Assembly (NCBI GenBank): GCA_026400755.1
Contig: JAPLOM010000053.1
Coordinates: forward strand, 1 to 43,941
DNA length: 43,941 bases
DNA from: Alphaproteobacteria bacterium
GTDB lineage: Bacteria; Pseudomonadota; Alphaproteobacteria; CADEGL01
Direction of reading: 5' to 3'
The translations under genes were made by a program, and so were the position numbers. Positions 1 through 43,941 of this stretch are shown here, piece after piece (positions within the stretch are counted from its first letter, which is position 1; each line of letters begins with the position of its first letter). The notes below the pieces were generated by a model. That model saw only the letters and a program-made list of their open reading frames with translations, searched no databases and was not told the origin of the DNA.

Positions 1-365
1 GTGACGGAGCCGTCGGCGGCGGTGTGCTTCAAGGTCGCGCCGACCTTCTTTTCGATGTGCGCGATCAGCGGGTCGCTACCCATGCTCTGGCACGCTTCCG
101 CGCGGCAAACCTTCACCACATGATGGCCCGGCGGCGTGGCGCGAAAGTCGTGATAAAAGGTAACCACGCCATGCACCTCGGCGCGGGTCAGGTTGAGCGC
201 CTCCGCGATCATCGGCACGGCTTCCTTGTCGACATAGCCAAAGCGATCCTGCAGCGCGTGCAGAATCGGAATGGCCGCGCCCGGCATGGTGCGTCGCTCG
301 GCGATAAGCGCCTTGGCAATCTCGGGTTGCCACGGCGTGTAACTCTGCATTTCCGGCTCCGTCAT
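1..365 (-). CDS. fdsG: NAD-dependent formate dehydrogenase gamma subunit (partial, C-terminus off the left edge)
   Basis: Reading leftward from the ATG at 365-363 gives 121 residues of a NuoE/24-kDa-like thioredoxin-fold [2Fe-2S] subunit. The first cluster motif is CRAEACQ (C87 and C92); this form, rather than the CGTTPC type of complex I NuoE, points to FdsG of the soluble NAD+-linked molybdenum formate dehydrogenase, which oxidises formate to CO2 and passes electrons to NAD+. The segment RAEVHGVVTFYHDFR (residues 61-75) is the usual helix before the cluster. The second cysteine pair lies outside the window. A second in-frame ATG (350-348) is an alternative start; a GGAGGG stands about 14 nt before the first ATG. 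fdsG is normally the first gene of fdsGBACD, so fdsB and fdsA should lie to the left. Seen: motif and fold segments. Inferred: operon continuation. Confidence 0.88.
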   Translation of the reverse strand, partial: MTEPEMQSYTPWQPEIAKALIAERRTMPGAAIPILHALQDRFGYVDKEAVPMIAEALNLTRAEVHGVVTFYHDFRATPPGHHVVKVCRAEACQSMGSDPLIAHIEKKVGATLKHTAADGSV

Positions 366-466
366 GCGCGGCCAGCGGTCCCTCCGGCCGTGCATGGAAA
401 AATTGTCCAATCGGCCAAGAGTTTTACGCGCTTAACTATCCGGCGCAATGCGATAAAGCGGTGTGA

Positions 467-485
467 AATGCTGCGGTGCAGCATT
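467..485. other. Inverted repeat AATGCTGC-GGT-GCAGCATT between the MFS stop and fdsG
   Basis: A perfect 8-bp stem with a 3-base loop starts one base past the stop codon of the Bcr/CflA gene and lies about 100 bases upstream of the fdsG start. It could end transcription of the exporter, but the T-tract after it on the minus strand is poor (ATTTCACA). It could equally be a regulator site for the formate dehydrogenase operon. The sequence does not decide. Confidence 0.4.
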
Positions 486-486
486 C

Positions 487-1662
487 TTAGGGACGTTTGA
501 CCATCCGGCTGGCGAGGGCGCCGGCCGCGCCGCATGCGGCGATGATGCCCGCCATGGGCAGCGCGCTGGCGTCGTGGATAGCACCCACCGCCATCGCGGC
601 GACGGCGGCCAGCGCGAATTGCAACGTTCCCAGCAAAGCGGCCGCCGACCCCGCCCGTTCGCCGTGCGGCGCCATGGCCAACGCGCTGGCGTTCGGCAGG
701 ATCAGACCAATGCAGGCGATAAAACCGAACAACGCGCCCGCCAGCCCGAACAACCCACCGGCGCCAGTCAGCGCCAGCGCGGCTAGCAGGACGCCGAACA
801 TCGTCTGCATGAAATTGGCCGCGCGGAGGATGCGCCCCATCTCGAAGCGGCGGACGAGCCGCGCGTTCACCTGGGCCACGATCACGAAACCCAGCGCATT
901 AGCGCCGAAGAACCAGCCATAGTCCTGCGGCGCGACACCATAGAGTTCGATGAAGACAAACGGCGAACCCGCGATATAGGCGAACATGCCCGCCATGGGG
1001 AAACCGCCGGTCAGTGCGTAGCAGATGTAATCGCGGTGGGCGAACAGCCCGCCATAGCCGCGCAGGATCGTACCGAGATGGAGCGGCTTACGCGCCGCCG
1101 CGTGATGCGTCTCAGGCAGGCGCAGCGCCATGGCCGCCAGGCAAAACACACCGAAGAGCGCCAGCGTCCAGAAGATGGCGCGCCAGCCGAATGCCGCCAT
1201 GACATAGCCGCCGATCAACGGCGCCAGGATCGGCGCCACGCCCATCACCAGCATCAATGCGGAAAAGACCCGCGCCATTTCCGTGGGCTCGAACATGTCG
1301 CGCACCATGGCGCGCGAACTGACCACGCCCGCGCATGCGCCCACGGCCTGAACGAAGCGCGCGACCGTCAAGGCCTCGATCGATGGCGCCAGCGCGCAAC
1401 CCACTGAAGCCACGATGTAGATGGTCAGGCTGGCGTAGAGCGGCGGCTTGCGCCCAAAACGGTCGAGGATCGGACCGAAGAAGGTCTGCCCCAGCGCGAA
1501 GCCCAGGAAGAAGACCGCGAGCGTAAGCTGCACGCCCGCGGCATCCGTCGTGAAAACCTTCTCGAGGGTCGGCAACGCAGGCAGATACATGTCGATCGAC
1601 AACGGCGCGAACGCGGTCAGCGCGCCGAGAACGACGATCAGTTCGGTTCGTTTGACGTTCAT
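487..1662 (-). CDS. Bcr/CflA-family multidrug efflux MFS transporter
   Basis: A 391-residue inner-membrane protein with about twelve hydrophobic segments. The first helix carries the Bcr/CflA signature APLSIDMYLPALP (residues 19-31), with Asp in TM1. The loop between TM2 and TM3 holds MFS motif A, DRFGRKPPL (about residues 66-74). Members are drug:H+ antiporters of the DHA1 family exporting bicyclomycin, sulfonamides, chloramphenicol and similar compounds; the substrate here cannot be read from sequence. Length matches the family. It is read leftward, as is fdsG 121 bp further on, but the gap with an inverted repeat argues that the two are separate units. The 110 bp upstream (1663-1772) separate it from the intradiol dioxygenase and show no clear feature. 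Confidence 0.9.
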   Translation of the reverse strand: MNVKRTELIVVLGALTAFAPLSIDMYLPALPTLEKVFTTDAAGVQLTLAVFFLGFALGQTFFGPILDRFGRKPPLYASLTIYIVASVGCALAPSIEALTVARFVQAVGACAGVVSSRAMVRDMFEPTEMARVFSALMLVMGVAPILAPLIGGYVMAAFGWRAIFWTLALFGVFCLAAMALRLPETHHAAARKPLHLGTILRGYGGLFAHRDYICYALTGGFPMAGMFAYIAGSPFVFIELYGVAPQDYGWFFGANALGFVIVAQVNARLVRRFEMGRILRAANFMQTMFGVLLAALALTGAGGLFGLAGALFGFIACIGLILPNASALAMAPHGERAGSAAALLGTLQFALAAVAAMAVGAIHDASALPMAGIIAACGAAGALASRMVKRP

Positions 1663-1772
1663 AGTCCAGCGGGTTCGAAGGGAAGAGGCGCACTGCTTAG
1701 CATGTCAAAGGCTGAATCGCGCCGGATTCACCCCGCCCTGGGCGAATGTCACCTTGCAAGGAAACGCATAGG

Positions 1773-2342
1773 TCAGGCCGTGGCGACGACGAAATCGAAG
1801 CCGCCCGAGGCGGCATCCGGCGACAGCGCGAGCAGAAGCTCCTTACGAAACAACCCATCGCGCGCGTTGCCCGGCTCACCGGGAAAGTAGAGCTGCGTGG
1901 TCAGCACGGGACCCGCGGGCGCCTGGACCTTGATGTGGAAATGGCGCGTGCGGCCGACATACGGCGCGGGCGCGACCGTCTCGAAGCGGTAGCGGCCGGA
2001 GGCATCGGTGTATTGGTGGCCGCGCAGACGATATCCGGCATTGTCGTAACGCCCCTGCCCGTCCGCATGCCAAAGATCGACCAGCGCGCCTTTCACCGGA
2101 CAGCCTGCAGAATCCAAAACCAGTCCGTTCAGGACGATCCGGGAGCCGGAGATGCCGGGCTCGAACAGCACCGAGCGTTCGGGCGAATCGGGTTTGAAGT
2201 ATGGCCCCTCGGTCAAGCGAGGCGTCAGCGTGCCCGGTGTGCAAACCAGGGCGGAAGATGTTGTCTGCGCGAAGGCAAAGTGCGGCGCCGCCAATGCCAG
2301 TGCGGCCCCCAACGCCGTCCGTCTCGTTATTCCACTAGCCAC
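1773..2342 (-). CDS. Intradiol ring-cleavage dioxygenase-like protein, predicted Tat-exported
   Basis: A 189-residue protein of the protocatechuate/catechol intradiol dioxygenase fold, a non-haem Fe(III) enzyme family that cleaves catechols between the two hydroxyls. The four expected iron ligands are visible: Tyr99 (GRYD), Tyr128 (APYVGR), His134 and His136 (RHFHI). The chosen start is GTG at 2342-2340, preceded by GGAGAGA at 7-nt spacing; a longer reading frame exists but its extra residues look like non-coding upstream DNA. The N-terminus, ITRRTALGAALALAA, is a twin-arginine signal ending near AFAQ (about residue 26), so the enzyme probably works in the periplasm. Length is short compared with cytoplasmic catechol dioxygenases and fits the single-domain exported subgroup. 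It is divergent from the small membrane protein and the muconate-cycloisomerase-like gene. The substrate is not known. Confidence 0.82.
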   Translation of the reverse strand: MASGITRRTALGAALALAAPHFAFAQTTSSALVCTPGTLTPRLTEGPYFKPDSPERSVLFEPGISGSRIVLNGLVLDSAGCPVKGALVDLWHADGQGRYDNAGYRLRGHQYTDASGRYRFETVAPAPYVGRTRHFHIKVQAPAGPVLTTQLYFPGEPGNARDGLFRKELLLALSPDAASGGFDFVVATA

Positions 2343-2415
2343 TGCCGATCTCTCCGGCTCACCCTTTGAAAGATAGTATACGCCCCGGACTGGCCAACCC
2401 TGCGTCGCGTATGTC

Positions 2416-2444
2416 TCGTGACCGCCCCCCGAACGGCCTATAAT
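2416..2444 (+). promoter_or_regulatory. Candidate sigma-70-type promoter for the 2482-3973 gene pair
   Basis: A perfect -10 hexamer TATAAT lies at 2439-2444, about 38 bases before the TTG start at 2482. The -35 region (around 2416-2421, TCGTGA) matches the consensus poorly. It sits in the divergent gap between the exported dioxygenase and the rightward genes. Confidence 0.45.
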
Positions 2445-2481
2445 CGGCGATAGCGCGGCATCGCCGCCCGGGGAGGATATC

Positions 2482-2802
2482 TTGGAAATCGCGATCGGCG
2501 CCGCCTTAGCCTTGGCCTTCATCTCCGGCTATGCCGTGGACGGATTCAAAGACCGCCGGGGCTACCGCTGGTTCGTTGGCACGCTGGCCATCGAGGCATT
2601 GGTCTTGGGCCTGTGCTGGCTCGGCATCCAGGCACATCCCGACTTCTCGTTCATCGACGACAGCGCGCCGCAATGGGTGCAAAGCGAGGAAGGTTTTCAC
2701 GTCATCATGCTGGTGGCCGCTTTCGTCGGCGGCACGGCCATGCTGATGGTGGCCTCGACCTTGCGCGCGCCGGACAACGACAAGACGCCGCCGCAAAACT
2801 AG
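2482..2802 (+). CDS. Small hypothetical membrane protein, two predicted TM segments
   Basis: A 106-residue protein I do not recognise. It starts with TTG at 2482, preceded by GGGAGGA with 5-nt spacing. The N-terminal 18 residues are hydrophobic (AIGAALALAFISGYA); a second hydrophobic segment covers about residues 32-48 and a third about residues 75-92. Between them lies an acidic stretch, PDFSFIDDSAPQW. The C-terminus, DNDKTPPQN, is polar. The gene ends 34 bp before the enolase-superfamily gene and is probably co-transcribed with it from the TATAAT promoter. Codon use and the ribosome binding site look genuine; the function is unknown. Confidence 0.6.
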   Translation: MEIAIGAALALAFISGYAVDGFKDRRGYRWFVGTLAIEALVLGLCWLGIQAHPDFSFIDDSAPQWVQSEEGFHVIMLVAAFVGGTAMLMVASTLRAPDNDKTPPQN

Positions 2803-2836
2803 GCTTCACGCCCCTTCCACCCAGGAGACATTCCCG

Positions 2837-3973
2837 ATGACCAAGGCGGCCGCCGGACAGGTGCGCGTAACGGGGCTGGAAGCCCGGCTGATCGCGACCG
2901 GCATCAAGATGAAACGCTCCCAAGGCATCGGCAGCGTGCAGGGTAAGGTGAAGCGCATTCTCCTGCGCCTCCGAACCGACGCGGGCGTCGAGGGCATCGG
3001 CGAGGCCGCGCCGTGGGAGGTGTTCTCCGGCACGGCCGAGGCCGCGCTGGCCGCGCTCGACCTTTACCTGCGCCCCATCGTGGTCGGCGCTGATCCGCGC
3101 CGGATCCAGTCGATCATGGCGGCCTGCGACCGGGCGCTCTACGACAACTTCGAGGCCAAGGCCGCCGTCGAGATGGCGCTGTTCGACATCTGCGGCAAGC
3201 TGGCCGGATTGCCCGTCTCCGACCTGTTGGGCGGCGCGGTGCGCGACCGCATTCCCATGAGCTTTTCCATCGCCAACCCGGACATCGACGCCGACGTCGC
3301 CATGGCCAAGCGCCTGCATGGCGAGGGCGTGCGCATCTTCAAGGTGAAGACGGGCTTCTCCGATCACGCCAACGACATGCGGCGGCTGACCAAGCTGCGC
3401 AAGGAACTGCCCGACGACATCGACCTGCGCGTGGACTACAACCAAGGCCTACAATCGTGGGACGCGCTGCCCAAGCTGCGCGAGATCGAGCAGTTCAAAC
3501 CGACCTTCATCGAACAGCCCGTGCCGCGGCCGCAGCTCGACGTGATGGCGGCGCTCACCGCCGCACTCGACACGCCTATCATGGCCGACGAGGCCGTCTT
3601 CTCCCCCGCCGAGGCGCTGCGCCTGGTGGAGAAACGCGCGGCCGACATCGTCTCGGTCAAGTTGATGAAGTCGGGCGGCATCCTGAACGCGCGCAAGATC
3701 AACGCGATCTGCGAGACGGCCGGCATTCCTTGCTACGGCGGCACGCTGTGGGAAGGCGGCGTGGCGTTGGCCGCCGGCACGCATTTCATCGCGGCCACGG
3801 CCAACATGTCGCTGGGCTGCGAGTTCTACATGCCGAAATTCGTGCTGGAAGAAGACGTGCTGACCGAGATCGTGCCGATCGAAGACGGCCACGTCGTGGT
3901 GCCGCAAGGACCTGGCCTCGGCGTCACGCTGAACGAGGACGCGGTCGAGCGCCTGACGATCGAGAAACGCTGA
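2837..3973 (+). CDS. Muconate lactonizing enzyme / mandelate racemase family protein (muconate cycloisomerase-like)
   Basis: A 378-residue enolase-superfamily enzyme with the MLE-subgroup catalytic set in order: K169-x-K171 (FKVKTG), metal ligands D200 (RVDYN), E226 (FIEQP) and D251 (ADEA), the second-side lysine K275 (SVKLMK) and E306 (GTLWEG). The N-terminal alpha/beta capping domain covers roughly residues 1-130 and the barrel the rest. The ATG at 2837 has AGGAGA at 8 nt. Muconate cycloisomerases convert cis,cis-muconate to muconolactone; the same scaffold also serves dipeptide epimerases and N-acylamino-acid racemases. The GGTLWEGG segment and the intradiol dioxygenase next door favour a cycloisomerase, but the other catechol-branch genes (catA, catC) are absent here, so substrate assignment is inference. 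Confidence 0.8.
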   Translation: MTKAAAGQVRVTGLEARLIATGIKMKRSQGIGSVQGKVKRILLRLRTDAGVEGIGEAAPWEVFSGTAEAALAALDLYLRPIVVGADPRRIQSIMAACDRALYDNFEAKAAVEMALFDICGKLAGLPVSDLLGGAVRDRIPMSFSIANPDIDADVAMAKRLHGEGVRIFKVKTGFSDHANDMRRLTKLRKELPDDIDLRVDYNQGLQSWDALPKLREIEQFKPTFIEQPVPRPQLDVMAALTAALDTPIMADEAVFSPAEALRLVEKRAADIVSVKLMKSGGILNARKINAICETAGIPCYGGTLWEGGVALAAGTHFIAATANMSLGCEFYMPKFVLEEDVLTEIVPIEDGHVVVPQGPGLGVTLNEDAVERLTIEKR

Positions 3974-4050
3974 TCCCTGGTCCTGCGAGGGCTGCGCGAC
4001 CGGCCCGCCATATAACGCTAAACTAGCTGCACGGCCGAGGGGAGGCCGCC

Positions 4051-4692
4051 CTGTTTCACGCCGTCCGCGAACATATCGTCCACCATGTCCGCTTCTACAT
4101 GGCCGTCACGCTGGGCGCTGTTGTCTGGGCGCTAACCCACAAGCTGCTGCCGGAGCTTCGCTTGGTGGCGGCGGGCGACGCCGCGTTCGTTCTTTATCTG
4201 GTCACGATGCTGCTGCTGGCCGGCGGGCTGACGCCCGAATCCATGCGCGAACGCGCCAGCTACGAAGATGAGGGCATGACCGTCATCGTGGTGATCACGC
4301 TGGCCGCCATCGGGCTCAGCCTGGCCTCGATCTTCGCGATCCTGAACAAGGAAGACCGGGAGCTTTACCTGCTTGTCTTCACCATCCTGAGCGTGCCCCT
4401 CGGCTGGCTGACCTTTCACACCGTGGCCGCCTTCCACTACATGAATCTGTTCTATGACCGTCACGAAGGCGGCAAGGATGCCGGCGGGTTGAACTTTCCC
4501 GGTACGCCCGAGCCCCGCGCCTGGGATTTTCTCTATTACTCATTCGTGGTCGGCATGACGGCCCAGGTCTCCGACGTCCAAGTCGAGTCGTCGATCATCC
4601 GCCGGGTCACCTTGCTTCACGGCATCGTCTCGTTTTTCTTCAACACCGTGCTGCTGGCCTTGGCCGTGAACGCGGCGGCGGGACAGGCGTGA
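4051..4692 (+). CDS. DUF1345 family membrane protein
   Basis: A DUF1345 integral membrane protein with four to five predicted helices and the family hallmark YYSFVVGMTAQVSDVQV (about residues 167-183). The function of the family is unknown. The first ATG in frame (4099) leaves out upstream codons (HIVHHVRFY) that read like the usual family N-terminus. The only in-frame candidate with a good ribosome site is CTG at 4051, which has GAGGGGAGG ending 5 nt before it; an in-frame TAG lies at 4024. I therefore place the start at 4051, giving 213 residues, with 4099 (197 residues) as the conservative alternative. It stands 77 bp after the enolase-superfamily gene and 46 bp before the J-domain protein, all on the same strand. 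Confidence 0.8.
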   Translation: MFHAVREHIVHHVRFYMAVTLGAVVWALTHKLLPELRLVAAGDAAFVLYLVTMLLLAGGLTPESMRERASYEDEGMTVIVVITLAAIGLSLASIFAILNKEDRELYLLVFTILSVPLGWLTFHTVAAFHYMNLFYDRHEGGKDAGGLNFPGTPEPRAWDFLYYSFVVGMTAQVSDVQVESSIIRRVTLLHGIVSFFFNTVLLALAVNAAAGQA

Positions 4693-4738
4693 TCTGATCT
4701 TGCCAGGCGCGACCCGAAGGGCCACCTAGAGAGAAGTC

Positions 4739-5680
4739 ATGAGAGACCCCTACGAAATCCTGGGCGTGGCCAAAACCGCCTCGGCGGACGAAATCCGCAA
4801 GGCGTATCGCAAGCTCGCCCGACAGAACCATCCCGATCTGCACCCCGGCGACAAGGCGGCCGAAGACCGCTTCAAGGAGATTGCCGCCGCCAACGACCTT
4901 CTGTCCGACCCGGAGAAGCGGAAGCGCTTCGATGCGGGCGAGATCGACGCTCAAGGCCAGGAAAAGCCGCGCGGCTTCTACCGCGACCATGCCCAGGGCC
5001 CCCATGCGCGCAAATACGAAGCGCACATGAGCGAGGAAGACCTGGCCGGCATGGGCGATATCTTCGCCGAGATGTTCCGGCGCGGCGGCGCGAGCCGCGG
5101 CGCGCAAGGCGGGTTCGAGGACGATGGCTTCCAGCAGGGCGGTGGTTCAATCAGCGCGACGATGGCCGTGCCCTTCACGGTCGCGGCTGCCGGCGGCAAA
5201 CAGCGCGTGCAGCTGCCCGACGGCCGCACCATCGACGTGACCATCCCGGAAGGCTCCGAGGACCGGCAGATGATCCGGCTCAAGGGCCAGGGCATGCCCA
5301 ATCCGCGTGGCGGGCCGGCCGGCGATCTGTATGTCGAGCTGAACGTCCAGCCCCATGCGTTCTTCGAACGCAAGGACAGCGACATCCACATGGAGCTGCC
5401 CGTCACCCTCTCCGAGGCCGTGCTGGGCGGTAAGGTCAACGTGCCGACCATCGCCGGCAAGGTGGCTCTGACCATCCCGCCTGACTCCAACACCGGGAGC
5501 ACGCTGCGCCTCAAGGGCCGCGGCGTCCTGGACCGCCGCTCCAAAATTCGGGGCGATCAGTATGTGAAACTACGCGTCGTGCTGCCCGACAAGCCGGACG
5601 AGAAACTCAAAGCGTTCCTGGAGGGATGGGAGACCGGCAAGACCCATGATCCCCGCCGCCAGATGGAGAGCCAGACATGA
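4739..5680 (+). CDS. cbpA: DnaJ-class co-chaperone, CbpA type
   Basis: A 313-residue type II Hsp40. The J domain occupies residues 1-70 with HPD at 31-33, the tripeptide that triggers DnaK ATP hydrolysis. A Gly-poor linker (residues 75-130) follows, then two beta-sandwich substrate-binding domains (about 137-295) with the repeated VQ/VELNVQPHAFFERK-type segments and LKGRGV motifs. There is no zinc-finger Cys-rich domain, so it is CbpA- rather than DnaJ-type. The start ATG at 4739 follows GAGAG. Its stop overlaps the next start by ATGA, so it is translationally coupled to a CbpM-like regulator, the same pairing known from Escherichia coli cbpAM. Expected to act in the cytoplasm in protein folding with DnaK. 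Confidence 0.9.
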   Translation: MRDPYEILGVAKTASADEIRKAYRKLARQNHPDLHPGDKAAEDRFKEIAAANDLLSDPEKRKRFDAGEIDAQGQEKPRGFYRDHAQGPHARKYEAHMSEEDLAGMGDIFAEMFRRGGASRGAQGGFEDDGFQQGGGSISATMAVPFTVAAAGGKQRVQLPDGRTIDVTIPEGSEDRQMIRLKGQGMPNPRGGPAGDLYVELNVQPHAFFERKDSDIHMELPVTLSEAVLGGKVNVPTIAGKVALTIPPDSNTGSTLRLKGRGVLDRRSKIRGDQYVKLRVVLPDKPDEKLKAFLEGWETGKTHDPRRQMESQT

Positions 5681-6021
5681 TCACGCTGGACGAACTGCTG
5701 GCACGCTACGATTCGGCCACGGGGGTGCGGCTGGAGCGCTGGATCTTCCGCGGCCTGGTGCGCCCTGAACGCGCAGGCGAGCCTCCCCGCTTTGCCGACA
5801 TCGACGTGGCGCGGGTCGAGCTTCTGGTCGAACTGGGCGAAGTCCTGGCCTGCGACGATGAGACGCTGGAATCGGTCATGGAATTGTTAGACCAGGTCCA
5901 CGGCCTGCGCCGCCGCTTGGCCCTGGTCGCCCAAGCCGTCGGACGACAACCGGAGAGTGTCCAGAAGGCCATCGCCGCCGAGCTCCACCGTCTTGACGAA
6001 GAGACGCGCGAAGGCGACTGA
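5677..6021 (+). CDS. cbpM: CbpM-like chaperone modulator
   Basis: A 114-residue protein with a MerR-like winged-helix fold near the N-terminus (LDELLARYD... WIFRGLVRP, residues 4-30) and a long helical tail (residues 55-110), as in CbpM. In E. coli CbpM binds the J domain of CbpA and blocks its action with DnaK. The ATG overlaps the TGA of cbpA, which strongly supports a joint function. The conserved WI/LVRP segment is what I relied on; the rest is weakly conserved in the family. No DNA-binding role is implied. Confidence 0.8.
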   Translation: MITLDELLARYDSATGVRLERWIFRGLVRPERAGEPPRFADIDVARVELLVELGEVLACDDETLESVMELLDQVHGLRRRLALVAQAVGRQPESVQKAIAAELHRLDEETREGD

Positions 6022-6071
6022 TACGCATTATTCCTCATTCCTCCAAAACTTTTTCCTAGGGTCTTTTGACG

Positions 6072-8438
6072 ATGAGTATCCGCGACGCCTCCGGCGATTG
6101 GAGCACAGTTAAATTCGGCATCGGCCAGCCGGTGCCGCGCACCGAGGACCCCTATCTCCTGCGCGGCGAGGGCCGTTACACGGACGATCTGAACCAGCCC
6201 AACCAAGCTTATGCGGTCGTGTTGCGCAGCGGTCATGCCCATGGCGTGGTGAAAAGCATCGAGACCGCGGCCGCGCTGGAAATGCCGGGCGTGCTGGCGG
6301 TCTATACCGGCGCCGATATCCAGAAGGCCGGCTTCGGCACGATCAAATGCATGATGCCGGCCACGGGCCGCGACGGGAAACCTATGCGCCAGCCGGCCTG
6401 GCCGGCGCTGGCCAGCGACAAGGTCCGCTATGTCGGCAACGCGATCGCTCTGGTCGTGGCCGAAAGTGTGGCCGAGGCGCGCGAAGCCGCGGAAGCGGTT
6501 GAAGTCGACATCGAACCCCTGCCCGCCGTGACCGATCCGGCCGAGGCGTTGAAGCCCAGCGCGCCCCTTCTCTACGACGATGCCCCCAACAATCTGGCCG
6601 TCGATTATCACTACGGCGACACCGAGAAGGTCACCCAGGCGTTCAAGAGCGCCGCGCACATCACCACGTTGCCGCTCGTCAACAACCGTGTCGTGGTTTC
6701 CGCGATGGAGCCGCGCGCGGCCATCGGCGAATACGACAAGAAAGCCGACAAGTGGACGCTGCGGACCGGCAGCCAGGGCGTCTTCGGCATGCGCAACCAG
6801 TTGGCCAAGGACGTGTTGGGCCTACCGCCCGAGATGTTCGGCGAGAAGGTCCGCGTCCTGACCGGCAACGTCGGCGGCTCGTTCGGCATGAAGGGCCAGA
6901 TCCATCCCGAGCATGTCGCCATCCTGCATGCCGCGCGCGAACTCGGCCGCCCGGTCAAGTGGACCGACCTGCGTTCGGAAAGCTTCATGTCCGACACCCA
7001 CGGCCGCGATCACGACTATGTGGCCGAGCTGGCGTTGGACAAGAACGGCCGTTTCCTGGCCGTGCGCATTTCCGCCCACGGCAACCTGGGGGCGCACCTG
7101 GCCCACGCCGCGCCGATCATGCCGACCGTCAACATCGTCAAGAACGTGTTGGGCGTATATGGCACACCATTGCTCGAGGTGAACTCCAAGCTGGTCTACA
7201 CCAACACCGTGCCGGTCAACGCCTATCGCGGCGCGGGCCGGCCGGAGGGCAACTACATCATGGAGCGGCTGGTCGAGGCCGCCGCGGCCGAGATGAAGAT
7301 CGACCCGATCGAACTGCGCCGCCGCAACCATATCCGCCCCGACCAGATGCCCTTCGCCACCGCGGCGGGCACGACCTATGACAGCGGCGACTTCACCCGC
7401 CTGTTCGACCGCGCGCTGAAGGAAGCCGACTGGAGCGGCTTCGCCAAGCGCAAGGCCGATAGCGAGGCGCGCGGCAAGCTGCGCGGACGGGGCATCGGTC
7501 ATTACCTTGAGACCACCGCCCCGCCGATGAAGGAAATGGGCGGCATCCGCTTCGAGGCCGACGGCACGGTCACCATCATCACCGGCACGCTGGATTACGG
7601 CCAAGGCCACGCCTCAACCTTCGCCCAGATCCTGACCGAGAAGCTGGGTGTGCCCTTCGACCGCATCCGCTTGCTGCAGGGCGACAGCGACGAGTTGATC
7701 GCGGGCGGTGGCACGGGCGGCTCCAAATCCGTCATGGCCAGCGGCGCCGCGATCATCGAGGCCAGCCAGAAGGTCGTCGAACTGGGCAAGCAGGCAGCAT
7801 CCGCCGTGCTGGAAGCGGCCGTCGCGGACATCGAATTCTCCCGAGGTCGCTTCACCATCGCCGGCACCGACCGCGCCATCGACATCATGGAGCTGGCGAC
7901 GAAGCTGCGTAGCGGCGTTCAACTCCCGGCCGACACGCCCAAATCCCTGGACGTGAAGCACATCTTCGACAACGCGCCATCGGCCTTCCCGAACGGCTGT
8001 CACATCGCGGAGGTCGAGATCGACCCCGATACCGGCGTGACGGCGGTGGTGAATTACGTGATGGTCAACGACTTCGGCACGATCATCAATCCGATGCTGG
8101 TCGAGGGCCAGCTCCACGGCGGCGTGGCACAAGGTATCGGCCAAGTGCTGCTGGAACGCACTGTCTATGACGAGGACGGCCAGTTCCTGACCGGCTCCTA
8201 CATGGACTACGCCCTGCCCCGCGCTTCGGACCTGCCGAACTACGCCTTCTACAGCCACCCGGTGCCGGCGACCACCAATCCACTGGGCGCCAAGGGCTGC
8301 GGCGAAGCCGGCTGCGCGGGCTCGCTGCCGGCAGTGACCAACGCGGTCATCGACGCGATGCGCGCACGTGGCGTGACCCACATCGACATGCCCGCCACGC
8401 CCGAAAAGGTCTGGCGCGCGCTCAACGCGGCGGGCTAA
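6072..8438 (+). CDS. Xanthine dehydrogenase-family molybdenum hydroxylase large subunit (form II CoxL-like)
   Basis: A 788-residue molybdopterin-cytosine-dinucleotide subunit. The N-terminal aldehyde oxidase/xanthine dehydrogenase a/b hammerhead domain runs to about residue 140 and starts with [17 protein letters not shown]. The active-site loop is AYRGAGR (384-390), the form II signature; true CO dehydrogenase (form I) carries AYRCSFR, so CO oxidation should not be assumed. The catalytic glutamate is E745 in GEAGCAG. Start: ATG at 6072 is preferred over the in-frame TTG 6 bases upstream. No medium (FAD) or small (2Fe-2S) subunit gene is beside it, so it must pair with subunits encoded elsewhere or work differently. 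It lies 50 bp after cbpM, on the same strand, probably as its own unit. Confidence 0.88.
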
Positions 8439-8526
8439 ACCGCGTCTTGTCACTGGCTGGCGTCCCACTTACGCTTGGGAATTGGGGGGATTCCAGCATT
8501 TCGTCCTGACAGGAGCCGCGGCGTGA

Positions 8527-11500
8527 GTGCCGTCGATCGTCGGAACACTGACTTTGCGGGGGCATCGCTTGCCATCGCCTAGCGCCCGTCTGGCACGGCT
8601 GCGCCGCGGACTGGCCGCGCTCGGCGTCGCGTTCACGTTGATCGTCGCCGGAATCGCCGTCTTTTCGATCCTGGAAGCGCGCCGCATCGCTATATTCGAA
8701 GCCGAACGGCAGGCGGAGAATCTGGTGCGTGCGCTCGAGCAACATGCCGGCACCGCGTTCGGCGCCGTCGATGTGGCGCTCGATGATATTCAAGGTGATG
8801 CAGAACGGGGTGAGCGCCGGCCCAGCGAACGACAGCTTTGGCACGAGCTTCTGCAGTCGCAGAAGGAGCTGATGCCCCAGACGCGCAACCTGGCCGTCAT
8901 CGACGAGAGCGGCACGCTCATAGCCGAAGCCACCCAGTACCCGCCCAGCGCCATCAACGCGTCAACGCGCGAGTTCTTCAAATTCCACGCGAACAATTCA
9001 GGCCACGATACGCGTATCGGTGCACCGATCCGAAGCCTGCTGAACGACCGGTGGGTGATCCCCGTCAGCCGGCGCATTGACAAGCCAAACGGGCGGTTCG
9101 GCGGCGTGGCCTTGGCGATCGTCGACATAGCCTATTTCGCGAATTTCTATAAGGCACTCGATATCGGTACGGACGGCGCGATCTCGATCTTTAATGGGGA
9201 TATCGTGCTCCTGGTCCGCGAACCGTTCGTGGAGTCCTTGCTGGCCACGCCTCCGCGGATGAGCACGCTTCTGGCGAAACTGGCGGAAGCGCCACAAGGC
9301 ACGTATCTGTCGAAAGGTTCGCCGATCGACGGCCGCAAACGCATCATTTCCTATCGCAGCCTGACGAACCCACCGCTGGTCATGACCGTCGGCATCAGCA
9401 TGGACCGCGTGCTGGACCCGTGGCGGCGCGATTCATTCTATATCGCCGCCGCCGCCGTTTTCTTCACTGGACTTTTTCTCCTTCTCCTTCTTGCGCTCCG
9501 TCACCACCTTCGCCGCACGGCCGAAACGGCGGAGAGTCTGGAACGCACGGAGCGGGATTTCCGCGCCCTCTACGAATCCACCTCGGAAGGTATCTTCCGC
9601 TCGAACGCGGAGGGCCAGATCATCCGCGCGAACCCCGCCTTCGTCCGCATGTGCGGCTATCAATCGGAAGAACAGCTTCTAGAGGCTACCGCCCAAGCGG
9701 GGTTCATTTGGTACGCGGCGCCCGATGCGCGGGCGCGCTTTTTCGACGCGCTAAAGAAGGACGGCCAAATTCTAGGGTTCGAACAACAGATCATCCGGCA
9801 CGACAAGACGACGGTCTGGGTGTCCGAGAATGCCCATGCCGTCAAGGATCAGGCCGGCAACGTCCGCTTCATCGAAGGAACGATTGTCGACATCACCGAC
9901 CGCAAGAAGGCGGAAGAGGCGGTTCGTGCCGAGCGGCAGGCCGAAAGACTCCTGGCGGCAGCCATCGAAAGCATTTCCGAAGGCATCGTGATCTACGATT
10001 CCGAGGAACGGTTCGCGATGTGCAACAGCACCTACCGGACGTTCTATACGGAAACTCTCGACCTTCAGACGCCCGGCGCGAAATACGAGGACCTGTTGCG
10101 CGCCGCGATCGCGCGCGGCCAGTTCGCCCTGCCGCCTGGCATTGATGCTGAGGTCTTCGTCCAAGACCGGTTGACCAAGTTCCGCGGCGCGGGTGAAACA
10201 ATTATCCGTCAAATCAAGGACGGACGCTGGCTTCAAATCTCCGAACAGCGAACGCCCGACGGGGGCGTCATCCGCATGACGACTGACATAACGGCTTTGA
10301 AGCGCAACGAGGAAGCCAGACTCGAAGCTCTTCGCCGCGAACGCGAGGCCGAAAACCGCCTGATCGATGCGATCGAAAGCATTTCCGAAGGCGTCGTTCT
10401 TTACGACGCCCAGGAACGCTTCGTGATGTGCAATAGCACCTATCGCAGCTTCTATCCCGATACGGCGGATCTACAGCGGCCCGGAACCCGCTTCGAGGAT
10501 CTCGTGCGCGCGGCGTTTCTGCGCGGGCAGTCAAAACTTTTATCGGACATCGATGTCGAGAACCACGTCCGCGAGCGGCTGGCGCGCTTCCGCAATCCCG
10601 GCGAAGCGATCATTCGTCATCTGAACACTGGGAAATGGGTCCAAATTTCGGAGCGCCGGACACCCGACGGCGGTATCGTCAGCGTCACCAGCGATATTTC
10701 AACGCTCAAGCGGAACGAGGATCAGAAGCTAGAAGCTTTAAGGCGCGAGCAGACAGCTCAGGCCCGCTTGTTCGGCGCGATCGAAAGCATCTCCGAAGGC
10801 ATCCTCCTTTACGATGCCGACGAACGTTTCGTGCTTTGCAACAGCCGGCACCGGCAGCTTCACCCCGAGACGGTCGATCTGCATAAACCCGGGGTGACCT
10901 TCGAGGAACTTCTGCGTGCATCGGTCGAACGCGGGCAAATCGTGCTGCCGTTCGGTCTCGATGCCGAAGCATTCATCCAGACCCGGCTGCGCCAGTTCCG
11001 GAATCCCGGCGAGACTATCGAGCGCCAACTCGTCAGTGGTCGCTGGATCCAGGTGAACGAGCAGCGTACGCCCGATGGCGGAATCATTCGGGTGACGACC
11101 GACATCACGCCAATCAAGCGCCACGAAGAGGCTTTGATCGCGGCCAAGGACGTCGCCGAAGCGGCCAACCAATCGAAATCGAACTTCTTGGCCACCATGA
11201 GCCATGAGTTGCGCACCCCGCTACACGCCATCCTCGGCCTATCCGAGATGATACGCGATCAGACCCATGGCCAGGACATCGCGTCCTACACCCAGTCGGC
11301 CGTCTTCGACACGCTGTTCGCCACCAGCACGCGAAACGACCGGCCGGAGACAACGCCCCGCCCGTTCGACCGCGACCGCGACGGACTGGTGATCGGCGAA
11401 GGCGCCACGACGCTAATCCTGGAAGAGCGCGAACACGCGCTGGCGCGCGGCGCCAAGATTTGGGGCGAGATCGTCGGCTTCGGCTGCAACTCTGACGGCA

Positions 11501-11928
11501 ACCACGTCACCCAGCCACAGGCCGACACCATGGCCACCGCGCTCAAACTGGCGCTGGACGATGCCGGTCTCGATGCCGGGGCGATCGGATTCGTCAGCGG
11601 CCACGGCACCGCAACCGACACCGGCGACATCGCGGAATCGAAAGCCACCAACAAAGTCCTGGGCACGCGCGTGCCCATCCACTCGCTGAAATCCTATTTC
11701 GGCCACACGCTGGGCGCCTGTGGCGCGATGGAGACCTGGCTGGGAATCGAGATGATGCGCGAAGGCTGCTTCGCGCCAACCGTCAATCTGGAAAACCCAG
11801 ACGAACGCTGCGCCCCGCTCGACCACGTCATGGGCGCGCCGCGCCGCGTCGATGCGGAATACCTGATGAGCAACAACTTCGCCTTCGGCGGAATCAATAC
11901 GTCCATCATCGTGCGGAACACGCGATAA
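8527..11928 (+). CDS. Chimeric ORF: multi-PAS sensor histidine kinase N-terminus fused in frame to a ketosynthase C-terminus
   Basis: One open frame of 1133 codons with two unrelated halves. Residues 1-916: TM helix (about 30-50), periplasmic Cache-like sensor region (about 55-300), second TM (about 308-328), a PAS/PAC domain (345-475), then three near-identical PAS repeats (about 480-605, 615-735, 745-865), each opening with AIESISEGI/V and ERFxxCNS, then a HisKA helix with the phospho-acceptor H893 in MSHELRTPL. The ATP-binding HATPase domain that must follow is absent. From about residue 917 (nt 11275) the sequence is instead the C-terminal part of a beta-ketoacyl-ACP synthase. Start: GTG at 8527 with AGGAGC upstream. 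As it stands the kinase cannot phosphorylate itself; the protein is probably non-functional or only a sensor fragment. A deletion, or a misassembly, would both explain it. Confidence 0.85.
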   Translation: MPSIVGTLTLRGHRLPSPSARLARLRRGLAALGVAFTLIVAGIAVFSILEARRIAIFEAERQAENLVRALEQHAGTAFGAVDVALDDIQGDAERGERRPSERQLWHELLQSQKELMPQTRNLAVIDESGTLIAEATQYPPSAINASTREFFKFHANNSGHDTRIGAPIRSLLNDRWVIPVSRRIDKPNGRFGGVALAIVDIAYFANFYKALDIGTDGAISIFNGDIVLLVREPFVESLLATPPRMSTLLAKLAEAPQGTYLSKGSPIDGRKRIISYRSLTNPPLVMTVGISMDRVLDPWRRDSFYIAAAAVFFTGLFLLLLLALRHHLRRTAETAESLERTERDFRALYESTSEGIFRSNAEGQIIRANPAFVRMCGYQSEEQLLEATAQAGFIWYAAPDARARFFDALKKDGQILGFEQQIIRHDKTTVWVSENAHAVKDQAGNVRFIEGTIVDITDRKKAEEAVRAERQAERLLAAAIESISEGIVIYDSEERFAMCNSTYRTFYTETLDLQTPGAKYEDLLRAAIARGQFALPPGIDAEVFVQDRLTKFRGAGETIIRQIKDGRWLQISEQRTPDGGVIRMTTDITALKRNEEARLEALRREREAENRLIDAIESISEGVVLYDAQERFVMCNSTYRSFYPDTADLQRPGTRFEDLVRAAFLRGQSKLLSDIDVENHVRERLARFRNPGEAIIRHLNTGKWVQISERRTPDGGIVSVTSDISTLKRNEDQKLEALRREQTAQARLFGAIESISEGILLYDADERFVLCNSRHRQLHPETVDLHKPGVTFEELLRASVERGQIVLPFGLDAEAFIQTRLRQFRNPGETIERQLVSGRWIQVNEQRTPDGGIIRVTTDITPIKRHEEALIAAKDVAEAANQSKSNFLATMSHELRTPLHAILGLSEMIRDQTHGQDIASYTQSAVFDTLFATSTRNDRPETTPRPFDRDRDGLVIGEGATTLILEEREHALARGAKIWGEIVGFGCNSDGNHVTQPQADTMATALKLALDDAGLDAGAIGFVSGHGTATDTGDIAESKATNKVLGTRVPIHSLKSYFGHTLGACGAMETWLGIEMMREGCFAPTVNLENPDERCAPLDHVMGAPRRVDAEYLMSNNFAFGGINTSIIVRNTR
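11275..11928 (+). pseudogene. 5'-truncated beta-ketoacyl-ACP synthase (FabF/FabB-like) fragment
   Basis: This is the 3' part of the chimeric ORF. It begins near AVFDTLFATSTRND (typical of the region that follows the nucleophile in proteobacterial ketosynthases) and keeps both catalytic histidines: H1026 in GHGTATDTGD and H1060 in SYFGHTLGA, plus the closing NNFAFGGINTSIIV loop. The whole N-terminal half with the acyl-accepting cysteine is missing, so it cannot condense acyl chains. The histidine pair and GHGTxTxxGD motif place it in the KAS I/II group, not in FabH (KAS III). The exact fusion point lies between about 11266 and 11300, where neither family match is certain. Confidence 0.82.
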
Positions 11929-11940
11929 AGCGTTGCATGA

Positions 11941-12287
11941 ACTAGCCAGAAAGGAACCTGCGGCAACCTCCGCACGGTGAAGACGGCCGAGATCGAGGGA
12001 GGAACGGATGCCGTGGCGCTACGGGCGCGACTGGCTGAGTTGGAAGGAAAGCGCGAGACGATCGAGGCCCAGCTGGCCGCTCTCGACGTCGACCTGCATG
12101 TCGACGCGGACTTGAAGGGTGAGGCGGCGGTGCTGGTGCGGTCGTTGATCGAGAGCATGGTCGTTCGCCCGGGCGAGACGCCAGCCGACACGACGGTCGA
12201 GATCCGCAGCTATATAGAATCGCTGGTCGGGACCATGCAAAAAAGCCCGGCCGGGCGAATCACGCCGGCCGGGCTGTATGATAACGG

Positions 12288-12309
<22 letters not shown>
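11941..12309 (+). pseudogene. Remnant of a large serine recombinase, C-terminal end
   Basis: The frame is open from 11941, directly after a stop, and starts with CGNLRTVKTAEIE, which resembles the end of the zinc-ribbon region of large serine recombinases. It then jumps to LRARLAELEGKRETIEAQL and AAVLVRSLIESMVVRP, the coiled-coil tail with its closing beta strand (VEIRSYIESLVG). The resolvase catalytic domain and most of the central part are absent, and the ribbon and tail seem to be joined with a piece missing. The reading frame runs on into the tRNA-Pro terminator and tRNA. A GTG at 11977 would allow a 110-residue peptide, but I regard this as debris of an excised or decayed mobile element. 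Family assignment is by recollection of tail motifs, hence moderate confidence. Confidence 0.6.
12239..12275 (-). terminator. Rho-independent terminator of tRNA-Pro
   Basis: A perfect 11-bp stem (AGCCCGGCCGG / CCGGCCGGGCT) with a 10-base loop lies 12 bases past the tRNA 3' end. On the minus strand it is followed by six T residues (the A-run at 12239-12244). Orientation and spacing fit termination of the leftward tRNA transcript. Confidence 0.9.
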
Positions 12310-12364
<55 letters not shown>

Positions 12365-12426
12365 AGGGGCGGGAACCTACGGCCTTTGACCGCCTGCGAC
12401 AAGCTCCGGAGCCAGGCAAATCGCGG

Positions 12427-12960
12427 TTACGCCGCGGCGTTTTTCAGATGATCTCGCAGCGCCACCAACTCCGCGCGGATGGCTTCAAGCTCCTCGCGCT
12501 GCGCGGTGCTCAACCCCGCCGGTGCAGGCGGCGCGGCAGGCTCGAACACGGGCGCTGCGGGCGGCTCCACATCCTTATGGGTGGTATCTTCGGTTTCCAC
12601 CGACTCCGGCATGGAGGGAGCGGCCGGCTTCGCCTCTTCCTTCGTGTCCCGGGTGCCGTCGCGCAGGAGGCGCTGCACGCCTTTGATCGTATAGCCGTCG
12701 CGATACAGGAGGTCGCGCACGCGCTGGAGCAGCAGCACGTCTTCCGGCCGATAATAGCGCCGGCCGCCACCGCGCTTGAGCGGCTTCAGCTGTGGAAATT
12801 TGGTTTCCCAGAAACGCAACACATGCTGGGGCACGTCGAGGTCGGTCGCGACCTCGCTGATCGTCCGGAACGCCGAAGGAGACTTTCGGGCGCGGGACGG
12901 CGCCGGATCGTTGGCCGATGTCTCGTCCACGTCAGCCGGTCGGCTGCTGGCCGCTCTCAC
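12427..12960 (-). CDS. MerR family transcriptional regulator (ihfA-linked type)
   Basis: A 177-residue protein with a MerR winged helix at residues about 31-100: [22 protein letters not shown] is the helix-turn-helix, and [13 protein letters not shown] the wing. A Pro/Ala/Glu-rich linker (110-150) follows, and a short coiled coil near the C-terminus ([19 protein letters not shown]) that would serve dimerisation. There is no Cys-rich effector site, so no metal is suggested. The start is GTG at 12960, overlapping the end of ihfA by 29 bases; GTG at 12930, just past the ihfA stop, is the alternative. The plsX-(fabH)-ihfA-merR-tRNA-Pro order is a common alphaproteobacterial arrangement; the target genes are not known. 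Confidence 0.85.
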
Positions 12961-13270
12961 CCGCGCGGGCTTTTTCGAACGACGCGTTGATCTGATTCTT
13001 GAGCACGTGCGAGGCGCGGAACACCAATACCCGCCGCGGCAGGATCGTCACCACGGCGCCGGTCTTGGGATTTTGCCCAACCCGCTGGCCCTTCTGGCGC
13101 ACGGAAAAGCTGCCGAAGGACGAGATCTTCACCGTCGCGCCGGCGGCCAGCGCATCCGACATCTGCTTCAAGATCGATTCGACCAGCTGGGCCGATTCAT
13201 GGCGCGACAGGCCGACCTCCTGGTAGACCGCCTCGCTCAGGTCAGCGCGGGTCAAGGTTCTTCCAGTCAT
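12932..13270 (-). CDS. ihfA: Integration host factor alpha subunit
   Basis: A 112-residue HU/IHF-family DNA-bending protein. The body begins [19 protein letters not shown] and the DNA-wrapping arm shows RVGQNPKTG (about residues 70-78), where the Pro intercalates into the minor groove, followed by [14 protein letters not shown] alpha pairs with IHF beta and bends DNA at WATCAA-type sites for recombination, replication and sigma-54 promoters. The start is ATG at 13270, with GGGGGA upstream; a longer frame adds seven unlikely residues. It follows plsX at 96 bp and overlaps the merR-like gene. The usual neighbour fabH is absent from the gap. Confidence 0.92.
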
Positions 13271-13366
13271 GAGATCCCCCACTCGTCTCAACTATCGACG
13301 GTAATGCCGGACCTTAAGGCCGTCAATTACCTTGATATGCGAGAAATACGGCCTAACCGACGGGGT

Positions 13367-14443
13367 TCACTGCGCGGCGCTGTCCTTGGGCGAAGCTTGG
13401 GGCTCAGCGACGAGCGCGGCCTCCTGAGGTGCGGTCAACCGCTCGAATTCGTCCTTGATGCGCTGGTTGAAGCCGCCAAAAGCCATGTCGTGGGCCACCC
13501 CTATGGCATTGGCGAAGCTCAACGCATCGGCCCCGCCGTGGCTTTTCACCGCGATGCCGTTCAAACCCACGAACATCGCGCCATTGTAACGGCGCGGATC
13601 GACCCGGCGGCTTAGCTTCTTGAGCGCCCTGCGGGCCAGAAGATAGCCAAACTGGGCCGAGAGGGAGCTTTTGAACGCCTCGCGCAGGAACTGATTGATA
13701 AGCTTGGCCGTGCCCTCGGCGGTCTTGAGCGCGATATTACCGGTGAAGCCATCGGTCACGATCACGTCCACCGTACCCGCCGCGATGTCATTGCCCTCGA
13801 TGAACCCGTGAAAGTGGATGGGCAGGTTGCTGGTGCGCAGGGTTGCCGCCGCCGCCTTCAGTTCGTCATGCCCCTTCATGTCCTCGCTGCCGACGTTGAG
13901 CAGGCCAATGGTCGGGTGGGTCAGGCCGAGGACCGTGCGGGCAAAAACCTCACCCATAACAGCGAATTGAACCAGATTGTTCGCATCGCACTCGACGTTG
14001 GCGCCGAGATCCAGCATGACGCTTTCGCCGCGCAAGGTCGGAAAGAACGAGGCCATGGCCGGGCGGTCGATGCCGGGCAACGTACGCAGCAGAAGCTTGG
14101 ACATCGCCATCAGGGCGCCGGTGTTGCCAGCCGAGACGACGCCGTCGGCCTGTCCCTCGCGCACGGCCTCGATGGCCAGCCACATGCTGGATTTCCGCCC
14201 GCCGCGCAACGCCGCGGACGGGCGGGCGTCGGCGGCCACCATTTCGGTCGTATGGCGGATGGTGACGCGGTCGCGCAGTTTGCGCTTGCGGCGGACGAGC
14301 TTGACCAAACGCGGCTCGTCGCCGACCAGGAGGAACTGGCAATTGGGATAGCGCTGGCGAGCAAGGTTCGCGCCGCGCACGACCATATCCGGCGCGTTGT
14401 CGCCGCCCATGGCATCCAGGGCTATGGTCAACGTCTGGGTCAG
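13367..14443 (-). CDS. plsX: Phosphate acyltransferase PlsX
   Basis: A 358-residue enzyme that converts acyl-ACP and phosphate to acyl-phosphate, the donor for PlsY in phospholipid synthesis. The N-terminus TIALDAMGGDNAP and the internal SAGNTGALMA (about residues 100-110), MASFFPT and VTDGFTGNIALKT segments are diagnostic. No ATG fits the beginning. The best start is CTG at 14443, with GGAGG five bases before it; TTG at 14431 is the alternative. It follows rpmF by 37 bp and is part of the CBP3-DUF177-rpmF-plsX-ihfA-merR leftward unit. In most alphaproteobacteria fabH comes directly after plsX; here ihfA does. Confidence 0.92.
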   Translation of the reverse strand: MTQTLTIALDAMGGDNAPDMVVRGANLARQRYPNCQFLLVGDEPRLVKLVRRKRKLRDRVTIRHTTEMVAADARPSAALRGGRKSSMWLAIEAVREGQADGVVSAGNTGALMAMSKLLLRTLPGIDRPAMASFFPTLRGESVMLDLGANVECDANNLVQFAVMGEVFARTVLGLTHPTIGLLNVGSEDMKGHDELKAAAATLRTSNLPIHFHGFIEGNDIAAGTVDVIVTDGFTGNIALKTAEGTAKLINQFLREAFKSSLSAQFGYLLARRALKKLSRRVDPRRYNGAMFVGLNGIAVKSHGGADALSFANAIGVAHDMAFGGFNQRIKDEFERLTAPQEAALVAEPQASPKDSAAQ

Positions 14444-14480
14444 CCGCCCCTCCGGCCTCGCCGGGCGAACCGTCGACGGA

Positions 14481-14666
14481 TCAGGTCGCGGTGGCAGCCC
14501 CGGCCACATCGCGGTCTTTATAATGACCGCAAGCGCCGCAAACGTTGTGCGGACGCGTCATTTCACCGCAATTCGGGCACTCGACATAGGCCGAACCCTT
14601 CAGCGCGTCATGCGAGCGGCGCATGTTGCGGCGCGACTTGGAGGTCTTTTTCTTAGGAACAGCCAT
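14481..14666 (-). CDS. rpmF: 50S ribosomal protein L32
   Basis: A 61-residue ribosomal protein starting [20 protein letters not shown], typical of L32, with a zinc ribbon made of CPNC and CGAC (residues 30-33 and 43-46). The ATG at 14666 has GGGAGA at about 6 nt. It binds 23S rRNA near the peptidyl transferase centre. It lies 97 bp after the DUF177 gene and just upstream of plsX, the order conserved in most bacteria, linking ribosome and membrane-lipid production. Confidence 0.96.
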
Positions 14667-14763
14667 AGGTTTCTCCCGGATATATTCCCGGCGACAGTGT
14701 GAGTTTCCGTGCTGGAAGGGCGGTACATTTAGCCAAAAACCGCCCGCCCGGCAAGAGATTAGC

Positions 14764-15345
14764 TCAACTCGGCTTGGCTTTCCGCAGGGTTTCCAGGACC
14801 GCAAAGGGGCTAGGACGCTTCTCCTCCCCGGTTTCGGCGGTCACCCCTCGCGGCAAGACGGCCTTCAACGAGGCGCCTGGAGCTCGGGGGTATGGGTCCA
14901 AGGAGACGGCCAATTGCTGGGCTACCGCCTCGCCGAGGTCGATGAGGTCGCCGTCCATGGTTTCCGGCCCCTCGTCCTCCATGCCTTCTTCGGCCTCGGT
15001 CGCGCCAACCTTACCCTTCCCGCCCATGGTCTTGGGCTTCACGAAGGTCACGGCAACAGCTTCGTCGAGGGAAGATTGGAGGGGCTCCAGCGTGACGACG
15101 CATTGCTGCACAACGGCGGCGGAGAGACGCCCCGAGACATGGAACATGTCATCATAGACGCGCCGCACGGTGAGAGTGGCGGAGAGCCGATCCAGCGCCC
15201 GCAACCCGAACCGTTGGGCCAGGGCCACGCGTTCGGCGTCGTTCGCGGAAATCTCCCGTTCGGCCACGTCCTCGGACATCTCGCCGGTATCGAAGGGCCG
15301 GTAGAATTCGGTCTGGGCCTCGCCGGCCGGGGGGCGTCGCTTCAT
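14764..15345 (-). CDS. DUF177 (YceD) family protein
   Basis: A 193-residue protein of the DUF177/YceD family, usually encoded just before rpmF. The family marks are the CVVTLEPL segment (one conserved cysteine, about residue 82), an acidic linker ([12 protein letters not shown]) and the C-terminal [21 protein letters not shown]. Plant and bacterial members have been linked to 23S rRNA processing and accumulation, consistent with the rpmF neighbour. It follows the CBP3-like chaperone gene by 74 bp. Function in this organism is inferred from context only. Confidence 0.9.
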
Positions 15346-15419
15346 CTCTCGTCTCCGGAAGGCACCCGCTCCATGTAAGGGCGGTAGCCTCGGGGGTCAA
15401 CGGCACCGAGCGGGCGGGT

Positions 15420-15953
15420 TCAGACGGGCGGCGGTCCGAATAGCAGCCGTCCTTCCAGCACGTCCGCGCGCCCTTCTCCGGCTTTCGCTTCGCGGCGCAG
15501 ATAGTCCGCCATCGTGGCCATGCGCGCAGCGTCCACGGCCTCGCCGGCATAAAGATTGCGGCCAAGCGCCTCAGTCAGGGCCCCCGGCGCCTCCGCGACC
15601 AACGCGACCTCGTAAGCATGGACGCGGCCATAGAAGCCCTTGGCCATGGCCTTGACGCGGCGGCCGACGCCGAGGTCGCCGACGCCCATTTCGCGCAGAT
15701 TTCGGTCCATATCCGCGAACATCTCGTCGAACAGCGCCTGCGCGGTACCCGCCCCCTGCTGTCCCGCGGCTTTCAGCTGACGCATGGCGAGAAAAGCGTG
15801 CAGCGCGATCAGGTCGAAGCGCCCCGCGACCGTGTCGGGAACGCCGCCGGCCAGATAAAACTCCGGCCTGCGCGCCTGCTGGACGATCTGGTGATAGAGC
15901 GCCTCAGCCTTGCGCGCGTCGGCGCGCCGGCGGCGGCTCAGGAATCCGAACAT
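15420..15953 (-). CDS. Ubiquinol-cytochrome c chaperone family protein (CBP3-like)
   Basis: A 177-residue protein matching the ubiquinol-cytochrome c chaperone/CBP3 family, which assists assembly of the cytochrome bc1 complex. It starts MFGFLSRRRR and shows LYHQIVQQARRPEFY and the GRFDLIALHAFL segment (about residues 44-56) and LFDEMFADMDRNLREMGVGDLGVGRRVK in its middle, read here as separate conserved patches. It heads the leftward operon and is divergent from bamE with a 95-bp shared control region. The placement upstream of DUF177 is common in alphaproteobacteria. Confidence 0.87.
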   Translation of the reverse strand: MFGFLSRRRRADARKAEALYHQIVQQARRPEFYLAGGVPDTVAGRFDLIALHAFLAMRQLKAAGQQGAGTAQALFDEMFADMDRNLREMGVGDLGVGRRVKAMAKGFYGRVHAYEVALVAEAPGALTEALGRNLYAGEAVDAARMATMADYLRREAKAGEGRADVLEGRLLFGPPPV

Positions 15954-15966
15954 GACAGGCTTTCTG

Positions 15967-15972
15967 TTGACA
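15967..15972 (+). promoter_or_regulatory. Possible -35 element for bamE
   Basis: A perfect TTGACA lies in the divergent gap between the CBP3-like gene and bamE. At 17-bp spacing the -10 (AATTTC at 15990) is poor, so the promoter call is weak. Confidence 0.3.
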
Positions 15973-16048
15973 GGATGCCGCTTCGGTGCAATTTCTGGCC
16001 GAGACTATCGGGGGTCGAAGCGAGAGGATCAAGGAAGTCCGACACGCA

Positions 16049-16567
16049 ATGCGTTGCAGTTCACACCGCAATCTCCCCCAGCCCGCCCGGCACGTGGGCC
16101 GTTCGATATCCCTGTCCCTGTTGGGCCTTACCCTGTTCGCCCTGGCGGCCTGTTCACCGCCCGTGGAAACCCGCGGCAATCCGCCCGACCCCGTCATCTT
16201 GGGCGAAGTGACCCCGGGCCAGACCACCAAGGACCAGGTCGAGGCCCTGCTCGGCACACCCTCAAGCGTGGCGCCCTTCTCGAAGAACACCTGGTACTAC
16301 ATCGGCCAGAAGACCAAGCGGTTCGCGTTCTTCAATCCCGAAGTGCTGGACCAGCAGGTCGTCGCGGTGGTTTTCGACGACAAGGGCACCGTCACCGAGA
16401 TCCGCCGCTTCAGCCAGAAGGACGGCAAGGACATCGAGGTGGTCGAGCGCGAGACGCCGACCCGCGGCAAGGAGTTGACCTTTGCCCGCGCGCTGCTTGG
16501 CACGCTGGGCATCCTGGGCCGCGACTCGCTCAACAGCGGCAGCGGCTACACCAAGGAAGGTAAGTAG
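16049..16567 (+). CDS. bamE: Outer membrane protein assembly factor BamE (SmpA/OmlA lipoprotein)
   Basis: A 172-residue lipoprotein. A basic N-terminus and hydrophobic stretch end in the lipobox LAAC with the lipidated C35. The SmpA/OmlA domain follows: ILGEVTPGQTTKDQVEALLGTP (about residues 51-72) and WYYIGQKTKRFAFFNPEVLDQQVV. BamE is the small stabilising lipoprotein of the beta-barrel assembly machine on the inner face of the outer membrane. The ATG at 16049 is preferred to GTG at 15986 because the signal peptide would otherwise start too late. It ends three bases before the convergent phytanoyl-CoA dioxygenase-like gene. Confidence 0.93.
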   Translation: MRCSSHRNLPQPARHVGRSISLSLLGLTLFALAACSPPVETRGNPPDPVILGEVTPGQTTKDQVEALLGTPSSVAPFSKNTWYYIGQKTKRFAFFNPEVLDQQVVAVVFDDKGTVTEIRRFSQKDGKDIEVVERETPTRGKELTFARALLGTLGILGRDSLNSGSGYTKEGK

Positions 16568-16570
16568 CCC

Positions 16571-17317
16571 TCAGACCCGGAAGACGTACTTCTTGGTCCC
16601 ATCCCGCTCGATATCAGGCGGGAAATTGCGGCGCTTGTCGGCGAAATACTGCACGCGGTGATCGCCGTATTTCTCCAAGTTGTAGGTCAGATACAGGATC
16701 CGCCGCTGCTCCTTGGTGAAGTTCGGCTTGGAGGCATGCGGCACGAAGCTGTCGAAAAACAGCACGTCGCCCGGCTGCGTCGGCACGGCCACGAGGCCAA
16801 GCTTGTCCTCCGACAGGGGCGCCCATTCCTTGCCCACCATGCCTTCGCGATGACGGCCGGCGACCAATTCGAGGCAGCCGTTCTCGAGCGTCGCGGGATC
16901 GATGGTCACGAGTGCTGTGACGAACAATGGCGCATAGGTCGTCCAGCCGGCCTGCTGGTCCTGATGCGCCTTGAAGCCATCGCCGCCGGGCTTCTTGAAA
17001 TTGATCTTTTCCTTGAACAGCGCGACCGGCCCGCCCATCAGGCCGGCGACCCACGCGCTCAGCCGGCCAGCGCGGACCAGCCCGTCGAGCTCCACATGAA
17101 AGGGACAGAAATTCTCGATCCGCTGCACCACCCGCTTGCCGGATTCGGTCAGGCTGTCCTCGTAATAGACCATCTGCCGACCTGGCACTTCCGGCGCGTC
17201 GGTGACTTCCTTGGTCCAGCGTGTGATCTCGGCCATCTCCGCCGGGCCGAAGAAGCCTCGCGCGACGAGGAACCCGTCGCGTTCGAAATTGGCGCGATCC
17301 TGTTCGGCCGGCAGCAT
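16571..17317 (-). CDS. Phytanoyl-CoA dioxygenase (PhyH) family Fe(II)/2-oxoglutarate oxygenase
   Basis: A 248-residue double-stranded beta-helix oxygenase. The iron triad is H118-x-D120 (AHQD) and H194 (FVPHAS), with R206 placed to bind the 2-oxoglutarate carboxylate. Members hydroxylate small organic acids, acyl-CoAs, phosphonates or compatible solutes; the substrate cannot be read here. The ATG at 17317 with GGGAG at 5 nt is preferred over the ATG at 17332, which would overlap the upstream stop. It directly follows the nucleotidyltransferase gene with 11 bp between them, so the two products probably act on one pathway, perhaps modification of a polar head group or a phosphonate. That link is inference. 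Confidence 0.87.
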   Translation of the reverse strand: MLPAEQDRANFERDGFLVARGFFGPAEMAEITRWTKEVTDAPEVPGRQMVYYEDSLTESGKRVVQRIENFCPFHVELDGLVRAGRLSAWVAGLMGGPVALFKEKINFKKPGGDGFKAHQDQQAGWTTYAPLFVTALVTIDPATLENGCLELVAGRHREGMVGKEWAPLSEDKLGLVAVPTQPGDVLFFDSFVPHASKPNFTKEQRRILYLTYNLEKYGDHRVQYFADKRRNFPPDIERDGTKKYVFRV

Positions 17318-17328
17318 GGGCTCTCCCT

Positions 17329-18090
17329 TCACGACGCGAGGGCGGGCAAAACCTGCGCACGCGCCTTATCGACGTCGGCCTGAAAGTCGATCTCGATCCA
17401 GGGCAGATCGCTGACGTCCTCGAACCCGAACGTGCCGGGCGAGGCGGCCAGGATCATGTCCCGGATGGCCTCTTCATACTCCAGTTCGGGCTTTCCCGCA
17501 TCGACATAACCGCGCGCGCGTCCGGCCAGATCGGCGGCCGTCTCGGGCGCGAAACGAAAGAACCCGACCGATTCGCCATGCCACTCGTGGGGCATCTGCG
17601 GCTTCTTGTGGAAATCGACGATCTGACCGCCGGCAATGCACAACTTGACCGGCTCGTCGCCAGGCTCGATCGCCTTGTCGAGCAAGAGGCAATTCGGCTT
17701 GGCGCTGCCCACCAGGCGCGACAGCATCCGCATGTCGTAGAGCACATCGGCATCCATCAGCACGACCGGACGTCCTGCGCGCAGCACACCCTCGGCCGTC
17801 GCCAGCGAAACCACGCTGCCGTTGCGGAAATCCTGGTTCGTGAACGTGGCTACAGATTTACCCTCGGGCAGCGCGTCCAAGGCGGCCCGGATCTTCTCGG
17901 CCTGGTAGCCGACAACGACAGAGATGTCCGTCACGCCGCAGTCGCGCAAGAAACCCACATGCCGCGCCAGCAGGCTACGGCCGCCGAAATCGAGCAATGC
18001 CTTGGGCGGATGATCGCCGGCCCCCGCGCCGCCCAGCCGGCGCCCCACGCCCGCGGCCAGGATGACGGCTTTGGTTTCCTTTGGTGACAT
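17329..18090 (-). CDS. NTP transferase domain protein (sugar-/phosphocholine-type nucleotidyltransferase)
   Basis: A 253-residue single-domain nucleotidyltransferase. The N-terminus VILAAGVGRRLG (residues 9-20) and PKALLDFGG (about 29-37) form the NTP-binding signature, and VLMDADVLYD (about 109-118) carries the metal-binding aspartate. The size and lack of a C-terminal beta-helix place it near the LicC-like choline-phosphate and aminoethylphosphonate cytidylyltransferases rather than GlmU or GalU, though the substrate is not proven. It is the first gene of a two-gene leftward unit with the PhyH dioxygenase; upstream lies the hppA terminator. Confidence 0.82.
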   Translation of the reverse strand: MSPKETKAVILAAGVGRRLGGAGAGDHPPKALLDFGGRSLLARHVGFLRDCGVTDISVVVGYQAEKIRAALDALPEGKSVATFTNQDFRNGSVVSLATAEGVLRAGRPVVLMDADVLYDMRMLSRLVGSAKPNCLLLDKAIEPGDEPVKLCIAGGQIVDFHKKPQMPHEWHGESVGFFRFAPETAADLAGRARGYVDAGKPELEYEEAIRDMILAASPGTFGFEDVSDLPWIEIDFQADVDKARAQVLPALAS

Positions 18091-18119
18091 GGCGCGGCTT
18101 CACTCCTTCGGCACAAACG

Positions 18120-18151
18120 AAAAGAGGCCCCGGATTGCACCGGGGCCTCTT
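18120..18151 (-). terminator. Rho-independent terminator of hppA
   Basis: A perfect 12-bp stem (AAGAGGCCCCGG / CCGGGGCCTCTT) around the 6-base loop TGCAAT (minus strand) begins 17 bases after the hppA stop and runs into TTTT on the minus strand. It separates hppA from the nucleotidyltransferase gene. Confidence 0.92.
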
Positions 18152-18168
18152 CGCGAATCGGGCAATCC

Positions 18169-20247
18169 TCAGAACTTCGCGAGGATGGCCAACAGCAGCA
18201 ACGCCATGATGTTCGCGATCTTGATCATGGGGTTGATAGCAGGACCCGCGGTGTCCTTGTACGGGTCGCCGACAGTGTCGCCGGTCACCGCCGCCTTGTG
18301 AGCGTCGGAACCCTTGCCACCGAAATTGCCTTCCTCAATGTACTTCTTTGCGTTGTCCCACGCACCGCCGCCGGACGTCATCGAAATGGCGACGAACAGG
18401 CCGGTGACGATCGTGCCGAGCAGCATGGCACCGAGCGTGGTGAACGCCGCCGCCTGGCCCGCGATAACCAGCACAATGAAGTACAGCGCGATGGGCGCAA
18501 GGATGGGCAGCAGCGAGGGCACGATCATTTCCCGGATCGCAGCCTTGGTCAGAAGATCGACGGCCACGCCATATTCCGGCTTGGCCGTGCCTTCCATGAT
18601 GCCCTTGATCTCGCGGAACTGACGGCGGACCTCTTCGACCACTTCTCCGCCCGCACGACCCACGGCCTGCATGCCGAGAGCGCCGAACAGATAGGGCAGC
18701 ATGCCACCCAGGAACAGGCCAACCACGACGAACGGATTGTCGAGCGAGAAGGTCACCTCGACGTCCGGGAAATAGTGGGCCAGGTCCTGCGTGTAGGCCG
18801 AGAACAACACGATCGCCGCGAGGCCGGCCGAACCGATGGCGTAGCCCTTGGTGACGGCCTTCGTGGTGTTGCCAACCGCATCCAGCGCGTCCGTCGTCTT
18901 GCGGACCTCCGGCGGCAGTTCCGCCATCTCGGCGATGCCGCCCGCGTTGTCGGTGACAGGGCCGTAGGCGTCGAGAGCGATGACCACACCAGCCAACGCC
19001 AGCATCGTGGTCGCCGCGATCGAGATGCCGAACAGGCCGGCAGCCAGGAACGAGGCGATGATGCCGACCGCGATCACGATCACCGGCAGGGCGGTCGCCT
19101 CCATGGAGATGGCAAGGCCCTGGATGATGTTGGTCCCGTGACCCGTGGTCGAAGCCTTCGCCACGCTGGTCACCGGACGATGGCCGGTGCCCGTGTAGTA
19201 CTCGGTGATCCACACCAGAAGCGCGGTCACCGCAAGGCCGATCAGCCCGCACCACAGAAGCGACATGCCCGTGATCGTGCTTTCGCCGATGGGTGTGCTG
19301 AAACCGTTGAACAGCCTGTGCGTGACCGCGGCAATCAGGACCGCCGAGATCAAGGCCGAGACGATCAGGCCCTTATAAAGAGCGGCCATGATCTTGTTGT
19401 CGGAACCCAGGCGCACGAAGAACGTGCCGATGACCGAGCCGATGATGCACACGGCGCCGATCAGCAACGGGTAAAGCATCACGGCCTCGACCGAGGGGCC
19501 CGCGAAGAACAGCGCGCCCAGAAGCATGGTGGCCACGATGGTGACGACATAGGTCTCGAACAGGTCGGCGGCCATGCCGGCGCAATCGCCGACGTTGTCG
19601 CCCACGTTGTCAGCGATCACGGCGGGGTTGCGCGGGTCATCTTCGGGAATATTGGCCTCGATCTTGCCGACCAGGTCGGCGCCGACGTCCGCACCCTTGG
19701 TGAAGATGCCGCCGCCAAGACGGGCGAAGATGGAGATGAGCGAGGCGCCGAAGCTGAGCGCGACGAGCGATTCGATGATGTGCCGGATGTCCATGCCCAT
19801 GCGCTGGAGCACGAAGTAGTAGATGGTGACGCCCAAGAGGCCGAGGCCGACGACCAGCATGCCGGTGACCGCGCCCGACTTGAACGCGATGGCCAGTGCC
19901 GGCTTAAGGCCGCCGCGCGCGGCTTCCGCCGTACGGACGTTGGCGCGCACCGAGACGTTCATGCCGACATAGCCGGCAACGCCCGACAGGATAGCGCCGA
20001 TAAAGAAGCCGATCGCCGAGCTGATGCCGAGGAGCACCCCGAGCAGAACGCCGACGATCACGCCGACAATGGCGATGGTCCGGTACTGCCGGTTGAGGTA
20101 GGCGCGGGCGCCTTCCTGGATCGCGGCTGCAATCTCTTGCATGCGCGCATTGCCGGGACTCGCGGCGAGCACTTGGCGGCTCACGACCACTCCGTAAGCC
20201 AGCGCGAGCACACCGCACGCGATGATCAGCCATTCCATACCGGACAT
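18169..20247 (-). CDS. hppA: K+-insensitive pyrophosphate-energised proton pump
   Basis: A 692-residue membrane H+-pyrophosphatase with about sixteen helices. It hydrolyses PPi in the cytoplasm and pumps protons across the inner membrane. The catalytic loops are clear: [35 protein letters not shown] (read in two parts) and [10 protein letters not shown]. The segment [10 protein letters not shown] has Lys at residue 463, where K+-dependent enzymes have Ala, so this is the K+-independent type. The start ATG at 20247 has AGGGGGA upstream; a longer open frame to 20880 exists but its extra 200 residues are basic, low-hydrophobicity antisense-like sequence and belong to no membrane pyrophosphatase. 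Upstream 170 bp (20248-20417) hold its promoter. Confidence 0.96.
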
Positions 20248-20417
20248 TTTTCTATTCCCCCTAAAGGAAAGGACGAAAGGCACGGTTGCGCGCGCATCGC
20301 GCGGCCCGGCCGTTGATTGGCCCGGAACATGCCAGAACGAGGCACTGGGCGCAACGCCCAAAAGCCCGACAGCTTGCCTAAGATTCAATGGCTTGGCGGA
20401 TTTTCTGACCCTCTGTT

Positions 20418-21596
20418 TCAGGCCGGCGCGGCTGGGTGCCGCCGCAGCCACAGGATCGCCACCACGGCCAGCCCAATCACGGGCACGACCCCCAGATTGA
20501 TGGCCGCCCAACCCAAATCGTGCTGGACCTTGCCCGCGGTCAGCGCGGCCAGGGTGACCATGCCGTACATGAGAAAGTCGTTCACGCCCTGGATCTTGGC
20601 GCGCTCGGCCGGCTGGTGCGATTGGGTCAGAAGCGTGGTCGCACCGATAAATAGGAAGTTCCAACCCACGCCCAAGAGCACCAGCGCCGCCCAAAAGAAA
20701 TCGACGCTGTCGCCCGACAAATTCACGCCGACGCAGGCAGTCAGGAGCACGGCGCCCGCGACCATCACGTTGAGCACGCCGAACCGGCCGATGAGATGGC
20801 CTGTCACGAAAGACGGCGCATACATGCCCAGTACGTGCCATTGGATGACGAAGGCCGTGTCGCCGAAGTCGTGGTTGCAAGCCAGCATGGCCAAGGGCGT
20901 GGCATTCATCACCAGCGCCATCACTCCATAGGCCGCCGCGCTGCAGAACATGGCGGTGTAGCAGATGGGCTGGCGAATCACTTCGAGAAGAGGTCGGCCG
21001 GTGCGCCCGCCGATGATTTCGGTTGGGCGCGGAATCTTCACGAACGCCAGCACGGCGGAAACGCCGAGATAGAGGAAGATGAGCGCCAGATAGCAGCCGG
21101 CGAACAAGACGGGCTCGAACACGTCGCGGCTATAGAGGGCCAGGTTCGGGCCGATCACCGCGGCGGCCACGCCGCCGGTCAGCACGAGCGAGATGGCACG
21201 GGCGCGATGCTTGTCTTCCGCCACGTCGGCGGCGGCGAAGCGGAAGAAGATGGCAAAACCGTAGAACACGCCGATCACGCCGGAGCCGATGGTGAAGCCC
21301 CAAAAACTGTTCTGAAAGATCGAGACGATGGCGATCACGGCGCCCACGATGCCGACGGCCGCGCCCAGCCAGAAGCCCGCGCGCCGTCCGATCCGCCGCA
21401 TCAAGTTGGAGGCGGGAATCGTGGTCAGCATGGTCACCACGAATTGGAACGCCAGCGGCAGGGTCGCATCCGACTTGTCGATGGCCAGCGAATAACCGAC
21501 CAGGGCCGCCGTCGTCGCGATCAGCGACGCGCCCGACATCGCCAGGCCCTGACAGACGGCCAGGAGCAGAATGGGCTTCCAGGTCTTGAGCGTCAT
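20418..21596 (-). CDS. MFS transporter linked to thiL
   Basis: A 392-residue major facilitator protein with twelve predicted helices. The N-terminal half contains [16 protein letters not shown], the motif A region between TM2 and TM3 (about residues 63-78). Substrate unknown. Its ATG overlaps the thiL stop (ATGA, 21593-21596), so it is translationally coupled and the last gene of the long riboflavin/thiamine unit. A MFS gene after thiL is a recurrent alphaproteobacterial arrangement; a role in vitamin or precursor transport has not been shown. It ends 171 bp before the hppA start. Confidence 0.85.
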
Positions 21597-22591
21597 CGGG
21601 CGGTTGGCGCTCCGAAGTGCCGGTAGCCGCCCTGCCCCATGTCCATCGAGCCGCCCGCCGCATCACACACTGTTACGCCGCTGCCGGCCGCTATGGTTCC
21701 GATGCGCGTCAGCGCGATACCCGTTTCCGTCGATAGTACCGCCAGCGCGCCGTCGCGCGACGCGGGTGCGGTGAACAGGATCTCGTAATCGTCGCCGCCG
21801 GTCAGGATTTCGCGCAGCCGCTCCGGCGCGCGTGCCAGCACGGTACGAGCCGCGGCGGACAGCGGAACCCGCGCCGCCTCGATCTCGGCGCCCAAGCCGG
21901 ATGCGTCGCAGATGTGGCGCAGGTCGCCCACCAGCCCGTCCGACACATCCATCGCCGCGTGCGCCACGCCAACAAGACGCGGGCCAAGCGTCACGCGCGG
22001 GCGCGGCAAGCGGTAGCGATCCGCGAGCGACGCCGCCGCATCGGCGTCCACGCCCAGAGATTCGCCGCGCGCGGCGGCCAGGCCCAATGCACCATCACCG
22101 ATGTTGCCCGAGACCCAAACACCGTCTCCGGCCCGCGCGCCATTGCGGCGCAGCGCCTGCCCTTGAGCGACCTCGCCCATGGCGGTGACGGACAAGGTGG
22201 TCGGGCCGGGCGTCGCGGTGGTGTCGCCCCCCGCGAGGGCAACACCGAACTCGTCCTGGTCCTGCGCCAGGCCGCTCGCGAAGGAGGCGATCCACGACTC
22301 GTCCACGGCGGGCCCCAGCGCGAGTGTCATCAGATAGACGGTTGGAGTGGCGCCCTTGGCGGCCAAGTCCGACAGGTTCACCCGCAACATCTTGCGGGCG
22401 ATCAGACCGGGGGGATCGCTGGGAAGAAAATGGACGCCTTCGACCAGCGCGTCCGCCGTGACGATCAGATCGCGGCCCGCGCCAACGCGCAACGCGGCGG
22501 CGTCGTCTGACAGTCCCAGCGCGCCTTCGCACTTCGCCGCGAGCGGCTTGAAATAGCGCGCGATGATCTCGAATTCATCGAGGCTTGGCAT
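21593..22591 (-). CDS. thiL: Thiamine-monophosphate kinase
   Basis: A 332-residue PurM/SelD-fold kinase that phosphorylates thiamine monophosphate to the active diphosphate with ATP. Evidence: GLSDDAAAL (residues 26-34, Mg/ATP binding), TADALVEGVHF (45-55), LSDLAAKGATP (about 73-83), AGGDTT (about 121-126) and the MDVSDGLVGDLRHI segment (about 215-228), ending with ILTGGDDYEILFT. It overlaps nusB by 17 bases at its 5' end and the MFS gene by four bases at its 3' end. The nusB-thiL order is widespread in proteobacteria. Confidence 0.95.
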   Translation of the reverse strand: MPSLDEFEIIARYFKPLAAKCEGALGLSDDAAALRVGAGRDLIVTADALVEGVHFLPSDPPGLIARKMLRVNLSDLAAKGATPTVYLMTLALGPAVDESWIASFASGLAQDQDEFGVALAGGDTTATPGPTTLSVTAMGEVAQGQALRRNGARAGDGVWVSGNIGDGALGLAAARGESLGVDADAAASLADRYRLPRPRVTLGPRLVGVAHAAMDVSDGLVGDLRHICDASGLGAEIEAARVPLSAAARTVLARAPERLREILTGGDDYEILFTAPASRDGALAVLSTETGIALTRIGTIAAGSGVTVCDAAGGSMDMGQGGYRHFGAPTAR

Positions 22592-23078
22592 CGACTTGCA
22601 TCTCGCCGGCGCGCAGGGAGCGCGCCAGCTTGTCCAGGACGCCGTTCACCAGCCCGGTCTCGCGCTCGGCGAAAAAAGCGTGGCTGATGCCGACATGCTC
22701 GGCCAATGCGACACGCGCGGGTACGTCGATACGTGTCAAAATCTCGAACGTCCCGGCGCGTAGGATGACGCGGAGCAACAACTCAAGGCGCTCGACGGTC
22801 AAATCGCGCGCAAGCGCACCGGCGATAAGCTGGTCGATCTCGCCTTTACGCTCCACCACGCCCTTGACGATATCGTCGAAGAAGTCACGGTCGAACGAAG
22901 GGTTCTCGCCGCCATCCAGCGTCTCGACCGCGAAGCGGCCGGGAAACTCTCCCAGCACGGCCGCGTCAGGCTTCTCACCGGAAATTTCGAGCTGATACAG
23001 GGCCTGCACCGCGGCAAGCCGCGCCGCACGGCGCGCCGACGGCTGGTCATCGGCCTTGGGGCGTACTTCGGTGTTCAT
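22575..23078 (-). CDS. nusB: Transcription antitermination factor NusB
   Basis: A 167-residue all-helical RNA-binding protein of the rRNA antitermination complex, acting with NusE (S10) on boxA RNA. Family marks are ARRAARLAAVQALYQLEISG at the start (residues 15-34) and ELLLRVILRAGTFEIL followed by VALAEHVGISHAFF and FVNGVLDKLA-like VNGVLDKLA near the end. Start: ATG at 23078 overlapping the ribH stop by ATGA; a longer frame to 23126 adds residues that belong to the ribH 3' end. The ribH-nusB-thiL order is highly conserved. Confidence 0.95.
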   Translation of the reverse strand: MNTEVRPKADDQPSARRAARLAAVQALYQLEISGEKPDAAVLGEFPGRFAVETLDGGENPSFDRDFFDDIVKGVVERKGEIDQLIAGALARDLTVERLELLLRVILRAGTFEILTRIDVPARVALAEHVGISHAFFAERETGLVNGVLDKLARSLRAGEMQVDAKPR

Positions 23079-23518
23079 CGTGGATCGAGATTGAAACGCT
23101 GGCGCAGGGACAGCATGTCCAAACATACGCGCGCCGCGCCGCCGCCTTTATCCTGGCGGTCGACTCGCGCGCGATCCCAGGCCTGGGCCTCGTTCTCGAC
23201 CGTGAGGATACCGTAGCCGATCGCGATGGCATGACGGATGGCCAGATCCTGCAGCCCGCGTGCGCTTTCGCCGCAAACATAATCGTAATGGGTCGTTTCG
23301 CCCCGGATCACGCAGCCCAGCGCGACATAGCCGTCATAGGAACCGGTCTGCACCGCCATCTGCACGGCGGCGGGAATCTCGAATGCGCCCGGCACGGTGA
23401 TCCGCTCGAACGCGGCCCCGGCGGCTTCCAGCGTGGCAACCGCCCCACGCGCCATCTCGTCGGCGATCGCTTCGTAGTAGCGCGCCTCGACGATCAGGAT
23501 GTGGGGACGCTTGGCCAT
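23075..23518 (-). CDS. ribH: 6,7-dimethyl-8-ribityllumazine synthase
   Basis: A 147-residue lumazine synthase that joins 5-amino-6-ribitylaminouracil with dihydroxybutanone phosphate in the penultimate step of riboflavin synthesis. Markers: VPGAFEIP (about residues 42-49, substrate-binding), ALGCVIRGETTHYDYVC (about 66-82, with the catalytic His next to the Tyr) and IGYGILTVENEAQA. Length is normal for the icosahedral or decameric enzyme. It follows the RibBX gene by 3 bp and is coupled to nusB by an ATGA overlap. Confidence 0.96.
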   Translation of the reverse strand: MAKRPHILIVEARYYEAIADEMARGAVATLEAAGAAFERITVPGAFEIPAAVQMAVQTGSYDGYVALGCVIRGETTHYDYVCGESARGLQDLAIRHAIAIGYGILTVENEAQAWDRARVDRQDKGGGAARVCLDMLSLRQRFNLDPR

Positions 23519-23521
23519 CGC

Positions 23522-24646
23522 TCAGCCTTCCAGGAACGGCACGGCGCGGCGTTCGACGACTTTCAGCCCATAACCTTCAAGGCCGACGATGGTGCGCGGC
23601 GTGTTGGTGAGAAGAACCATTTCCTTGACGCCAAGGTCGAGAAGAATCTGGGCACCCACGCCGTAATCGCGCAGTTCGCCGCCGCCAGGCGTGCGCTCGC
23701 CGTTCCGGATACGGACACGGTCGGACAGGCTGGTTGGCGTCGGCTCACGGATCAACACGATCACGCCCCGGCCCTCATTCGCGATCAGACGCATGGCCGA
23801 ATGCAATTCGTGGCCGCGGCCCGGCGTGCGCTCGCCCAGCACGTCCGTCAAAAGATTGAGCGCGTGCATGCGCACCAGCACCGGACCGGGCTGGGACAAA
23901 TCTCCCTTCACCAGCGCCACGTGCTCCGCATAAGCCACCCGGTTGCGGTAGACGTGCATCTTGAATTCACCACCGTGAATGCTCTGCAACGTCGTTTCGA
24001 CTTGGCGTTCGACGATGCGTTCCTTGCGGCGGCGATAGTTGATCAGGTCGGCGATGGTCGCGATCTTCAAGCCATGGTGCTGGCAGAAGGACACCAAGTC
24101 CGGCAGTCGCGCCATGGTGCCGTCGTCGTTCATGATCTCGCAGATCACGCCCGAGGGGTTGAGCCCCGCCAGCCGCGCAATATCTACGGCGGCCTCGGTA
24201 TGACCGGCACGCACCAGAACGCCGCCGTCGCGCGCGACCAACGGGAACACGTGACCGGGGCTGGTGATGTCGTCACGGCTCTTGCTGGGGTCGATGGCGA
24301 CCGAGATCGTGCGCGCGCGGTCAGAGGCCGAAATGCCGGTCGCGATTCCCTCGCGCGCCTCGATCGACACGGTAAACGCCGTCTGGTGCCGCGACAGGTT
24401 GTTCTGCGACATCAGCGGCAGGCCCAGCTTGCTGACCCGCTCATGCGGGAGCGCCAGGCAGATCAAGCCGCGGCCGAAGCGCGCCATGAAGGTGATGGCC
24501 TGGGGCGTCGCCATCTGCGCGGGGATGACCAAGTCGCCTTCGTTCTCGCGGTCTTCGTCGTCGACCAGCACGACCATGCGGCCGTTGCGCGCGTCTTCGA
24601 TGATCTCCTCGATGGAGGAAAGGTAGTCGCGATATGAGGTCGTCAT
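23522..24646 (-). CDS. ribB: 3,4-dihydroxy-2-butanone-4-phosphate synthase fused to a degenerate GTP cyclohydrolase II domain (RibBX type)
   Basis: A 374-residue two-domain protein. The N-terminal RibB domain (residues about 1-205) is intact: VLVDDEDRENEGDL with the acidic metal/substrate residues, HQTAFTVSI, TSPGHVFPLVAR and GHTEAAVDLA-type GHTEAAVDIA. It converts ribulose 5-phosphate to dihydroxybutanone phosphate and formate. The C-terminal half has the GTP cyclohydrolase II fold, but the zinc-binding GD-x-x-SLRCDCG segment reads TDVLGERTPGRGHEL, with no cysteine, and the RQEGRGIGL loop reads REPTPTSLSD. It should not hydrolyse GTP. This is the RibBX arrangement described for proteobacteria. 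Start: ATG at 24646; an earlier frame overlaps ribE. Confidence 0.93.
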   Translation of the reverse strand: MTTSYRDYLSSIEEIIEDARNGRMVVLVDDEDRENEGDLVIPAQMATPQAITFMARFGRGLICLALPHERVSKLGLPLMSQNNLSRHQTAFTVSIEAREGIATGISASDRARTISVAIDPSKSRDDITSPGHVFPLVARDGGVLVRAGHTEAAVDIARLAGLNPSGVICEIMNDDGTMARLPDLVSFCQHHGLKIATIADLINYRRRKERIVERQVETTLQSIHGGEFKMHVYRNRVAYAEHVALVKGDLSQPGPVLVRMHALNLLTDVLGERTPGRGHELHSAMRLIANEGRGVIVLIREPTPTSLSDRVRIRNGERTPGGGELRDYGVGAQILLDLGVKEMVLLTNTPRTIVGLEGYGLKVVERRAVPFLEG

Positions 24647-24647
24647 G

Positions 24648-25250
24648 TCAGCTCCGTCCCGCCAGTCGCGCGGCATAGCGTGCCAGCAGGTCAACCTCCA
24701 AATTCAACCTATCGCCGGGGGCGAGAGCGCCGAAGGTGGTGTGAACGCGCGTATGCTCGATGATATTCACGCCAAATCGCGCGCCACCACCCGGAATATC
24801 CCGTACTTCGTTCACCGTCAGCGAGACGCCGTCGAGCGCGACGGAACCCTTCGCGGCGATGTAGGGCGCCACCTCCGCACTGGTCTCGATCACAAAACGG
24901 ACGCTGTCGCCTTCGGGCTCGCGGGAAATCACCAATGCCGTCGCATCGATATGACCGGTGACCAGATGGCCGCCCAGTTCAGCACCAAGCGAAAGGGGAC
25001 GCTCGAAATTCACGTGGGTCCCGGCCTTCCATGACCCGAGCGTCGTGCGCGCCAACGTCTCGGCCGACGCCTTGGCCGCGAACCAGCCCGGCCCTTTCTC
25101 GATCACGGTGAGGCAAGGCCCGCTGCACGCGATGGAGGCGCCGATTTCGACCGTGCTCATGTCGTAACCGGTCGCAAACGCGAAACGGGTGTCGCCCGCG
25201 CGTTCGACGGCCGTGACGCGGCCCAAATCCGTGATGATTCCCGTGAACAT
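24648..25250 (-). CDS. ribE: Riboflavin synthase alpha chain
   Basis: A 200-residue riboflavin synthase that dismutates two lumazines to riboflavin and the pyrimidine. It begins MFTGIITDLG, as nearly all members do, and is built of two similar lumazine-binding barrels: residues about 1-96 with SIACSGPCLTV and FERPL, and residues 97-195 with GGHLVTGHIDATA, SVALDGVSLTVNEV. It overlaps closely with its neighbours: 12 bp after ribD, and one base before the RibBX start. This places it in the leftward ribD-ribE-ribBX-ribH unit. Confidence 0.95.
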   Translation of the reverse strand: MFTGIITDLGRVTAVERAGDTRFAFATGYDMSTVEIGASIACSGPCLTVIEKGPGWFAAKASAETLARTTLGSWKAGTHVNFERPLSLGAELGGHLVTGHIDATALVISREPEGDSVRFVIETSAEVAPYIAAKGSVALDGVSLTVNEVRDIPGGGARFGVNIIEHTRVHTTFGALAPGDRLNLEVDLLARYAARLAGRS

Positions 25251-25262
25251 GAGCGGCCTAAG

Positions 25263-26387
25263 CTATTCCCGGCGCGCATAGGTTTCCAGGACATCGTCGC
25301 CAGCGCGGCGCATGGCGATACGGCGGAAACGCCGGATGTCGGCCAACTTATCCGCGCCGTAAGGCTGGGCGACGGGCGTACCGTCGCCGCCGATGACGCC
25401 GCTGGAGCGGAACCACGCCAGCCGGTCGACCAGACCCGTGGCCAGCAGCGCCGCGGCCAGATGACTGCCGCCCTCCACCATCACGCGCGTCAGACCCCGC
25501 GCGCCCAGCTTGCGAAGAATACGGCCCATGGGCGGCTGATCGGTTGTGTCGCTGTCCACTTCGACGATCTCGACGCCCGCCTGTGCATAGGCCTCGAGCC
25601 GCGCCGACGCGCCATGTGCCCGCGTGACCAGCCAAGTCGGCGTCTCGCGCGCGGTGCGGACGACGGTACTGGTGAGCGGAAGGCGCAAGCGTCCATCCAC
25701 CACGATGCGAATGGGAGAACGGCCCGCCAGACCGGGTAGCCGGCAGGTCAGGCTGGGATCGTCGGCGATGGCCGTGCCGATACCGACCATGACCGCGTCA
25801 TGCGAGACCCGCAGCCCATGCGCCCAGTCGCGCGCCACCTCGCCCGTTATCCATTGGCTGTCGCCGCTTCGGGTCGCGATGCGCCCGTCGAGCGTGGTCG
25901 CGGCCTTAAGCGTGACCAGCGGTCGGCCGGCGCCGACGCGCAGGAAGAATCCGGCATTGAGCTCGGCCGCCTCGGGCTCGCAAACGCCTTCGTCAACGCG
26001 CACGCCCGCCTCGCGCAGCCGGGCGATGCCACGGCCCAAGACACGTGGATCGGGGTCCGTCTTGGCGACGACGGCGCGCGCGATTCCCGCCGCGATGAGA
26101 GCGTCGGCGCACGGCGGCGTCTTACCAGTATGGCTGCAGGGCTCGAGACTGACATAGGCCGTCGCGCCCCGCGCACGGGCGCCCGCGCGTCCCAACGCCT
26201 CGGTCTCGGCATGCGGACGTCCGCCGGGCTGGGTCCAGCCCCGCCCGACCACCTCGCCGCCGGACGACGCGATCACGCAACCGACAGCCGGATTCGGCCA
26301 GACCGTGCCGAGCCCGCGCCTTGCCAGCGCGAGCGCGACACGCATCAGACGTGCATCGTTATTTGTCGTCGCGCTCGACGATGCCAC
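25263..26387 (-). CDS. ribD: Bifunctional diaminohydroxyphosphoribosylaminopyrimidine deaminase / reductase
   Basis: A 374-residue enzyme for the second and third steps of riboflavin synthesis. The N-terminal cytidine-deaminase-like domain (residues 10-150) holds the zinc site PHAETEAL and [12 protein letters not shown]; the C-terminal reductase domain (about 155-370) holds [28 protein letters not shown] and the NADPH-loop [14 protein letters not shown]. Start: GTG at 26387, overlapping the nrdR end by 29 bases; ATG at 26345 is the alternative, but the NDARLM residues before it match the family N-terminus. Together with ribE, RibBX and ribH it covers every step except the GTP cyclohydrolase and the phosphatase. 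Confidence 0.93.
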
Positions 26388-26829
26388 CGAGCGAGCCTAC
26401 AAATTCCTCGAAGTCCTTCGCCTCGCGGAAGTTGCGATAAACCGAAGCGAAACGGACATAAGCCACGGGGTCGAGGCTGGCCAGCGCGTCCATCACCAGC
26501 TCGCCGATCACGTGGGAGGGCACATCGCTCTCGCCGGAGCTTTCCAGCCGCCGCACGATGCCGTTGATCATGCGCTCGATCCGGTCGGGCTCGATCGGGC
26601 GCTTGCGCGTGGCCAGGTTGATCGATCGCATCAGCTTCTCGCGGTCGAACGGCATACGTTGGCCGTCCTTCTTCACCACGGTCAGCTCGCGCAACTGCAC
26701 GCGCTCGAACGTTGTGAAACGCGAACCGCAGGCCGGGCACGAACGCCGCCGCCTGATGGCCGAATTATCCTCGGTCGGCCGCGAGTCCTTCACTTGCGTG
26801 TCGTGATGACCGCAGAACGGACAGCGCAT
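26359..26829 (-). CDS. nrdR: Transcriptional repressor NrdR
   Basis: A 156-residue repressor of ribonucleotide reductase genes. The N-terminal zinc ribbon is [15 protein letters not shown] with [12 protein letters not shown] (cysteines at 3, 6, 31 and 34); the ATP-cone domain (about residues 49-139) begins [16 protein letters not shown] and senses dATP/ATP. It binds NrdR boxes, usually paired near nrd promoters; no nrd gene is in this window. It lies between glyA (23 bp upstream) and ribD (overlap), the common glyA-nrdR-rib order of proteobacteria. Confidence 0.96.
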
Positions 26830-26852
26830 AAATCCCCTCCCCCGCGTTTCTC

Positions 26853-28163
26853 TTAGATCGCTTCGTTATAGATCGGAAAACGTTTGCACAGATCGATGAC
26901 CTTGGCCTTCGCCGCCGTCTCGGCCGCACCATTGTCGTCCGCATGATCCTTCAGCCCGTCGAGCACGTCGGCAATCAGCCCACCAACCGCTCGGAACTCG
27001 GCCGTGCCGAAACCACGCGTGGTGGCGGCGGGCGTGCCCAGACGCACACCCGAGGTGATAGCCGGTTTTTCGAGATCGAACGGCACGCCGTTCTTGTTGC
27101 AGGTCAGATTGGCGCGGCCCAGCGTGGCCTCGGCAGCTTTGCCCGTCAGCTTGTTACGGCGCAGATCGACCAGCATCAGATGCGTGTCGGTGCCGCCGGA
27201 AACGATGTCGTAGCCACGCTGCATCAGCGCGTCGGCCAAAGCGTGCGCGTTGCCCACCACGTTGCGGGTATAGTCGCGGAACGAAGGCTCCAGCGCCTCG
27301 CCCAGCGCCACGGCCTTGGCTGCGATGACATGCATCAAGGGCCCGCCCTGCAAGCCGGGGAACACCGCCGAGTTGATCTTCTTCGCGATCTCTTCGTCGT
27401 TGGTCAGCACCATGCCGCCGCGCGGGCCGCGCAGCGTCTTATGCGTGGTGGTGGTGACGACGTGAGCGTGCGGGAACGGACTCGGATGGGCGCCGCCCGC
27501 GACCAGCCCCGCGAAATGCGCCATGTCCACGAACAGGATCGCGCCGACCGAATCGGCGATGGCACGAAAGCGCGCGAAGTCGATGACGCGCGGATAGGCT
27601 GAGCCGCCCGCGATGATCATCTTGGGTTTCTTCGCCTGGGCCAGCGCTTCGACCTCGTCATAGTCGATCCGGCCGTCCTGGCGCCGCACACCATAAGCCA
27701 CGGCGTCGAACCACTTGCCGGAAAAGTTGGGCGGCGCACCGTGAGTCAGATGTCCGCCCGCCGACAGAGACATGCCCAGGATCGTATCGCCCGGTTTCGC
27801 CAGCGCGAAGAACACGGCCATGCTGGCTTGCGCGCCCGAATGCGGCTGCACGTTGACGAAGCCGCAGCCGAACAATTCCTTCGCGCGGTCGATGGCCAAC
27901 TGCTCGGCCACGTCGACATATTCGCAGCCGCCGTAGTAGCGGCGACCGGGATAGCCCTCGGCGTACTTGTTCGTGAGAACGGAGCCCTGGGCCTCCAGCA
28001 CCGCGCGCGAGACGATGTTCTCGGACGCGATCAGCTCGATGTGCTCCTGTTGCCGTTTCAACTCATCGCGCAACGACTCGAACAACGCGGGGTCGCGCGC
28101 GGCGACGCCGGCGGAAAAGAAACCCTCCGAAGAAGAGCGCGGCTTTGAAACGGTGACGTTCAT
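26853..28163 (-). CDS. glyA: Serine hydroxymethyltransferase
   Basis: A 436-residue PLP enzyme that moves the serine hydroxymethyl group to tetrahydrofolate, giving glycine and methylene-THF. Clear signatures: [38 protein letters not shown], and the PLP-lysine loop [15 protein letters not shown]. The C-terminal [18 protein letters not shown] is also typical. Start: ATG at 28163, just after GAGAG; a longer frame adds residues encoded opposite the rpiB 3' end. It is downstream of rpiB by four bases and upstream of nrdR, in the long leftward unit. Confidence 0.97.
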
Positions 28164-28167
28164 ACTC

Positions 28168-28605
28168 TCAACCCAACTTCGCGATGCGCCGAGAATGGCG
28201 CTCGCCGCCGTCGAACGGCGTTTCCAGAAAAATCTTGAGGCAATCCTTGGCGACCTCGACACCCACCAGACGCGCGCCGAGCGCCAGAACATTGGCATCG
28301 TTGTGCTGTCGCGCTAGGCGCGCGGCCGTTGCGTCGCCGCACGGCGCGGCGCGCACGCCCTTGAACCGGTTGGCGGCGATGCTAATGCCCAACCCCGTGC
28401 CGCACACAACGACACCGCGCGACGCCTTGCCGTCGATGATCGCGCGCGCGACCGCCGTGCCGAAATCGGGGTAGTCGACGCTGGCCTCGCCGTCAGTGCC
28501 GAGATCGAGAACGCACAGGCCCATGCCCTCCATCTCCTTGCGGAGAAGGCTTTTCAGCTCCACGCCAGCGTGGTCGGCGGCAATGGCGACGGTGTCCGAT
28601 GGCAT
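28168..28605 (-). CDS. rpiB: Ribose 5-phosphate isomerase B
   Basis: A 145-residue RpiB/LacAB-family isomerase that interconverts ribose 5-phosphate and ribulose 5-phosphate. Evidence: [11 protein letters not shown] (residues 7-17), [30 protein letters not shown] (the catalytic cysteine, about residue 69) and [15 protein letters not shown]. The start ATG at 28605 suits the family; longer upstream reading adds basic residues unlike RpiB. It is the first gene of the leftward unit that continues through glyA to the MFS gene. Its product ribulose 5-phosphate is the substrate of the RibB domain encoded downstream. Confidence 0.94.
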
Positions 28606-28972
28606 CGGGCTCGGGAATCCAACTTGCGGCTCTCGTGAAGGGTTTTCATACCATATGTCGGATGGCCGCACCACCCCGCCACAAGCGGTCGAAGGCCCGG
28701 CAAACAAGGCATTTGCACGTCACCGAAGGGATGCTTCCCGCCAAAACGCGCGACAATCGGAATGGAATTAAACGAGGAATCGATGTCTAGAAGACCGGCG
28801 AAGTTTAGAGAGCGATCATCAAAACATCGCCAATGAATACACGGCGGGAACCTTAAACAACTCATTACGATTTCTTAAGTCTGCTTTCATTGACAGGTCT
28901 AGAAACCCCATGTCAGAAGGCGCACGTATACTTAATGCAATTCAGACAACCCCTTGGATAAAGGTTGCTTCT
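28606..28972. other. AT-richer divergent control region between rpiB and mucR
   Basis: These 367 bases hold no convincing gene and are visibly richer in A/T than the neighbours, mostly from about 28750 on. They must carry the rpiB promoter (leftward) and the mucR promoter (rightward). A perfect TTGACA stands at 28890-28895, but no matching -10 lies 17 bases on; TATACT at 28927-28932 is nearer to mucR without a good -35. MucR proteins bind AT-rich targets with T-A steps and often repress their own gene, so this stretch is a natural candidate for MucR binding. An ATG at 28910 would extend mucR by 21 residues; I prefer 28973. Confidence 0.45.
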
Positions 28973-29413
28973 ATGGCTCAGGACGACAACAAGCCAAAAT
29001 CTCTGCACTCGGATCTCTTGCGCATGACGGCAGACGTTGTCTCCGCCTATGTCGGCAACAACACCCTCCCGCTCGGTCAAATCTCCGAGGCGATCAAGTC
29101 CGTCTATGGTTCCTTGAGCGGGCTTTCGAGTGACAGCGCTGGCATCGGCGGGGACTTGAAGCCCGCCGTGCCCATCCGCAAATCGATCATGCCGGACTAT
29201 GTGGTCTGTCTCGAGGACGGTAAGCGCCTCAAGATGCTCAAGCGGCATCTGCGCACGGCCTATGGACTGACCCCCGACGAATATCGGGCCAAGTGGGGCC
29301 TGCCGCCGGATTATCCGATGGTCGCCCCGAACTACGCCGCCCAGCGCTCGGCCTTCGCGAAAAAGATCGGCTTGGGACGCAAACCGGGCCGCAAGCGCAA
29401 GTCGCGCGGCTAG
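28973..29413 (+). CDS. mucR: MucR/Ros family zinc-finger transcriptional regulator
   Basis: A 146-residue Ros/MucR protein. The DNA-binding region is YVVCLEDGKRLKMLKRHL followed by TPDEYRAKWGLPPDYPMVAPNYA (residues about 73-115). Cys, Asp and one His of the Ros finger can be seen, but the last His position reads RTAYGL, as in other non-rhizobial MucR proteins that fold without, or with altered, metal binding. Start: ATG at 28973 (MAQDDNKP), with AAGG 7-8 nt before it. MucR proteins are H-NS-like regulators of exopolysaccharide, motility and cell-cycle genes in alphaproteobacteria. The basic tail GRKPGRKRKSRG is typical. The gene stands alone. Confidence 0.92.
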   Translation: MAQDDNKPKSLHSDLLRMTADVVSAYVGNNTLPLGQISEAIKSVYGSLSGLSSDSAGIGGDLKPAVPIRKSIMPDYVVCLEDGKRLKMLKRHLRTAYGLTPDEYRAKWGLPPDYPMVAPNYAAQRSAFAKKIGLGRKPGRKRKSRG

Positions 29414-29430
29414 CCCGTTCTGTTTGCCGT

Positions 29431-29452
29431 GGGCGCGCCCCTAGGCGCGCCC
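29431..29452 (+). terminator. Probable mucR terminator hairpin
   Basis: A 9-bp stem GGGCGCGCC / GGCGCGCCC with a 4-base loop begins 17 bases after the mucR stop. The downstream sequence (CTTCCTTTAC) is only moderately T-rich, so termination may be partial or Rho-assisted. Confidence 0.6.
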
Positions 29453-29534
29453 GCCACCTTCCTTTACAATTCCCTTAGCAGCGTTCGCCGTCTTCGGCCG
29501 AGCGCGCCCCTGCGGTTTTCAAGGAGTTTTAACG

Positions 29535-30761
29535 ATGTCGTCATCGGACGCCGCCGTTCGCAAGCCGTCCGGCAAATCCTCGTCTAAGGTGGCCTTCCAA
29601 TGGGAAGACCCGCTTCTGCTCGAGGGCCAACTCACTGAGGACGAGCGCATGATCCGCGACTCCGCGCGCCAGTACGCGCAGGAGAAGCTGATGCCGCGCA
29701 TCCTGGAGGCCAACCGTCACGAGCGTTTCGACCGCTCCATCATCACCGAGATGGGCGAGATGGGCTTCCTCGGCGCGCCTTTGCACGGCTACGACTGCGC
29801 GGGCGTCAACTATGTCTCTTACGGCCTGATCATCCGCGAGGTGGAACGGGTCGACAGTGGCTACCGTTCGGCCCTCTCGGTCCAGTCCAGCCTGGTGATG
29901 TATCCGATCTACCAATACGGCTCGGAAGCGCAGAAGCAGAAGTACCTGCCGCGCCTGGCCAAAGGCGAGATCGTCGGCTGCTTCGGCCTGACCGAGCCCG
30001 ATTTCGGCTCCGACCCCGGCGGCATGAAGACGCGTGCCAAAAAGGCCGACGGCGGCTTTGTGTTGAACGGCGCAAAGATGTGGATCACCAACTCGCCCAT
30101 CGCCGACGTGATGGTCGTATGGGCCAAGGACGACGAAGGCCAGATCCGCGGCTACATCCTCGAACGCGGCATGAAGGGCCTCACCACGCCCAAGATCGAG
30201 GGCAAGTTCTCGTTGCGCGCCTCGGCCACCGGCGAGATCGCGATGGACAACGTCTTCGTGCCTGAAGAGAACATGTTGCCCAACGCGCGCGGCCTGGGCG
30301 GCCCGTTCGGCTGCCTCAATCGTGCGCGCTATGGCATCTCGTGGGGTGCCATGGGTGCGGCGGAATTCTGCTGGCACGCGGCGCGTACCTACACGCTCGA
30401 CCGCAAACAGTTTGGCCGCCCTCTGGCCGCCAATCAGTTGATCCAGAAGAAGCTGGCTGACATGCAGACCGAGATCACGCTGGGTCTGCAGGGCTCGCTG
30501 CGCCTCGGCCGCATGATCGACGAAGGCACGGCCGCGCCGGAATCGACGTCGCTGATGAAGCGCAACAATTGCGGCAAGGCGCTCGACATCGCGCGCATGG
30601 CGCGCGACATGCACGGCGGCAACGGCGTGTCGGACGAATTCCACGTCATCCGCCACAGCATGAACCTCGAAGCCGTGAACACTTACGAGGGCACCCACGA
30701 CATCCACGCCCTCATCCTGGGCCGCGCGCAGACCGGCATCCAGGCCTTCACCGGCGCATGA
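29535..30761 (+). CDS. gcdH: Glutaryl-CoA dehydrogenase
   Basis: A 408-residue acyl-CoA dehydrogenase that oxidises and decarboxylates glutaryl-CoA to crotonyl-CoA in lysine, tryptophan and some aromatic degradation. Subfamily marks: [20 protein letters not shown] near the start, [25 protein letters not shown] read in parts, [16 protein letters not shown] (flavin site), and the catalytic base E385 in [19 protein letters not shown], which is the GCDH-type ending. Start: ATG at 29535 with AAGGAG upstream. It is convergent with the MarR-type gene, separated by a strong hairpin. The electron acceptor would be ETF. Confidence 0.93.
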
Positions 30762-30768
30762 CGAAACC

Positions 30769-30792
30769 CCGCGGCGCCTTCGGGCGCCGCGG
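30769..30792. terminator. Hairpin between convergent gcdH and the MarR-type gene
   Basis: A perfect 10-bp stem CCGCGGCGCC / GGCGCCGCGG closed by a TTCG tetraloop lies 7 bases after the gcdH stop. UUCG loops are very stable. No T-tract follows on either strand, so it may act as a bidirectional, Rho-helped or mRNA 3'-protecting structure. Confidence 0.65.
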
Positions 30793-30818
30793 CTCGCCTG
30801 GACCAGATCGTTCGGAAG

Positions 30819-31415
30819 CTACCGCGTGGTCGCGCGGAAATTGACGCAAATCTGCGCTTTGTCAGCGTCGTTCAACGGGTCGCCGTTTAGGCCGCATTGG
30901 GTCTGGTTGTCGGCCGTGGTGCTGCCGCAGGCTTCCTCGCCCTCGCGCAGATGACCGCATTCGCCGCACAGGCCGAAGGCACGACCGCCGCAATTGTCCT
31001 GCAGCTTGCCCATCAGCGCGCCGAGCCCGGACAGCATCGCCTTGCTGGTTTCGGGCGGCAGCGCAGCCACGGCCTGCTCCAGACGTTTGATCGGATCCTG
31101 CTGCAGCACGCCGAGGCCGGCGTCCGTGACCTCGAGGCAAATGGCTCGGCCGTCGGAACAATCCTTCGACCGCCGGAGATATCCCTTTGCCTCCAGCGCG
31201 CGGATGGTCTGGGACACGGTGCCCTTGGTGGTGCCCAGGAATTCGGCGATGGCGGTCGGCGAGCGGGAATAACGGTTGGCCCGGGCCAGATAGCGGAGGG
31301 TCTCCCATTGGGCGGGATTCAATCCCTGCTCGAACTGCAGGCAATGGGCCGCACGGCCTAAACGGTTGACGAACTCCGCCACACGCCCATTACAAGTGTT
31401 TGTAAAACAAACCAT
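30819..31415 (-). CDS. MarR family transcriptional regulator with Cys-rich C-terminal tail
   Basis: A 198-residue winged-helix repressor. The MarR domain spans about residues 20-140: WETLRYLARANRYSRSPTAIAEFLGTTKGTVSQTIRALE contains the recognition helix, followed by the wing with RRSKDCSDGRA. After residue 140 comes a tail of about 55 residues with six cysteines (DNC, GLC-GEC, EAC, TQC, QIC), which could bind zinc or an Fe-S cluster. The drawn start is ATG at 31415, but a 15-bp palindrome overlaps the first codons; GTG at 31382 is a plausible true start. It is divergent from the sigma-32-like gene and convergent with gcdH. The effector is unknown. Confidence 0.85.
   Translation of the reverse strand: MVCFTNTCNGRVAEFVNRLGRAAHCLQFEQGLNPAQWETLRYLARANRYSRSPTAIAEFLGTTKGTVSQTIRALEAKGYLRRSKDCSDGRAICLEVTDAGLGVLQQDPIKRLEQAVAALPPETSKAMLSGLGALMGKLQDNCGGRAFGLCGECGHLREGEEACGSTTADNQTQCGLNGDPLNDADKAQICVNFRATTR
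31398..31412. promoter_or_regulatory. Palindrome GTTTGT-AAA-ACAAAC, likely MarR operator
   Basis: A perfect 6-bp inverted repeat with a 3-base centre lies directly at the drawn start codon of the MarR-type gene and within the gap to the divergent sigma-32-like gene. Its form resembles the TTTGT-N-ACAAA-type operators of many MarR regulators. Autorepression is inferred. Confidence 0.6.
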
Positions 31416-31457
31416 TTACTCGTTAGCCCCGCCGCTCGTTTCGAGTCGAAATTATTC

Positions 31458-31486
31458 TTGTCGCCGCCCCGCACACAGCTTAGTAT
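31458..31486 (+). promoter_or_regulatory. Candidate promoter for the sigma-32-like gene
   Basis: TTGTCG (31458-31463) and TAGTAT (31481-31486) stand 17 bp apart, about 58 bases before the ATG. A small hairpin, CCCCGC-CATTC-GCGGGG (31504-31520), follows in the would-be leader. Both matches are partial. Confidence 0.35.
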
Positions 31487-31544
31487 CGACTCGCTACGAA
31501 ATACCCCGCCATTCGCGGGGGTCACCAAGAAGGTCTGTTCAGCC

Positions 31545-32423
31545 ATGGCAAATGTCAATTCATTGAATACGGATCGCAACGATCGCCGCTACATCGCCGC
31601 GACGATGACCGCCTCCTATCTCGATCCCGAGAAGGAAAAGGACCTGGGCCGGCGCTGGCGCGACCACAAGGACGAGGAAGCCCTCGCCGAACTGATCGAG
31701 AGCCACGCCCGTTTGGCCGTCCGGATGGCGTGGGACTTCCGCCGCAGCGGCATGCCGCTGGGCGACCTGATCCAGGAAGGCAATATCGGCCTGGCCCAAG
31801 CCGCGTCGCGCTTCGATCCCGAGCGCAACGTCCGCTTCTCGACTTATGCGAGATGGTGGATCATGGCCGAGATTCAGGACTACATCCTGCGCGACCAGTC
31901 GATCGTCCGCTTCGCGACGACGCCCTTGCATCGCAGCCTGTTCTTCAAGCTGCGCCGCTTGCGCAGCCGCCTGGCGACCAATCCGGACGGCACCTTGCCG
32001 GCGGCCGAGAAGGAACGGCTGGCCAAGGAGCTGGACGTATCGATGGTCGAGATCGAGCGGATCGACGGCGCGTTGGCGCGCGGCGATCAGTCGCTCAACG
32101 CCACGCGCGAGGACGACGACACCGACAACCTGCAGGACTCCCTGCCCGACCCCGGCCCTTCGCCCGAAGATGTGGTGATGGACCGGATGGATCGCGGCGT
32201 GCAGAAGGACCAGCTCTTCAAGGCGCTGGATCGCCTGAACCCGCGCGAACGGCAGATCATCGTCAGCCGCTTCCTCGATGAGAAAAAGCATGTGACGCTG
32301 GCCGAGATCGGCGAGGAGTTCGGCGTGAGCAAGGAACGGGTGCGTCAGCTCGAAGGACGCGCGCTCACCAAGCTCAAGAGCTATCTGAAGGAAACCATGG
32401 GCGAGTCGGTCGCCAGCCATTAA
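31545..32423 (+). CDS. RNA polymerase sigma factor, RpoH (sigma-32)-like
   Basis: A 292-residue group 3 sigma factor. Region 2 is seen in HARLAVRMAWDFRRSGMPLGDLIQEGNIGL and RFSTYARWWIMAEIQDYILR (core and -10 binding); region 4 in LAEIGEEFGVSKERVRQLEGRAL (-35 helix-turn-helix). After region 2.4 it has HRSLFFKLRRLRSRL where heat-shock sigma factors have the RpoH box QRKLFFNLR; the match is partial, so it is a divergent sigma-32 paralogue rather than certain RpoH. No region 1.1, which excludes RpoD. Start: ATG at 31545 with AGAAGG upstream. The rhodanese follows 10 bp later and may be co-regulated. Confidence 0.85.
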   Translation: MANVNSLNTDRNDRRYIAATMTASYLDPEKEKDLGRRWRDHKDEEALAELIESHARLAVRMAWDFRRSGMPLGDLIQEGNIGLAQAASRFDPERNVRFSTYARWWIMAEIQDYILRDQSIVRFATTPLHRSLFFKLRRLRSRLATNPDGTLPAAEKERLAKELDVSMVEIERIDGALARGDQSLNATREDDDTDNLQDSLPDPGPSPEDVVMDRMDRGVQKDQLFKALDRLNPRERQIIVSRFLDEKKHVTLAEIGEEFGVSKERVRQLEGRALTKLKSYLKETMGESVASH

Positions 32424-32433
32424 ACTTGGCGTC

Positions 32434-32763
32434 ATGACCGACGAGCCGATCGAGATCGACGTCGAAGACCTGGACGCCCGCCTCAAGTCAGGCGAGGCCG
32501 TCCAGGTCGTCGATGTTCGCGAGCCGTGGGAGCTCGATGTCGCGCGCCTCGCGGGCACCATCGACATCCCCATGTCCACGCTGCCCAAGGGTCTGTGCAA
32601 CATCGATCAAGAGAAGCCGCTGGCCGTGATCTGCCACCACGGCGGACGCAGCCTTCAGGTGGCGCGTTGGCTCCGGCAACAGGGCTATGCCCGGGCCCAA
32701 AGCGTGCGCGGCGGACTGGACGTCTGGTCTCAGGCCATCGACCCGAACATCCCGCGCTACTGA
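32434..32763 (+). CDS. Single-domain rhodanese-like protein
   Basis: A 109-residue rhodanese (sulfurtransferase) with the catalytic Cys67 at the start of the active loop CHHGGRS, and the conserved VVDVREPWE (residues 25-33) and GGLDVWS near the C-terminus. Such GlpE-size proteins carry sulfane sulfur in the cytoplasm. The six-residue loop fits a sulfurtransferase rather than a Cdc25-like phosphatase. It starts 10 bp after the sigma-32-like gene and ends before a large hairpin, so the two probably form one transcript. The physiological acceptor is not known. Confidence 0.9.
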   Translation: MTDEPIEIDVEDLDARLKSGEAVQVVDVREPWELDVARLAGTIDIPMSTLPKGLCNIDQEKPLAVICHHGGRSLQVARWLRQQGYARAQSVRGGLDVWSQAIDPNIPRY

Positions 32764-32766
32764 CGC

Positions 32767-32804
32767 GCGTGCGATCCGCGCGGCATCGCGGGCGGATCGC
32801 ACGC
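32767..32804 (+). terminator. Large hairpin after the rhodanese gene
   Basis: A perfect 13-bp stem GCGTGCGATCCGC / GCGGATCGCACGC encloses 12 bases that can pair further (GCG...CGC). It begins four bases after the rhodanese stop. There is no T-run, so intrinsic termination is likely but not certain. Confidence 0.6.
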
Positions 32805-32929
32805 CTCGCAGGGAGCGCAAAACCCTGCCCTGCAATTGGCCCAACCATTTAGCGTGAAGTGGCTCTTTCAAAGGAGCCATATCCGGGCGATCGTTTTTCC
32901 ACGATGCGATAAATTTGCCGGAGTGGACG

Positions 32930-34972
32930 ATGACCGCCCTGGAACGCGCTTCCGTTTGCACTTTCGATTGTTTTGACACCTGCAGCCTGACCGTCACGGT
33001 GGACGAGGGGCGCGTGGTGAAGGTGCGCGGTTCGGATGCCCTGCCCTATACCGATGGCGTCATCTGCACCAAGGTCGCACACCATATCGGCGACTTCGTG
33101 CACGGTTCCACCCGCCTCGCCTATCCGTTGAAGCGCGTCGGTCCGCGCGGCTCGGGACAGTTCGAGCGGATCGGCTGGAATCAGGCACTGGACATCATCC
33201 ATGACGGCGTCACGGGCGTGGTGAACCGTTGGGGACCGCAGGCGGTGATGCCGCTCAACTATGCCGGCCCGCATGGCATGCTGGCCAACGACAGCATGTC
33301 GTCGCGCTTTTTCCACAAACTCGGCGCGACGCAACTTTACCGCTCCGCCCTATGCGGCGCGGTCCGCGCGGAAGCTTGGCTCGGCACGTATGGCCCGGTA
33401 CCCGGCATCAACCCGGAAGCGGCCGAGCAAGCGAAACTCAACATCCTGTGGGCAAACAACGCCACGGTCACGAACCTCCACCTCGTGCGGAAGATCCGCG
33501 CGTCCAAGAAAAATGGCGGGAGGCTCGTGGTGGTCGATCCGCTGCGCACCAAAATCGCGGACCAGGCGGACCTGCATCTGGCGCTCAAGCCCGGCACCGA
33601 TGTGCTTCTGGGCTTCGCGCTGGCCGACGAGCTGGAGAAGATGGGCGCCCACGACAAGCGCTTCATAGCCGAGCATGTGCTTGGCTACGACGAATACATG
33701 GCGCTCGCGCGCGCCTGGCCTGTCGACAAGGCGGCCGAGGCCTGCGACCTGCGCGCGGAAGACATCCGCACGCTCGCGCGCTGGATGGCGGACGCCGATC
33801 CGATGGTGATGGCCCCCGGCAACGGCATCGAGCGGGGCCGCAATGGCGGCAGCGGCGTGCGCGCCGCCATCGCGCTGCCGGCCCTTCTGGGCAAGCTCGG
33901 ATCGGGCAGCGGCGTCCTGCTCGGCGCCGGCAAAAGCTTCCCCAAGACCTTCGACAAGCTGCAGCGGCCGGATCTTCTGCCGCCCGGCACGCGCACCATG
34001 AACATCATGGATGTGAGTCGCCATCTGGAGCGCGACGACATCGACCCGCCGCTGCGTGCACTCTTCATCTACAATCACAATCCCATCGTCGTGCACGCCG
34101 ACCAGAACCGCATGAAGCGGGCGCTGGCACGCGAGGACATCTTCCTCGTCGGCATCGAGTTGGCCATGACCGAATCCATGCAGTATTGCGACGTGGTCCT
34201 GCCAGCGACGACGCATTTTGAAAACGATGACATTTATTCGTCCTATGGCCACCACTGGCTGCAGCGGGCCGAGGCGGTGATCCCGCCCATCGGCGAGGCC
34301 TTGCCCAACACGGAGATCTTCCGGCGCCTGGCGGCACGCTTCGGCTACGACGAGCCCTGCTTCAAGGCCACGGACCGCGAGTTGATCGACGACGCGCTCG
34401 ACGGCGCGGATCATCGCCTGCGCGGCATGAAGCCCAGCGAAATTCCCGTCGGCGAACCCTTGCGCATGGTGGCGCAGGACGGAAAGCCGATCACGCTCTT
34501 CGACAACATCATGCCGAAGACACCATCGGGAAAGATCGAGCTGATCTCGGACTTCCTGGCGGAGCGCTGGGGCACCGCCGCGCGGGTGCCCGGCTTCCGC
34601 CCGCGGACGACGAAATTTCCCCTGACGCTGATCTCGCCGCCTTCCGACCGAAGCATCTCCTCAACCGTGCTGGGCAGGGGCAATGCGCAAGGCGCGGCGC
34701 CTCCGCTCCGCATGAATCCGGTCGATGTGCGCGCGCGGGGATTAGAGAACGCGACACGCGTGCGGGTTTGGAACGATCTAGGCTCGGTTTTCCTGCCGCT
34801 GGTCATCAGCGACGCGGTGAACCCCGGCGTCGTCGTGTCGGAAAAGGGCGCCTGGCTGGCCACGAGCCCCAATGGACAGACGATCAGCGCGCTTTGTTCG
34901 GCCGACGATCGCGCCGATCTGGCCGATGGGTCCTGCTATAACGACACGGGCGTACAGGTCGAGACCGCCTGA
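32930..34972 (+). CDS. Molybdopterin oxidoreductase (DMSO reductase superfamily)
   Basis: A 680-residue bis-MGD oxidoreductase. The N-terminus binds a [4Fe-4S] cluster through C10, C14, C18 and C46 (C-x3-C-x3-C-x27-C). The likely molybdenum ligand is the Cys in SALCGAVRAEA (about residue 145). MGD-binding segments are seen at NILWANNATVTNLH, VVDPLRTKIADQADLHLALKPGTD (read in two parts) and IYNHNPIVVHADQN. The C-terminal barrel begins near LTLISPPSDRSISST. No Tat signal is visible, so it should be cytoplasmic, and there are no iron-sulfur or membrane partners beside it. Start: ATG at 32930 with GGAG upstream. The substrate cannot be assigned from sequence; the M24-fold gene follows 25 bp later. 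Confidence 0.88.
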   Translation: MTALERASVCTFDCFDTCSLTVTVDEGRVVKVRGSDALPYTDGVICTKVAHHIGDFVHGSTRLAYPLKRVGPRGSGQFERIGWNQALDIIHDGVTGVVNRWGPQAVMPLNYAGPHGMLANDSMSSRFFHKLGATQLYRSALCGAVRAEAWLGTYGPVPGINPEAAEQAKLNILWANNATVTNLHLVRKIRASKKNGGRLVVVDPLRTKIADQADLHLALKPGTDVLLGFALADELEKMGAHDKRFIAEHVLGYDEYMALARAWPVDKAAEACDLRAEDIRTLARWMADADPMVMAPGNGIERGRNGGSGVRAAIALPALLGKLGSGSGVLLGAGKSFPKTFDKLQRPDLLPPGTRTMNIMDVSRHLERDDIDPPLRALFIYNHNPIVVHADQNRMKRALAREDIFLVGIELAMTESMQYCDVVLPATTHFENDDIYSSYGHHWLQRAEAVIPPIGEALPNTEIFRRLAARFGYDEPCFKATDRELIDDALDGADHRLRGMKPSEIPVGEPLRMVAQDGKPITLFDNIMPKTPSGKIELISDFLAERWGTAARVPGFRPRTTKFPLTLISPPSDRSISSTVLGRGNAQGAAPPLRMNPVDVRARGLENATRVRVWNDLGSVFLPLVISDAVNPGVVVSEKGAWLATSPNGQTISALCSADDRADLADGSCYNDTGVQVETA

Positions 34973-34997
34973 CGGCTGCCGAGTCGGGAACCACGCC

Positions 34998-36152
34998 ATG
35001 GCGGCCAGCATCGTCACCGAACAACCGTTCACGGCGAACGAGTTGGCGGATCGTCTTTCGCGCGTACGTGGTGCCATGGTGGCCTCGGGCGTGGAATTCC
35101 TCGTCGCGTCGGACCCCAACGACATCTATTACCTGACCGGCGCGCGGGAGTTGGGCGGCCTGATCCAGATGGCGCTTCTGGTGCCTGCTTCCGGCGCCAT
35201 GGCCTTTGTCGGGCGCGCGGTGGATGCCGTCGCCTTCGTGGCGCACACGGGCAACGATGCCGTCCATCCCTACCGAGACCACGAGAACGCCGAGGCAGCC
35301 CTCGGCCGCGCCGTCTCCGCGCTGGGCGGAGCGGATGCACGCATCGGCTACAATGGCGCTGCCCTCTCCGCCGCGACCCTAAGCGCGCTGCATCAAGCCC
35401 TGCCCCGCGCGACGTGGGTGGACCTAACGCGCCTCGTCTGGGACCTCTCAGCCCTCAAATCGCCGCGCGAGCTCGATTACATGCACGAGGCTGCGCGCAT
35501 CAACAGCAAGGCGCTGGACCGCGCCGTGGCCTCCATTAAGCCCGGTACCAGCGACAACCACATCGCGGCCGAGCTTTATGCCGGCATGCTCGATAACGGC
35601 AGCCACCCGATGACCCATTTCATGTTGGCCACGGGTCCCCGCACGGCTGTCGTCCACGCCACGTTCAACGACCGCAAGCTCGAGCGCGACGACATCGTGC
35701 ATTTCGAATTCTCGGCGGCGCGCTGGCTCTATACCGCGCCGCTCATGCGCACGGCGACCTTGGGCAAGCCCAACGTGGAGGCCGTGAAGCTGCACGACGG
35801 CGCTCTTGCCGCGGTCGAGGCCGCCATGGCCACCATCCGCGAAGGCGTGACTTCGGGCGAGGTGGACCGCGCGGCCAATGCGGAGTTGGAGAAGCGCGGT
35901 GTACGCCAGTGGCACTATCACCGTACGGGCTACATGGTGGGCATGGCGGCCAGCGGCTCCTGGGTTCTCGGCCATGTCGGCGCGCTGCGCGAGGCCGACC
36001 CCATGGTGCTGAAAGAAAACATGACGTTCCATCTGCCCATGGTGCTGTTCAAGCCAGGCGCGGCCGGCGCTGGGTTGTCGGAGACCGTGCGTGTCACCCG
36101 CACCGGTGTCGAAGTGCTGACGTCCTATAAGCGGGAACTGCTGCGCCTCTAG
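34998..36152 (+). CDS. M24 (pita-bread fold) family protein with degenerate metal site, creatinase/ectoine-hydrolase-like
   Basis: A 384-residue two-domain protein: a creatinase N-terminal domain (about 15-150, with FLVASDPNDIYYLTG) and a pita-bread C-terminal domain (about 155-380). Of the five metal ligands of true M24 aminopeptidases most are changed: the first Asp position reads HFEFSA, the second YTAPLMRT, the GHG histidine reads RTGYMVG, and the EP motif reads FHLPM; only the last Glu (LSETVRVT) is kept. The His in TAVVHATFND matches the catalytic His of creatinase. It is therefore more likely a metal-free C-N hydrolase of a small molecule than a prolidase. Start: ATG at 34998. It follows the molybdopterin enzyme. 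Confidence 0.8.
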   Translation: MAASIVTEQPFTANELADRLSRVRGAMVASGVEFLVASDPNDIYYLTGARELGGLIQMALLVPASGAMAFVGRAVDAVAFVAHTGNDAVHPYRDHENAEAALGRAVSALGGADARIGYNGAALSAATLSALHQALPRATWVDLTRLVWDLSALKSPRELDYMHEAARINSKALDRAVASIKPGTSDNHIAAELYAGMLDNGSHPMTHFMLATGPRTAVVHATFNDRKLERDDIVHFEFSAARWLYTAPLMRTATLGKPNVEAVKLHDGALAAVEAAMATIREGVTSGEVDRAANAELEKRGVRQWHYHRTGYMVGMAASGSWVLGHVGALREADPMVLKENMTFHLPMVLFKPGAAGAGLSETVRVTRTGVEVLTSYKRELLRL

Positions 36153-36161
36153 GCATGAACC

Positions 36162-37046
36162 CTAGCGCCCCTTCAGCATCTTGATGATGCCGGAGAAGTC
36201 CGTCTCGGCCTCGCCCATGTTGCAGAACATGGCGTAGAGCGCGGCCGCTTCCGCTCCCAACGGCGTGGCCGCGCCGGACGAAGCCGCGGCCTCCTGCGCC
36301 AGGCGCAAATCCTTCACCATCATGGCGGCGGTAAAGCCCGCTTTGTAATCGCGGTTGGACGGCGCGGTCGCGACTATGCCCGGCTCCGGGCAATAGGTCG
36401 TCAGCGACCAGCATTGGCCCGACGATTTCGAGCTGATCTCGAACAGCTTCTTGGGATCGAGGCCCAGCTTGTGCGCCAGGCCGAAGGCTTCGCTCACCGC
36501 GATCATCGAGACGCCCAGGATCATGTTGTTGCAGATCTTGGCCGCCGTGCCCGCCCCCGAAGGCCCGGCATGGACGACGGTCTTTCCCATGACGCGCAGG
36601 ATCGGTTCCGCCCGCGCGAAGGCCGCCTCGCTACCGCCAACCATGAAGGTCAGCGTGCCGGCGTCGGCGCCCGATACGCCACCCGACACCGGCGCATCCA
36701 GCATCTCGAAGCCCGCCTTACCCGCCGCGGCGGCAACCGCGCGCGCGCTGTCCACATCCACCGTCGAACAATCGATCAGGAGCGCGCCTTTGGGCGCAGC
36801 GCCCAGGACGCCATTCGCGCCGGTATAGGCCTCGCGCACATGGCGTGCCGCCGGCAGCATGGTCAGCACCACCTCGGCCTTTGCGGCCTCGGCGGCGGTC
36901 GTGCAAACGCGCGCGCCGTCCTTCTGCGCTTGCGCCAGCTTGTCCTTGGCCAAGTCGAACGCGGCGACTTTGTGCCCTTGCTTCAAGAGGTTGCGCGCCA
37001 TGGGCCCGCCCATGTTGCCGAGCCCGATGAATCCGATCTCCGCCAT
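36162..37046 (-). CDS. mmsB: 3-hydroxyisobutyrate dehydrogenase
   Basis: A 294-residue beta-hydroxyacid dehydrogenase that oxidises 3-hydroxyisobutyrate to methylmalonate semialdehyde in valine breakdown. Rossmann motif GFIGLGNMGGPMARNL (residues 5-20), substrate loop DAPVSGGVSGADAGTL (117-131) and the catalytic K170 in GAGTAAKICNN. The C-terminal KDLRLAQEAA is also typical. It is the last gene of the leftward valine operon, separated by only 19 bp from the C13 peptidase gene. mmsA is not in the window. It is convergent with the M24-fold gene, 9 bp away. Confidence 0.93.
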   Translation of the reverse strand: MAEIGFIGLGNMGGPMARNLLKQGHKVAAFDLAKDKLAQAQKDGARVCTTAAEAAKAEVVLTMLPAARHVREAYTGANGVLGAAPKGALLIDCSTVDVDSARAVAAAAGKAGFEMLDAPVSGGVSGADAGTLTFMVGGSEAAFARAEPILRVMGKTVVHAGPSGAGTAAKICNNMILGVSMIAVSEAFGLAHKLGLDPKKLFEISSKSSGQCWSLTTYCPEPGIVATAPSNRDYKAGFTAAMMVKDLRLAQEAAASSGAATPLGAEAAALYAMFCNMGEAETDFSGIIKMLKGR

Positions 37047-37065
37047 CGCCCCCTCCTCTATCCGT

Positions 37066-37803
37066 TCACTGGCCGGCGCGCGGCAGCGGCATATCCTTCA
37101 CCCGCTGACCAAACGAGGCTTGCGGCTCCGACGGCTTCTCGTTCAGGCCGGCTTCGAGCCGCTCGATACAAGCCCGTGTCCGGCCGAACAGATCGGACCA
37201 CGTCACCGAACGGTCGATCTCGGCGAGCAAGCAACCATCGAAATAATTGTAGCGCAGCCGAAAGTCGCAGCCGAACGACACGCGTTCCTTGCGCGCGGCC
37301 GTCAGGACGATGCGATCGTCGGCGACGATATCGTCGCGCAGAAACGTTCCCGAATGGCACGCGGACACCACCACGACGGCCGGCCGGCCCGCACAATAGG
37401 TGTTCAGGGCGCGGGACATCAGTTCCGGCGACAGGGTCTGGTCGTTGTCCTTATCTTGACTCATCAACAGCCCCGCTTCGGAGCCATGCGAGGTAAAATA
37501 CAGCAAGCAACCATCGTTTCCGCCGATATTAAGCGACTTCAGAGCTTGATCGAGGTTACGCACCGTCGCCCGCGTCTCGGATCGCGAAGCCCGGGGCGAG
37601 GCCGACAGGATAAGCATATCAGCCACACCGCGCTGACGGAGCTGTCCGGACAAGGTCGTGACGGCGTTCTCGAACACAGGCACGGAGTCGTCGCCCGCAA
37701 CCAATACGGCCTTCCAGGTCACTTGCTCCTGCGCCAGCACATCCGCCGCATTGACCGGCGCGGCGAACAGAAACGCGATGAGCAAACTTGCGAACAGCCT
37801 CAT
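37066..37803 (-). CDS. C13 (legumain/caspase-fold) family cysteine peptidase, exported
   Basis: A 245-residue protein with a signal peptide (residues 1-19, cleavage near VNA-AD) and a clan CD peptidase domain. The catalytic pair is H106 in YFTSHGSEAG and C149 in VVVSACHSGTF; a SFGCDFRLRYNYF segment follows, as in bacterial C13-type proteins. Expected in the periplasm. The start overlaps the stop of the upstream hydrolase gene by ATGA, and the mmsB start follows 19 bp after its stop, so it is embedded in the valine operon although its chemistry is unrelated. Substrate specificity (Asn/Asp versus Arg) cannot be read. Seen: motifs and coupling; function inferred. Confidence 0.83.
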   Translation of the reverse strand: MRLFASLLIAFLFAAPVNAADVLAQEQVTWKAVLVAGDDSVPVFENAVTTLSGQLRQRGVADMLILSASPRASRSETRATVRNLDQALKSLNIGGNDGCLLYFTSHGSEAGLLMSQDKDNDQTLSPELMSRALNTYCAGRPAVVVVSACHSGTFLRDDIVADDRIVLTAARKERVSFGCDFRLRYNYFDGCLLAEIDRSVTWSDLFGRTRACIERLEAGLNEKPSEPQASFGQRVKDMPLPRAGQ

Positions 37804-38840
37804 GGGAAATCCAGATCGCCGCCGGGTAGCGGCGCGAACCAGCCCTCTACCTCAGCCTCGGAAACTTCGGCCAGCGAAGCCGGATGCCATTTCGGCGCGC
37901 GATCCTTGTCGATCACCGCAGCGCGCACACCTTCGTAGAAATCATGAGCGGCCATGGCACGCTGGCTCAAGCGGAACTCCATCACCATGCAATCCTCGAA
38001 CGGCAAAACAGCGCCGCGCTCCAACTGCCGCAACGCCACCTTTTCACATGCCGGCGACTTTTCGCCCATGGAAGTCCGCGCGCCTTTCGCCCATTCCGAG
38101 CCATCGGCTTCCAGCGCGGCTTGGATGGCTTCAACAGACGCCGCCGCGAAGCAACGATCTATGCCGGCGCGATCCCGCTCAAGCGTTGCCTCGCCCGCAG
38201 GAGTGGCGAAACGCGACACAATGTCTGTCACGGCGCTACCGGTACCTTCGCGGAGCGCGCCGACCAACGCATCGAGCGCGCTGAAGGGCACGTGATGCGT
38301 CGCGATGCCGGCATAAAGACAGTCGGCCGCCTTGATACGCGCACCCGTGAGGCCAAGATAGAAGCCAACGCGCCCCGGGCAGCGCGGCAGGAAATAGCTG
38401 CCGCCCACGTCTGGGAACAAACCAATGCCCGTTTCCGGCATGGCGAACAGGGTGCGTTCGGTGGCGATGCGGTGCGAGCCATGGACTGAAACCCCGACGC
38501 CGCCGCCCATGACGACACCGTCGATCAGGGCGACATACGGCTTCGGATAACGCTTGATGAGCCGGTTGAGCCGGTATTCTTCGCGGTAGAAATCCGCCGT
38601 GAGGGTATCGGATTTGGATTTTCCCGAATCGTACAGCGCACGGATATCGCCACCAGCGCAGAATGCCCGGTCGCCCGCGCCCTGGATCACGACGCAACGC
38701 ACCTCTGGATCGCCCGCCCAAGCGCGCAGTCGCGCATCGAGTGCGCGCACCATGGCCAAGGTCAACGCATTCAACGCCTGGGGCCGATTCAAGGTGACCA
38801 GGCCGACGCCGCCCCTCGCCTCGAACAGAATTTCGTCCAT
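37800..38840 (-). CDS. 3-hydroxyisobutyryl-CoA hydrolase
   Basis: A 346-residue crotonase-superfamily enzyme that hydrolyses 3-hydroxyisobutyryl-CoA to the free acid, which MmsB then oxidises. Length (about 350) and the motifs FCAGGDIRALYDSGK (oxyanion and CoA site, about residues 60-74), VMGGGVGVSVHGSHRIATERTLFAMPETGIGLFPDVGGSYFL (read in parts; the Glu of PETGIGLFPD is catalytic) separate it from ordinary enoyl-CoA hydratases of 260 residues. It lies one base after the stop-side of the dehydrogenase gene and is coupled by ATGA to the C13 peptidase. The C-terminal extension RAAVIDKDRAPKWHP is typical of this hydrolase. Confidence 0.92.
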   Translation of the reverse strand: MDEILFEARGGVGLVTLNRPQALNALTLAMVRALDARLRAWAGDPEVRCVVIQGAGDRAFCAGGDIRALYDSGKSKSDTLTADFYREEYRLNRLIKRYPKPYVALIDGVVMGGGVGVSVHGSHRIATERTLFAMPETGIGLFPDVGGSYFLPRCPGRVGFYLGLTGARIKAADCLYAGIATHHVPFSALDALVGALREGTGSAVTDIVSRFATPAGEATLERDRAGIDRCFAAASVEAIQAALEADGSEWAKGARTSMGEKSPACEKVALRQLERGAVLPFEDCMVMEFRLSQRAMAAHDFYEGVRAAVIDKDRAPKWHPASLAEVSEAEVEGWFAPLPGGDLDFP

Positions 38841-38841
38841 C

Positions 38842-39981
38842 TCAGCCGCCGAGCAACCGGCGGGCGACGATCAGGCGCATGATCTCGTTGGTGCCCTCCA
38901 GGATCTGATGCACGCGCGCATCGCGCAGATAGCGCTCGACCGGAACATCGCGCAGATAACCGTAGCCGCCATGGATCTGCAGCGCTTCGTTGCAGACGGA
39001 AAATCCCGCGTCGGTGGCGAAGCGCTTGGCCATGGCGCAATGGAGCATGGCATCGGGATCGCGCGCGTCCAGCTTGGCCGCCGCGCGATGGATCAGAAGC
39101 CGTGCGGCCTCCAACTCCGTCGCCATGTCGGCCAGCTTGAACTGGAGCGCCTGGAACTCGGCCAGCTTGCGGCCGAACTGGCTGCGCGTCTTCATATGCT
39201 CACGCGCCAAATCGAGGCAGGCGCGCGCCGCGCCCAGTGAACAGGCGCCGATGTTCAACCGGCCGCCATCCAGCCCCATCATCGCGATCTTGAAGCCATC
39301 GCCTTCGGCGCCCAGACGGTTCGCCACCGGCACGCGGCAATCTTCGAAGATCACCGCCGCCGTCGGCTGGCTGTTCCAGCCCAGCTTGGTCTCGCGCTTG
39401 CCGAACGACAGACCCGGCGTGTCCTTTTCGACCACCAGGGTCGAGATGCCCTTCGCCCCCTCGCCGCCCGTTCGCACCATGCAGACATAGACGTCGCTGG
39501 TGGAGCCGCCGGAAATGAACGCCTTGCTGCCGTCGAGGACATAGTGCTCACCGTCCTTGACCGCGCGGGTCTTGAGCGCGGCGGCATCGGAGCCCGCGCC
39601 GGGTTCGGTCAGGCAATAGCTGGCGAAATGCTCCATGCGCGCGAGCTTGGGAAGCCAGCGTTGGCGCTGCGCCTCGGCGCCGAATGCGTCGATCATCCAG
39701 GCCGCCATGTTGTGGATGGAGATATAAGCCGCCGTGGAGGTGCAGCCCGCGGCCAACTCCTCGAAGATCAGCGCAGCGTCGAGACGCGACAGCGCCGTGC
39801 CGCCCATATCGTCCCGCACATAGATACCGCCGAAGCCGAGCGCGGCCGCCTTGCGCAGCGCCTCGACGGGAAAGATGCACTTCGCATCCCATTCGGCGGC
39901 ATGGGGCGCCAGCTCTGCCGCCGCGAAATCGCGCGCGGTGGCGCGGAACGCCTGTTGCTCCTGGCTCGGCTCGAAATCCAT
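38842..39981 (-). CDS. Isobutyryl-CoA dehydrogenase (acyl-CoA dehydrogenase family)
   Basis: A 379-residue acyl-CoA dehydrogenase. Features: [18 protein letters not shown] (flavin/substrate site), [15 protein letters not shown]-type region [34 protein letters not shown] and catalytic E362 in [15 protein letters not shown]. The neighbours (3-hydroxyisobutyryl-CoA hydrolase, 3-hydroxyisobutyrate dehydrogenase) make isobutyryl-CoA the most likely substrate, giving methacrylyl-CoA; short branched acyl-CoA is the general alternative. Start: ATG at 39981; a longer frame to 40431 runs into the divergent hemB region. It heads the leftward valine operon; the 182-bp gap to hemB holds both promoters. 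Confidence 0.9.
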
Positions 39982-40049
39982 GCCCTGCCTGCTTTCGGGC
40001 GCGTAACAGCCGGATTTCCAAGGCTTTCCGCGCGACGAGGCGATCTTAG

Positions 40050-41267
<1,218 letters not shown>

Positions 41268-41270
41268 TTA

Positions 41271-41301
41271 GTCCCAACCTTTCGGGGACGCCGGCTCTTT
41301 T
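41271..41301 (+). terminator. Possible weak hemB terminator
   Basis: A short stem GTCCC / GGGAC (41271-41275 with 41285-41289) sits just after the hemB stop, followed by CTCTTTTCC. The stem is only 5 bp, so this is a weak call. The rest of the 166-bp gap to the next gene shows nothing clear. Confidence 0.3.
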
Positions 41302-41433
41302 CCTACAAGTCCGTTACAGAATGTTTCTTGGCCTTGATGCCCGGGCTTATGGCATCTTTGCTTAGGAAATCCTGGGCTCCCGGCACGGGTCGTGCACGGT
41401 CGGTGCCGTCATGGATATGAGGGGGATGGCGCC

Positions 41434-42271
41434 ATGGACCAGCTTCGCTACCGCGAATTCAAGATTTTGCTCAAGCCCGAGCGTTTTTTTCGCGCCGGAG
41501 CGGTTCGAAGAATATTGGAAGATCGTCGGCCAGATCGCGAAAAAGAACGGCGTCGGCGTCACCACCAACAAAGACGCCTTCCACCGCTTGATCCGCGAAG
41601 TTCTGTTCTACGACACCAAGACCTACGATCTCTACAAGAACGCCTTCATCCTGCGGAAGCGGACCTTCTATAAGAACGGCTGGCCTGAAACGAACCACGA
41701 GCTGACGGTCAAGTACCGGCATCCGGAATTCAAGGAAGCCTCCGCCGTAGACGTGAACCCGCTGATCCCGGGCGAGCGCAAGATCAAGTTCAAGGAAGAG
41801 ATCCTGCCGCTCAAGAACGAACTGGGCGGAATGCGCAGCCTCTATTCGCACAATTGCGTGCTCTATACGCCGAACATCGTGCTGACCCAGGGCCTCGCGG
41901 ATATCGCGAAGGTTTTCCCCGGCATGCAGAAGATCGGGCTCTTGCCGAAATCCAAGATTCAACTCGTCAATCACATGGCGGTAGAAGAACTGCAGGTGAA
42001 CGCGGGCGTGCTGGACTTCGGTCACGGTCACGAGGCCAACGCAACCATCGCCATCTGGCGCAATCGCGCGTCCGAAACCTCGCTGATCGGCGAGTTCGCC
42101 TTCCAGGCCAAGTTCAAGCGCTACGAAGACATCCATTCGGCCGCGAAAGCAAAGACCGAAACCTTCTACAAGGCCATGCAGACCAACGCGCCGGATTGGG
42201 TACAGCTGGGCACCACCAAGACGGCCATGATCTACGGCATGGGCAAGACTCTCGTGCGCGCCCATGAGTGA
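41434..42271 (+). CDS. Conserved hypothetical protein, reading frame broken at a 7-T run
   Basis: Two overlapping frames encode one protein. From ATG 41434 (GAGGGGG about 8 nt upstream) the reading is MDQLRYREFKILLKPERF; at the T run 41484-41490 it must move to the other frame, which continues FAPERFEEYWKIVGQIAKK... to 42271. With six T instead of seven the two join perfectly as KPERFFAPERF, giving about 278 residues. The rest matches a conserved family of unknown function that I know only by its patterns (REVLFYDTKTYDLY, KYRHPEFKEASAVDVNP, LGTTKTAMIYGMGKTL), perhaps a CYTH-like phosphate-chain fold, though I cannot show that. It overlaps the chromate transporter start by 8 bases. Sequencing error, a real frameshift and slippage all remain possible. 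Confidence 0.72.
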
Positions 42272-42893
42272 GGCGACGTCCGCCCCCGCTGAGCCTACCG
42301 CCCCTGCGGGCCCCGTTCCGCTGCGCGAAATTTTCCTGACGTTTCTGGTAATCGGCGCGACCAGTTTCGGTGGCGGCGTCGTGGCCTATCTGCGCAACAG
42401 CCTGGTCCGCGCCAAGAAGTGGCTCGACGAAGACCAGTTCCTGGAAGCGCTGGAGATTTCCCAGACCTTGCCGGGCCTGAATGCCACGAACATGAGCGTG
42501 ATCGTGGGCGACCGGCTGCGCGGCCCCTTGGGCGCGGTCGTGGCTTTCCTGGGCATGACGATGCCCGGCGCCGCGATGATGACGGGGCTAGGTGTCGTGT
42601 ATGCCCTGCACAAGGACCATTCGGTTGTTAGCAGCGTGCTGGTCGGCGTCGGCGCCGCGGCCGTGGGGCTTTTGGCTTCCGTCACCATCCAGGTGGGGCG
42701 CAAGCAACTCGAGCATGTTCTGGATCTCAGCATCGTCGCCGCGACCATCCTGATGATCAGCGTGTTCCATATTTCGATGCCGATCGTCCTTCTGGTCCTG
42801 GGGCCGATCGCCGTCTTCATCGATCGCCCGCACCCGAAGCGTATTCATTTGCGCCGGCGGCATCACGGGCACGACATCAAGCCGGCGGATTGA
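42264..42893 (+). CDS. Chromate transporter family protein, N-terminal-type half
   Basis: A 209-residue membrane protein of the short-chain ChrA family, in which two about 190-residue proteins together replace the long ChrA. The signature is FLVIGATSFGGGVVAYLRNSLV (about residues 28-49, read in parts) and EISQTLPGLNATNMSVIVGDRLRG. About five to six helices are predicted. The family exports chromate using the proton gradient; some members have other anion substrates. It overlaps the hypothetical gene by 8 bases and is followed 5 bp later by the second half, now broken by an insertion sequence. A His/Arg-rich tail (HPKRIHLRRRHHGHD) closes the protein. Confidence 0.88.
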   Translation: MSEATSAPAEPTAPAGPVPLREIFLTFLVIGATSFGGGVVAYLRNSLVRAKKWLDEDQFLEALEISQTLPGLNATNMSVIVGDRLRGPLGAVVAFLGMTMPGAAMMTGLGVVYALHKDHSVVSSVLVGVGAAAVGLLASVTIQVGRKQLEHVLDLSIVAATILMISVFHISMPIVLLVLGPIAVFIDRPHPKRIHLRRRHHGHDIKPAD

Positions 42894-42898
42894 GCGCG

Positions 42899-43150
42899 AT
42901 GGATTCCTCCCCTCCGTATCTGTCGATCCTCGGCGTCTTCGCGCTGCTTTCCGTCCTCGCGGTCGGCGGCGGCGCGGCGGTGCTGCCCGAGACCAAGGCG
43001 CTGACGGTCACCCACTTCCACTGGCTGGCCGACGACGAGTTCCGCGACATCTACGGTCTCGGCCAGCTTTCACCGGGTCCGAACATGCTGATGGTGATCG
43101 CCATCGGCTATTGGGTCGCGGGTTACCCCGGCGCGGCGCTGGCCTTTCTA
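42899..43150 (+). pseudogene. Chromate transporter second half, interrupted by an IS
   Basis: The ATG at 42899 opens a second ChrA half: ILGVFALLSVLAVGGGAAVLPE (residues 10-31), IYGLGQLSPGPNMLMVIAIGYWVAG. The match ends at codon CTA (43148-43150), where the insertion sequence begins; the frame then reads six IS codons to a stop at 43166-43168. The missing 3' part should lie beyond the window: the bases after the IS (TAGGC) restore CTA-GGC (Leu-Gly) once one TA copy is removed. Without its other half, the transporter pair is probably inactive. Confidence 0.88.
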
Positions 43151-43166
43151 GGGCCTGTCGTCAATT
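43151..43166. repeat. Left terminal inverted repeat of the IS
   Basis: GGGCCTGTCGTCAATT, a perfect complement of 43921-43936. It also contains the original transposase stop codon on the minus strand (TGA at 43163-43161). Confidence 0.95.
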
Positions 43167-43848
43167 GAGCCAGGAGAGCGCTCCGACCATGTGAACCGCG
43201 GCCAGGTAATTCCAGCGGTCTTGTCGTAACGCGTGGCGATGGCGCGAAACTGCTTCGCCCAACAAAAGAAATTCTCGACCAGATGACGTGCTTCATACAA
43301 AGGTTCGTCATACGATCTGCGAGCCTTGCGATTGCTCTTCGGTGGAATAACCGCGATTTTTCCCGCCACGCTCAGCGGTTCGATCACGGCTCCGTGCAGA
43401 TCATGGGCCTGCCCCTTGGTCAGGACGATCTTCAGCGGATGACCCAGTGCGTCCACCATTACGTGTATCTTGGTGCTCAGTCCGCCTTTGCTTTTGCCGA
43501 TCGCCTGATCCTCACCGACTTTTTTTTGGCGCCGGCGCTGTGTTGGTGGGCCCGCACAATCGTACTGTCGATCATCGCGTATTCGTTGTCCGCATCGGTC
43601 GCCAGAAGCGCGAGGATACCGTGCCAGACGCCGCTTTTGGCCCATCGGCTCCAACGCCGGTGCGTGTTGTTCCAGTCGCCGAAGCTCTCGGGAAGATCGC
43701 GCCAGGGGATCCCGGTTCGGTAGCGGTGGATCACCGCGTCGACGAAGCGGCGGTTATTGGCCGCCGTTACCCCCACGGACCCGGCTCGTCCTGGCAGAAT
43801 GTCCTTGATCAGGGCCCATTGGTCGTCACGGAGTTGGTGGGGGCGCAT
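43161..43848 (-). pseudogene. IS5/IS427-type transposase, decayed
   Basis: The first frame, from ATG 43848 (a GTG at 43896 is also possible), encodes LRDDQWALIKDILPG, RRFVDAVIHRYRTGIPWRDLPESFGDW and the first catalytic Asp in MIDSTIVRAHQH. At the eight-A run (T run at 43519-43526 on the plus strand) it should shift -1 at A-AAA-AAG to the second frame, which goes on with GEDQAIGKSKGGLSTKIH, then ARHLVENFFCWAKQFRAIATRYDK with the catalytic Glu. Two lesions are visible: between GQAHDLHGA and VIEPL about 25-30 residues with the second catalytic Asp are missing, and after YDKTA one base is lost, so the ending NYLAAVHMVGALSWLN is out of frame. It should be inactive. Confidence 0.85.
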
Positions 43849-43920
43849 GCGGTCAGCCTTCGGTGGAACTGACACCCCATGAATCGAAGAAACCACCGCG
43901 CCGGAAGCCCCCTCACGGCT

Positions 43921-43936
43921 AATTGACGACAGGCCC
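43921..43936. repeat. Right terminal inverted repeat of the IS
   Basis: AATTGACGACAGGCCC, a perfect complement of 43151-43166. It is followed by TA-GGC, the second target copy and the continuation of the interrupted gene. Confidence 0.95.
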
Positions 43937-43941
43937 TAGGC

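Follow-up and report, generated by a model that had tools for sequence, protein, structure and literature searches.

How does an insertion sequence come to have perfect ends, an intact target duplication and a transposase that is broken twice? Such an element lies at the right end of the window, the whole stretch of 43,941 nucleotides analysed here. It may have jumped by its own means and decayed where it landed, or it may have arrived already damaged, carried in trans by an intact relative as a MITE-like passenger, as a sequence-only reading of the same DNA had proposed. We compared the element with its relatives, with the remainder of its own genome and with a congeneric genome, and we weigh both origins below.

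The element and its insertion site

The element is 786 bp long and lies on the minus strand (43151-43936), as does its transposase. Its left terminal inverted repeat, on the side of the transposase start (43921-43936, minus strand), and its right one, on the side of the transposase end (43151-43166, plus strand), are 16 bp each. They are complementary at 16 of 16 nucleotides, or over 19 nucleotides when the palindromic CTAG target is included, and the exact ends described from the sequence alone were thus confirmed. A pattern derived from these ends, with up to two mismatches allowed, had 2 matches in the window against 0.00 expected in shuffled sequences.

The TA target dinucleotide is found on both sides, its left copy inside CTAG (43149-43150) and its right copy at 43937-43938, with the contig ending 3 bases beyond. 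Since just 5 bases, TA included, lie to the right of the element, the window alone provides weak evidence for the duplication. However, the left flank of the element, once joined to the flank found on contig C53, forms one open chromate-transporter frame, and the joined gene aligns gap-free with the uninterrupted gene of G001, the sole congeneric genome searched for this empty-site comparison (746/825 nt, 90%). Judging from this continuity, C53 is very probably the true right neighbour of the window, and the duplication is real. The intact TA duplication of the sequence-only reading therefore stands.

The gene hit by the insertion encodes a half-size chromate transporter, with its 5' part at 42890-43150 (plus strand) and its 3' part on C53. 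It is the second of two such genes, which lie in tandem across 42264-43150 of the window and the end of C53; the second one is disrupted by the element.

Two lesions in the transposase and a family-wide frame change

The transposase is encoded in two frames. The first, orfA (139 aa, 43477-43896, minus strand), has a DUF4096 match at 2e-24 and scores 123.1 bits with NF033580, the NCBI model for IS5-family transposases, which has a cut-off of 110 bits. It carries an IDSTIVRAH motif, which we take to be the site of the first catalytic Asp. A comparison of orfA with solved structures gave no match at E values up to 1. The second frame, orfB (168 aa as an open frame, 43148-43654, minus strand), scored 101.8 bits with NF033580 on its own and stays under the cut-off because it is only part of the protein and is without the block that contains the second Asp.

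This missing block is the first of the two lesions. Compared with L040, its closest relative, the element has lost exactly 69 bp, or 23 codons, at position 548/549 of the insertion sequence (junction at 43388-43389, minus strand). The deletion is in frame, a multiple of three with clean flanks, and the codons lost relative to L040 include ADKAYD. An ADK(A/G)(Y/F)D-type motif is present in 66 of the 80 related loci that we retained as the best of 405, contig ends having cut some of the other 14. We take the first Asp of this motif to be the second catalytic residue. On this assumption the DDE catalytic set of the fused protein would be incomplete.

The second lesion is the loss of one base near 43214, close to the C-terminus of the transposase (43213-43215, minus strand; the exact base is not assignable). 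It is seen against 7 of 8 aligned relatives, those that are homologous at this point; the eighth, L062, is not homologous there. With this base gone, the end of orfB is translated out of frame and continues across the inverted repeat as far as a TAG stop contributed by the target site. Both defects had been noted before, as a transposase without the block of the second catalytic Asp and with a 1-base frameshift near its end, and the comparison with relatives upholds both, the catalytic role of the Asp being presumed. The deletion is known from one assembled contig, at an assembly break.

A third frame break is missing from the sequence-only reading. The passage from orfA to orfB coincides with a run of eight A (43520-43527, minus strand; T8 on the plus strand), at which a programmed -1 frameshift presumably takes place. 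Runs of 6 to 8 A occur at the orfA/orfB frame change in all 8 aligned relatives, L040 having eight as well, so that this frame change is a feature of the family and not a lesion. Among 66 relatives, the second-Asp motif lies at -1 to the orfA frame in 52, in the same frame in 7 and at +1 in 7. Outside the two lesions and this frame change, the frames are open.

Relatives and family assignment

Scanning genome contigs yielded 405 relatives, and we retained the best 80. Both ends could be recognised, with at most 4 mismatches each, in 64 of these 80 loci. Among these 64, TA flanks the element on both sides in 60 and the CTA...TAG arrangement is seen in 42, while lengths range from 829 to 999 bp with the exception of one element of 733 bp. 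One locus, L043, with CTA on its left side and TAA on its right, agrees with a duplication of 2 bp and not of 4 bp.

L040 is the closest relative among the best 80 of 405, with 83% identity in OrfA and 80.5% at the DNA level over 519 nt. It is located on contig CALQHT020000399.1, from a metagenome bin labelled Nitrosovibrio, and it shares with the window element identical 16-bp ends, the run of eight A and TA on both sides. In contrast to the window element, it is 999 bp long, has a leader longer by about 143 bp and retains the 69 bp. The 733-bp element, L066, belongs to a groundwater Proteobacteria bin (contig JACQDN010000007.1, positions 1923-2655). Like the window element it is internally deleted and without the second-Asp block, with ends and TA intact, whereas its sequence has diverged and its deletion is a different and larger one; its block was lost independently. 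L066 is the sole other internally shortened element among the 64 two-ended relatives, which makes deleted copies with intact ends an occasional and unremarkable occurrence in this family.

The layout agrees with that of the IS427 group. According to PMC3281130, IS427-group elements of Paracoccus measure 832-865 bp, with repeats of 13-21 bp and 2-bp duplications except for ISPha1, which has 4 bp, and some members of the group have two overlapping ORFs with a frameshift motif. Measured against that account, the window element has repeats within the range (16 of 16), a 2-bp TA duplication, a match to the IS5-type transposase model and an orfA/orfB overlap at the A run that corresponds to the two-ORF layout, the frameshifting itself being putative; it differs in its length of 786 bp, in the missing second-Asp block and in the C-terminal frameshift. 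By these sequence features, the element is an ordinary IS5-family insertion sequence of IS427 type, a group name that follows from shared features and not from phylogeny. Since the second-Asp block is missing from its DDE set, we would file it as a defective derivative of IS5/IS427 and not as a functional member.

Age and selection

In 7 of 9 comparisons with relatives, dN/dS lies between 0.088 and 0.145. With L040 as the reference, orfA gives 0.088 and the front of orfB 0.106; the values against L055 and L041 range from 0.092 to 0.145, with 0.138 against L055 for the region past the deletion. No value could be computed for that region against L040 and L041, because synonymous change is saturated. 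These ratios show that selection acted on the lineage during most of its divergence. They fit recent damage, but as averages over the whole divergence they leave the lesions undated and do not place them before or after the last jump. The fairly recent jump proposed in the sequence-only reading is consequently plausible, given these low ratios and frames that are open beyond the lesions and the A-run frame change.

Copies in the genome and beyond

The assembly of this genome consists of 87 contigs. The last 141 bp of the window (43801-43941) overlap exactly with the start of contig C74 and, in reverse, with the end of C53, which marks an assembly break at a repeat; overlaps of 141 bases presumably reflect the assembler's word size. 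Perfect matches to the 16-bp end lie at five places in the genome, namely both ends in the window, the contig ends of C53 and C74, and C55. With C53 as the right flank of the window itself, these five matches correspond to three insertion sites, and the same left end is thus present at two sites besides our own (C74 and C55). Two further end-like matches, on C66 (1 mismatch) and C82 (2 mismatches), were set aside as chance; their surroundings did not look IS-like by eye and there was no whole-element DNA match.

The other two copies are visible only as 141 bp on C74 and about 25 bp on C55. The window ends at an assembly repeat break, so the interiors of the sister copies are missing. On C74 a reading frame continues past the end of the element, and its G001 orthologue is uninterrupted. 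On C55, the roughly 25 bp of the element are followed by the start of a different element. The latter (L007:1-148), which we believe to be probably IS3-like, has its end at ten junctions (C55 start, C55 end, C40, C57, C58, C6, C12, C63, C26 and C16), all of them contig ends that share 116-148 bases, and is one source of the breaks in this assembly.

We could not locate what lies to the left of the C74 copy: a 2,020-bp stretch of G001 upstream of the orthologous site had no match in our genome. A 10,114-bp stretch of G001 corresponds to C26, the end of which enters a different, repeated element, so that it was not possible to connect the C74 copy across its insertion site. In G001, the region that separates the C26 and C74 orthologous stretches comprises about 5.9 kb (G001:C5:53510-59413) with at most a few short and weak matches in our genome; it includes a gene that resembles DNA ligase D by eye. 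This gap may be an IS-associated deletion or the result of unbinned contigs.

The sequence-only reading had pointed to intact copies with the same ends and to other deleted copies with the same lesion as worth searching for. We found neither in the 87-contig assembly, whether by DNA search, with the end pattern or with the NF033580 model. A search of the genome with PF01609 gave no match either, but it also missed the element in the window and carries no weight. The ends of the probably IS3-like element all coincide with contig ends, indicating that interiors of repeated elements are easily lost in this assembly; the missing intact copy is therefore weak evidence.

Two overlapping sets of 191 and 385 relatives' genomes contained no close copy. 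Matches were obtained in 14 of the 191 genomes at an E value of 0.001 and in 3 of the 385 at 1e-30, the own genome being counted in both, and the best non-self match had 80% identity over 259 nt. In the two nearest genome matches, G070 and G352, the deletion point is occupied by about 69 additional bases, meaning that the block is present. Neither the deletion junction nor the 25-nt left end matched any viral contig exactly (0 each). Among plasmids, 112 records matched, none of them with 80% of the query covered in one place.

Decay in place or movement in trans

We consider it rather probable that the window carries a once-functional IS427-type element of the IS5 family, which inserted into CTAG, duplicated TA and lost its transposase through the 69-bp deletion and the loss of one base. 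In this scenario, frameshifting at the A run would formerly have yielded a fused transposase, with which the element would have moved autonomously into the CTAG site of the chromate-transporter gene. Both lesions would have arisen in situ after the jump, and too little time would have elapsed since then for the terminal repeats to change. Decay in place is the most economical account, as it requires no helper and fits all observations. On the other hand, the order of lesions and insertion was not observed, and the presence of several insertion sites leaves room for the movement of a copy that was already damaged.

That an already deleted element was moved in by a transposase supplied in trans from an intact relative sharing its ends is, in our view, unlikely. 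Perfect ends next to a remaining coding sequence that looks undecayed would suit this proposal, as would the same left end at C74 and C55, and review PMC10969869 does describe defective elements mobilised in trans. Contig C45 also passes unbroken across the point of the deletion, even though its final 141 bp are common to another site, and an alternative, intact interior was not found in the assembly; this is a faint hint. However, the unbroken left side of C45 would be equally expected if reads of the other copy had been pruned or its contig left unbinned. Moreover, C45 is unbroken at the left junction too, where a second full copy should cause a break; the assembly is thus incomplete around the second copy and allows no inference. 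Neither a second copy bearing the lesions nor an intact helper was found in the genome, and what flanks the C74 copy on its left could not be located. We regard as rather doubtful the further idea of a transposase-dead IS427-type element that was deleted before its jump and is spreading through the strain in trans, with the C74 copy carrying the same lesions. As for the likeness to MITEs, the element shares with them its intact ends, a non-functional transposase and, in principle, mobility in trans. Nevertheless, at 786 bp it is longer than the 50-500 bp given for bacterial MITEs in PMC10969869, and its amplification is unproven, so that the term deleted insertion sequence describes it better. 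The condition that the sequence-only reading had named as refuting it, a genome devoid of any other element with these ends, did not hold, as the same left end is present at two more sites. The trans proposal has no positive evidence and is unneeded.

The quality of the assembly raises another concern, namely that a short-read, possibly metagenomic, assembly introduced the deletion, the one-base loss or both by mistake where a repeat had collapsed. The contig does end in a repeat, with the 141-bp overlap common to two other contigs, and the second repeated element breaks in the same manner (10 of 10 matches at contig ends). Yet the length of the deletion is exactly divisible by three, its flanks are clean, and the independent L066, with ends and TA intact, also lacks the block, which demonstrates that such deletions occur; we therefore judge an assembly error improbable. 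Finally, one could read the broken frame as a working transposase encoded in two frames, with programmed changes between them, in line with the A runs of the relatives, the predominance of the second-Asp motif at -1 to orfA and the frameshift motifs of some IS427-group elements. This would account for the change at the A run only; the ADK(A/G)(Y/F)D block is kept by most of the best 80 of 405 related loci, and none of the other aligned elements with homology there shows the one-base loss. We give this explanation hardly any credence.

Among these explanations we retain decay in place. A contig that ends at an insertion sequence conceals the sister copies needed to judge mobilisation in trans. 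For the organism, an apparently young, inactivated insertion of IS5/IS427 type cuts a chromate-transporter gene that is intact in the congener, a matter of small weight beyond annotation. For the IS427 group, a frame break at the A run is not to be scored as damage.
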